Assembly (NCBI GenBank): GCA_945787325.1
Contig: CALZHP010000011.1
Location: 1-48,244, forward strand
Direction: 5' to 3'
Source: an uncultured Desulfobulbaceae bacterium
GTDB lineage: Bacteria > Desulfobacterota > Desulfobulbia > Desulfobulbales > BM004
Length of the DNA stretch: 48,244 nucleotides
In this document: one piece after another, positions 1-48,244 of the stretch
Layout of the letters: every line of letters starts with the position of its first letter
Numbering within the stretch: the stretch's first letter is position 1
The notes under the pieces: generated by a model
Databases searched by the model: none
What the model was told of the DNA's origin: nothing
What the model saw: the letters and a program-made list of their open reading frames with translations, nothing else
Program-made: the position numbers and the translations under genes

Positions 1-2948
1 ATGACACAGGTGGATTCTGTGCCGTTTACTTTCAAGGTGAAAGGCTTTTTCAGACGAACGTGCCTTATAAAATCTGTTTCGGCAACTACCGGTAGATTAT
101 TTAGCCATTGCCAATTCAGAATATCCGTTGTTGTTTCAACGTCTTCTGTAACTGTAATATAGTGAATGCCCCGTGAAGTAATGTTCTGGAAAAAGTGGGT
201 TCCTTGCGAGGCGTCGGCCGAAAGTTTTTTGGTCCGAAGTTCTATTATAGCTTTTACACAGGAAATATCCTGCCATTGTACAGGTATGCCGAGCCAATGG
301 TCTGCAGAACCCCATCTCCCTGGACCGATAAGCAGATAGGGCCGTTTGTGTTTATTGAGAGTTGCATTCATGTGGCCGATATCGCGGGCGATGGCTGCTG
401 TTTTAGCCGGGTCGAATGTATCCGGCTTCACGTAAATTATGTCTGAGATGTTTTCACTTTTTCCATGTCCAAGAGCCTGAGTGGAATAACAGAAAGCACG
501 GTCAATTTCATCCTGGCTAATTAAAACTTCATATCGTTCACTACCCGCTGCCATAGGACGTATCTGCAGAAAATGAAACTCGCCTTTGTTTTTGCCCGGT
601 TCGACGCAGAATTCTATTTCGATAGGGCATCCCATACCCCTGTGACCAATATCGAGCAGATCTGAAAGGATGTCGGCAAGGGGAAAGCTTTTGTATTTCA
701 AAATACTAGCAAATGTAAGAATCTTGACACCGCTAGCATATGAATCCCTGATGCTGTGCTCTTCAGGGAGATAGGTACTGCACATCGTACTGATAGGTGG
801 TTCCGTCTCAGCATCTTCTACGTACCTGCGAATAAGATTGGAGCTTTCGAGAAGATTGAGATCATCGGGATATCCACTGGTCTTAAGGGCATAAAAACTT
901 CTCTGGGCATTTTCCAGAATGTCATCAACAGTTGAAAAATGCGGCAGGTTTGCTGGATGCCGTGGAGAGAAAGCCAGGCTTTTTTCGCCTTCTACAACAG
1001 TCTTACCAAACCCGAGAGCAATATGTGCAATTCCTTCTTCAGGCTTCATGGAGTCGATGGGATAATAGTTATAGGATTGGGCCACGCCGGATATAGCTGT
1101 ATAATAGTAATCTCCATATTGACGTCCGGCCAATCGCTGAATGATTACAGCCATACTATTTCGGTGGGAGGTTTGCCCGACCGAGCTGGAAAATGCTCTG
1201 GGACCTGCAAAATATGCCGATGCGAATATCAATTTAACCGCCCTGATAAGTTGGTATAAACGAATGGGGAACTCGGCGTGATTGTTGGGAATCATGCAGG
1301 TCTGGAACAGTCCGGCATAGGGCTTATATAAAGCATCTTCCAGCAAGCTGGAAGAACGAACCGACAACGGTGAATCAACCTGCTTAAGATATGCGGATAA
1401 CTCCATGACTATCCATTCGGGCATTTCCGCCCGTAGGAATATGCCGGCTATTTCCTTGTCGCTGATTTCGTCTTCCGGATCCTGGAGATTGTTATGTTCG
1501 ACAAAAGAGTCAAAGCCGTCAGTTGTTATGACCAGTGTTTGGGGAATTGAGATAGTAATATCAGGATATTTTTCATGCAGCTCTTCGGATTTGCTTAGCT
1601 GGGAAGCCATAAAGGCAAGTCCCAGAGCTTTACCCCCCATGGACCCCTGGCCAATCTTGACAAAGTCATTGGTTTCAGCGTCAAAATCGTCTCTTTTAAA
1701 ACGAGACACTACCCCCTGTTGCCGCCATTTTCGTAGGTTGTGCACCTGTTTGGCAATAGTTTTACGCATCTTTTCGGGATCTTTGGTGTTTAACAGCTGA
1801 CATTTATGCAGTCTCGAAGCAAGACCTATTTCTGAACGGGCTATAACCCAGTTGGAAAAGTGGTTATGTTCAGCATGATACAGCAGAGACATGTCAGGAA
1901 TCTTCTCTAAACTTATCTCAAACTCGTGCAAGTTGTTTGCCCTGGTGATTTCAGCTCCGTCCGGCATGCGGAATACAAAATCCCCAAAACCAAGGTATCT
2001 CAGAAAAAAATCATGCAGCGATTCGGTAAGATCCAATTCGTTTTTATTTAAAAAGACAGCTGGAATTTGTTCGGCTTTTTCATGATTTGATTCATCGGAA
2101 CTGAGAAGAAGCATGGGTAAGTCGGGTATTTCCTTCCTAATATGGGACAAAAGATGCAAGCCTGCACTGTCGTTCATAACACCATTTTTAGGAAATCGCG
2201 TATCCGATATCACCCCGAACACGTAGGGAAGATACTTGTGGTAGAGTTGCATGGCCTCTTCATAATTTTCGGCTACAAGAATTTTAGGCCGTGCACGCAT
2301 CTTCAGAAGACGATGCTCTTCGTTGAGGCTTTCATCGAGGACGGCCTGTGTTTGCTGCACAACCTCCTTGTAGATTCGAGGGAGAAAATAGGATTTGTAA
2401 AGAGGAGAATCCTCAACAAGTAACAGCACCCTAACCATGGCAATTTCTGTGTCGCTGTTAACATTTAAATGGTCTTCAAGATTTTTGATGATCGCCATTA
2501 AGAGATCTGGATCAGCCGACCAAACAAAAAACCTGTCTATTTCACTGGGATTTATATTTTCCTGGAGTTGCTGGTAGGAACTGTATTGTGGCACAAGGAG
2601 CACCACGGGAAGTTTCGGGTCTATTTTTTTGAGTTCCCTGCCGACGGAGCAGCAGTCCATGTCGTCAACTTGCGGCGGGGTGAGTACAAGGTCGAATTTC
2701 CTTATTTTTGCAATACTCAGGGCTTCCTGAACGGTTGATACCCTGGTTAACCTGGGAGGATGGCTCAGGTTCAGTCCGCGATATTCATTGATTATTCTGG
2801 AGGAAAGGCTGGCGTCCTCCTCCATAATAAATGCGTCATATGGATTAAGAACCAGGAGAATTTCCCGGATCCTGTGTGACATCAACTCATGAAAAACCTT
2901 GAAGCTGGCATCGTAATCATTGATCCACTTGCATTTTTCCTGAGTCAT
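1..2948 (-). CDS. PEP synthase-like PEP/pyruvate-binding protein with receiver-like N-terminus (partial)
   Basis: The reading frame is open from the ATG at 2948 to the window edge, so the C-terminus is missing (982 codons visible). Roughly residues 20-130 and 170-310 look like two response-regulator receiver folds. From about residue 430 a PPDK_N-type nucleotide/PEP-binding domain begins: GQGSMGGKALGLAF, then LSVRSSSLLED and YAGLFQT near residue 530, matching the arginine-bearing RSS-LLED signature of PEP synthase and pyruvate phosphate dikinase. These families interconvert pyruvate and PEP. Whether this protein has the phosphohistidine and PEP-utilising domains cannot be seen. It starts 16 bases after korC with no clear ribosome-binding site, so it is probably the last gene of the kor operon. 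The link to 2-oxoacid metabolism is inference from context. Confidence 0.8.
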   Translation of the reverse strand, partial: MTQEKCKWINDYDASFKVFHELMSHRIREILLVLNPYDAFIMEEDASLSSRIINEYRGLNLSHPPRLTRVSTVQEALSIAKIRKFDLVLTPPQVDDMDCCSVGRELKKIDPKLPVVLLVPQYSSYQQLQENINPSEIDRFFVWSADPDLLMAIIKNLEDHLNVNSDTEIAMVRVLLLVEDSPLYKSYFLPRIYKEVVQQTQAVLDESLNEEHRLLKMRARPKILVAENYEEAMQLYHKYLPYVFGVISDTRFPKNGVMNDSAGLHLLSHIRKEIPDLPMLLLSSDESNHEKAEQIPAVFLNKNELDLTESLHDFFLRYLGFGDFVFRMPDGAEITRANNLHEFEISLEKIPDMSLLYHAEHNHFSNWVIARSEIGLASRLHKCQLLNTKDPEKMRKTIAKQVHNLRKWRQQGVVSRFKRDDFDAETNDFVKIGQGSMGGKALGLAFMASQLSKSEELHEKYPDITISIPQTLVITTDGFDSFVEHNNLQDPEDEISDKEIAGIFLRAEMPEWIVMELSAYLKQVDSPLSVRSSSLLEDALYKPYAGLFQTCMIPNNHAEFPIRLYQLIRAVKLIFASAYFAGPRAFSSSVGQTSHRNSMAVIIQRLAGRQYGDYYYTAISGVAQSYNYYPIDSMKPEEGIAHIALGFGKTVVEGEKSLAFSPRHPANLPHFSTVDDILENAQRSFYALKTSGYPDDLNLLESSNLIRRYVEDAETEPPISTMCSTYLPEEHSIRDSYASGVKILTFASILKYKSFPLADILSDLLDIGHRGMGCPIEIEFCVEPGKNKGEFHFLQIRPMAAGSERYEVLISQDEIDRAFCYSTQALGHGKSENISDIIYVKPDTFDPAKTAAIARDIGHMNATLNKHKRPYLLIGPGRWGSADHWLGIPVQWQDISCVKAIIELRTKKLSADASQGTHFFQNITSRGIHYITVTEDVETTTDILNWQWLNNLPVVAETDFIRHVRLKKPFTLKVNGTESTCV

Positions 2949-2964
2949 AATCTAATTAGTTTAA

Positions 2965-3555
2965 TTAAATTTCTTCTTCTTCCTGAGGTATGATGGAGCG
3001 GGGCAGCGAAGCAAGATTTATAGCGCGTGCAGCTTTTGCTCCTGCCTTCAGGGCTTCAAGATTCATGTCCCTGGTGTCTTTGGGAACCCTGATCTTTAGA
3101 GCTGATTCCATGCTCTTTAATTTCACCAGCGGGCAAAGGTGGGCAATCGCTCCAAGGGCTACCATATTGGCAGTAATTGCCTTGCCCGTTTTTTCGCGGG
3201 CAATTTGAGTAAAGGGAATAGCTACGACACGGCTGGTCGGTAATTGTTCTACTAGAGTCGAATCAACCAGCAAAAGGCCATTGGGCTTGAAATCAAAGAA
3301 ATATGCATCACAAGCAGCCTGATTCATAGCCAGAAGCATATCCTGCTGCGTTACCTTCGGATAATCGATCGGATTATCGCTGATCACTACTTCAGCTTTG
3401 CATTTGCCGCCTCTTGCTTCCGGTCCATAGCTTTGGGCCTGGCAGACGTGGTGACCTTCATAAATGCCAGCGGCTTCAGCTAGTATAACAGCAGCGAGAA
3501 TGATGCCCTGGCCGCCGGAACCACTGAGACGTACTTCGTAACGCTCTTCGTCCAT
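2965..3555 (-). CDS. korC: 2-oxoacid:ferredoxin oxidoreductase, gamma subunit
   Basis: This is the gamma subunit (196 aa) of a CoA-dependent 2-oxoacid:ferredoxin oxidoreductase, most like the 2-oxoglutarate class. The N-terminus carries the family signature VRLSGSGGQGIILAA, followed by QSYGPEARGGKCKAEVVIS, and the length is normal for the family. The ATG at 3555 shares one base with the korB stop (TGATG), and GGAG lies at the right distance upstream, so I prefer it to the TTG one codon earlier. It is co-transcribed with korD, korA and korB. The substrate (2-oxoglutarate or a branched-chain 2-oxoacid) cannot be fixed from sequence alone. Confidence 0.92.
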   Translation of the reverse strand: MDEERYEVRLSGSGGQGIILAAVILAEAAGIYEGHHVCQAQSYGPEARGGKCKAEVVISDNPIDYPKVTQQDMLLAMNQAACDAYFFDFKPNGLLLVDSTLVEQLPTSRVVAIPFTQIAREKTGKAITANMVALGAIAHLCPLVKLKSMESALKIRVPKDTRDMNLEALKAGAKAARAINLASLPRSIIPQEEEEI

Positions 3556-4388
3556 CAACTATCTCCTTTGGCTCTGTCGCGTATATGTTGGTATTCTTCG
3601 ATGTAGTTCGGCTTTTCCACATCAGCAAGAACGCCTATAGTAAACTTATCATCAAGGGAGTCAGGAGCTATGTTGTCTGCCTGGTCGGGCCTTACGGCAT
3701 GTTCTTTAAACCAGTTCATCATGGTCACCGGGTCGGGCATCTCGTTGCGGCGGCCAAACTGGATATGGCAGTTCGACATTATTTCCACCACGCTGAAACC
3801 GGGTTTTTGTACAGCCTGTACAATGAGCTTGTCCAGCATAGTTGTATGATATACAGTACCGCGGGCTACATACGCCGCCCCGGCAGTAGCCGCTAGATCG
3901 GCGATGGAAAAAGCGTGCTCTATGTGTCCGTAAGAAGAAGTGGTAGCTTTGCAGCCGTATGGGGTGGTAGGAGAATGCTGGCCGCCGGTCATTCCATAAA
4001 TCTGGTTGTTGATAATGATTGCGGTGAGATCAAGATTTCTTCTGGCCGCGTGGATAAAATGGTTGCCACCTATTGCTGTAGCGTCACCGTCACCCATAAC
4101 GGCCATAACAGTCAATGTAGGTTTGGCAAGTTTTATGCCGGTGGCAAAGGTGAGTGCACGGCCATGTGTTGTGTGCAAGGTATTGAAATCAACATAGGTT
4201 GGGAGCCGGCCCGAACAGCCGATGCCTGATGCGAGCACCAGATCGTCCTTTTCAATACCAAGAGTATCTACAGCACGGATCAGTGAGCCAAGGACAATGC
4301 CGTTGCCGCAGCCCGGGCACCAAACATGCGGAAATTTCTTGTCGTGGCGCAAATATTTATCACGTAATTCTGTCATTTCCTGTGGCAT
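3555..4388 (-). CDS. korB: 2-oxoacid:ferredoxin oxidoreductase, beta subunit (TPP-binding)
   Basis: This is the thiamine-diphosphate-binding beta subunit (277 aa). The N-terminal CPGCGNG motif and the TPP/Mg motif GDGDATAIGGNHFIHAARRN, followed by NNQIYGMTGGQ, are typical of KorB/OorB. It catalyses oxidative decarboxylation of a 2-oxoacid to acyl-CoA, with electrons passing to ferredoxin through KorD. The ATG at 4388 lies five bases after GGAGG. A GTG two codons upstream (4394) is possible but too close to that site. A 57-base gap separates it from korA, and it overlaps korC by one base. Confidence 0.93.
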   Translation of the reverse strand: MPQEMTELRDKYLRHDKKFPHVWCPGCGNGIVLGSLIRAVDTLGIEKDDLVLASGIGCSGRLPTYVDFNTLHTTHGRALTFATGIKLAKPTLTVMAVMGDGDATAIGGNHFIHAARRNLDLTAIIINNQIYGMTGGQHSPTTPYGCKATTSSYGHIEHAFSIADLAATAGAAYVARGTVYHTTMLDKLIVQAVQKPGFSVVEIMSNCHIQFGRRNEMPDPVTMMNWFKEHAVRPDQADNIAPDSLDDKFTIGVLADVEKPNYIEEYQHIRDRAKGDS

Positions 4389-4445
4389 GCTCACCTCCCT
4401 ATATATGCTGAGGAGTATTTTTAATACAATCTGTCGAGGTATTCA

Positions 4446-5588
4446 TCACTCGCGCAGCAATTTGTCATATATTTCATCCGGAGTAATAAACTGGCCGTCT
4501 ATACGATTGTGTTTAATGATCTTGGTTTTTTCCTGATTAACCCTTTTAATCTCCCTGCTGATCTGGCCCATGTTCATCTCTGGTATCATTACAGTGTTAC
4601 ACTGGCGCAATGCGCTTACTACAGCGGTTTTAGGAAATGGAAAAAGGGTGATCAGTTGCAGCAGGCCCGCCTTTATACCCTGTTCCCTGGCCCTGACAAC
4701 GGCCCTGTGTGCCGAGCGTGAAACAGCGCCATAGGCAATAACAGCGATTTCAGCATCATCCATATGGAATTTTTTCACCTGTTGTATCTCATAAAAACCG
4801 TTGGTTATCTTCCGGAACTGTCTACGGGTAAAGGCTTCCACCTCTTTTGGGCGCTGGGTAGGGTAACCATGTGCATCATGAATGAGTCCGGTAACATGGT
4901 GACGGTAACCGTCTCCCATAGCAGCCATCGGAGGGACACCGCGGCTGTTGTCCTCATATGGCAGGTACCATTCCGGTGGGACATTGGGCGTGATCCTGTC
5001 TACTACTTCAACTGTCTCAGGGGTGGATAGTGTTATTGTCTCCCGTGTATGGGCAACCACTTCATCGGAAAGAATTATAACTGGGACCCGGTATTTTTCG
5101 GATATATTAAAAGCATTTACCGTAACGGAGAAACAGTCACTTACTGAAGATACAGCCATTACAACTATTGGGTGATCGCCATGGGTCCCCCAGCGTGCCT
5201 GTAAAACATCGCCTTGAGCGGGACTGGTCGGTAGTCCGGTGCTTGGTCCACCCCGCATAACGTTAACAATAACACACGGAACCTCAGCTATGCATGCATA
5301 GCCGAGGTTCTCCTGCATCAGGGAAAATCCTGGGCCACTTGTGGCAGTAAGGCTTTTCACCCCGGCCAATGAGGCGCCTATGACAGCACCCAGGCTGGCA
5401 ATCTCATCTTCCATCTGAATGAAGGTTCCACCTAAGCCGGGAAGCTTTGCGGACATGAGTTCATTTATTTCTGATGCAGGTGTAATTGGATACCCAGCAA
5501 AAAAACGGCAACCAGCTGCGAGAGCTCCCTCAACGATCGCTTCATTTCCCTGGAGAAGGACAGTTTTCTTTTTTCGGTTACTGGCCAT
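4446..5588 (-). CDS. korA: 2-oxoacid:ferredoxin oxidoreductase, alpha subunit
   Basis: This is the alpha subunit (380 aa) of the 2-oxoacid:ferredoxin oxidoreductase. It has the pyrimidine-binding N-terminal domain (FFAGYPITPASEI, IQMEDEIASLGAVIGAS, TSGPGFSLMQE) and the segment PSTGLPTSPAQGDVLQARWG, which in my recollection favours 2-oxoglutarate oxidoreductases over pyruvate enzymes. The C-terminal part carries the transketolase-C-like domain. Its ATG lies inside the end of korD (11-base overlap), which indicates translational coupling. In an anaerobe this enzyme either completes the oxidative TCA cycle or runs reductively. Confidence 0.93.
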   Translation of the reverse strand: MASNRKKKTVLLQGNEAIVEGALAAGCRFFAGYPITPASEINELMSAKLPGLGGTFIQMEDEIASLGAVIGASLAGVKSLTATSGPGFSLMQENLGYACIAEVPCVIVNVMRGGPSTGLPTSPAQGDVLQARWGTHGDHPIVVMAVSSVSDCFSVTVNAFNISEKYRVPVIILSDEVVAHTRETITLSTPETVEVVDRITPNVPPEWYLPYEDNSRGVPPMAAMGDGYRHHVTGLIHDAHGYPTQRPKEVEAFTRRQFRKITNGFYEIQQVKKFHMDDAEIAVIAYGAVSRSAHRAVVRAREQGIKAGLLQLITLFPFPKTAVVSALRQCNTVMIPEMNMGQISREIKRVNQEKTKIIKHNRIDGQFITPDEIYDKLLRE

Positions 5589-5898
5589 TTGGTTTTCTCC
5601 TGCGGTCCGGGTAACGTTCCTTTATGGAAATGGCGAAATCTGGGCAGTGTACTTCACAGAACCTGCAGCCGTTGCAGGCGTCTGGTTTTTCTATGACAGG
5701 TCTGCCGGTCTTGTCGCTACCGTATACATTCTTGGGACATAATTCGATACAAAGTCTGCAGGCCTTACACCAGTCATAAAATACAGTTTGTGAATAGAGC
5801 TTTTCAGACAGCTGGTTAGCTTCCTGTTTCTTTTTCCAGTAATTGTCCGCTTTATTGCTGCTGCGGTCGGTTTTTTTGTTCTTTTTTTTGGCAGGCAT
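5578..5898 (-). CDS. korD: 2-oxoacid:ferredoxin oxidoreductase, 4Fe-4S ferredoxin subunit
   Basis: This small ferredoxin subunit (106 aa) has two classic cluster motifs, CKACRLCIELCP and CNGCRFCEVHCP, predicting two [4Fe-4S] clusters. A lysine-rich N-terminal stretch (MPAKKKNKKTDRSSNK) precedes them. The frame stays open further upstream, to 6093, but that extension has no ferredoxin-like sequence and runs into the divergent malic-enzyme promoter region, so I start at the ATG at 5898. It is the first gene of korDABC and overlaps korA by 11 bases. Confidence 0.88.
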   Translation of the reverse strand: MPAKKKNKKTDRSSNKADNYWKKKQEANQLSEKLYSQTVFYDWCKACRLCIELCPKNVYGSDKTGRPVIEKPDACNGCRFCEVHCPDFAISIKERYPDRRRKPNGQ

Positions 5899-6110
5899 TG
5901 CCGAGTTCCAGGTCTGCAAGTTGTGTGATTGACGGTTTACTTTTACACTGTTTCGGTAAAATGTACCGAAATCATTAACATTTGTCCAAACTTTTTCCTT
6001 ATTATTTAGCAGAATTCGGAAAAACATTGGATTTTTCATTTTCCAATTTTCATGCTTTGTGGTAAACGGCAAGCTTACAAGGGCAACTGACAACTTTGCC
6101 GATAATGGAT

Positions 6111-6116
6111 GGAGGT
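6111..6116 (+). promoter_or_regulatory. Ribosome-binding site that decides the malic-enzyme start
   Basis: GGAGGT lies 11 bases before the ATG at 6128. It is why the shorter 581-aa form is preferred over the upstream in-frame start at 6059. Confidence 0.75.
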
Positions 6117-6127
6117 TAAATATTATT

Positions 6128-7873
6128 ATGTCTGAAGACAGTTACAGTTTTGAATATGATGAATATGGAAATACCAAGAAAATCCTGATACATAAAACCG
6201 GGATCAGTATACAGGGAAGCAATTTTACAAACAAGGGATCTGCATTTGAAGTTAAAGAAAGGGAATCACTGGGTATTGACGGTACACTGCCACCCACCCC
6301 CAGGTCGCTCAAAAGTCAAGTCGCTAATAGCCTTATTAAGGTTGAATCAAAACCTGATGATATAGAACGTTATATTCATATCCTCTCACTCTTTAACCGT
6401 AATGTAACCCTGGCGCATGCGCTTATCAGAAGTGATATTGAAAAGTTCATGAGCATCATCTATACGCCGACAGTCGGCCTTGCCGTCCAGAAGTACTCCA
6501 CGATCTTCAGACGGGCAAACGGACTTCATTTCTATCCCGGCAACATCGATAAGGCCGAGGAAATTCTCAAGCGCTATGTCCACCAGGACATTCGAGTGGC
6601 GGTAGTTACAGATAATCAGGGTATCCTGGGAATAGGTGATCAGGGCGCAGGCGGAATATCTATATGTCTCGGAAAACTTATGCTCTACACACAGGGCGCC
6701 GGTATTGCTCCCTGGCACTGTCTGCCCATATCGCTTGACGTAGGAACAGACAATAAGGAACTGCTCGAGAGTGATGAATATCTCGGCTGGCGTCACCATC
6801 GAATCAGTGGATCCGAGTACGTGAAATTTATCCAGCGCTTTGCCAAGGCGTTTAAGTCTGTATTTCCCAATGCCCTCTGCCAGTGGGAAGATTTTTCCAA
6901 GCAGAATGCCTTTGCGGTAAGGGATGCGTATCTGCACGACCTTATATCATTTAATGACGATATTCAGGGCACAGGTTCTGTAACGCTCGCGGCCATTTTG
7001 ACGGCCATGAAAATTAAAAAGGAAGAACTGAAACAGCAGGTGTTCCTTGTACACGGTGCAGGCGCAGGTGGGATAGGTATAGCCGAACAGATTGAGGTAG
7101 CGCTTGTTGAAAGTGGAATTTCATTAGCCGAAGCAAGAAAGCGTATTTTTACTTTGGATAGCGGGGGTGTGGTGTCGTCCGACCGTAAACTGGAGCCTTA
7201 CAAAGCGAAGTTTGCGAAAAACCCTGTTGAAATGCCTTGGCTTGAAGATATCGATCGCAACTACCTTCTGGAAGTCGTGAAAAACGCAAAAATTACTGTG
7301 CTGATAGGTACTTCCGGACAGGCAGGCTGTTTCACCCAAGAGATAGTAGAAGCGATGTGCGAAAACACTGAAAGACCGGTTGTCCTGCCTTTGAGCAACC
7401 CGACTTCAATGACAGAGGCATTACCCACCGATATCTATAAATGGACTGATGGGCAGGCTTTAGTTGCAACCGGCAGCCCTTTTGAACCAGTCGAGCAGAA
7501 TGGAAAGAAAATCAGGATCGGGCAATGTAATAATGTTTTTGTGTTTCCTGGAGTCGGCCTTGGTGTGCTTGCCTGCGGTACAAGGGAGGTGCTCCCGACA
7601 TTTTTTACAGCCGCCGCCCATGCGGTGTCTGAACAGGTAACAAAAGAAGAAATGAAAAAAGGCGTTCTCATGCCGCCAGTTGAAAAACTTAATAAAGTTA
7701 GTAAAGCAGTTGCAGTTGCTGTTGGATTGGCGGCTTTTAAAGAGGGGGTCAGCAGACCGTGTGCTTTTAGCAGGTTTCAGCATGATAATGATGAGAAGAA
7801 GCTGAAGAAGCTTGTTAATAATATGTTCTGGAAGCCCTTATATCTACCCCTGGTACCTGTAGATAAAAAATAA
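6128..7873 (+). CDS. maeA: NAD(P)-dependent malic enzyme
   Basis: This 581-aa protein matches the long-form malic enzymes that decarboxylate malate to pyruvate and reduce NAD(P). Visible signatures are YTPTVGLAVQ (catalytic-tyrosine region), GDQGAGGISICLGK, the metal/substrate motif FNDDIQGTG, the dinucleotide-binding HGAGAGGIGIA, and LPLSNPTSMTEA. Cofactor preference cannot be decided here. The ATG at 6128 lies 11 bases after GGAGGT (6111-6116). A longer in-frame start at 6059 would overlap the divergent promoter region and lacks such a site. It sits divergently from korDABC and upstream of a dicarboxylate sensor and transporter, consistent with malate catabolism. Confidence 0.95.
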   Translation: MSEDSYSFEYDEYGNTKKILIHKTGISIQGSNFTNKGSAFEVKERESLGIDGTLPPTPRSLKSQVANSLIKVESKPDDIERYIHILSLFNRNVTLAHALIRSDIEKFMSIIYTPTVGLAVQKYSTIFRRANGLHFYPGNIDKAEEILKRYVHQDIRVAVVTDNQGILGIGDQGAGGISICLGKLMLYTQGAGIAPWHCLPISLDVGTDNKELLESDEYLGWRHHRISGSEYVKFIQRFAKAFKSVFPNALCQWEDFSKQNAFAVRDAYLHDLISFNDDIQGTGSVTLAAILTAMKIKKEELKQQVFLVHGAGAGGIGIAEQIEVALVESGISLAEARKRIFTLDSGGVVSSDRKLEPYKAKFAKNPVEMPWLEDIDRNYLLEVVKNAKITVLIGTSGQAGCFTQEIVEAMCENTERPVVLPLSNPTSMTEALPTDIYKWTDGQALVATGSPFEPVEQNGKKIRIGQCNNVFVFPGVGLGVLACGTREVLPTFFTAAAHAVSEQVTKEEMKKGVLMPPVEKLNKVSKAVAVAVGLAAFKEGVSRPCAFSRFQHDNDEKKLKKLVNNMFWKPLYLPLVPVDKK

Positions 7874-7942
7874 ACTAACATGAGCGGTCTTATTTGAATT
7901 GAAGATGTTATGCTCAGATTAAATAGCTTCATATATTTAGAT

Positions 7943-7970
7943 GGGCGGCTGAAAAATCAGCCGCCCTTTC
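7943..7970 (+). terminator. Rho-independent terminator after malic enzyme
   Basis: The 10-bp arms GGGCGGCTGA (7943-7952) and TCAGCCGCCC (7957-7966) pair perfectly around a 4-base loop and are followed by TTTC. It lies 70 bases after the malic-enzyme stop and separates it from the sensor-kinase gene. Confidence 0.75.
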
Positions 7971-7996
7971 AGTCTTTCCGGTGGAGGTAGCTTTTT

Positions 7997-10465
7997 ATGA
8001 AACTCCGCCTAATTCTGGTTGTTCTTTCGCTGCTTGCATTTCTTTCCACCTCAATTGGCGGCTATATTTATTATTCATCCTTAAAAGAATCAGCCTTCAA
8101 TGAAGCGGAGCGACAAGCTGTTTCCAGGCTGGAGATGATTGCCAGAAACCTCTCATCATTACTTTCCGAAAATATAAAACCGGTCAGAACTCTGGCAGGA
8201 ATGAGTGAACTTCGCGAGTTGCTGATTAATCCCGGTAATGATTTTCTCAACAGGGGCAACATTGTCCTAGATCATTTCAATGTGACCCTGAATGCCGATG
8301 TCTGTTATCTGATGGATCATAATGGTAATACCTTGGCCTCGAGCAACCGCAGGGAAGCGGATAGTTTTGTTGGGCAGAACTTTTCCTTCCGCCCATATTT
8401 TAAAAGGGCAATCGATGGTGTTCCTGCCACATATATGGCCTTGGGGACAATGTCTGGAAAACGCGGCGTCTACCATAGTTTTCCAATTTTTGAAAGCGGC
8501 GAGGATTCACCGGTTGGAGTTGTTGTCATAAAGATTTCCATTGAGCAGATTGAAAAAGAACTCAATCTCAATACTGATGAAACAGTTCTTGTTACAGGAC
8601 CCAGAGGGGTAGTCTTCATTTCCAACCGGAATGAATGGCTGTACAGGTCGGTATCTGAACTGATGCCTCAGGAAATAGAAGAGATTGCTGCTTCCAGGCA
8701 ATTTGGCAAAGGACCATGGAGTTCGATTGGCCTGAAGATAGGTGATGGAAAGTACACAACAGACAGTTCAGGTGAGCGTTATCTAATCCACAGTATTGCT
8801 CTGGAAAATTTTACCGGATGGTCGGTTATCCATTTGCGAACTGCAAAGGACATTTCCAAGATAGTCTCTGATCCGCTTATCAGCATAACTCGTCCGATTA
8901 TATTCGCTTTATGTGTTCTGGTGGGGTTATCTGTTTTTCTGCTTTACAGATATGCCAGTAAGGAAATTCGGAAAAGAAAAGTTGTTGAAGAAGCTTTGCG
9001 CGAAAGTGACAACAGATATCGTTCACTGTATCACAATACTCCCGCCTTGCTACACTCTATAGATACGCAGGGGCGACTTGTCAGTGTAAGTGATTATTGG
9101 GTGGAAGCGCTGGGGTACAGCCGTGATGAGGTTATTGGTAAGAATATTACCGATTTTTTTACCGAAGATTCTAAGAAATATGCTCTTGATGTAGTTTTTC
9201 CGCAATTTTTTGAAAAGGGATACTGCAAAGATATACCATACAAGTTTGTTAAGAAAAGCGGGGAAACTATCGACATTCTTTTATCCGCTATCGCGGTAAG
9301 GGCTGATAGAGGAGAAATTATTAGAACGCTGGCTGTTTCTATTGATGTGACCGAAAGGAACAGGGCTATTGAGGCTTTGCGGCAGGCTAAGGAGGAATTG
9401 AGCCTGTATTCCAGGGACCTGGAACGACAGGTAAGCAAAAGGACTCGGGAAATTACCAATATCCTGAAATATACTCCTGATGTTGTTTATGTAAAAGACA
9501 GGCAAGGAAAATACGTATTGATAAACTCCCGGTTTGAGGAACTTTTTAAAGTAAGCAGTGAAGAAGTGCGCGGAATGACCGATTATGAAATTGCTCCTAA
9601 GGAAGTTGCGGACCAGTTCCGGGCCAACGATCTTCAAGTACTTGAGACGGGAAAATCCATCCAGGTAGAAGAGAGAGTTCCGCAAAAAGACGGTATACAT
9701 ACCTATCTCTCAGTGAAGTTTCCTATTTATGATGAGTCTGAAATTCCCAGTGGTGTCTGCGGTATATCAACAGATATAACCGCAGTAAAAAAAGCACAGG
9801 ACCAGCTCAGGCGCCTTTCCGGCAACATTATGGCAAGCCAGGAAAAAGAACGTTCTGCCATTGCCAGGGAGCTCCATGACGAGCTGGGGCAAGTGATGAC
9901 GGCGCTCCGTATGGATTCCGTGTGGATGATGGAGCACTTGAGGGAAGCTGATAAAAAGGCAGCTGATAGAGCCTTGACCATGCGTGACTTGATAGACAAA
10001 ACGATCAAGGACATACGCAGTATCGCCATCAGATTACGGCCAGGTGTTCTTGATGATCTCGGCCTCGTTGATGCGCTGGACTGGTATACTGCCGACTTTG
10101 AAAAGCGCAGTGGTATATCATGCATATTTGAACATGCTAAAATTCCGGAAATAGATGATACTATCGCAACCGCAGCTTATAGAATTACCCAGGAGGCCCT
10201 GACAAATGTCGCACGACATTCTGGTGCCGGCCGTGTTGAAGTTATACTAGAAATTCGTGGCAATAATCTGGTTCTGAATGTAGATGATGATGGCCGCGGT
10301 TTTGAGGTTGAAAGCCTTGATGAATCTGAAGGATTTGGAGTTGCGGGCATGCGGGAGCGCGCAGCTCTGGCAGGTGGGAGCCTCTTGGTAGATTCTGTTC
10401 TGGGTAAGGGCACAATTGTCCGCCTCGTTGTGCCGATTAGCGGTTCGGGAAAGGAGATTTCATGA
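7997..10465 (+). CDS. Membrane sensor histidine kinase (Cache-PAS-PAS-HisKA_3-HATPase)
   Basis: This is an 822-aa membrane sensor kinase. A transmembrane segment lies near residues 5-25. A periplasmic region of about 265 residues follows and looks like a double-Cache domain, as in DctB-type sensors. A second membrane segment sits near 297-318. Two PAS domains follow (about 340-455 and 485-600), then a HisKA_3 dimerisation domain with the phosphoacceptor His627 in ARELHDELGQ and a HATPase_c domain ending near 820 (GMRERAALAGG). The start has a good GGAGG. It overlaps the next gene by four bases, so the two form a cognate pair. Position before dctPQM suggests it senses C4-dicarboxylates, which is inference. 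Confidence 0.92.
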   Translation: MKLRLILVVLSLLAFLSTSIGGYIYYSSLKESAFNEAERQAVSRLEMIARNLSSLLSENIKPVRTLAGMSELRELLINPGNDFLNRGNIVLDHFNVTLNADVCYLMDHNGNTLASSNRREADSFVGQNFSFRPYFKRAIDGVPATYMALGTMSGKRGVYHSFPIFESGEDSPVGVVVIKISIEQIEKELNLNTDETVLVTGPRGVVFISNRNEWLYRSVSELMPQEIEEIAASRQFGKGPWSSIGLKIGDGKYTTDSSGERYLIHSIALENFTGWSVIHLRTAKDISKIVSDPLISITRPIIFALCVLVGLSVFLLYRYASKEIRKRKVVEEALRESDNRYRSLYHNTPALLHSIDTQGRLVSVSDYWVEALGYSRDEVIGKNITDFFTEDSKKYALDVVFPQFFEKGYCKDIPYKFVKKSGETIDILLSAIAVRADRGEIIRTLAVSIDVTERNRAIEALRQAKEELSLYSRDLERQVSKRTREITNILKYTPDVVYVKDRQGKYVLINSRFEELFKVSSEEVRGMTDYEIAPKEVADQFRANDLQVLETGKSIQVEERVPQKDGIHTYLSVKFPIYDESEIPSGVCGISTDITAVKKAQDQLRRLSGNIMASQEKERSAIARELHDELGQVMTALRMDSVWMMEHLREADKKAADRALTMRDLIDKTIKDIRSIAIRLRPGVLDDLGLVDALDWYTADFEKRSGISCIFEHAKIPEIDDTIATAAYRITQEALTNVARHSGAGRVEVILEIRGNNLVLNVDDDGRGFEVESLDESEGFGVAGMRERAALAGGSLLVDSVLGKGTIVRLVVPISGSGKEIS

Positions 10466-11100
10466 TTGGAGTACTGTTGGCAGATGACCATTCCTTGGTT
10501 CGAGAAGGTCTCAGGAGAATAGTAGAGGAAAGCAACGATATCGAGGTGATTGCCGAGGCGGAAAACGGTCGGGATGCTATAAGGATGGTTCAGGAGAGGG
10601 GACCTGATGTGGCGGTAATTGATATTTCCATGCCGGGTCTTGATGGTTTGGAAGTGGTTGGTCGTCTTAAAATTGATTATCCAAGTCTGCCGGTGATTGT
10701 CCTAACCATGCATGAAGAGGAACAATACGTGGTGCGTGCTATAGAAGCGGGCGCCATGGGGTATATTACCAAACGCTCCGCCCCTGAACAGCTTGTAAAT
10801 GCTATCAGAAAAGTCCATTCAGGTGCCCGCTATCTTACAGCTGAGGCCACTGAAGCACTTGCGTTAAGGGTTGCAAGGGGCGAAGATGGCAGGTCTACAC
10901 TTGATTCTCTTTCCACCAGGGAATTACAGGTTCTGCGCCGTCTGGCAATGGGTCATACAAATAGGGAAATAGCCGAGGCATATGCCATAAGTATAAAGAC
11001 AGTTGATACGTATCGGTCACGCCTATTAAAAAAACTAGGCCTGCGTAACAACGCTGAACTTTCACGCTTCGCAATCCAGAACAAACTTATCGAGACCTAA
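10462..11100 (+). CDS. NarL/FixJ-family response regulator
   Basis: This 212-aa regulator has a receiver domain with phosphoacceptor Asp54 (AVIDISMPGLDG), the conserved Thr in VLTMHEE and the Lys in YITKRS. A C-terminal LuxR-type HTH follows (LSTRELQVLRRLAMGHTNRE, then KTVDTYRSRLLKKL). It overlaps the kinase by ATGA and is certainly its partner by architecture (HisKA_3 kinases pair with NarL-type regulators). Classical DctD regulators are sigma-54 activators; this one is not. The palindrome at 11176-11200 is a candidate target. Confidence 0.95.
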   Translation: MIGVLLADDHSLVREGLRRIVEESNDIEVIAEAENGRDAIRMVQERGPDVAVIDISMPGLDGLEVVGRLKIDYPSLPVIVLTMHEEEQYVVRAIEAGAMGYITKRSAPEQLVNAIRKVHSGARYLTAEATEALALRVARGEDGRSTLDSLSTRELQVLRRLAMGHTNREIAEAYAISIKTVDTYRSRLLKKLGLRNNAELSRFAIQNKLIET

Positions 11101-11175
11101 AAATCTTTATAAATGTTGTCTTGTTCTTCTTCACTTCCTCAATTATCCCTGACCAAAGAAAAATGCAATAATTAC

Positions 11176-11200
11176 TTGTGTAAGAAAAACTCTTACACAA
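11176..11200. promoter_or_regulatory. Perfect 9-bp inverted repeat upstream of dctP (candidate operator)
   Basis: TTGTGTAAG (11176-11184) and CTTACACAA (11192-11200) are perfect inverted arms around seven bases. No T-tract follows, so it is unlikely to be a terminator for the regulator gene. It lies about 150 bases before dctP, a fitting place for binding of the adjacent LuxR-HTH regulator. This role is inferred. Confidence 0.5.
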
Positions 11201-11352
11201 TAATCAGAAATAGACGGGTTGACTTTAAACGCATGAATTGGCATTTTTTCTAGATACTTTATATACGGGCGTTCTGTTTTTCGGATACAGTAACTGCCGA
11301 TCAATTGCATGAACGCCTGCTTAAAATGATTCAGCTATCTAAGGAGGTTGCA

Positions 11353-12363
11353 ATGATGAAAGTTTTAAAAAGTTTGGCAATTTTTGGTCTGGCTGTGGCC
11401 ATGGTGGCAGGAGCTGTAGGCTCCGTTTCAGCCATGGATGCTATAAAAATTCGCTTCTCCCATGTAGTGTCGCCCAACACACCAAAAGGCCAGGCAGCAG
11501 ATATGTTTGCCAAACTGGCCAACGAACGCCTCAAGGGCAAAGTTGAAGTTCAGGTTTTCCCCAACAGCCAGCTTTATACAGACAAGAAAGTGCTGGACGC
11601 TTTGAGCACAGGCAGCGTGGAAATGGCAGCACCCTCAACAGCCAAGTTCACTTCATGGGTTCCTCAGCTGCAGCTATTTGACCTGCCCTTCCTGTTCAAG
11701 AACAGTGATGTTCTCTATCAAACCATAGATGGTAAACCAGGGAAGAAACTCTTCAAGCTATTGGGTAAGAAAAACATGCTCGGTTTGGCCATGTGGGACA
11801 ACGGTTTCAAGCAGATAGGCAATAACCTGCGCGAGATTAAAAAACCAAGTGATGCCGGCGGGATCAAATACCGTATCATGTCATCCAAGGTACTGGAGGC
11901 CCAGTTCAAGGCAGTTGGCGGCAATCCTCTGGTAATGCCCTTTTCAGAGGTGTATTCTGCACTTGAGCAGGGTGTCATCGACGGACAGGAAAATACTTGG
12001 TCCAATATGTATTCCAAGAAATTCTTTGAAGTCCAAAAATACATAACAGGAACCGATCACGGTTATCTCGGCTACATGGTAGTTACCAACTCTCAGTTTT
12101 GGAACTATCTGCCCAAGGATGTACGTGCCGAGCTGGAAGCGATCCTCCAGGAGGTTACAGCCTGGATCAGGGTAAACGCACACAAGATTAATATGGATCA
12201 GAAGGCAAAGATAATTGCTGCGGGTACAACCAAAGTTACTGAACTGACCGATTCTGAAAAAGATGCATTCCGTCAGGCTTTCAAACCTGTACATGACGAA
12301 TTCCGGAATGTTATTGGGGGTGATCTTATTGATGCGGTATACGAATTAAACGCCAAAAATTAA
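11353..12363 (+). CDS. dctP: TRAP transporter solute-binding protein, DctP family
   Basis: This is the periplasmic solute receptor (336 aa) of a tripartite ATP-independent periplasmic transporter. A signal peptide (KSLAIFGLAVAMVAGAVGSV, then SAMDA) precedes IRFSHVVSPNTPKGQAA and the DctP-family core GIKYRIMSSKVLEAQFKAVG plus ALEQGVIDGQENTW. The family binds C4-dicarboxylates or related carboxylates. AAGGAGGT at 11341-11348 precedes two consecutive ATG codons (11353 and 11356). The second has the better spacing, so the start may be one codon later. An upstream in-frame ATG at 11305 would misplace the signal peptide. It is followed by dctQ and dctM. Confidence 0.95.
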   Translation: MMKVLKSLAIFGLAVAMVAGAVGSVSAMDAIKIRFSHVVSPNTPKGQAADMFAKLANERLKGKVEVQVFPNSQLYTDKKVLDALSTGSVEMAAPSTAKFTSWVPQLQLFDLPFLFKNSDVLYQTIDGKPGKKLFKLLGKKNMLGLAMWDNGFKQIGNNLREIKKPSDAGGIKYRIMSSKVLEAQFKAVGGNPLVMPFSEVYSALEQGVIDGQENTWSNMYSKKFFEVQKYITGTDHGYLGYMVVTNSQFWNYLPKDVRAELEAILQEVTAWIRVNAHKINMDQKAKIIAAGTTKVTELTDSEKDAFRQAFKPVHDEFRNVIGGDLIDAVYELNAKN

Positions 12364-12399
12364 TTGAATGATTTTTTCTTGCACATTTACTACTTATAT

Positions 12400-12446
12400 A
12401 AGAGTCTCCACTAGCAGAACCTGTGGAGACTCTTAAAGTTTTTTCC
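12400..12446 (+). terminator. Strong hairpin with T-run between dctP and dctQ (probably leaky)
   Basis: The 12-bp arms AAGAGTCTCCAC (12400-12411) and GTGGAGACTCTT (12423-12434) pair perfectly and are followed by AAAGTTTTTTCC. Because dctQM need the same promoter, I infer partial termination or 3'-end protection that keeps the binding protein in excess over the permease. Confidence 0.75.
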
Positions 12447-12478
12447 TGTTTATTACTAAGTGCGCATAGGATGGGACC

Positions 12479-13069
12479 ATGGGAAATGTGAAATTCGGCA
12501 TTATTGACCGTATAGAAGAAATTCTGATCTCTTTATTGCTCGGCCTCGCGACACTCCTGGTGTTTGCCCAGGTGGTGGCCCGTTATGTCTTTAACGCAGG
12601 GATCACGTGGGCCCCGGAACTGGTCCAACACTTTTTCCTGTGGACGGTTATGATCGGAGCCTCCTATGGTTTCAAGCACGGGGTCCACCTTGGAGTGGAT
12701 GTGCTTATGAAGAAACTGCCCGATGCTCAGCGGCGCATAATGGCTCTGGTTGCTGTGGTGATATCCCTTGGATTTACAGGGTATATGGCCTATCTCTCTT
12801 TCTTTTATGTCCACGACGCCTACAAGATGGAACTCATGACGGTTGATCTGGAAATTCCACAGTGGATACCGCACCTTGCTCTTCCCATAGGATTTACACT
12901 GATATCTTTTCGTCTGGTACAGGTCTTCTACTGGGTGCATACGGGCCAGATGATCAATGTTTCCACAAGCGGCGAGCTCGATAGCGATGAAATTGATGAA
13001 ATTCCGGATGCTTATCCGCCCGGTCATCCGACAACTGAAGAAGAACAATTAGACAAGATTAAAGAATAG
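12479..13069 (+). CDS. dctQ: TRAP transporter small permease, DctQ family
   Basis: This is the four-helix small membrane subunit (196 aa) of the TRAP transporter. Hydrophobic segments lie near residues 14-36, 48-66, 82-106 and 126-148. The family-typical VVARYVFNAGITWAPELVQH and the GASYGFKHGVHLGVDVL segment are present. An acidic hydrophilic tail of about 40 residues (TSGELDSDEIDEIPDAYPP) extends beyond the core. It forms the integral membrane part with DctM, whose gene begins 10 bases downstream. Confidence 0.93.
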   Translation: MGNVKFGIIDRIEEILISLLLGLATLLVFAQVVARYVFNAGITWAPELVQHFFLWTVMIGASYGFKHGVHLGVDVLMKKLPDAQRRIMALVAVVISLGFTGYMAYLSFFYVHDAYKMELMTVDLEIPQWIPHLALPIGFTLISFRLVQVFYWVHTGQMINVSTSGELDSDEIDEIPDAYPPGHPTTEEEQLDKIKE

Positions 13070-13079
13070 GAGGCCTTTC

Positions 13080-14384
13080 ATGGAAGCAGCAGTTATTTTT
13101 ATTGTTCTTGCAATCCTTCTTCTTGTGGGCGTACCTATTGCTATCTGTTTGGGACTTTCGGCGGGTATATATCTGCTGATGTTTTTCCCTGTTCCTGAAT
13201 GGGCTTCCGCTACAACTGTTTTTGCCGGAATATTGCCGAACAAGTTTTCAGCGACCATGGAGCACTTTACTCTCATGGCCATTCCCTTTTTCATTCTCAG
13301 CTCGAATTTTTTGTCGACCGGCGGTGTTGCCAGGCGAATAGTACGATTTGCCAATGCCCTTGTGGGTTGGATGGCCGGTGGTCTGGCAATGGCCGGTATC
13401 ATGGCCTGTATCCTTTTTGCTGCGGTTTCCGGGTCGAGTCCGGCCACAGTTGTAGCTATTGGGTCCATCATGATACCTGGTATGTTGGAGGCCAAATACT
13501 CAAAGCCTTTTGCCGTGGGCTCCATTGCAACTGCAGGAAGCCTGGGGATCTTGATCCCGCCCTCAATTGTCATGATTGTTTATGCTGTTGCCACTGAGCA
13601 GTCGGTTGGCAAGATGTTTATTGCCGGTATCGTACCCGGTCTCATGCTGGGTCTTATGCTTCTTATTGTTACGTGGGTTGTTGCTGTCAGAAAAGGTATG
13701 CCTAAACAACCCAGGCCATCTTTGAAGGAAGTATGGCAGGCTTTTGTAGGGGCCTTCTGGGGATTGCTGCTAATCGTCATGATTATCGGCGGTATTTATG
13801 GAGGAATATTCACACCCACTGAAGCAGCAGCTGTGGCAGCCGTTTATTCGGCATTCATTGCTCTGTTTGTATACAGGGATATGACATTTAAGGAGGTTCC
13901 TCATGTTATGTTGGAATCTGCAAAAATGACTGCCATGCTGCTCTTTATAATCGCTTGTGCCATGATATTTGCTCATGTGCTCACCATGGAGCGAATACCC
14001 CAAAATATTGCTGAATGGATGGTAGCTAAGGAAATGTCATGGTGGATGTTCTTGCTTGTGGTAAACGTTGTCCTCTGGTTTGCTGGTGATTTTATGGAGC
14101 CTTCGTCCATTATACTTATACTCGCTCCGATCTTTTTCCCTATTGCTATGGCGCTTAAAATTGATCCAATTCACTTGGGGATAGTAATGACGCTGAATAT
14201 GGAAGTAGGTATGATTACCCCTCCAGTGGGTCTCAACCTCTATGTGGCATCGGGGTTGAGCGGTTTAAGTCTGGAAGAAGTAACCAAGGCTTCTCTGCCC
14301 TGGATGGTGGTTATGATTGTCGCTCTTATCCTTGTGACATATATACCGGGTATCAGTCTTTTCCTGGTAAATTTACTCTATTAG
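13080..14384 (+). CDS. dctM: TRAP transporter large permease, DctM family
   Basis: This is the ion-coupled large permease (434 aa) of the TRAP system, with about a dozen hydrophobic segments. Typical family sequences include IPFFILSSNFLSTGGVARRI, AAVSGSSPATVVAIGSIMIP, GSLGILIPPSIVMIVYAV, FTPTEAAAVAAVY and MITPPVGLNLYVASG. The length is normal. GGAGG lies six bases before its ATG. It ends the dctPQM unit, and a hairpin follows at 14399-14443. The substrate is most likely C4-dicarboxylate given the neighbouring malic enzyme, but TRAP families also carry other organic acids. Confidence 0.96.
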   Translation: MEAAVIFIVLAILLLVGVPIAICLGLSAGIYLLMFFPVPEWASATTVFAGILPNKFSATMEHFTLMAIPFFILSSNFLSTGGVARRIVRFANALVGWMAGGLAMAGIMACILFAAVSGSSPATVVAIGSIMIPGMLEAKYSKPFAVGSIATAGSLGILIPPSIVMIVYAVATEQSVGKMFIAGIVPGLMLGLMLLIVTWVVAVRKGMPKQPRPSLKEVWQAFVGAFWGLLLIVMIIGGIYGGIFTPTEAAAVAAVYSAFIALFVYRDMTFKEVPHVMLESAKMTAMLLFIIACAMIFAHVLTMERIPQNIAEWMVAKEMSWWMFLLVVNVVLWFAGDFMEPSSIILILAPIFFPIAMALKIDPIHLGIVMTLNMEVGMITPPVGLNLYVASGLSGLSLEEVTKASLPWMVVMIVALILVTYIPGISLFLVNLLY

Positions 14385-14398
14385 AACCCTAGTCATCT

Positions 14399-14443
14399 CC
14401 CTCTCAGAATCATTAGCTATCAGGAACTATGAGCCTGAGAGGG
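14399..14443 (+). terminator. Hairpin after dctM
   Basis: CCCTCTCAG (14399-14407) pairs with CTGAGAGGG (14435-14443) across a 27-base loop. It is followed by ATTATTG, so the T-tract is weak. It is a plausible terminator for dctPQM. Confidence 0.45.
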
Positions 14444-14459
14444 ATTATTGTGATCAAAC

Positions 14460-14711
14460 ATGCATGATAACGTTTTCAATATACGTGTTAAATGCTATGC
14501 CGGCTATAGGGGAGAGGAGTCGCCGACCACCTTTTTTCTCGGGGACCGACAGGTAAGGGTCAAGGAGATTTTAGACCGCTGGCTTGCACCTGAACACCGT
14601 TATTTTAAGGTTCGTGGCGATGACGGCAGTGTGTATATTCTTCGTCACGATATTGCCACTGAATCCTGGGAACTTACAATGTTCGACCTGGATAAAGGAT
14701 ATATCCAGTAG
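14460..14711 (+). CDS. Conserved small hypothetical protein
   Basis: This 83-aa protein has no signal peptide or membrane segment. It contains CYAGYRGEESPTTFFLG, VKEILDRWLAPEHRYFKVRG and GSVYILRHDIATESWELTMF, a pattern I associate with small conserved proteins of unknown function (possibly DUF6504-like). The order of aromatic and charged residues suggests a compact beta-rich fold. The ribosome-binding site is poor: GAGAGGG lies more than 12 bases upstream, within the preceding hairpin arm. No function can be assigned, and its place after dctM may be incidental. Confidence 0.6.
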   Translation: MHDNVFNIRVKCYAGYRGEESPTTFFLGDRQVRVKEILDRWLAPEHRYFKVRGDDGSVYILRHDIATESWELTMFDLDKGYIQ

Positions 14712-14903
14712 TAACAGCTCTACAATCTGCATCTATCAGGCAGAGCACTTCACATTATCCATCATATAACTTATTAGAATCTAAGTGAAGTTTTTTAGAG
14801 ACATCCGCTATTGGTGTTATTATATTTTCAAAAGAAATAGTTATTAATATGGTGGCAGACATTGTAGTTATATCTTTAAATTGAAAAATGAGGAGGTGTT
14901 GCA

Positions 14904-15323
14904 ATGGGGCTTAATGATACAATCAGTGTTGCCGTGCAGAAAAGTGTTCCGAAAGTAGGATACGAAGACAGCTTGAGGGCTGCTATTGAAGAGATGGATA
15001 GATCCAGTGTTTCTGCACTGGCTGTTGAAAGTGGAGGAGAACTGGTTGGTATTATAACCGAAATGGATCTGATGAATAGTCTGGTACAAAACGATGATCT
15101 GGATGCGAGCAAGGTAAACCAATGCATGACGGCCTGTGACTTAATCAGTTCGGCGCCTTCCAAAATTTCACCGTGTATTCAGCTTGATGAAGATGAAAGC
15201 GTTATGAATGCTCTCAAGGTTATGAACGAAGCCGGTGTGCGTAACCTGCTTGTTTCAGGGGGTGATGATAAAGCAATCGGGCTTGTTTCTGCCCGTGACC
15301 TTTTGAAGATCGCTACTGCTTGA
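14904..15323 (+). CDS. CBS-domain pair protein
   Basis: This 139-aa soluble protein consists of two CBS motifs (a Bateman module) and little else. The first spans about residues 12-70 (VPKVGYEDSLRAAIEEM, VESGGELVGIITEMDLM) and the second about 80-137 (LDEDESVMNALKVMNEAGVR, AIGLVSARDLLKIA). Such modules bind adenosine nucleotides or SAM and regulate partner proteins or transporters. An AGGAGGT site eight bases before the ATG supports the start. It is preceded by 190 non-coding bases and is likely a single-gene unit; its partner is unknown. Confidence 0.9.
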   Translation: MGLNDTISVAVQKSVPKVGYEDSLRAAIEEMDRSSVSALAVESGGELVGIITEMDLMNSLVQNDDLDASKVNQCMTACDLISSAPSKISPCIQLDEDESVMNALKVMNEAGVRNLLVSGGDDKAIGLVSARDLLKIATA

Positions 15324-15904
15324 TCCTCGATATTTCTGTTGTTCTGCCCAACTGAGACGTATGCCTGGGGGTGATCTGATTTTGCCCAAAGCTATGCGTG
15401 CGTCTTACTTCAGAATTATCATGCTAAAAACTTTTGAAACTATAGCCTAACAAACATATTTCACACAAAAGCGTTTTCCTAGCAATATATATTCTTCACA
15501 ACATGATTTTTAGAATATTAATTGTTGTGCATAGCAATTAAGTGTATCATTAAATTTCATTAGAAGAAATGTTACATATTTATCGAGTGAAACTATATAA
15601 ATTAAATACGAGGTTTGTGAACGGACAGAAAATAAGACAGTATAGTTCCTCTTATCCATATCACAAAATAAAATATTGATATTTTGTGCTAAATAACCGT
15701 TTTTCTCATAAAATTTACTTGTTGTAAGTGGCATTTCATGATAGATTGTTTATAGGAGTTTTCTCGTTTGCTTATGTTGATTTATTATATTTTCGTTTGG
15801 GTTTAAGGAAAGCACCCTGTGAATGAGGTCAATCCATTATATGGTACTTTTAATTTAATTAATCAGTTATTTGCATATGGTAATTTTAAAAAAGGAGAAG
15901 AAAT
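15324..15904. other. AT-rich intergenic region with a 9-bp inverted repeat
   Basis: No convincing gene is seen in these 580 bases. A perfect inverted repeat, CACAAAATA (15662-15670) and TATTTTGTG (15680-15688), lies about 220 bases upstream of the outer-membrane gene and could be an operator. GGAGAAG just before 15905 serves that gene. Confidence 0.5.
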
Positions 15905-16963
15905 ATGGGGAAGAAGAAAATTGTTAAATTACTATGTGGTGTGAGCGCTGCTTTGTTATTAGTCGCCACATTGTCTTTTGCGGCGAATTTACCTGAAGAG
16001 CCTGTTGGGGAAAAACCCCAGTATACCCCGGATGAATCCCTAACGATTTTTGAAGAACCCGGAGTACTCACCAGAAAAGGAGGTTTTATTTTCGAACCTT
16101 CTCTAGAGTATATTCACTCATCCTCTACAAAGGTTGCCATAGAAGGTTTTTCAGTTGTGCCTGCAGTCATAATTGGTCTGCTCAATGTCAATGAACTTCA
16201 ACGTGACACTGTTATTGGAGCAGTTAATTTTAAATATGGGCTAACCAACAGGTTTGAGGTGGAACTGAAAGTCCCGTATGTCTACAGGGAGGAAAGTGTA
16301 GTTGAACGGGAACTTCTTACGGGAACGTCAGTTGATTTTCTTCAAGAATCTGACGGCAATGGTCTGGGTGATGTAGAGTTTGCATTTCATTATCAACTTA
16401 ATAAGTCTATGGATAAGTTCCCATTTTATATCGCCAACTTGCGAGTGAAAAGCAGGACAGGTGAAGACCCTTTTGAGGTGGAGCGGATTGACGTATTAGC
16501 TGAAGATGATACAACTGTCGTAGGTGAAACTTTTAAAGAACAGCCAACTGGTTCCGGTTTCTGGGGAATTCAACCGAGCTTAACTATTATCTACCCCAGT
16601 GACCCGGTGGTACTGTATGCTAACATTAGCTATTTATGGAACATTGAGAGAGATCTCGGGGGGACTATTGGTGAAATAGATCCCGGTGATGCTTTTGGGA
16701 TAAGTTTTGGAATGAGTTTCGCTGTAAATGATAGGACTTCTTACAGTCTGGGTTACAGCCATAGTACAGTATTCGACTCATCTTATTCATCCAGCAGTTC
16801 AACTGTAGCTGATTTTGATCGTACTCAGATCGGTACCCTCAATTTTGGATTATCCCACAAGACAAGCGATAGAACACGCGTGAATCTTTCCTTGGGAGTT
16901 GGAGTTACCGATGAGGCTTCAGACCTTCAGTTAGTACTCAGGTTTCCCATTTCATTCTTATAA
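15905..16963 (+). CDS. Outer-membrane beta-barrel protein (transporter-like)
   Basis: This 352-aa protein has a signal peptide (VSAALLLVATLSFA, cleavage near residue 27) and then alternating amphipathic strands, e.g. GFIFEPSLEYIHSSS, GAVNFKYGLTNRFEVELKVP and TRVNLSLGVGVTDEA, ending in LQLVLRFPISFL with a C-terminal hydrophobic residue as in Omp85-assembled barrels. It resembles the putative transporters of the MetA/phenol-degradation outer-membrane group; substrate unknown. It is convergent with the GG-motif/C39 operon that follows. I infer that it may be the outer-membrane component of that system, as FapF is in Fap operons, but it lacks FapF's N-terminal coiled-coil plug. Confidence 0.75.
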   Translation: MGKKKIVKLLCGVSAALLLVATLSFAANLPEEPVGEKPQYTPDESLTIFEEPGVLTRKGGFIFEPSLEYIHSSSTKVAIEGFSVVPAVIIGLLNVNELQRDTVIGAVNFKYGLTNRFEVELKVPYVYREESVVERELLTGTSVDFLQESDGNGLGDVEFAFHYQLNKSMDKFPFYIANLRVKSRTGEDPFEVERIDVLAEDDTTVVGETFKEQPTGSGFWGIQPSLTIIYPSDPVVLYANISYLWNIERDLGGTIGEIDPGDAFGISFGMSFAVNDRTSYSLGYSHSTVFDSSYSSSSSTVADFDRTQIGTLNFGLSHKTSDRTRVNLSLGVGVTDEASDLQLVLRFPISFL

Positions 16964-16998
16964 CACAATTTAGCTCATAGTGGCCTGAATCAATATTG

Positions 16999-17046
16999 AA
17001 GGGCTATTCTTGATAATAAAAATTATTGGGAATAGCCCTTTTTTTT
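16999..17046 (+). terminator. Rho-independent terminator after the outer-membrane gene
   Basis: AAGGGCTATTC (16999-17009) pairs perfectly with GAATAGCCCTT (17030-17040). Eight T residues run through 17046. The loop itself can pair further (GATAAT with ATTATT). Confidence 0.88.
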
Positions 17047-17407
17047 AATTTTTGTGCTCGGAAAATATATTAGAAAATTGGGTAGCGTTCACTACCCATA
17101 TGTAACTTCATATCCATAATTTAGCAGGGATGTTTTTACGGACGTCTTTTATTGGTATAGCGTAATCGAAGTCTGAGTGATATTCGTATAAAAGGATGTG
17201 ATGAGCGGAAATAATTTGGCGGTAGGTGATAGCGGAAGTGTTGCGTGCCGATTAGTTTTTGCTACTTACATAAATGAAGTTTAAAGAAGACTCTCGTTAT
17301 AATTCCTGACATAGCATAAGTGGATGGACGAGATAATGTCATGTAAGTTGAGCGGGAATTACGGCAATGTTTTTCTAAGAAAAGAATATTCGTTAAATTC
17401 CTTAACT
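17047..17407. other. Convergent intergenic region
   Basis: No gene is seen. Near its right edge TTCGTTAAA (17389-17397) pairs with TTTAACGAA (17407-17415), overlapping the stop of the next minus-strand gene, with a T-rich stretch beyond it on the minus strand. This may be a weak terminator for the operon ending at 17408. Confidence 0.4.
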
Positions 17408-17962
17408 TTAACGAATTGAATCGATCAGCCTAGACTTGATCATGGAGTGCATTCCGGAGTTTGAAAAATTTAAACCGGATAATTCAATATTAACAATTTT
17501 TCCGTGTTGAATGGTTTTATTGTCAAAGGAGTTTTGGATTACAAAAGGAGCAAAAGCATTCGCCAAACCATTAAGTGTAATCGCTGTGTTTAAGGCACCA
17601 TTATTGGCGTTTACACTTATGGTGTCATTATTGCCTAACGCAGCATCTTTGATAACAAAATTGGTAGTTGAAAATAACTCAGGGAGACGCACTTTAGGGA
17701 TGTTTAAAACAGTTTGAGAAACTAGTTGCCCATCTATCTTAATGACTTCATTAATGCCAAAACCTATCATAAAATCATCACCCAAAAATCCACCACAAAG
17801 CTGATCCAACTCATCATCACTAAGTGCAGGTGTATCCAACTGAAGCACTTCTGCCTGGGCTGAGTCAAGTAAGGTTGACGCTAGTAGGAATATTCCAATG
17901 AGTATCATTAAATAAGTGTTTAACGATTTGGATGGAGTTTTTCTTTTTTTCATATTTATCAC
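17408..17962 (-). CDS. Secreted GG-motif protein, last gene of amyloid-like operon
   Basis: This is an unrecognised secreted protein (184 aa from the GTG at 17962; an ATG three codons later is equally plausible). A signal peptide ends near residue 37 (TLLDSAQA, then EV). It is followed by LSDDELDQLCGGF with the Gly-Gly at residues 57-58, resembling a double-glycine leader but placed after the Sec signal. The body is polar and rich in N, V, T and I. Near the C-terminus, VIQNSFDNKTIQHGKIVNI matches a motif in the other two secreted proteins of this operon. It lies 28 bases after the C39-peptidase gene, suggesting it is a substrate or assembly partner. Function is inferred only from context. Confidence 0.7.
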   Translation of the reverse strand: MINMKKRKTPSKSLNTYLMILIGIFLLASTLLDSAQAEVLQLDTPALSDDELDQLCGGFLGDDFMIGFGINEVIKIDGQLVSQTVLNIPKVRLPELFSTTNFVIKDAALGNNDTISVNANNGALNTAITLNGLANAFAPFVIQNSFDNKTIQHGKIVNIELSGLNFSNSGMHSMIKSRLIDSIR

Positions 17963-17990
17963 TTAACCTTTGAGCTGGATGCCAATTAAA

Positions 17991-20279
17991 TTAATGCAAT
18001 TCTCCTGGAACAGGCAGGGAAAGATTAAAATTTGCAAGTCCGGTTCTGTTTAAAGCAGAACTTAAAGGAGCACCTGGTTGGCTTTTCCATATTTTGTCGG
18101 TGTTGAAATGAGCGCGTGCCAATTTTGCATCACTTTTTATCAGTAATAAAATACCGTTCCAATTGGACTCAAACTCAGTTCTGGCAATCTTCCGCAGTCC
18201 ACGAGCAGGGTCACCAATGAGTACATCTTGATCATTAACAGCTTTTATCACAACAATATGAAGATAGTTATTAGTATTTATCAGAGTTATAGCAGGAACA
18301 GACAGACGAGCAAGTTTGTCAAGTGAGAGGCGGTATCCGTCAGCACTATATCCTCTAAATTCAAGATATTTTTTTATATCGAGCAGTGAGAAACCTTGTT
18401 TACGTATCTTATCTTGGTCACCTTTTTCAAACATTGTTGTAAAAACTTCCTGCTCACTTGTTTTCTGGTCATAATGATAAGAAAGCAGCGTTGCCACTGA
18501 TGCTGACCCGCAACTAAAGTCATGTTGCTGCCTAACTACGGAACTGAATTGTAATTCTTTGAAACTTTTTACCCGCAAGTTATAAGAACCACCTGCACCT
18601 TGAGGAACTGTTAAAGACCTTTTATCTACATAGGCAATAGCTGGCAACTCAGGTTCGGATTCCCTCTCAAGGCTGGTTAGATTATCGCACGCTGTTTCCA
18701 GACCCAAATCACACGCTATATTATAATCTTCTAAAGCTCTTTCTATGTTGTCCATTCTATGATAAGCCAGCCCTCTGTTGTTGAAGGCAAAGAAGTTTTC
18801 AGGATCCAGAGAAATTGCTTTATCGCTGTCTTCAATGGCGTTTTCATAGAAGCCTTTCTCGCTATAGGCCCAGGAACGATTTATGTAATTATTTATTAAA
18901 CCCGGCTCCAAATCAATAGCTTTAGAGGCAAATTCGATTGCCTCATCATATTCACCGGCAGAAACACTTTCATAACTTCTTATTGCCCATTCCAGAGCCT
19001 CGTCACTAATTAAACTCTGAGACAATAATTCCAGAGCAGAATAATCTAAATCCTCATTTCTAATATGATATGAACTACCTTCAATTTTTGGAGGTTTTAT
19101 GTATTCAGCTTCAAATGCTTCAGCAAGATTATAGTTAACAGGGCCAGATATATGAGGTTTTATATATTCAGCATCAAATGCTTCTGTCAGATAATAATCT
19201 ACAGGGCCAGAATTATCTGTTAGCATGTTAGGCTCGGTTTCTGTTTTTGATTGTGCAACTGCTGGTGGTTCGGGTGCTGTTTCTGCATTTAGGACGGCGA
19301 GATTGTCGCATGCCGTCTCAAGCCCTAAATTACAGGCTTGACCATAATCTAAAGTAGCCTTTTCGATGTTTTCAATTCTCTGGTATGCCAGCCCTCTGTT
19401 GTTGAATGCAAGAGCGTTATCCGGTTCTAATGAAATGACTTTATTGCAGTCCTCAATTGCTAGATCATAGAGACCTGTTTCACTGTAAGCCCAAGAGCGA
19501 TTTATATATGAATTAACAAGATCAGGTTTAATAGAAAGGGCTTTGGAGGCAAACTCGATCGCCTCATGGTATTTGCCTGTAGAAACACTTTCATAACCTT
19601 TAGTCGCCCATTCCAAGGCCTCTACATCCAACAAGCTCTGGGATGGGGGCCTCTGTACTGTTGATTCAACACTTTCATCGAGCATATGAATAGTACTATC
19701 TTCACTACGAGAAGCTGTTACAGATTCTTGTCCATCGGCATTTTCCAGAGAATGGGTAGGGGATTCTGCAGATTCAGTATGATTGTTCCGTTGGATTTCT
19801 ACTTCTGATTGCGCTACTATTGGTGGCTCGGGTGTGTATTCTTTTTTGAAATCTGCAAGGTTGTCGCATGCCGTCTCAAGCCCTAAATCACAGGCTTTGC
19901 CATAATCTGCAGACGCCTTTTCGATGTTTTCAATTCTCTGGTATGCCAGCCCTCTGTTGTTGAATGCAAGAGCATTATCCGGATCCAGCGATATAGCTTT
20001 ATTGCAGTCTTCGATGGCGTTTTCATAACTGCCCAACTCGCTATATGCCCAAGAACGATTTATATATGAACTAATAAGGTCCGGCTCCAAGGCGAGAGCT
20101 TTAGTAGCGAAATCAATAGCATCTTCGTATTCGCTTGCCGAAACGCTTTCGTAACTTTTTTTCGCCCATTCCAGCGCCTTCTCATTCAATATACTCTGGG
20201 ATGATGACACATGAGCAGAAAAAATGAAGAATAAAATTAAGACGCCCGTAAAAATGACTGTTTTTCCCGGGTATTGCAT
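17991..20279 (-). CDS. Exported TPR protein with C-terminal C39 cysteine-peptidase domain
   Basis: This 762-aa protein has an N-terminal signal peptide (VIFTGVLILFFIFSAHVSSS). Three near-identical blocks of about 115 residues follow (about 30-147, 217-335 and 418-540). Each holds TPR-type repeats (ALEWA-KSYESVS..., AIEDCNKAISL-PDNALAFNNRG) and ends with ACDLGLETACDNL. A GPV-Y-L-EAF-AEYIKP motif is tandemly doubled in the second linker. The C-terminal 180 residues form a C39-like peptidase with an intact triad: Cys590 in QQHDFSCGSAS, His674 in YLHIVV and Asp690 in IGDPARG. In transporters C39 cuts after Gly-Gly; in Fap operons FapD has this fold. Here it is periplasmic and flanked by two GG-motif proteins, its probable substrates. 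Confidence 0.85.
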   Translation of the reverse strand: MQYPGKTVIFTGVLILFFIFSAHVSSSQSILNEKALEWAKKSYESVSASEYEDAIDFATKALALEPDLISSYINRSWAYSELGSYENAIEDCNKAISLDPDNALAFNNRGLAYQRIENIEKASADYGKACDLGLETACDNLADFKKEYTPEPPIVAQSEVEIQRNNHTESAESPTHSLENADGQESVTASRSEDSTIHMLDESVESTVQRPPSQSLLDVEALEWATKGYESVSTGKYHEAIEFASKALSIKPDLVNSYINRSWAYSETGLYDLAIEDCNKVISLEPDNALAFNNRGLAYQRIENIEKATLDYGQACNLGLETACDNLAVLNAETAPEPPAVAQSKTETEPNMLTDNSGPVDYYLTEAFDAEYIKPHISGPVNYNLAEAFEAEYIKPPKIEGSSYHIRNEDLDYSALELLSQSLISDEALEWAIRSYESVSAGEYDEAIEFASKAIDLEPGLINNYINRSWAYSEKGFYENAIEDSDKAISLDPENFFAFNNRGLAYHRMDNIERALEDYNIACDLGLETACDNLTSLERESEPELPAIAYVDKRSLTVPQGAGGSYNLRVKSFKELQFSSVVRQQHDFSCGSASVATLLSYHYDQKTSEQEVFTTMFEKGDQDKIRKQGFSLLDIKKYLEFRGYSADGYRLSLDKLARLSVPAITLINTNNYLHIVVIKAVNDQDVLIGDPARGLRKIARTEFESNWNGILLLIKSDAKLARAHFNTDKIWKSQPGAPLSSALNRTGLANFNLSLPVPGELH
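18650..20210 (-). repeat. Triplicated TPR block within the C39 gene
   Basis: Three diverged DNA copies of roughly 350 bases lie near 20200-19840, 19640-19290 and 19030-18660. They encode the same TPR block and share long identical stretches (for instance the codons for LAFNNRGLAYQRIENIEKA in the first two). This indicates recent internal duplication, and such copies could recombine. Confidence 0.75.
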
Positions 20280-20311
20280 GGAGCTTTTTCCTTTTGATCC
20301 CAGGTTGTCTG

Positions 20312-20683
20312 TTATTGATTGAATATAATGTTGACTAAAGTTGATTCTTGAATAATTACATTGTTCCCGGAATTCTGGATAACTGATGTGAAACCCATGG
20401 CCCCAGAAAAGGCATTGCCATCTATTATATTTGCACCGTTGGTGCCGGCTTCCAGCCAGTTATCCTGTAAGGTGGCGTTCTGTTCACTATTGAAATATTG
20501 CAGAAGATCAATGTAATACCCGCCCCGTTCATTGATCAGTTCCGTATCAGTTAAGACAGTTAAACCCATTTCTTCTATCTCACTGGTCAGATCAAGTGTT
20601 TCAGCAGAAACATTTATATGAATGAATCCCATTACAAGCAATGGGATGATGTATAACAGGAAAATCGATTTTCGATTTTTCAT
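20312..20683 (-). CDS. Small secreted GG-motif protein
   Basis: This is an unrecognised 123-aa secreted protein. A signal peptide (IPLLVMGFIHINVSA) ends near residue 27. It is followed by LTVLTDTELINERGGYYIDL with Gly-Gly at residues 54-55, closely parallel to LSDDELDQLCGGF in the protein encoded at 17408-17962. The C-terminal 35 residues, DGNAFSGAMGFTSVIQNSG then NNVIIQESTLV, align nearly end to end with the C-terminus of the 397-aa repetitive protein upstream. It lies 32 bases before the C39 gene. I infer a minor subunit or nucleator of a surface polymer. Confidence 0.72.
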   Translation of the reverse strand: MKNRKSIFLLYIIPLLVMGFIHINVSAETLDLTSEIEEMGLTVLTDTELINERGGYYIDLLQYFNSEQNATLQDNWLEAGTNGANIIDGNAFSGAMGFTSVIQNSGNNVIIQESTLVNIIFNQ

Positions 20684-20739
20684 TACCCTAACCTCATCAG
20701 GACATCATTTTGATTCTCGTTTCCAATTTCATGAAAACC

Positions 20740-20762
20740 GGCGAGGGGAATTTCCCCTCGCC
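20740..20762 (-). terminator. Intercistronic GC-rich hairpin after the repetitive-protein gene (probably leaky)
   Basis: GGCGAGGGGAA (20740-20750) and TTCCCCTCGCC (20752-20762) are 11-bp inverted arms in an AT-rich setting. On the minus strand a GGTTTTC follows. It sits between the first and second genes of the operon, so it is better read as a partial terminator or 3'-end stabiliser that raises the first gene's transcript over the rest. Confidence 0.65.
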
Positions 20763-20779
20763 AGCTATTGATAATGTTA

Positions 20780-21973
20780 TTATTTGTTTCCTCTGATATT
20801 ACCCTGTACACTTACGCTTTGTTGTACGAGGCTGTTTATGCCACTATTCTGAGCTGCCTGGTTGATACCGGCTGCGCCTGAGAAGGACGCACCATTGATA
20901 GTATTGCTGGCGCTGTAAGAAGTATTGTCATGATCTTGATTACAACATGGGGCGCCGTCCTTGCTTGGGGCTTCTTCTTGAGCTGCCACACGACCAGGAC
21001 CACGGCCACCGCCTTCAGAGTTTCCAATGTTGGTTATGGTGCGAGTAACAGTACCTTCGAGAACGTTGGTAGATACAGCAATGTCTCCGACCGTAATGCT
21101 CCTGTCATTAAAAGAGCCTTCTATGCTGTTATCGGACTCATCGTTATAAGAATCTTCGATGCTGAAATCCCTGTTATCGTTCTGAGAACGAGTTAATTCA
21201 ACACTGTTATCGGACTCGTCATTATAAGAATCTTCAGTGCTGTTGTCTGACTCGTCGTTATAAGCATCTTCGACACTGTAATCCCTGTTATCGTTCTGGG
21301 AGTCTTCCAACTCTACACTGTGATCAGATTCGTCATTAAAAGAATCTTCGATGCTGTTATCTGACTCGTCGTTAAAAGCATCTTCGGTGCTATTGTCTGT
21401 GCTGTTATCGACACGGTTATCAGATTCGTCATTAAAAGAATCTTCAAATTCTGTATCTGTCTCTGTGCTCAAATCCCTGTTGTCGTTCTGAGAACGTGTT
21501 AACTCAACACTGTGATCAGATTCGTCGTTAAAAGAGTCTTCCCACTCTGTTTCAGTTTCTGTGCTGTTATCGTTGTGAGAGTTGCTATCTTGATTGGTGA
21601 ATGTTAATGTTCTGGTGTCATTTTCGGTGCTATGATCACTGTTGTCGTTGAACGAATCTTCCGGTTCGTTTTCTACGCTGTGATCACTGTTGTCGTTTTG
21701 AGATCTTTCCAATTCAGTGTTAAAGGAATCTCTGTTCCTTAATTCTGATTCGGAGCTATTGTCATTATGTGAGTTGGTATCGGTGTTGGTCAAAGTCAAC
21801 GTTCTTGTGTCTGTGTCGGTATTGCCGGAATCGGTAATATCGATTTCAGATGCTGGCGCTGGCGCAGGATCTGGCGCAGGTGCTGGTGGATCTGCGGCCC
21901 ATGCATAACTGGATGTAGCAAGAAACATCGAGAATGCGATTGCGAGAGCTTTTTTGTTTAATTTCTTCTTCAT
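20780..21973 (-). CDS. Secreted acidic repetitive protein, candidate major fibre subunit
   Basis: This 397-aa protein has a signal peptide (ALAIAFSMFLATSSYAWA) and a short proline-alanine linker (PPAPAPDPAPAPAS). A low-complexity region of over 200 residues is built from 12-14-residue units such as EDSFNDESDNSV alternating with ELTRSQNDNRDFSI, rich in N, D, S and E and almost free of hydrophobic clusters. A C-terminal part holds two adjacent cysteines (GAPCCNQD) and NGASFSGAAGINQAAQNSG followed by INSLVQQSVSV. Regular N/S/Q spacing is typical of beta-solenoid or functional-amyloid proteins. It is the first gene after a sigma-54 promoter. Fibre formation is inference; an adhesin or matrix protein is the alternative. 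Confidence 0.75.
   Translation of the reverse strand: MKKKLNKKALAIAFSMFLATSSYAWAADPPAPAPDPAPAPASEIDITDSGNTDTDTRTLTLTNTDTNSHNDNSSESELRNRDSFNTELERSQNDNSDHSVENEPEDSFNDNSDHSTENDTRTLTFTNQDSNSHNDNSTETETEWEDSFNDESDHSVELTRSQNDNRDLSTETDTEFEDSFNDESDNRVDNSTDNSTEDAFNDESDNSIEDSFNDESDHSVELEDSQNDNRDYSVEDAYNDESDNSTEDSYNDESDNSVELTRSQNDNRDFSIEDSYNDESDNSIEGSFNDRSITVGDIAVSTNVLEGTVTRTITNIGNSEGGGRGPGRVAAQEEAPSKDGAPCCNQDHDNTSYSASNTINGASFSGAAGINQAAQNSGINSLVQQSVSVQGNIRGNK
21100..21770 (-). repeat. Imperfect tandem repeats encoding the acidic D/N/S/E-rich domain
   Basis: Units of about 36-42 bases recur throughout, visible on the plus strand as variants of GACTCGTCGTTATAAG and GAATCTTCGA. They code for the SFNDESD and RSQNDNRD units. 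Copy number could vary between strains. Confidence 0.75.
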
Positions 21974-22068
21974 TACTTATCCTCCTTTTTCATTCATGAT
22001 TTGCCTTTGATGGCGAGGGCCGTTAGTCGTTACGGAACCCATTATTTAATTTACTTTTAAATAAATAG

Positions 22069-22084
22069 AGCAATTCATGTGCCA
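22069..22084 (-). promoter_or_regulatory. Consensus sigma-54 (-24/-12) promoter
   Basis: On the minus strand the sequence TGGCACATGAATTGCT matches the RpoN consensus TGGCAC-N5-TTGCW without mismatch. It lies about 95 bases upstream of the ATG of the acidic repetitive protein in the right orientation, giving a leader of roughly 80 bases. Confidence 0.8.
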
Positions 22085-22264
22085 CTATTAAGTTTTTACT
22101 TTTTTTTAAAAGGTATTTGTTTGAAAGAACATAGATTGTTTCAAAAAAAGATAAATATATTAACATTATACGTCCTGATGTGGTTTTGCGCTACAATATT
22201 TAATTTATGAAATGTGTATATTTTTTGTGAGGTAAATGGGAGAAAGGGAGGGGTGTAAAATTCA

Positions 22265-22293
22265 ATATTCCGGAAAACATTTCGATATTCCGG
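22265..22293. promoter_or_regulatory. Paired ATATTCCGG direct repeats, candidate enhancer site
   Basis: ATATTCCGG occurs at 22265-22273 and again at 22285-22293, exactly 20 bases apart (two helical turns). They lie about 200 bases upstream of the sigma-54 promoter, where enhancer-binding activators usually bind. Confidence 0.5.
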
Positions 22294-22706
22294 TAAATAG
22301 AAAAGTGTTAATCTTTTGAAGTGACGTAACTTCCTGAAACAATTATATAATAATTATAAGTACAGAAGATGTACCTTCAATATTGCATCTATAAATTCCA
22401 GTGAAGAGGAATTAAATGATATATTTATTATCTTCATTATAATTTTTAACATACTATTATATAATCAAATGTAGATTAACTTATCTATGTGTCTAATATG
22501 GTTTATATTTTTTATTACAATTACTCGAAGAATTTTTATTATATTCAGGTGATTCTGAATTTGGGAGATAGAATAACCAGAAGACAGCGTCATTGAAATA
22601 TTAAATAGGAAAATATTCGATTTGCATTGTCGCTAGGTCAACTGAAATGGCGAATGTATTTAGTGGGGTGTCTGCGGGCTATGAAGGATCAGATGAATAC
22701 AATCTT
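22294..22706. other. AT-rich intergenic region
   Basis: I see no gene or clear structural element in these roughly 410 bases. They lie between the enhancer-like repeats and the 3' end of the Sel1-repeat gene. Confidence 0.5.
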
Positions 22707-23762
22707 TTATCTGGTAAGTTCCTCATCTGAAACGCTAGTTGAATCCAGTTTATCAATTTCCAGATTTAAATCAAGTGTGTCAGCGTACTTGACAAGGTTA
22801 TCTCGTGCGGCCTTGTTACCCTGTTCGGCTGCAGAAATAAACAATTTAGCAGCTTGGACATAATCTTTTTTTACTCCTTTTCCAGAATAATACATAAGGC
22901 CGAGATAGTTTTGTGCTTCAATGTTTCCTTGAGTGGCAGCTTTATTAAGCCAAGAAAAAGCTTTGCTGTAATCCTTCGGTCTTCCTAAGCCTAATAAATA
23001 GGAAATACCCAAGGTGCTTTGTGCCTGGGGGTCTCCTTTGATGGCACCAACGACAAGTTTGTCGATAAGCCGTTTTTTTGGAGTAGAGGATTCAAATACT
23101 GCAGGTTTTTTTTTCTTAGTTTGAACAGGTGGTTGAGGGGCTTTCTTTACTTGTTGAGCTGTTTGTTTCTGAGAAATATTTGCGGTTTTTCTCTTAAGCC
23201 TGGAAAAGTTATTAATAGCTTTGGAGTAATTCTGTTTGGCGGCTTTATGATACCAGAAGAGTGCTTGTTCATTACTCTGTTCCACTCCAGACCCTTTTTC
23301 GTACATCATTCCCAGATGATTCATACCCCTGGCATAGTTCTTTTCAGTGGATATTCTATACCAGTATGCAGCTTGTTTATAATCTTGATTAACGCCCAGA
23401 CCCCCTTCATAGAGTATACCAAGATTCACCTGTGCCCTGGCAAGGCCTTGGTCAGCAGACTTCCTGTACCAAAACGCAGCTTTTTGAAAATCTTTTTCAA
23501 TTCCCTGGCCTAGTTCATACATGACCCCTAACGCGCGCTGGCCATTTTTATCGCCTTGTTCAGCAGCCTGACGGAACCAATAGTATGCCTTGTCGAGATC
23601 TTTGGGAACACCATTGCCATACAGATAGGCCTGTCCAAGCTTAACCTGCTTTTCAGATGAGACCTGAAGGGCTGAACCCCTTGGGTTCTCTTTCGCTGAA
23701 GAGATACTTACGTTGACAAAGATAAGTATATAAACAGCAAACAGAGAAATAAATATTCGCAT
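22707..23762 (-). CDS. Secreted Sel1-repeat protein
   Basis: This 351-aa protein has a signal peptide (LFAVYILIFVNVSISSA) and at least six Sel1-like repeats of about 36 residues in two groups. One spans about residues 37-190 (LGQAYLYGNGVPKDLDKAYY, LGVMYELGQGIEKDFQKAAF, LGILYEGGLGVNQDYKQAAY). The second spans about 240-325 (LGISYLLGLGRPKDYSKAFS, LGLMYYSGKGVKKDYVQAAK). A lysine/proline-rich linker separates them. Sel1 proteins act as periplasmic scaffolds. AGGAGT before the ATG supports the start. It lies upstream of and co-directional with the amyloid-like operon, but about 700 bases separate them and a function in that system is only a possibility. Confidence 0.88.
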   Translation of the reverse strand: MRIFISLFAVYILIFVNVSISSAKENPRGSALQVSSEKQVKLGQAYLYGNGVPKDLDKAYYWFRQAAEQGDKNGQRALGVMYELGQGIEKDFQKAAFWYRKSADQGLARAQVNLGILYEGGLGVNQDYKQAAYWYRISTEKNYARGMNHLGMMYEKGSGVEQSNEQALFWYHKAAKQNYSKAINNFSRLKRKTANISQKQTAQQVKKAPQPPVQTKKKKPAVFESSTPKKRLIDKLVVGAIKGDPQAQSTLGISYLLGLGRPKDYSKAFSWLNKAATQGNIEAQNYLGLMYYSGKGVKKDYVQAAKLFISAAEQGNKAARDNLVKYADTLDLNLEIDKLDSTSVSDEELTR

Positions 23763-23981
23763 AGCGACACCACTCCTATTTAAACGAACTGTATTTCATT
23801 TTAGTATACACTTTTTCAAGATTATGCAATTTATTCCGTATTAGCCGAAATTCAATGTATCTACAGCGACAAAAAGAGAAATATAACTTGAAGAGGACAA
23901 CTATTGGAGGGGGAACTAGAGACTTACATAATATGGTTTATATGAAAAAGCAGAGAGGAATCTGCCATTATATAATTAAAA

Positions 23982-26153
23982 TCAGGTAGCCTGTATAGAA
24001 AGTTCAGCTGTAGTTTTAGTTATATTAAAATGGGCAGCCTGTTCCTGAAGAGAATTCGAAAGATCTGCCAGGGCAATGGCTTCATTGTTTACCTTGCCAG
24101 AGCTAACTGCTGTCTCGTTGGAAATATTTGCAATTGTCTCAATATCTTTGTTGATCCTTTTTGATGATGTTGATATTTCTTCCGTTGCTGACGCGATAGA
24201 CTGTATCTTAGTCTGAAATCCATTGATGCTGTTAAGTATTTGCTCCAAGGCGCCACCGGCCTGCATGGAAAGGTCGACGCCGGAATCAACCTTTTTCATA
24301 CTTTCTTCCATAAGTTCATTAGTTTTGTCAGTTTCTTCCTGAATAGATTTAATCACTTCAATTATTTCTTCCGTTGCCTTGCTGGTGTGATCTGCAAGCT
24401 GCCTGACCTCGTTGGCGACTACTGCGAATCCTTTGCCGCTTTTACCCGCCCTTGCTGCTTCAATTGTTGCATTGAGTGAAAGCATATGTGTCTGCAAAGC
24501 AATACCGCTTATGGTGTTAACTATTCCTCCAATTTCCTGCGACCGTCTATTTAGAGATGTCATGGATTTTGCAGATTCAGACATGATATTTTTTATTTCA
24601 TGAACCTCTGCGACAGTTTTTTCAACTGCCTGTGCACCTGTTTGGGCATTTTCCATAGTATCTTCAACAGTATTTGCTATATGCATTGAACTTTCCGCAG
24701 CACTTTCAATAGCTTTGGACATATGTGCGGCAGATATTGAAATATCATTAGCTCTTTGTGCCTGTTCGTTTACACCCCTTGTCATTTGCAGAGAGTTAGC
24801 GCTCAACGTCACACTTCCGGCAGCAACATTATCTGATGCTGCTTGCATATTACTGAGGATATTATTTAATCTCTCCATAAGTTGATTGAATTTTTGTATG
24901 AGTTCTTTCAACTCACCTCTGCTGTTTCCCTGGTCAATTTTTATAGAAAAATCATCGCTTGCTGCTTTGTGTAAACCTTCTGTGAGTCTTAAAAGAGGTT
25001 TGATCAGGCCTGTGTTAATTCTCAATGCTGTAAATACGCTAAACCCAAATGCAATAAGGCACATTACAATCATTACAAGGCGTGTCCTGGACGCTGACCT
25101 TACTGTATTGACGGCATCCTGAACAGTTATATTCAAGGAACCGATGGTTTCTTTTACAGCTCCCATAGATTCTGTCGTCTGCTTAACGGTATCGGGTAGG
25201 GCGGCAAATTTGTTGTTAATAGTTTTAATAGTTTCGGATAATACAAGAGAAAGTTCAGTAACCTTCGAGTTGGATATTTTGGCCAGGTTCATAGAATCAC
25301 GAACTGTTATAGCAGATTGTTTACCTGCTTTTGAAGCTTCAGCAGCAACAGCTGCTGCCCTTGATGCTTCATTGATTGCCTTATTATTTCTGGCATCTGC
25401 TCTCTGCCAGACCAAATCATTTAGTTCTTTTGTTCCCTGCATTATCTTATTCCCATATTCCATAATAGCGGGCTTAAGTTCGTCGATCTGAATTGGGGCA
25501 GATATTTCTCCAAGATCTTTTATATACCTGCCATACCTTCTCATGTTGTTCTTAATATCTTTAATTATTGCCGTTTCCTTTTGCGCATTCGGCATTTTTA
25601 TGAGAACTACAGAGATTGTTTCAATATGTTCATTTATCGCTTCAATATCTTTTTGAATGGGTTCAACATCCGGAATGTATTCGTTCAGGTATTTAAAGAA
25701 GCCGATATAAGAATTAAGCATTCTTGAATTCATAGCTTCTGATTCTTTTATCATTATCTGCAAGTCACCGGAAGTTACCTTTAATTCTTCAAAAATTGCG
25801 TTTGTGCTTGTACTAATGACCTGAAGGTTTTCATCCTGTTTAGTAAAAATCTCTTCCATTTCCTCCAGGCTGCCAGTGATTTGATTTGTTGACACAGTAG
25901 TTTCTGTAAAGGAATTCTCCAGATCTTTTAAACGGTCCAGCCCCTCTGAAACGCTGGCCAATGCACCCATAGATCCTTCCAGAATAGTCCCATAGCCGGA
26001 ACTTATACCTGCAAGACCTTCATTCATTCTACCAACACTGTCTCGCATTGAGCTTACGCTGATATATGCGATGGTGCTTACTAAGAGCAGAAGCACTACT
26101 AGAAGAGCAAAAGCTCCATTAATAGTAAATGAAATACTGTCATGAATCCGCAT
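23982..26153 (-). CDS. Methyl-accepting chemotaxis protein
   Basis: This is a 723-aa chemoreceptor. A membrane segment lies near residues 12-33 ([20 protein letters not shown]). A long periplasmic alpha-helical region of about 330 residues follows, without an obvious Cache fold. A second membrane segment ([20 protein letters not shown]), a HAMP-like linker and the MA signalling domain complete it. The hairpin tip reads [20 protein letters not shown] then [14 protein letters not shown]. It signals through CheA/CheW, which are not encoded here. The ATG at 26153 has AGAGGT upstream; an in-frame extension to 26231 adds non-membrane residues before the signal anchor and is unlikely. Confidence 0.93.
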
Positions 26154-26353
26154 TGTCAAACCTCTGTTTGAATTGTTTTGGTACCAGATTAATTTGTATT
26201 GTATGTAGATTACAATAAAATGGTGCCACATTGTTACATAAAAGGTTTAAGTTTTGCAAATAAACAAATAAATAAAAGAATTTATAATAGTATCGGTTAG
26301 TTTTGCCCAGTTATTTACAGGAATATTTGTCGAGTTTAAGAGGAGGAGTTTTT

Positions 26354-26515
26354 ATGGAAATAATTAAAATAAACTGAGCAATTCTATTGCCGCCGGTGGG
26401 AGTGTTCCTCCAAGTTGGAATCGGCATGCAATTCTGGATCAATATTCTGCTTACACTGCTTGGCTATATACCGGGTATCATTCATGCTGTGTGGGTTATT
26501 GCCAAGAAAAAGTAA
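26354..26515 (+). pseudogene. YqaE/Pmp3-family membrane proteolipid gene with in-frame TGA at codon 8
   Basis: AGGAGGAG (26341-26348) and an ATG at 26354 begin a 53-codon frame, MEIIKIN-stop-AILLPPVGVFLQVG, that ends in LLGYIPGIIHAVWVIAKKK. This is a full-length YqaE/Pmp3 proteolipid apart from TGA at 26375-26377. Everything after the TGA is intact and typical of the family, with two membrane helices. Either a recent nonsense mutation or sequence error has hit the gene, or the TGA is read as selenocysteine. A short hairpin GGAG/CTCC with loop TGTTC lies 25 bases after the TGA, within the bacterial SECIS window but with only four base pairs. I lean towards a broken gene but cannot exclude a selenoprotein. 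Confidence 0.7.
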
Positions 26516-26805
26516 ACATGGTTAATCCTGTCTCAAGCTCTATATATAGCTGGTTTTAATAAATTTATAATAAATTGACAGTGCAATGAATACAGTGTAG
26601 TAGTTCCGACTAATTTCACATAGCAAATCAATTCTGTTGTACAACAGTTACAAAAAGGTGCTTGTTTGGATCAGGTAGCCGGATTGTCAGCTTTGCAGAA
26701 GTTAACTGACCTTTTATAGAGGCAACTATGTTTTTTATTTTGCCTATAAAGAATTTCGGTTCTTTAGTCGATATATAATATTATCAATAAAAAATATGGT
26801 TGGAT

Positions 26806-27960
26806 ATGGGCAAGAGACCACTTATACTTATCGTTGATGATGATGATATAATCATTGATGGGCTCCAGGCTCTTCTCGACGGAGAAGGCTATGATTTTGT
26901 AGGTACTACTGAAGGGGCTCAAGCATTGAACATTGTTAGGGAGCAGAAGATAGACCTTGTGTTGCTTGATATTTTGATGCCTGGAATGGATGGCCTCAAA
27001 GTATGTGCTGCACTAAAGAGAGATGAGAGAACGAAAAATATCCCTGTTCTTATGGTTACATCGTTGACCGGAAAATCGGATCGACTTATGGCCATGGAAT
27101 CCGGTGCTGATGATTTCCTTACAAAACCAGTAGATGGCACAGAACTTCTTATACGTGTCAAATCACTCCTCCGCATTAAAGCGTATTATGATGAATTAAT
27201 TATAAGCAATAATGAGATACGTGAAAAGAACGTTAAACTGGAGCAGCTTGAGAAAGCAAAGAATGATTTGACCCAAATGATAGTCCACGATCTGAAGGGG
27301 CCCCTGACAGCAATAGTAGGCAATATTGATCTGGCGCTTTATGAGATGGGGGAGGAGAATAGCGAACAAATGAAACATATTATCACCGCAGGAGAGAACT
27401 GTCGTGATCTGCAGGGAATGATTGATGAGATTCTAGCTATTACCAGACTAGAAGAAGGGAAAATGCTCTTGAAAGTAGTACCATCGGACCTTGCTGATAT
27501 CACTCGATATATTATGGACTCTTTCTGTCAGCAGACAGAAGATGAAAAAATTTCAATAAAATTTGATATTGGTACTGGGCTGTCCGGATTGGAATTTGAC
27601 CCTTCAATTATCAGACGCGTCTTGTTCAACCTAATTGACAATGCTGTGAGGCACACTCCCCAAGGAGGATCTGTAGAAATTCAATTGAAAAATATGCCCG
27701 AAACAGGAGAGGTTTCGTGGAGCATCTGGAACAGCGGTAAGGGTTTACCTGAAGAATATCATGAAAAAATATTTGAAAAATATGAACAAGTTGCCCATCG
27801 CAAGTCAGGAATATTCCCAGGAAAAAGCGGTTTGGGTCTTCCATTCTGCAAAATGGCAATTGAAGCGCATCATGGAGAATTAACCCTGGAAAGTGGCGAT
27901 TTTTCTAATGGAGCCAGGTTTACGTTCACCCTTCCCAGGGTTGGAAACAATGGAATGTGA
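26806..27960 (+). CDS. Hybrid receiver-histidine kinase
   Basis: This is a soluble 384-aa protein with an N-terminal receiver domain (about residues 3-120; acidic pocket DDDD, phosphoacceptor Asp55 in LLDILMPGMDG, Lys in LTKPVDG). A short coiled-coil linker follows, then a HisKA domain with His161 (MIVHDLKGPLTAIVGN) and a HATPase_c domain (LFNLIDNAVRHTP, KSGLGLPFCKMAIEAHHG). There is no membrane segment. The ATG at 26806 is preferred to a TTG two codons upstream, and no strong ribosome-binding site is visible for either. A response regulator follows 43 bases later. Such receiver-first kinases sit inside phosphorelays. The input signal is unknown. Confidence 0.9.
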   Translation: MGKRPLILIVDDDDIIIDGLQALLDGEGYDFVGTTEGAQALNIVREQKIDLVLLDILMPGMDGLKVCAALKRDERTKNIPVLMVTSLTGKSDRLMAMESGADDFLTKPVDGTELLIRVKSLLRIKAYYDELIISNNEIREKNVKLEQLEKAKNDLTQMIVHDLKGPLTAIVGNIDLALYEMGEENSEQMKHIITAGENCRDLQGMIDEILAITRLEEGKMLLKVVPSDLADITRYIMDSFCQQTEDEKISIKFDIGTGLSGLEFDPSIIRRVLFNLIDNAVRHTPQGGSVEIQLKNMPETGEVSWSIWNSGKGLPEEYHEKIFEKYEQVAHRKSGIFPGKSGLGLPFCKMAIEAHHGELTLESGDFSNGARFTFTLPRVGNNGM

Positions 27961-28003
27961 GTAGGTCAAGTCTCTGTTATTACTCTGGTTAATGGGATCA
28001 TAA

Positions 28004-28582
28004 ATGGCAATAAAAAAAGTATTGTTGGTCGATGACGAAGAAATAATCCTCGAATCCATCAGCCAGGAATTGATAGATGAAGGTTTCGAAGTTGCCACTG
28101 CCATTAGTGGCGAAGAAGCGATCTCTAAAATTAGTAACAGTAATTTTGATCTGGTACTGACAGATCTTATTATGCCAGGCGTTGGCGGTCTCCAGGTGTT
28201 GGAGGGGGCTAGAAAAAATGATCCCAATATATGTGTTATTATTTATACAGGTTATGGGGATATGACATCGGCTATTGAAGCCTTGAGACTTGGAGCTGAT
28301 GATTACCTGATAAAACCTTGCAATATTGATGAAATCCATTTCAGGATAAATCAATGTCTTGAAAAGCGGGAATTGCAAAAAAAAGTAAAGATTTACGAAA
28401 AGATTTTACCAATTTGTTCATATTGCAGTAAGATTCGCGATGACTCCGGCAAGCAGCCGGGAAAGGGTGAATGGATGGAAATGGAAAAATATCTTTTGTC
28501 GAAAAGTGGTGCCGATCTGTCACATGGCATCTGCCCCTGTTGTTATGATACGCATGTGAAAAAGGAAATTGATTCGTTGTGA
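28004..28582 (+). CDS. Response regulator with C-terminal zinc-ribbon-like tail
   Basis: This 192-aa protein has a receiver domain (residues 3-120; Asp54 in VLTDLIMPGVGG, Lys in LIKPCN). A coiled segment leads to a cysteine-rich tail: ICSYCSKIRDD, then GEWMEMEKYLLSKSGADLSH and GICPCCYD. The C-x2-C and C-x-C-C pairs suggest metal binding. This tail is common at the ends of signalling proteins in this bacterial group. There is no DNA-binding domain, so output is probably by protein contact. It lies 43 bases after the hybrid kinase, its likely partner. Confidence 0.88.
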   Translation: MAIKKVLLVDDEEIILESISQELIDEGFEVATAISGEEAISKISNSNFDLVLTDLIMPGVGGLQVLEGARKNDPNICVIIYTGYGDMTSAIEALRLGADDYLIKPCNIDEIHFRINQCLEKRELQKKVKIYEKILPICSYCSKIRDDSGKQPGKGEWMEMEKYLLSKSGADLSHGICPCCYDTHVKKEIDSL

Positions 28583-28787
28583 GATAGTCACACCTCCTGT
28601 TTTGTTTCTACAAATATTATTTTGAGGGAAAAAGTATTACATAAAACAATTTTGGGTAGTTAAATGAAACACTGTATTCTGTAATGAACAAACAGTGACA
28701 ATTGTACGGGCGGTGAAATAAGCTGAATGTTTTTCGTTATTGTTAAAATCTCATTAACTTGGTCATAATAGTATAATTGGAGAAATT

Positions 28788-29204
28788 ATGGGGAAATTAC
28801 AACAGGTTATTGTTGTTATAATATTTTTATTTGCAGCTTCAGTAATGTCTGTTGGAGCTCAAACCTACACCTGGACAGACAAAAACGGAGTTACGCAGTT
28901 TACAGACACTCCTCCACCACCCGGAGCCGCTAGAAAATATAACCCTCCAAAAAAGGTTCAGAAATCAAGACCTAATGTTGAGCTGTTTGTTACCAGTTGG
29001 TGCCCATACTGTAAAAAAGCTAAGGCCTTTTTCCGTTCAAAAGGGATTGCATTTATTGCTTATGATATCGAAAAAAACAAAAAAGCGGCTATCCGGAAAA
29101 GGAAGCTCGATCAAAGGCAAGGTGTGCCGTTTGCCATCATAAATGGGAAATATATTCATGGTTACAGCCCCCAGGCATATGAGTTTGCTTTATATAATAA
29201 ATAA
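28788..29204 (+). CDS. Exported glutaredoxin-like protein with DUF4124 domain
   Basis: This 138-aa protein has a signal peptide (VIVVIIFLFAASVMSVGA) followed by a DUF4124-type segment (QTYTWTDKNGVTQFTDTPPP). A glutaredoxin fold starts near residue 64 with the active site SWCPYCKKAKAF and the conserved cis-proline motif GVPFAIINGKYIHGY. It probably reduces or isomerises disulfides, or reduces mixed thiols, in the periplasm. GGAGAAATT precedes the ATG. A terminator follows at 29239-29270, so it is likely a single-gene unit. Confidence 0.9.
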   Translation: MGKLQQVIVVIIFLFAASVMSVGAQTYTWTDKNGVTQFTDTPPPPGAARKYNPPKKVQKSRPNVELFVTSWCPYCKKAKAFFRSKGIAFIAYDIEKNKKAAIRKRKLDQRQGVPFAIINGKYIHGYSPQAYEFALYNK

Positions 29205-29238
29205 TGTATCTATTATAACTTATTGATTTTTTAATGTT

Positions 29239-29270
29239 AAAAAAAGACATCAAAAAAAGGTGTCTTTTTT
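29239..29270 (+). terminator. Rho-independent terminator after the glutaredoxin gene
   Basis: AAAAAAGACA (29240-29249) pairs with TGTCTTTTTT (29261-29270) across a short A-rich loop. The T-run is part of the right arm. The mirrored A-run means it could also act on the minus strand. Confidence 0.82.
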
Positions 29271-29289
29271 ATTGACATAATTAAAACGA

Positions 29290-29306
29290 ACGTTTAAATC
29301 AAACGT
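29290..29306. promoter_or_regulatory. Palindromic candidate TetR operator
   Basis: ACGTTT (29290-29295) and AAACGT (29301-29306) are inverted around five bases, about 55 bases upstream of the TetR-family gene. This is the usual location and shape for autoregulation of an efflux operon. Confidence 0.5.
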
Positions 29307-29358
29307 ATGAAACAATTTTGAGTGATTTATCTTAATTTGATTTGAACGGATTCCACTT

Positions 29359-30033
29359 ATGGAAGAAAAGGATACAAAGAAGCGTATTTTAGATGCAGCG
29401 GAGCAGCTTTTTGCACAAGATGGTTTTCATGCCACCTCAATGCGTGCTATTACCAACCGGGCAGAGGTAAACCTGGCGGCAGTAAACTATCATTTCGGAT
29501 CTAAGGAAGCTCTTATGGAATCGGTAATCGAGCGCCGTCTTGTACCTCTCAACAAGGTGCGAATCAAACGCCTCGAAGCATTACGTTCTAAAGCAGAGGA
29601 TTCCAGTAAATCCCCTGAATTGAGAGAAGTGCTTATGGCATTTGTCGAGCCAACACTTGCTTACGGGAAATCAGGGCAAGGAGCAAAAGAGTTTATAACA
29701 CTCATAAGTAGATCCATCGCAGAACCCGACGATACAGTACGGAATATTTTCCTGCGGCATCTTAAGCCGTTAATTCATCTTCTTTATGAGACTTTGAAGG
29801 AATCACTTCCCGATCTGCCAAAAGACATTGTTTTTTGGAGACTGCATTTTGTAATAGGTGCAATGAGCCATGCCATGCAGATGGTTGTCAGGTGTCATTC
29901 TGTTATGGAAGATGCCGAATCTCATGAAAAATGTGGTGTAATACCGGATGAAATGATTAATAAAACCGATCCGGAAGCCCTAACTGAGATGTTCCTTGAC
30001 TTTGTTACTACCGGAATGAAGGCGCCGCAATGA
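29359..30033 (+). CDS. TetR/AcrR-family transcriptional regulator
   Basis: This 224-aa regulator has an N-terminal TetR HTH (KRILDAAEQLFAQDGFHATS, then VNLAAVNYHFGSKEALMESV). Its helical C-terminal ligand domain contains FWRLHFVIGAMSHAM, reminiscent of PsrA/CecR-type C-termini. It is the first gene of a four-gene efflux operon and overlaps the outer-membrane factor gene by four bases (ATGA). It probably represses the operon and is released by a toxic or amphipathic ligand; the ligand is unknown. The palindrome at 29290-29306 is the likely operator. Confidence 0.93.
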   Translation: MEEKDTKKRILDAAEQLFAQDGFHATSMRAITNRAEVNLAAVNYHFGSKEALMESVIERRLVPLNKVRIKRLEALRSKAEDSSKSPELREVLMAFVEPTLAYGKSGQGAKEFITLISRSIAEPDDTVRNIFLRHLKPLIHLLYETLKESLPDLPKDIVFWRLHFVIGAMSHAMQMVVRCHSVMEDAESHEKCGVIPDEMINKTDPEALTEMFLDFVTTGMKAPQ

Positions 30034-31445
30034 GCAGGTCAAAAGAACTTATAACAGTGTTAATAGTAGTAGCCTTTTCAATTTCAGGTTGTTCCCTGTA
30101 CAAACCTGAAAATCCAGGTCCAGCCCATGTTCCAAAAAGTTTCATTGAAACATCAGGAAGAATGGGTGAACAGGCTTTAACTGGTAGATGGTGGGAACAT
30201 TTTGGGGATGAAAAGCTAAACAGTCTGATTGAATCAGGTCTCACCATGAGCCCTGATGTTACTCAAGCTTACGCACGTCTTGCTCAGGTTCAAGCTGCAT
30301 TTCACATAACAGATTCTGTCCGCAGCCCTTTTCTCAATTTAGAGGGGCAGGCCAGCCGGGACAAACAGTTCTTTTCGTTTAATGAAAGCCTTGGTAATAC
30401 GTTGCGTTTATCGCTTTCTGCCGGATTTGAACTGGACTTGTGGAAGAAACTTTCTTCGCTCAGCGAAGCGGCCAGGCTGGAAGTTCTAGCATCACGTGAA
30501 GCTGTAAAATCAGTATATATAACACTGTCAACAAGTATTGCCGATCTGTATTATCTTACTGTTGAGCAGAGGGCCCAGTTGAAGCAGCTTGAAAAAATTG
30601 TTGCCTCTTATGCTGATACACTGGTCAGGGTAGAAAGACGTTACCAGGAAGGGATTGCACCGTCACTTGAAGTTTATCAGGCCAGGCAAAATCTTGCCAT
30701 AGCCCGTGCTCGGCGACCGGTTTTTGCAGCTAACCTAGCAAGGGCTGAACATACTTTAGCAGTCCTTATCGGCAGATTTCCTGAAAATAATATTGCTGGT
30801 GATCTTGCCACCCTGCCAACATTGCCGGAAGCATACTCTGCAGGGCTACCTTCAGAGCTTCTTACCCAAAGACCGGATATTGAAGCGGCTTACCTTCGAG
30901 TTCAGGCTCAAGATGCCCGAATTGCCTCCTCTATTGCAGACAGATTCCCATCATTTAACCTAATCGGTAGTTACGGAAGGAATAATCTTGACTTTGGAGC
31001 ATCAACTACCGGGACTTTCTGGAGCTTTCTTATAAATTCAGCAGTACCAGTTATCGACGGTGGCAGACGCAAAGCAGAGGTAGATCGAAACAGGGCAATG
31101 CTGCAGGAAGATATTGCCGTTTATCGGCAGACAGTGCTTAGAGCTTTTCAGGAAGTTGAAGATGCGCTGTCCAATAACAGGACGAGCGAGGAGACCATAG
31201 TTACCCTGTCTGATCAACTGGAAGTTTCATCTGCTAATGTAAGAGCGGCGGAAGATGGTTATTTTCTGGGTCTCAATGATTTACTTACGGTTCAAATCGC
31301 CCAGCGACAGCTTGACGAAGTAAAAATCAGATTGCTCTCTGCCCAAAGACAACTGATTTCAGACAGGATCAGCATGATAAGAACTTTAGGTGGCAACTGG
31401 ATGGAAGAATTTATTGGCCAATACCTCAAGGAACTGAGTCATTAA
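30030..31445 (+). CDS. Outer-membrane efflux factor lipoprotein (TolC/OprM-like)
   Basis: This 471-aa outer-membrane factor belongs to the NodT/OprM group. A lipoprotein signal (VAFSISGCSLYKP) predicts lipidation at Cys21. It is followed by the family pattern WWEHFGDEKLNSLIESGLT, two long coiled-coil TolC repeats (about residues 50-250 and 265-455), ELLTQRPDIEAAYLRVQAQD between them, and DLLTVQIAQRQLDEVKIRLL near the end. It forms the exit duct of the RND pump encoded downstream. It is translationally coupled to the TetR gene. Confidence 0.95.
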   Translation: MSRSKELITVLIVVAFSISGCSLYKPENPGPAHVPKSFIETSGRMGEQALTGRWWEHFGDEKLNSLIESGLTMSPDVTQAYARLAQVQAAFHITDSVRSPFLNLEGQASRDKQFFSFNESLGNTLRLSLSAGFELDLWKKLSSLSEAARLEVLASREAVKSVYITLSTSIADLYYLTVEQRAQLKQLEKIVASYADTLVRVERRYQEGIAPSLEVYQARQNLAIARARRPVFAANLARAEHTLAVLIGRFPENNIAGDLATLPTLPEAYSAGLPSELLTQRPDIEAAYLRVQAQDARIASSIADRFPSFNLIGSYGRNNLDFGASTTGTFWSFLINSAVPVIDGGRRKAEVDRNRAMLQEDIAVYRQTVLRAFQEVEDALSNNRTSEETIVTLSDQLEVSSANVRAAEDGYFLGLNDLLTVQIAQRQLDEVKIRLLSAQRQLISDRISMIRTLGGNWMEEFIGQYLKELSH

Positions 31446-31508
31446 TATTACATATAAAATATTTTAAGCAATATTATCAGATCATCTAATCGAGTAGGGG
31501 ATTCACAG

Positions 31509-32699
31509 ATGAGTTTTCCAAAAACTGCAACAAAAATTATTTTGCCACTTGTCATACTAGCCATTGGCATTTTTGTAACCGTTTTGTTGATAAAAAGCAG
31601 GGAGGCACCTCGTAAGGAGGCTAAAGAGCGACCCGGTGCGCTAGTGCAGGTGTTGGAGTCAGCAAGTGAAGACAGAATGGTAAACGTATATGCAACAGGG
31701 ACAGTACAGGTTGATCAAGAGGTTGAAATAATACCTCAGGTGAGTGGTCGTATAGTAGAAGTTGCATCAGGTTTCCTGGCAGGCGGTTTTTTCGAAAAAG
31801 GAGATCTACTATTTGCTATTGAGGCGATTGATTATGAGTTGGCGGTTGAAAGAGCAAGATCAGTCCTGGCTAAAGCTGAGAGCGATGTTGCCGAAAATGA
31901 GGGTAGGTCACGGATTGCCCGATTAGAATGGGACAGGCTGAACAAGGGAAAAAATCTTGTCCCAAATCCTTTAGTTCTCAATGAACCTCAGTTGAAGAAT
32001 GCAAAAGCGTCTCTTGCTGCTGCTAAGGCATCGCTTCGTCAAACTGAACTGGACCTTGAACGCACAAGAATTATTGCACCGTTTAATTGCCGCGTGCGGT
32101 CCGAACAGATTGGCCCCGGCCAGTATATAAGGTCTGGTGAGAAAGCAGCGGTAATCGCGGGTACTGACACAGCTGAAATCATTGTGCCCCTGGAACTCAG
32201 TGAACTGAGGTGGTTGGATATTTCACGGCAGAGTTCAGATGAAAATGGCTCTGAAGCCACAGTTTCAGTAAAAGTTGATGGCAGCAGGTACACTTGGAAG
32301 GGACGCGTTGTGAGGGCTCTTGGAGAGGTTGATGAAAAAAGTCGTTTAACCCAGGTTGTTGTGAGAGTTGACAACCCATACTCATCCATAGGAGGCAATA
32401 ATAATAACAACTCTCTTGATCTGACCTTGGGCATGTTTGTCGATGTGGTTATCCATGGGCGGCATGAGTCTGATGTTACTGTTCTCCCAAGAAAAGCTCT
32501 GCGAGGCCCTTCCACTGTTTGGATCATGAATGATGACAATAAACTTGAAGTTAGAGACGTTAAAATAGTGCGCTATGATAAGGATACTGTCTGGATAAAT
32601 GAAGGACTGGATTCCGGGGACATGGTTATCCTTACTGCCTTGTCGGGTGGTTCTGATGGAATGAAACTCAGAAGACAGGAACAGGAGGCAGTGAAGTGA
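31509..32699 (+). CDS. RND efflux membrane-fusion protein
   Basis: This is the 396-aa periplasmic adaptor of the tripartite pump. An N-terminal anchor (IILPLVILAIGIFVTVLLI) precedes a lipoyl-like half (VEIIPQVSGRIVEVASGFLA, EKGDLLFAIEAIDYELAVER), an alpha-helical hairpin (about residues 115-180), the second lipoyl half (RTRIIAPFNCRVRSEQIGPG) and beta-barrel and membrane-proximal domains. No lipobox cysteine is present. The terminal GTGA overlaps the pump gene start. Confidence 0.95.
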   Translation: MSFPKTATKIILPLVILAIGIFVTVLLIKSREAPRKEAKERPGALVQVLESASEDRMVNVYATGTVQVDQEVEIIPQVSGRIVEVASGFLAGGFFEKGDLLFAIEAIDYELAVERARSVLAKAESDVAENEGRSRIARLEWDRLNKGKNLVPNPLVLNEPQLKNAKASLAAAKASLRQTELDLERTRIIAPFNCRVRSEQIGPGQYIRSGEKAAVIAGTDTAEIIVPLELSELRWLDISRQSSDENGSEATVSVKVDGSRYTWKGRVVRALGEVDEKSRLTQVVVRVDNPYSSIGGNNNNNSLDLTLGMFVDVVIHGRHESDVTVLPRKALRGPSTVWIMNDDNKLEVRDVKIVRYDKDTVWINEGLDSGDMVILTALSGGSDGMKLRRQEQEAVK

Positions 32700-35600
32700 A
32701 CGGTGCTATCAAATGGATGGCCGGCAACCATGTGGCGGCAAATTTGTTGATGATGCTGTTCATAGTCGGAGGCCTGGTACTGGGCATTACTATTAAACAG
32801 GAGGTTTTCCCGGAGGTCACTCTGGACAGTGTACGGATATCTGTAACATACCCCGGTGCTGGACCTGATGAGGTGGAAGAGGGAATCATCCTGCAGATAG
32901 AAGAGAATATTAGCGGTATTGATGGACTGAAAGAGATTAAATCACTTGCGGTAGAAGGTAACGGCCTGGTGACGGCAATTGTTGAAGATGGAGTAGATAC
33001 CGATCGTTTTCTGCAGGATGTGAAAGCTGAAGTTGACCGCATAATTACTTTTCCGGAAGACTCAGAGAAACCGGTTATAACGAAAGTTTTGAATCGGCGT
33101 GAGGTAGCTTCGCTCGTGGTGTATGGCAATGTACCGGAGAAGACACTGCGAGAGCAGGCTGAAGCTATGCGTGATGACCTGCTTGAACTCGACGAAGTAA
33201 CCCAGGCAGATCTTGGTGGAGTACGCCCTTATGAAATTTCCATTGAGATAACTGAAGCAAACCTGCGGCGTTACAATCTAACATTAGAGCAGATAGCTCA
33301 AACAGTTCGGGTTGCATCTCTTGATCTACCTGGTGGCTCCATCAAAGCGGAAGGCGGAGAAATCCTTATAAGGACAAAGGAGCGCAAATATTATGGTGAT
33401 GGTTATGGTGATATTATCATTCTGGCAAATCAGGATGGATCGACGGTCAAGTTGAAGGATATTGCCAATATTCGAGACGAATTTGAGGAAACAGATCAGT
33501 ATGCGCGTTTTAACGGTATGCCTGCATCTATGGTTTCTGTTTATCGCGTGGGCGACCAGAAGCCTACAGAAATTTCAAAGATTGTTCATGATTATGCCAT
33601 AAAGAAACAGCAGGAAATTCCGGAATCGCTTCACGTAGAAGTATGGAACGACACCTCCGAGCTCCTCGATAGCCGCATGAATCTTCTGATCAGAAACGCG
33701 GTTCTTGGTTTGGTGCTTGTCTTTTTTATCCTCAGTCTGTTTCTTCAGATAAGGCTGGCACTCTGGGTGATGCTCGGTATTCCAATATCTTTTCTGGGTG
33801 CCATGCTATTCATGCCTGCATTGGATGTTTCCATCAATATGATTTCCCTTTTTGCCTTCATTATGGCGTTGGGTATTGTTGTCGACGATGCCATTGTAGT
33901 TGGTGAAAATATTTTTGAACATCGCCAACGTGGCAAGAAATATCTGCAGGCTGCTATTGATGGTGCACGGGAGGTAGCCGTTCCCGTTACTTTTTCTATT
34001 TTGACTTCGGTTGCTGCATTTATGCCACTGGTTTTTGTTACCGGGGCCCTGGGGAAATTTATCAAGGTAATACCCCTTGTGGCCATAAGTATCCTCCTTG
34101 TGTCCCTCATAGAGTCATTGTTTGTGTTGCCGGCCCATCTGAGTCTGGGCAAAGCGCAAAAAGAAACCGGCAAAATATCTCGGGCGGAACGTATGAGAAA
34201 TTATTTTGTTTCTTCCCTTCAACGATTTGTTAAGGGCCCATACCGACGACTGCTTATAAGTAATCTGGAGTATCGTTATGTTGCTTTTGCTTCTGCAATA
34301 GTTATCCTGCTGCTAGCAGTAGGAATCGTTGGAGGTGGTGTAGTTAAGTTTCGCTTTATGCCGATAGTTGACGGTGACCTTATAACTGCCAAGCTCACCA
34401 TGCCTCGCGGTACTCCGGTTTCAGAAACAGCAGAAGTTCATGATTATATAGCCGAAACAGCAAAGAAAGTAGTGGAAAACTATGATGAAGAAAGAGGTGC
34501 GGATGTATCGAGTTTTAGGCAGCTATATTCGGTAGTTGGCGGAACCATCCGAGGAGGTGGCCCCGCTGGAGGTTCTAGTAGTTCCGGGGCACATCTGTCC
34601 AATATTGCACTTCTTCTGAAACCAAGTGAAGAAAGGAGATACCCTGCCGACGCTATTGCCGATAAGTGGAGAACTGAAGTAGGGGATATTGCCGGGATTG
34701 ATTCTCTAATATTTGAGTCTAATCTTATTCAACTTGGAGCAAATATTGATGTCAGCCTGGCTCATGACAATTTTGATATTCTTGTTGAGAGCTCCAGGCA
34801 GCTTAAGGAGGAGCTTGCCGAGTATCCTGGGGTTAGTGACATTGCCGACACATATCCACTGGGCAAGAAGGAACTGAAAATAAGGTTGAAGCCAGCTGGG
34901 CGTACCATGGGAATTACTGAGCAGGAATTGGGCAGGCAGATTCGTGGTGCTTTTTATGGTGCGGAAGCATTAAGACTGCAGCGTAGCCGTAACGAGGTCA
35001 AAGTAATGGTGCGTTATCCTGAAGAGGACCGTAAAAGTTTGTGGAATTTTGAGTCAATGCGCATCAGGACACCTGATGGAGGGAAGATTCCCCTGCATGA
35101 GGCAGCTTTTGTTGAAGAAGGTCGTGGGTACAGCCAGATTAATCGGACGGATCGTAAGCGGGTTATCAATGTGACGGCTACGGTTGACAGCACTGTAGCA
35201 AATGCTGAGGAAATTCTGGCTGATCTTCAAAAAACAACAATTGCTAAGTTGAAACAAGATTACCCTGGTTTTACATATAATCTGGAAGGAGAAGATAAAG
35301 AACGGCGCGAATCTCTGGGAAGTATGCGACAGGGTTTCATTCTGGCCCTTCTTGTGATCTATGCTCTTCTTGCCATTCCATTTAGAAGCTACAGCCAGCC
35401 GTTTCTTATCATGACAGCTATTCCTTTTGGAGTGGTAGGAGCTATCGCCGGGCACCTTATAATGGGATTTGACTTGAGCATGTTGAGCCTTTTTGGAATC
35501 GTGGCTCTGTCAGGCGTCGTGGTCAATGATTCGCTGCTGCTTATCGATCAGATTAACAATAACAGGCGACAGGGCATGGAACGGGAGGAGGCAGTAATCG

Positions 35601-35848
35601 AGGGTGGTATGAGGCGGTTCAGACCGATCCTGTTGACCTCTCTGACAACCTTTTTCGGACTTATGCCAATGATACTGGAAAAAAGTGTACAGGCACAGTT
35701 TCTTATCCCAATGGCTATTAGTCTCGGTTTTGGTATTATGTTCGCGACCGGTATAACTCTTATACTTATCCCCACGTTGTATATGATCCTGGAAGATTTT
35801 CGAAGTATGTTCGGGCTAAATGGTATCCATGAAAACAATGAATATTGA
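32696..35848 (+). CDS. RND efflux pump inner-membrane subunit (HAE-1/AcrB-like)
   Basis: This 1050-aa proton-driven multidrug pump has twelve predicted membrane helices and two large periplasmic loops. TM4 bears the proton-relay aspartates (GIVVDDAIVVGENIFEHRQR), and the second half has LFGIVALSGVVVNDSLLLID. The N-terminal porter motif EVFPEVTLDSVRISVTYPGA is typical. The GTG start overlaps the adaptor stop by four bases. A glycine-serine-rich stretch (GGGPAGGSSSSG) interrupts the second periplasmic domain. The substrate cannot be predicted. A non-coding stretch of about 240 bases with no clear terminator follows. Confidence 0.96.
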   Translation: MNGAIKWMAGNHVAANLLMMLFIVGGLVLGITIKQEVFPEVTLDSVRISVTYPGAGPDEVEEGIILQIEENISGIDGLKEIKSLAVEGNGLVTAIVEDGVDTDRFLQDVKAEVDRIITFPEDSEKPVITKVLNRREVASLVVYGNVPEKTLREQAEAMRDDLLELDEVTQADLGGVRPYEISIEITEANLRRYNLTLEQIAQTVRVASLDLPGGSIKAEGGEILIRTKERKYYGDGYGDIIILANQDGSTVKLKDIANIRDEFEETDQYARFNGMPASMVSVYRVGDQKPTEISKIVHDYAIKKQQEIPESLHVEVWNDTSELLDSRMNLLIRNAVLGLVLVFFILSLFLQIRLALWVMLGIPISFLGAMLFMPALDVSINMISLFAFIMALGIVVDDAIVVGENIFEHRQRGKKYLQAAIDGAREVAVPVTFSILTSVAAFMPLVFVTGALGKFIKVIPLVAISILLVSLIESLFVLPAHLSLGKAQKETGKISRAERMRNYFVSSLQRFVKGPYRRLLISNLEYRYVAFASAIVILLLAVGIVGGGVVKFRFMPIVDGDLITAKLTMPRGTPVSETAEVHDYIAETAKKVVENYDEERGADVSSFRQLYSVVGGTIRGGGPAGGSSSSGAHLSNIALLLKPSEERRYPADAIADKWRTEVGDIAGIDSLIFESNLIQLGANIDVSLAHDNFDILVESSRQLKEELAEYPGVSDIADTYPLGKKELKIRLKPAGRTMGITEQELGRQIRGAFYGAEALRLQRSRNEVKVMVRYPEEDRKSLWNFESMRIRTPDGGKIPLHEAAFVEEGRGYSQINRTDRKRVINVTATVDSTVANAEEILADLQKTTIAKLKQDYPGFTYNLEGEDKERRESLGSMRQGFILALLVIYALLAIPFRSYSQPFLIMTAIPFGVVGAIAGHLIMGFDLSMLSLFGIVALSGVVVNDSLLLIDQINNNRRQGMEREEAVIEGGMRRFRPILLTSLTTFFGLMPMILEKSVQAQFLIPMAISLGFGIMFATGITLILIPTLYMILEDFRSMFGLNGIHENNEY

Positions 35849-36091
35849 AGAATGTAAATTGAATAATGAAAAGTGAAGACAGGTATCTGGTGTCAGGTGT
35901 TGGGGATCGGGAAGTGACAAGAAAAAACTAAAAAAATATTTTTAATAACCAATTGTTTTAATGCGTTATCATTTTGATGTTGCTAAGGGTACATAAGGTT
36001 TTGGAATTCTCGACACATAATTCTTATATTTACATTATAATCTCTTAATATTGAAACGAACCTTTATATTCAGAAAGATGAGGATAATAAA

Positions 36092-36892
36092 ATGGACTTG
36101 AAAAAAATAAACCTTGTGAACCTTGTTCGCAAGGATTATGGAACGGTTGCCAGGAATGAGCCTGGAATTGCCATAGCTTCCAGTTGCTGCGGCAACGATC
36201 CCGACTCTCAGGAAAACCTGCTTAAGACGGGGCGCATGCTTGGCTATTCTGAAGAAGAATTAAAGGTTGGGCTTGGTGAGTCGAACCTTGGCCTTGGTTG
36301 TGGTAATCCCCAGGCGATGGCGGAGCTTAAGGAGGGTGAAACAGTCCTCGATCTTGGAAGCGGTGCAGGATTTGACGCCTTTCTGGCAGGTATGGCTGTT
36401 GGTTCACAAGGGAAGGTTATAGGAGTTGACATGACTCCAGATATGTTGACCAAAGCACGGGAAAACGCAGTGAATCTGAAATATGAAAATGTTACTTTCA
36501 GGCTGGGCGAGATAGAACATTTGCCGGTAGCGGATGCAAATGTTGACATAGTTATTTCAAATTGCGTTATTAATCTTTCTGTAGATAAACAACAGGTTGT
36601 CAACGATTCTTTCAGGGTATTGAGGCCTGGGGGAAGAGTTGCATTTTCAGATATTCTGCGAGTAGGAGAGTTGCCGCAGGAGGTTTTGGACAACCCCTCC
36701 GCATACAGTGGCTGAATAACTGGCGCGGTCTCGGTCGAGACCATGAAAGAGTATCTCGAAAATGCTGGATTCGCCGATATAGAGTTTATTAACAAGGAAA
36801 ACAGCGAGGATATAATCCGCCACTGGAATTTTGGTGAAGGTGTTGAGAAAAGCGTTGTTTCCGTCTATATAAAGGCCCGTAAACCCAACTGA
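36092..36892 (+). CDS. arsM: Arsenite methyltransferase, predicted selenoprotein (Sec at codon 208)
   Basis: This is an ArsM-family SAM-dependent arsenite methyltransferase. The SAM site is VLDLGSGAGFDAFLAG. Arsenic-binding positions visible are Cys70 (GLGCGNP) and Cys158 (SNCVINLS). The frame meets TGA at 36713-36715, exactly where ArsM has its third arsenic-binding cysteine (AYSG-stop-ITGAVSVE), then continues with family-like sequence to 36892 (266 aa). Cys158 to the TGA is 50 residues, the spacing of Cys174 and Cys224 in Cyanidioschyzon ArsM. A SECIS-type hairpin follows the TGA, so selenocysteine insertion is far more likely than a nonsense mutation. The role is methylation of As(III) for detoxification. 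Sel genes are not in this window. Confidence 0.88.
36716..36742 (+). promoter_or_regulatory. Bacterial SECIS-like element in arsM
   Basis: GGTCTC (36727-36732) pairs with GAGACC (36737-36742) around the loop GGTC. Seventeen bases separate the TGA from the loop. The loop begins with G, as bacterial SECIS rules require, and GGUC resembles the SelB-contacted loop of E. coli fdhF. Confidence 0.8.
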
Positions 36893-36909
36893 AGTGTAGA
36901 ACCAGTCTT

Positions 36910-36942
36910 GGCAGATTCTTGACATGTAAGTAAGAATCTGCC
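36910..36942. terminator. Hairpin between convergent arsM and chemoreceptor genes
   Basis: GGCAGATTCTT (36910-36920) pairs perfectly with AAGAATCTGCC (36932-36942). There is no T-tract on either side, so it may be an imperfect bidirectional terminator or an mRNA-end stabiliser. Confidence 0.5.
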
Positions 36943-36956
36943 GAATATCGCAAGTC

Positions 36957-38855
36957 TTATTGTGTTTCGTCTAGACTTATCTGGTGCTTATATTCAGCGC
37001 GTTCACTGCAGGATTTCGGATCCAGTTTGAAGCTTGCGAGCAGCTGCTCCAAATGGATCGTTTGTCCTTCAAGTTGTTCTGCAACTTGGGCAGTATCTTC
37101 TGCGTTGCCTGTATTTCTCTGGGTGACATTACCGGCCTGCCGTAAGGCTTGATTAATCTGTTCAATGCCCTGGGCCTGTTCATTGCTGGCAGAAGCAATT
37201 TCTTTTACAAGATTACTTGCCTGTCCCACACCCTCAACAATTTCATCCAAGGCTTCCGCCATGCTATCGGCCAGTTTGGTGCCGTTATTGGCGTTGTCCA
37301 CTGCCTTTTTGATAAGTTCTGTTGTCTCCTGCGCCGCTTTGGAACTCCGTGCCGCCAGGTTTCTAACCTCTTCTGCAACAACCGCGAACCCTTTGCCGTA
37401 TTTGCCGGCCCGGGCAGCTTCTACGGCAGCATTAAGGGCAAGCAGGTTCGTCTGAAAAGCAATTTCATCGATTACTTTGATTATTTTTGAAATGTCATGG
37501 CCAGAAGAATTAATTTCCGCCATGGCTGTGACCATGTTTTTCATTTGTGAATTGCCTTCCACTGCAACTTTATGGGCATTTTCAGTCAAATCGCTCGCCT
37601 TTGATGCATGCTCATCGTTTTGACGAGTCTGTTCCGCCATGATATTGACTGAGGAGCCTATTTGTTCCAGGGAAGCTGCCTGGTTGGTTGCATTCTCTGT
37701 GAGTGTACTGCTGGAGGTTGCCATTCTTTTTGCGCCGATAGAAATATCATGCCCTGAGTCCTGTACTTGGCAGAGAATGGTCTTTAGGCTCTCGTGCATT
37801 ACAAAAAGTGCACGGCCAAGTGAATCTTTATTTGATGACACATCAATTTCTTTTGTAAGGTCGCCTTCAGCAATTTCCCAGGCAAGGTCCGAACGGGCCT
37901 GCATGGCATTTCCCAAGGCCATAATGGATGAGGCCAGCTCCTCCATTTCAGAATGTGCCCCGTATAGCTCGCAGGTTTTACAGTCCAAACCTTGTGCAGC
38001 CCGCGGGCACTGTTTGTCGACTGCAAAAGATCCACTGACAGCCCAGCAGGGACCAATCATACCGTAACTTTTGCAGTCATTTTTCCCGCAGTTTTTTATG
38101 CTGGAGCAGTTAACCGATTTACCCACTGGAAGAGCAATATTTGTATGTCCAAGGGAAAGTTCACTAATCGCTTTTGTGATCCTACGCAGGGGTACTTTAA
38201 TAGTTCGGGAAATTATAAATATCAAAAAGATTGCTATCAGAATTACAATAATTACTATTGCAAGTGTAGTATTTTTGATTGATGCCAGCTCGCCGTTAAC
38301 ATCATCTAAATAGAGACCACTGCCGATAATCCAGTTCCAATTCGGAAAGTGTTTTACAAAAGAAATCTTTGCAACAGGCTCTTTCTTTCCTGGTTTGGGC
38401 CAGAAATAGTCAACAAATCCTTCCCCATTTTTTTTACTGGTTTCCACAAAAGCAACAAACAGTTTTTTGCCGTTAGGATCCTGATTTTCGGAAAGGTCTT
38501 TGCCGTCCAGTTCAGGTTTAATGGGATGCATAACCATCTTTGGATGCATGTCATTTATCCAGAAGTAATTACCGTTGTCATATCGCATGGCTTTTACTGT
38601 TTTCTGTGCATCAATCTGGGCTTGCTTTCTGGTTAGTACCCCCGATTTTTCCATGTCTGAAAAGTGCTGTAGAACATTCCAGGCAGATTCAACCTGGTGT
38701 TTAACTCTGATGTGGCGTGATTCGATCAAATGGTTTTTTGTCAGACTGTATAGCCACATAATCGAGAGGGAAAAAATGAGAATAATTCCGCAGGACATAA
38801 ATACAATTTTCGAGACAAGCGAGTTATGATTATTGATTTTATTCAGAAAGTGCAT
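36957..38855 (-). CDS. Methyl-accepting chemotaxis protein with Cache domain and cysteine-rich insert
   Basis: This is a 632-aa chemoreceptor. A membrane segment lies near residues 15-37 ([20 protein letters not shown]). A single-Cache periplasmic domain follows ([36 protein letters not shown]). A second membrane segment lies near 195-216. After the HAMP region an insert with seven cysteines spans about residues 249-296 ([28 protein letters not shown]), resembling the two-CW cysteine module of this bacterial group. The MA domain follows ([20 protein letters not shown]). The insert suggests a redox or metal input on the cytoplasmic side. AAGGAAA precedes the ATG. Confidence 0.93.
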
Positions 38856-39257
38856 GTTGTTTCCTTGGCTTGTTATTTGAAAAGATTATACAGGTTTCTT
38901 AGCTGAATGAAAGTGATGGGCAAATCCATTCTCATGGATTTGCTTATAAATTTCATGCATATACTTAAGACTAACGGTGAACAAAGTCAAAACAAAAATA
39001 CCACACCGTGACACTTTCTTGTTATTCTGTTACCGGATGTTTATCTGTATACTTCATATTAATGTTGATCTCTTTTGAAAATTAAAGTTAACAAGCATCA
39101 ATGCATTGTATTTAATGGGCATGAATATTTTTAATAATTTTAAGAAAAGTAATAAATCCGCATTTTTTTCAGGTTGGGCGCATAATTATCGGGTGCCGGT
39201 AGACTTTTGTTCCGGTGGAAATGTAAAATAATGTTTCAGGTTACAAGGAGGTACGCT
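38856..39257. other. Divergent intergenic region
   Basis: These 400 AT-rich bases separate the chemoreceptor gene from a divergent secreted-protein gene and should carry both promoters. I recognise no sigma-54 site and no strong palindrome. AAGGAGGT just before 39258 serves the plus-strand gene. Confidence 0.5.
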
Positions 39258-40064
39258 ATGAGAAAAGTTGTCCTGTTAATTCTTGTTTCTTTTCTATTCT
39301 GCATTCCAGTGACACTTCAGGCCCTTGAACGGGGTAGTGTCCAAAGGGTTCCCAGGCTTTTCGGGACGTTTACACCAAAAGTAGGTTCATGGTCGCAGTA
39401 TGCAATTGTAGATAAAGCAACCGGCAGACAAGCCGTAATGAAAATGTCTATTGTCGGAAAAGAAGGCGATTCTTACTGGTATGAAGTCGTAAACAAGGAA
39501 GGTGACAGCCGGAATGTTGTTAAAATGCTGGTAAAGGGTGACCCGAACGACCGCGAGAACATCCAGCGGCTTATCATGAAAAGCGGTGATAATCCACCAA
39601 TGGAAATGGCGCGTGACTTTGTTATGATGGGTCGAAAGATGGCTGCTCTAATGTTTGAACAGCGCAGCGGTGTCCCTTCAACTCCTGGCTTGGAACTGAA
39701 GCCCGAAAAAATAGGCGAAGAAAAAGTATCAGTCATGGCTGGGATATTTGATGTAACAAGGTATCGCATTGTTGACCAGTCCGGCAAGGTATACGGCTTG
39801 TATAGTTTTTCGGAAAAGGTTATGCCTTTTGGCCTGGTCACGTCGGATGCTGAAAAGACAACCATGGAACTTCTTGGCTATGGGATGGATGCCCAGTCAG
39901 TAATAACAGAAGAACCCCAAATGATGACTATGCCGCCAGGTATGCCTCAGGGAATGCCTCGAGGATTTCCTCCAGGTATGCTGGAAAATATGCCAAAGGG
40001 TATGAAGCCGGGACCACCTTCTGGAGTGGGGCCACCGGCTGGAATGCCAGGGCCCCCGAAGTAA
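39258..40064 (+). CDS. Secreted hypothetical protein with Met/Pro/Gly-rich tail
   Basis: This is a 268-aa secreted protein. The signal peptide is VVLLILVSFLFCIPVTLQA with cleavage near residue 22. The body (about 25-210) resembles DUF4412-like beta-rich periplasmic proteins: GSWSQYAIVDKATGRQAVMK, GDSYWYEVVNKEGDSRNVVK, VSVMAGIFDVTRYRIVDQSG. The last 45 residues are a collagen-like low-complexity tail (MPPGMPQGMPRGFPPGM and so on). AAGGAGGT at the right spacing fixes the ATG at 39258 against an upstream in-frame ATG. Function is unknown. The methionine-rich tail could bind soft metals such as copper, which is speculation. Confidence 0.75.
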   Translation: MRKVVLLILVSFLFCIPVTLQALERGSVQRVPRLFGTFTPKVGSWSQYAIVDKATGRQAVMKMSIVGKEGDSYWYEVVNKEGDSRNVVKMLVKGDPNDRENIQRLIMKSGDNPPMEMARDFVMMGRKMAALMFEQRSGVPSTPGLELKPEKIGEEKVSVMAGIFDVTRYRIVDQSGKVYGLYSFSEKVMPFGLVTSDAEKTTMELLGYGMDAQSVITEEPQMMTMPPGMPQGMPRGFPPGMLENMPKGMKPGPPSGVGPPAGMPGPPK

Positions 40065-40113
40065 CTTGTTTATAATTTGTAATAATTTTGATAAACAATT
40101 AGGCCGTTTCCCC

Positions 40114-40158
40114 AATAAATAAAGCCCCTGCCTGGGAATGGCAGGGGCTTTATTTATT
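40114..40158. terminator. Strong bidirectional terminator
   Basis: The 19-bp arms (40114-40132 and 40140-40158) pair perfectly: a core of AAAGCCCCTGCC against GGCAGGGGCTTT with AT-rich flanks, around a 7-base loop. It lies between convergent genes and can terminate both. Confidence 0.92.
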
Positions 40159-40170
40159 CAATTAGAGACC

Positions 40171-40771
40171 TTAAGCGTTTTTAGCTATACGTTTCTTTTC
40201 CTCACTGGCAAGAACGCAATAAGATTCTTTTTCGCTGATACTACAGCTGCGGAAAACATGATACTTGAGTAAAATAGGTGTGATCAGTGAAGTTATAAAT
40301 GCCATTAACACAAAAGCTGAAAACTGTTCCTGTGTCAAGAGTGGTTCCGTGATCCGGTTTGCCTTCAATAACTCATTGCTTAATTTTATTACAACTGTTG
40401 CAACGACAAGTTCCACCGCTCCTCTGCCATTCATACCTAAACCAATTACCATTGATTCTTTCATATTATAACCGAATATTCTTGCTCTAGCAGCACATCC
40501 GAAAAGTTTGGCAAGAATCGCAATAATAGTGAGCACTGCAGTAAAGATAAGAAGCGGCAATTTCCATTGAAATTGTATGTAAAATGCCCAGATCTGCAAG
40601 AAATTCAAGTGGTGCTGAAGTGTGTAACACACCCAGCAGGGGGGCGAGTATAAGGCCGGCCAGTAGTTCACCAAGCATCACCGGCAGGTCAAATCGGGCA
40701 AAAATTGTACCGAGTATACAGGCGGCTGTGAGGATGAGCAGCAGGTTAATTATCAGGTGTTCAGTAAGCAA
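40171..40771 (-). pseudogene. Internally deleted sodium/proton antiporter (CPA2-like) remnant
   Basis: Two frames together hold the ends of a monovalent cation:proton antiporter. From 40771 one frame reads LIINLLLILTAACILG and LGELLAGLILAPLLGVL up to LADLGI near 40580, which is the family's N-terminus. A second frame then continues with LPLLIFTAVLTIIAILAKLF, GYNMKESMVIGLGMNGRGAVELVVATVVI and a C-terminal tail to 40171. The roughly 190 residues normally in between are absent and the frame shifts at the junction. The gene therefore cannot make a working transporter unless the assembly is at fault. The start is uncertain (TTG at 40771). Confidence 0.82.
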
Positions 40772-40895
40772 TACGGACCAATATTTATTTGCTTATATTT
40801 TCCATAATTATTCAAATAAATTAACCTTATTAATCAAAACAAAACCCGCAGTAGGAGTATGATATCTGATTATAAATGTTTATATAAAGGTTTAA

Positions 40896-40928
40896 TAAAA
40901 AAAGCGAAGCCCATAGAGGCTCCGCTTT
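40896..40928 (-). terminator. Terminator after rubredoxin
   Basis: Read on the minus strand, AAGCGGAGCC pairs with GGCTTCGCTT (one mismatch) around TCTATG, followed by a T-run. It lies directly after the rubredoxin stop. Confidence 0.82.
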
Positions 40929-40949
40929 AAATTTATTGCATGTAGAATA

Positions 40950-41105
40950 TTATATCTTTTCGAAATATTCTTTTTCAGCACCGCACTTCGGGCACACCCA
41001 GCTATCCGGAAGGTCTTCAAAGGCGGTCCCAGGATCAATCCCATTCTCATAATCTCCTTCCGCCGGATCGTAAACATATCCGCACGGGCATTCATATTTG
41101 TCCAT
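40950..41105 (-). CDS. Rubredoxin
   Basis: This 51-aa protein is a complete rubredoxin, the small Fe(Cys)4 electron carrier. It has [16 protein letters not shown] and [14 protein letters not shown]. The four iron ligands are present, with C-x-C in the first loop in place of the usual C-x2-C, i.e. one residue shorter (CPCGYVYD). That shortened knuckle is found in a rubredoxin subtype. AAGGAG precedes the ATG. It follows the desulforedoxin-like gene by 43 bases on the same strand and probably shares its Fur-type promoter. In anaerobes it feeds electrons to superoxide reductase or rubredoxin:oxygen oxidoreductase. Confidence 0.95.
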
Positions 41106-41148
41106 TATCGTACTCCTTATTTAAGTCTTATTTATGTTTAACATTGCA

Positions 41149-41475
41149 CTATTCCAATGGCTCCATAACACGGGCGCAGCACAAAGGAATAGTATCTCCA
41201 CTTTTAACATTTATATATTTATTGCAAACTGAGCAGTAATAAGTGCAGTCAGTTGAAGATGATTGTTCAGACCATTGTGTTTTGCCTCCGGGGACACCTT
41301 CTATTACAAACCTGGCAAGATTTTCCTTTGAAGGAATATATTCGCCAATTGGAACAAGTTTTTTGTTGTCCTTTATACAATCGACGATAACGCGCCATAA
41401 AACTTCAAGCGAGGCTGTTTCACTATTATTTTCAGGAACAAACGCCACCACATTTTTCTCCACCGAAATTTTCAT
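41149..41475 (-). CDS. Small protein with C-terminal desulforedoxin-like Fe(Cys)4 motif
   Basis: This 108-aa protein has a novel-looking N-terminal half (MKISVEKNVVAFVPENNSET, ASLEVLWRVIVDCIKDNKKL) and a C-terminal segment YYCSVCNKYINVKSG followed by IPLCCARVMEPLE. The C-x2-C and adjacent C-C pattern, with the terminal CC-A-R-V-M, is that of the desulforedoxin domain of class I superoxide reductases. The superoxide-reducing centre (His ligands) is absent. It is likely an electron-transfer or iron-binding protein of oxidative-stress defence. It is the first gene before rubredoxin and follows a Fur-box-like site. Confidence 0.8.
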   Translation of the reverse strand: MKISVEKNVVAFVPENNSETASLEVLWRVIVDCIKDNKKLVPIGEYIPSKENLARFVIEGVPGGKTQWSEQSSSTDCTYYCSVCNKYINVKSGDTIPLCCARVMEPLE

Positions 41476-41506
41476 TTTTCTCTCCTTGCTTAACAGGTAT
41501 TTTTAA

Positions 41507-41521
41507 TGAGAACTATTATCA
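41507..41521 (-). promoter_or_regulatory. Fur-box-like 7-1-7 palindrome
   Basis: On the minus strand TGATAATAGTTCTCA matches the 7-1-7 Fur consensus TGANAATNATTNTCA with one mismatch. It lies about 32 bases upstream of the desulforedoxin-like gene's ATG. Iron- or peroxide-linked regulation of the pair is inferred. Confidence 0.6.
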
Positions 41522-41780
41522 TTAATATTCACATTAAGTAAATTGTCAACAGCCAGATGAAAAAATGATAAAAAATATGATTATAAATTTAACCATAATC
41601 TTATGGGAAACTGCTGAAGAAAAGATGAGTTTTTTGTTGGTAGAATATCTATGAGATTATTAGAAAAATAGTGAATAAGGCGTGGAAAAACATAGCAATT
41701 CTGTTGGGTGTATCGTGGTTTGTTTTAATAATAATATGTAAGGGATTGTCCTACATATATCAATCTTTATACTGTTGAAC

Positions 41781-41832
41781 AAAAAAAAGCAGGCACTCTC
41801 CAAAAATTTCTTTCAGAGAATGCCTGCTTTGT
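41781..41832 (-). terminator. Terminator after the cold-shock gene
   Basis: AAAGCAGGCA (41786-41795) and TGCCTGCTTT (41821-41830) pair, extended inwards by TCTC/GAGA. On the minus strand a run of T residues follows, matching the A-run at 41781-41788 on the plus strand. Confidence 0.88.
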
Positions 41833-41846
41833 TTTGTTCAGTAAGA

Positions 41847-42062
41847 TTATTCGACTGTTATAACATCATCAGCCTGCAGACCTTTTTGTCCTTCAGTGAT
41901 GTTAAACTCAACTTTTTGTCCTTCATCCAAGGAACGGAAACCGCCAGTATCTCTTATAGCAGAATAATGAACGAATACATCATCATTACCATCTCGCTCG
42001 ATAAAGCCGAAGCCCTTGCTACTGTTAAACCATTTTACCGTTCCTGTTACTCGATCTGTCAT
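41847..42062 (-). CDS. csp: Cold-shock domain protein (CspA family)
   Basis: This 71-aa single cold-shock domain has both nucleic-acid-binding motifs: RNP1 in [12 protein letters not shown] and RNP2 in DVFVHYSAI. It begins [12 protein letters not shown] and ends [20 protein letters not shown]. It acts as an RNA chaperone or transcription antiterminator. A GGAGGA site precedes the ATG. The long AT-rich leader upstream, including a 10-bp palindrome at 42159-42184, could hold thermoregulatory structure. Confidence 0.97.
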
Positions 42063-42158
42063 GCTGATAATCCTCCTTTTGAAACTTTGCCTTTAAATTG
42101 GCTACTTACTGACCACAAACCACTTTATTGGGCGAGTCAATCACTTAACAAACACCGT

Positions 42159-42184
42159 ATTAATTCCGACAAAACGGAATTAAT
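42159..42184. repeat. 10-bp palindrome upstream of csp
   Basis: ATTAATTCCG (42159-42168) and CGGAATTAAT (42175-42184) are perfect inverted arms around ACAAAA. It lies about 100 bases upstream of the csp start and 70 after the stop of the DUF2959-like gene. It could be a csp operator, a leader hairpin, or a poor terminator without a T-tract. Confidence 0.5.
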
Positions 42185-42254
42185 TTAAAAAAATATATTC
42201 CGGATTTTAATAAATAAAAAAAGGTTTGAAAAGAAAAAAAATCCAGAAATGTGG

Positions 42255-42932
42255 TTATTCCTTCAGCATTGCCTTTATAAATGCATCGGCTTCAGTGATG
42301 GAGGACTCCATTTCTTTAATGAGGGATGCGATGTCGGATTCGATTGAAATGAGCTCATTTTGCAATGATGCTATTGCCTGAGCATTGAGGTTATGTTTAA
42401 GAAAAAGTACCTGGTCTCTGAACGCTGAAAGTACCGGATTTATTTTTTTTTCAGCTTTTTTCATGGCGCTGATCAATCTGCTGAAATGATTGCGTGTTTT
42501 GTCAAGTTTCTGTTTGCTTGCCTTCCGAAGGTTCGGGCTTGAATACTGGTTTAATTCTTCTTCCCATTCATCGAAAAGTGCTTCGGCTACATCTTCAACA
42601 GAATCAATGCGCTGGTGAACATTTTCTGCTTTGTCAGCACTTTTTTCATATGCTTCATTAAGAGTTTTGTACTTTTCTTCCAATTTGCCGCCATCAAAAT
42701 TGAGGGTGGTACTGAATCTTTCTAGAGCAGACTGAAATTGTTCTTTCGCTTCCTGTTGTGCGTCACGGGCGTTCTCAACCCTGCTTACTAGAACATCTCT
42801 TTTATGAATGCCTACCCTTTCTAAGGTTTTATAATAGGCAGTCTGGCAACCACCCACAGCGAATATACTAATAAAAAGCAATAAAACGGCGAACCTGCAT
42901 AAAAAGTTATATTCAAGACTGATGTTTTTCAT
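42255..42932 (-). CDS. DUF2959-like coiled-coil lipoprotein
   Basis: This 225-aa protein has a lipoprotein signal (LLLFISIFAVGGCQTAYY, lipidated Cys near residue 29) and then an almost wholly alpha-helical body with heptad-like charged stretches. ERVGIHKRDVLVSRVENARD, AQQEAKEQFQSALERF and DGGKLEEKYKTLNEAYEKS match the DUF2959 family as I remember it. It is probably anchored to a membrane facing the periplasm. No enzymatic motif is visible and its role is unknown. The gene ends some 70 bases before the palindrome that precedes csp. Confidence 0.82.
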   Translation of the reverse strand: MKNISLEYNFLCRFAVLLLFISIFAVGGCQTAYYKTLERVGIHKRDVLVSRVENARDAQQEAKEQFQSALERFSTTLNFDGGKLEEKYKTLNEAYEKSADKAENVHQRIDSVEDVAEALFDEWEEELNQYSSPNLRKASKQKLDKTRNHFSRLISAMKKAEKKINPVLSAFRDQVLFLKHNLNAQAIASLQNELISIESDIASLIKEMESSITEADAFIKAMLKE

Positions 42933-43006
42933 TTTTTGCTCCGATTATTGTTGTTTTTGAAGGGTAGTATCCAAAACTACAGGAATGAGTTTACTTATTG
43001 TATATG

Positions 43007-45070
43007 TCATTTAATGGAACAGATTCCATGTATTTCATCACAGGCCTCTTTATATAGTTTAGATAGCCAGTCGGAATTATGCCGGTGCTCAATCTTTGAC
43101 AGTCCGCACTTATTACAGGTTTTTAATTTTTCAAGCACTCGCAGGATTTTCTGGGTAGACGCCACAAATGTTGCATGGCTCCAGGTAAGAGGTGAAACCG
43201 AAAGAGGTTCACCGGTCAGTGGGTTGACTTGCTCGGCAAGAACTCCTGAGGGCAGAGCGTGATCAGCAACCCATTCCATAATTTGAAGAGGTTCGGCTAG
43301 TTCATCTTCATTTTTTGCAAGACCGGTCAAATAGTCCGCGAGCCATAAGGTGCAGATAAACCAAGGATTACCGGGCAGTTTTTCGCTTATTTTGTGATAA
43401 TAATCATCTTCATATCTTGCCATACCCCCAACGTCGGTTTTTACCCAAAGCTTTTCACGAAGCTTCTTCATTGTCGCAACAATCCTTTTATCATCAACGT
43501 CATAAAGTCCAAAAGCAAATAATCCCCACAAGCTTGCGTCACAATTGTTATCAATTTCCACATTACCTTTTTCGTCTCGGTTAATCATTCTGCAGAACTG
43601 GTTGAGGTCTTCCTGCCATAAATAGCGTGAAGCGGCATCTCTAATTCCCGATGCAACCTGCCTGTAGCGGCTTGCTCTTTCTTCTTCGCCAAATACGGTA
43701 CAGAAAAGAGAGGCTGCTGTCAGACCACCAAAGACAGTCCCTGTAGTGAAGCTTAGAATTCCCCGCCGTTCCTCCCAGAGATCGTAAGATGGGGCCGGCA
43801 GTCCGGTATCCTTGTCGATGTATTCACACATGAAATCAGCGGCCTGTTTAACAAGTGGCCGGTATAGGGGCTTGATGAACTCGATATCACGGTATATTAC
43901 AAAATGATTCCACAAGGCCCAAAGTACGAGCGCTGTTTCATCTTCCTGAATGGGCAGCTGGTCTACACCGTTGCTGGTCCATGGATGCCATGACGAGGCA
44001 AGTGTGCCATCGGGATTATACTTGTGCAGGAAATAACCATCTTTCTCAATTACTTTACTGGCAAAATTATAAAATCTTTGAGAAATTACAGGATAACCGG
44101 CATTATCGAGAGCGTTTGCAACCAGTGCCCCGTCACGGGGCCAGATATATGAATATGTATCACGATTGAATGCTACAACATCTGTATCGTTAGCGGCAAT
44201 AATTCCACCGTTCCAATCAATCTGTGTGTTAAGGACAAGCAGGCTTCTTCGATACAGTTCACCGATCTTGTCCGGTAGAAATTCCAGAGAAGGGGTTTCT
44301 TTGTGCACCCACAATTTCCAGTAATCGGTTGTTCTTTTTATCAGGGTCGCCGGTTGTTTATATTTGACTATGCTGTCAAGACGCCGCACCTCGTCCCAGT
44401 TTGTACCTGCCGACAACCAGTAATATGCCTTGTCTGATGAAGTGGCATCAACTGTCAGATGAAGCGCGAAAACAGAGTCTACAGACCCCTGAGCAATTGA
44501 GTTACCGGAAAGCATCCCGTCTTCAGCGTCTTTATAGGCGCCAAGTTTTCCGTTTATGTTTTTCTGGCCGACCGCGAACTGGTCAAGACCTTCTAGATTT
44601 TCAGTTTTGCCGTTTGCCAGAAAAAAACGCGATCCCTTGTAATGAATAATTCCTCCTGTTTTTGGGTCATACGTAGCTGTGTCTCCAACATTATTGCCGG
44701 ATATATCCAGATTGTGTGTAAAAAATAATCTGATTTCGCGCTGTGAATTGCTCATGTTTTCGACCGTTATTTCACGTAAGTATATATTTTCGTGAAAGTC
44801 GACAGCGTCCCGGCATGTCATAAGGATTGCCATTTTTTCATTATATAGGCTAACTTCACTTACAATGGTGTCTGGCATATACCGGATATCAATTTTCCAA
44901 TCCGGGCCAACCCATGAAAATTGATTGTCTACCCAAACCCCAAATCTAAAATAGTCCCCCATTACATGGTTTTCCTGGCCAACATGTGGGAAGTATATGT
45001 CGCGAATGCAGTAATTATGGTCAAAACAGAGGAGAAAATGACCATTGCCTACAGGTATATCTCTTGGCAT
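43007..45070 (-). CDS. GH15-family glycoside hydrolase (glucoamylase/trehalase-like)
   Basis: This 687-aa cytoplasmic protein has the N-terminal beta-sandwich of bacterial GH15 enzymes (IPVGNGHFLLCFDHNYCIRD, YFPHVGQENHVMGDYFRFGV). An (alpha/alpha)6 barrel follows with YSYIWPRDGALVANALDNAG, the general-acid region SYDLWEERRGILSFTTGTVF and the general-base region SGVLAEQVNPLTGEP, then SPLTWSHATF. Members release glucose from alpha-1,4-glucans or trehalose-like substrates. A cysteine pair (CNKCGLS) sits in the C-terminal 40 residues. AAGGAG lies six bases before the ATG. It has no signal peptide, so a role in internal storage glucan or trehalose is likely. Confidence 0.93.
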   Translation of the reverse strand: MPRDIPVGNGHFLLCFDHNYCIRDIYFPHVGQENHVMGDYFRFGVWVDNQFSWVGPDWKIDIRYMPDTIVSEVSLYNEKMAILMTCRDAVDFHENIYLREITVENMSNSQREIRLFFTHNLDISGNNVGDTATYDPKTGGIIHYKGSRFFLANGKTENLEGLDQFAVGQKNINGKLGAYKDAEDGMLSGNSIAQGSVDSVFALHLTVDATSSDKAYYWLSAGTNWDEVRRLDSIVKYKQPATLIKRTTDYWKLWVHKETPSLEFLPDKIGELYRRSLLVLNTQIDWNGGIIAANDTDVVAFNRDTYSYIWPRDGALVANALDNAGYPVISQRFYNFASKVIEKDGYFLHKYNPDGTLASSWHPWTSNGVDQLPIQEDETALVLWALWNHFVIYRDIEFIKPLYRPLVKQAADFMCEYIDKDTGLPAPSYDLWEERRGILSFTTGTVFGGLTAASLFCTVFGEEERASRYRQVASGIRDAASRYLWQEDLNQFCRMINRDEKGNVEIDNNCDASLWGLFAFGLYDVDDKRIVATMKKLREKLWVKTDVGGMARYEDDYYHKISEKLPGNPWFICTLWLADYLTGLAKNEDELAEPLQIMEWVADHALPSGVLAEQVNPLTGEPLSVSPLTWSHATFVASTQKILRVLEKLKTCNKCGLSKIEHRHNSDWLSKLYKEACDEIHGICSIK

Positions 45071-45319
45071 GTTAGACTCCTTTGCTAATTCATGATATGT
45101 TTAAAAATTACAGTTAATTTTACCATACACACTTTCATTTCCTTTTCAAAAAAGATTGTGATAGGAAATTATTTATAAGCAGTATGTAGTTTGGGTCAAT
45201 AATGGTGAAAATGCTACAAATCACTATATTATTTTGTCTGTAACACGTCTTAAGCAATATAAATCTGTAACAGATTACTTTCGTGTACCGAAAACTAGTA
45301 AAGACGTCCAGGTAGACTG

Positions 45320-45922
45320 ATGAAAATTATTGCAATTTATGGAAGTCCACGTCGTAGTGGAAATACTGCCCTGCTGCTCCAAAAGGCTGTACAGGGTGCA
45401 CGTGACGAGGGGGCTGATGTCAAGGAAATTGTACTTCGTGATATGGAGATTTCTCCCTGCCTGGAAATTTACGGATGCAGGGAGACAGGGCGATGTGTAA
45501 TTAATGATGACTTTCAAATGATTTATGATCAGCTAGCGACTTGTGATGGAGTTATGCTTGCCAGTCCCGTCTTTTTTTATGCTGTCAGCGCTCAAGTCAA
45601 GACACTAATGGACCGGTGTCAGTCTTTCTGGGTAAAAAAATACTGGATTGACGGAACTCCACATGGGTCAGAAATATATAAAAGAAAAGGACTGTTGATC
45701 TCAGTGGGTGCAAGTAAAGGAAAGAACCTGTTTGATGGCATCCTTTTGAATGTTAGATATTTTTATGATGCATTAGATATCGATCTTACAGAAATGCTAC
45801 TATACAGGGGAGTTGATATTGAGGGAGATATTCTGAAGCAACCCTCCTGCCTACAGGAGGCATATAAAGCTGGAAAATCATTGTGCAGCAATATTTCAAG
45901 AAATGCTGAAGATGATCGGTAG
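45320..45922 (+). CDS. NADPH-dependent FMN reductase-like flavoprotein
   Basis: This 200-aa flavodoxin-fold protein has the FMN phosphate loop IYGSPRRSGNTALLLQKAVQ, the SPVFFYAVSAQVKTLMDRCQ segment and GLLISVGASKG, typical of the NADPH-dependent FMN reductase and iron-sulfur flavoprotein group. Cysteines in ISPCLEIYGCRETGRC occupy the region that holds the cluster in iron-sulfur flavoproteins, but the compact C-x2-C-x2-C spacing is not seen. It probably reduces quinones, flavins or nitro compounds. It appears to be a single-gene unit. Confidence 0.88.
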   Translation: MKIIAIYGSPRRSGNTALLLQKAVQGARDEGADVKEIVLRDMEISPCLEIYGCRETGRCVINDDFQMIYDQLATCDGVMLASPVFFYAVSAQVKTLMDRCQSFWVKKYWIDGTPHGSEIYKRKGLLISVGASKGKNLFDGILLNVRYFYDALDIDLTEMLLYRGVDIEGDILKQPSCLQEAYKAGKSLCSNISRNAEDDR

Positions 45923-45995
45923 TGAAGATATTGTGTTCAAACAGAATATACTCGGTTTGTTGAAAAGAAACGTTCGTTCCTATTTGCAAGAAATT

Positions 45996-47216
45996 TCAGG
46001 ATATAAAGCTTTGCATAGCCCACTCAGCTGACTGTATGTATAGGTCTGGAATTGTTTCTTCACTTATATCTACCCTATCCCTTATTGATGAAAAAGTGGC
46101 CCATTCCCCTTTTTCATAAGCTACAACTATTTCCAGAATTTCAAGAAAAAGGTTGTGGTTTCCTAATAGTGCGATCTTGATGTCTTCAGAGATTGGTATA
46201 TCTTCAAGGACTTCTCCCATGGGCCGGCTTACCATTACGTCAATCAGGGAAAAAAGTCCCAGAAAAAACAGGTCTTCCCCACGGTTTGATAACGAAAATA
46301 AAGGAGCGAGTAATTCACAAAACTTAGCGCGGATCAGCGCAGTTACCAGCAGTTCTTGGGGCTTGTCTTCTCCCAATCGCCCAAGGGCGATGAGGCAGGC
46401 CCACTTTCTGACTTCACGGTCCCCCAGCACAACCAGTGCGTGATAAACCGACTTGATTTCATGTAGCAGGCCGAAAAAGGGGGAATTAATATAGCGTAAC
46501 AATTTATATGTCAGCGATACATCTCTCTTGAGAATTTCCTCAAGTTCATCAAGTTTTAGGTCCGGAGCGTTGATCTGTTCCAGAAGTTGCAGATAGTGCA
46601 GTTTAAAGGCTGGGACATCTTTTTGCGTAAGAATGACCGGTTTGCTGAAAAAGTATCCCTGAAAAAAGCTATAACCCAGGCTACATACTTCATCAAACGA
46701 ATCAAGGGTTTCTACTTTTTCAGCTATGAATTGGATTCCTCGAGGGCTGAAACGAGTTATCAATTCTCTTTGGTCGTCAATGGAAACAGACTGTATGTCT
46801 ATCTTAACAATATCGGCAAGTTCAGCAAGTGACACTAGGTCTTCTCTAAACACAAAGCCATCAAGAACAATGAGATAGCCTGATTTTTTTAGACTCTTTA
46901 TTGCCTCTATAATTTCCTTGTCTGCTGACACATTTTCATTAATTTCAGGTGCATAAAGCTCTTTAGGAAGGAGTTCCATGCAACGTTCAACAAGTATTTC
47001 TCTTGTAACATTTATGAATGCCTTATGACCAAGTGTGATTTTCTCTACCTGAAATTGGAGAAAGCTGTCAGCTATAAGGTTAGAAGTCGCTTCTGAAGGG
47101 TCAGAGTGTTTAAAAAAGTTCTGAGGGCCACCGCGAAAAAGTAGTTCGTAAGCAATCACTTTCTGACGTCTATCGAATATTGGTTGTCTTGCCAGAAAAA
47201 TATCCATTATGAGCAC
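45996..47216 (-). CDS. EAL-HDOD signalling protein (YuxH-like)
   Basis: This 406-aa protein has an N-terminal EAL-like domain (about residues 4-205) and a C-terminal HDOD domain (about 210-395). Most catalytic EAL residues are altered: YELLFRG replaces the E-x-L signature and VLDGFVFRED stands where DDFG-TG is expected, while VKIDI and AEKVET remain. It is therefore likely a c-di-GMP-binding or non-catalytic protein. The GTG at 47216 has AGGGA at a fair distance; the ATG three codons on is the alternative. Such proteins regulate motility or surface behaviour. Confidence 0.9.
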   Translation of the reverse strand: MLIMDIFLARQPIFDRRQKVIAYELLFRGGPQNFFKHSDPSEATSNLIADSFLQFQVEKITLGHKAFINVTREILVERCMELLPKELYAPEINENVSADKEIIEAIKSLKKSGYLIVLDGFVFREDLVSLAELADIVKIDIQSVSIDDQRELITRFSPRGIQFIAEKVETLDSFDEVCSLGYSFFQGYFFSKPVILTQKDVPAFKLHYLQLLEQINAPDLKLDELEEILKRDVSLTYKLLRYINSPFFGLLHEIKSVYHALVVLGDREVRKWACLIALGRLGEDKPQELLVTALIRAKFCELLAPLFSLSNRGEDLFFLGLFSLIDVMVSRPMGEVLEDIPISEDIKIALLGNHNLFLEILEIVVAYEKGEWATFSSIRDRVDISEETIPDLYIQSAEWAMQSFIS

Positions 47217-47714
47217 TCGTTTTCCCTGATAAAAAACACGGTAGTTCTTCTTCAGTTTTGCTATGAATGAAATTGAGATATGAAACTATGCTGTCCGAAA
47301 TAAACTTGCAACAAAATTGTTTAAGAAAATCCAGCAGCAGGCCAATTTATCAAAAAGAAATAAAGATTTTTGGTTGAAGAAATAAAATCCAGTAGTCCAA
47401 TATATTACTTAGTTTAGTTTCGCATTAGAATGTGACATATTTTGATGCAATGAGATTAAAAATTCAGGTATTTTTTTGTATAGAATTTTGTAATACAAAG
47501 CGCTTGCTTTGTATCTTTGAGCGGATTATGCTGAAGGCTGGTATAGATAAGGATTAAAGGTGATGACAAAAATGTATTGCCGATGAACTTAACTGTTTTC
47601 ATCGTTGTATTGTTTGATCTTTAAGGCTTTTGCATGATGGCCGGTTAAGCTCGAATATTATATTATGTTTAGTTCTTAATAACTTTGATCAACGGTATTG
47701 CGGGGAATTATACA
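47217..47714. other. Intergenic region with compact hairpin
   Basis: No gene is seen in about 500 AT-rich bases. ATACAAAGC (47493-47501) and GCTTTGTAT (47506-47514) form a 9-bp hairpin with a 4-base loop, followed by CTTTG. It may be a terminator-like or operator element. Confidence 0.5.
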
Positions 47715-48032
47715 ATGGCTCAGGTGCCGCTTCCCTTCGAGGGAAAACCAGTCAAAGGGAATCCTGCAGATAAAGAGGAGAAAATTGTTAACATGGGGCA
47801 TGCAGAAGAACTGGGAAAGCTTGAAAAGTATATTGAGAAAATCCTTGTAAGTCATAATAGCCTGAAAAAAGAATGCGAGAACCTGAAGGAAAAACTACAT
47901 AAACGTGATACCGATTGCTCAGAACTTCATGAAAGTTTGGAGTCTCTTCACGAAGAAAGAAAATCGATGAGAGATAGGGTTTCGGGGCTGATAGGAAAAA
48001 TTGAGGATTGGGAAAAATCTCAAAAAAAATAG
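47715..48032 (+). CDS. zapB: Cell-division coiled-coil protein, ZapB-like
   Basis: This 105-aa protein has a polar N-terminus followed by a continuous coiled coil (about residues 30-95: LGKLEKYIEKILVSHNSLKK, ECENLKEKLHKRD) and then KSMRDRVSGLIGKIEDWEKS. The RDRV-x-LI-KI end is typical of ZapB/TolA-like division coiled coils found before zapA in this bacterial group. The ATG at 47715 has GGGGAA nine bases upstream; a TTG ten codons earlier is less likely. ZapB bridges the FtsZ ring through ZapA. Confidence 0.78.
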   Translation: MAQVPLPFEGKPVKGNPADKEEKIVNMGHAEELGKLEKYIEKILVSHNSLKKECENLKEKLHKRDTDCSELHESLESLHEERKSMRDRVSGLIGKIEDWEKSQKK

Positions 48033-48198
48033 TAGTGCATGATCGACCAGCTTTGCGCCCTTAGAAATAGATTTTAGGGATAATTTGTTTAAAGTGTAGA
48101 AATCTTAAATCCATTATCAAGCAAACTGACAGCTGAGATAGTATTATAATAATATGCGTCAGCGTGGATAAAATTATTAATCAATATACGGTGTTTTT

Positions 48199-48244
48199 TT
48201 GGAAAGATTGGTCAAATTTGAAGTGCTCGGGCAGGAATATCCAC
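48199..48244 (+). CDS. zapA: Cell-division protein ZapA, N-terminal fragment
   Basis: The last 46 bases read (TTG)-E-R-L-V-K-F-E-V-L-G-Q-E-Y-P, which is the beginning of a ZapA-type protein (an FtsZ-ring stabiliser whose first strand has this V-F-V-L-G-Q-Y pattern). The start codon is TTG at 48199 or 48208; no clear ribosome-binding site is seen. The rest lies outside the window. Its place directly after zapB supports the assignment. Confidence 0.65.
   Translation, partial: MERLVKFEVLGQEYP

Follow-up and report, generated by a model that had tools for sequence, protein, structure and literature searches.

A predicted selenocysteine at an arsenic-binding position of an ArsM-type arsenite methyltransferase from an uncultured Desulfobulbaceae bacterium

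The window analysed here is a 48,244-nucleotide stretch of DNA from an uncultured Desulfobulbaceae bacterium (CALZHP010000011.1, positions 1 to 48,244). Positions 36092–36892 of its forward strand hold an arsM coding sequence of 266 residues. The frame opens with ATG at 36092, runs through a TGA at 36713–36715 (codon 208) and continues to 36889, where it is closed by a TGA stop at 36890–36892. Codon 208 is the only interruption, with no other in-frame TGA. Upstream lies an efflux operon (TetR/OMF/HlyD/RND), with a TetR regulator, an outer-membrane efflux protein, an HlyD-type adaptor and an RND pump in a row at 29359–35848 (+) and a gap of 243 bases between the pump and arsM; a chemoreceptor gene follows downstream. 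On another contig of the same genome, genes for an Acr3 As(III) exporter and an ArsR-family regulator lie side by side.

Family membership was established by a match to the NCBIfam model NF008823 and by a 61-row ArsM alignment that covers the whole product. Read through the TGA, the protein scored 319.3 bits against NF008823 (cut-off 263), a full-length match spanning profile positions 6–269 of 272. Under translation table 11 the open reading frame ends after 207 amino acids, the length that the preliminary description had predicted from standard gene callers, and this truncated form still reached 274 bits, also above the cut-off, so that the wrong annotation would escape notice. The claim of the same description that the frame stays ArsM-like past the TGA up to 36892 holds. 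Standard annotation would cut arsM at residue 207 and lose an essential arsenic ligand; correct annotation would recover arsenic methylation in selenium-using bacteria.

Three positions of the protein correspond to the arsenic-binding residues of characterized enzymes. Cys70 (codon at 36299–36301, +) is the predicted third As(III) ligand, equivalent to CmArsM Cys72, and Cys158 (36563–36565, +) is a predicted As(III) ligand equivalent to CmArsM Cys174; both are Cys in 61 of 61 aligned ArsM sequences, and Cys70, Cys158 and Cys/Sec208 are invariant across the alignment. Residue 208, a predicted selenocysteine (Sec), aligns with the Cys of the ‘GECLxGA’ motif in solved ArsM chains, which is Cys224 in CmArsM and Cys206 in human AS3MT. 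Fomenko et al. reportedly tested the residue in a mammalian enzyme in 2007. The spacing between Cys158 and residue 208 is 50, matching, as had been stated for the algal enzyme, that of CmArsM Cys174 and Cys224 (PMC5552862) and also that of human AS3MT Cys156 and Cys206 (PMC3877260), both of which are required for the two methylation steps of the human protein (PMC3877260). In the Cys-type enzymes CmArsM, CrArsM and human AS3MT, the fold and the arsenic-ligand positions are the same as in the window protein, which differs in having Sec in place of the last arsenic-binding Cys and in its length (~266 residues, against 306–387 in the algal and human structure chains). An AlphaFold2 model of the window protein had a mean pLDDT of 89, and its best fold matches were ArsM and AS3MT structures; the TM-scores to ArsM of ~0.6 reflect the difference in overall length.

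Comparison of homologues confirmed that the TGA stands where an arsenic-binding Cys is otherwise found. Among 176 homologous stretches, column 208 was Cys in 136 and TGA in 40 (the latter including second copies of two genes, the window gene and that of genome G047, and 14 stretches from a divergent second family), with no other residue and no TAA or TAG. The preliminary description would have abandoned its reading had most close homologues carried neither Cys nor TGA, and no such relative occurred in this set. A scan of viral contigs returned Cys-type ArsM relatives only. Within a sample from the window's phylum, TGA-type genes filled the eleven top ranks behind the window gene, indicating that the Sec form is common there. 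Compared with L002 and L003, its relatives from Nitrospirota, the window gene was as conserved after the TGA as before it, with changes mainly in third codon positions. These comparisons bear directly on the possibility that arsM is decaying and its TGA is a true stop, or that a Cys-type arsM was missequenced. Such an origin is compatible with the draft state of the assembly and with the single base that separates the Cys codons TGT and TGC from TGA. However, relatives from independent genomes have TGA at the same codon, and the constraint on the gene is equal on both sides of the TGA. With a hairpin and Sec machinery also present, as described below, decay or error is very improbable.

Downstream of the UGA, a bacterial SECIS (bSECIS)-like hairpin, GGUCUC-GGUC-GAGACC, occupies 36727–36742 (+), with the stem at 36727–36732/36737–36742 and the loop at 36733–36736. 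The published bSECIS model calls for a loop of 3–9 nt with G in the first two positions, a stem of 4–16 bp, a UGA-to-loop distance of 16–37 nt and a minimum free energy of at most −7.5 kcal/mol (PMC13188914). With 6 bp, the loop GGUC, a distance of 17 nt and −8.3 kcal/mol for the hairpin alone, the window element fits this model. The 6-bp stem, the GGTC loop and the fit to bSECIS rules given in the preliminary description therefore stand, but its 17 bases run from the TGA to the loop and not to the base of the hairpin. When the same peptide was recoded synonymously, an equally good rule-abiding hairpin arose in 3 of 5000 sequences. Simple dinucleotide shuffling of this 48-nt region gave no significance on its own (z −1.2; 29 of 200 shuffles as good), so the case for the hairpin is carried by the recoding test and the comparison among genes. 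After the TGA, 24 of 24 Sec-type ArsM genes and 14 of 14 genes of the second family had a hairpin that obeyed the rules for loop, stem and spacing; several of these hairpins, chiefly Clostridial, were weaker than −7.5 kcal/mol. A hairpin reaching −4 was present in 21 of 24 Sec-type ArsM genes versus 28 of 136 Cys-type genes, counts that ignore relatedness; the Mann-Whitney comparison of the two types likewise treated related genes as independent. Most Cys-type genes had no strong hairpin, and their median was about zero despite a higher GC content.

Family searches of the window genome recovered SelA, SelB, SelD and a tRNA-Sec with anticodon UCA. This is the complete set that the preliminary description had proposed to look for, whose absence would have told against a Sec reading. 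The SelD of this genome has a TGA of its own in the N-terminal active-site motif. A tRNA-Sec was also detected above threshold in the genomes of the TGA-type L002 and G047 genes; none was found in the L003 genome, possibly because that draft is incomplete, or in two Cys-type genomes. The machinery also speaks against a variant code in which TGA would stand for Cys, Trp or some other amino acid throughout the genome. Cys in relatives at column 208 would agree with such a code, but the UCA-anticodon tRNA-Sec together with SelA, SelB and SelD points to Sec decoding, and arsM has a single internal TGA and itself ends with TGA, so that a variant code has a negligible probability. Considering the same-codon TGA, the constraint, the hairpin, the Sec machinery and the terminal TGA, we rejected pseudogene, sequencing error and variant code alike. 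Judged from the sequence, it is almost certain that translation of TGA 208 places selenocysteine at the arsenic-binding site.

The distribution of Sec was further analyzed in an ArsM tree built without column 208. L002 and L003 were the partners of the window gene (93/73), and all three fell in a clade comprising 14 Sec-type ArsM genes (100/100). A second Sec clade (100/100) was Clostridial; its class is that of the Eubacteriales genome that served as centre. The gene of G047 (L111/L135), an ArsM from the window's order with TGA at the same column (SCUISG), formed a third, long-branched Sec case; it has its own hairpin, equalled by 7 of 5000 recodings, and is possibly an independent gain of Sec. 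An AU test of a single Sec origin gave p = 0.18, or p = 0.046 without the long-branched L135; a single origin is thus not firmly rejected, and multiple origins are only favoured. On balance, Sec probably replaced Cys more than once in ArsM, in the clade that unites the window gene with its relatives from Nitrospirota, in the Clostridial clade and possibly in the long-branched member of the same order, which would mean that selenium at the last arsenic ligand has been favoured repeatedly. Natural Sec/Cys pairs of ArsM could be used to test the contribution of selenium at the arsenic site.

Sec-containing ArsM is not a new family, and the window gene is a new example of it. The novelty implied by the preliminary description is unsupported, since such proteins are already catalogued (PMC2398784, PMC13188914, PMC9312934). 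A 2008 survey of the GOS data counted eight Sec-type and 245 Cys-type arsenite methyltransferases and placed the enzyme among the families of both prokaryotes and eukaryotes (PMC2398784). A 2026 review lists arsenite methyltransferase as an experimentally verified selenoprotein with the motif UxxG (WP_011987699.1), citing Fomenko et al. 2007 (its reference 87; PMC13188914). That protein belongs to the same family as the window protein (PRK11873/NF008823) and likewise has one Sec in a UxxG motif, which reads U-I-T-G in the window; its lineage differs, and the likeness is one of family and motif. NCBIfam also describes double or multiple selenoproteins in which a related methyltransferase domain contains Sec, namely ArsM_AhpD_UU (NF041537), ArsM_DUF2284_UU (NF041536) and MTase_UXPK_star (NF047649), a group tabulated with the motif UxxG (PMC13188914). 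Against these models the window protein scored 149–162 bits, well below the cut-offs of 460–575, and it lacks the fused second Sec domain of the double selenoproteins.

Based on these comparisons, we infer how the protein may work. SelB, with Sec-tRNA(UCA), would recognize the hairpin right after UGA 208, and Sec would be inserted. As(III) would be held by Cys70, Cys158 and Sec208, with the methyl groups supplied by S-adenosylmethionine (SAM), and a selenenylsulfide between Cys158 and Sec208, instead of a disulfide, would be re-reduced between rounds. The natural substrate might be something other than arsenite, such as another metalloid, a selenium compound or a thiol compound. No ars genes adjoin arsM in the window, and a scan of the genes flanking L002 and L003 found none either, as might be expected of an enzyme with another substrate. 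Nevertheless, Cys or Sec stands at every ArsM Cys position, and the protein scores above the NF008823 cut-off, making a different substrate unlikely. Taken as a prediction from sequence, the window gene very probably encodes a functional Sec-containing arsenite SAM methyltransferase, a reading that the Acr3 exporter and ArsR-family regulator on the other contig also favour.

The same genome contains a second, divergent ArsM-related methyltransferase gene (L134, contig G000:C35, 1764–2609, −), whose product is 37% identical to the window protein. It has a TGA at the column of codon 208, followed by a strong hairpin, with Gly at the Cys158 position and Val at the Cys70 position. A further in-frame TGA lies near its N-terminus (GG-U-PP), and most relatives (L136–L144, L147) share it in the form [x]UPP. 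Should this N-terminal Sec partner the methyltransferase Sec, the site would contain a pair of selenols and lack Cys. The protein scored 257–282 bits against the NCBIfam double-selenoprotein models, under their cut-offs because the C-terminal domains of those models are absent. We presume that it may be the catalogued MduS. Directly downstream, a 127-amino-acid open reading frame (1288–1671, −) precedes a gene for a LysR-type regulator; its product presumably resembles YedF, which is linked to selenium metabolism. Elsewhere, at L115–L127 and similar loci, ArsM-like domains that have all three Cys residues occur within frames of ~1000 amino acids, and such fusion frames are found in many genomes of the window's order.
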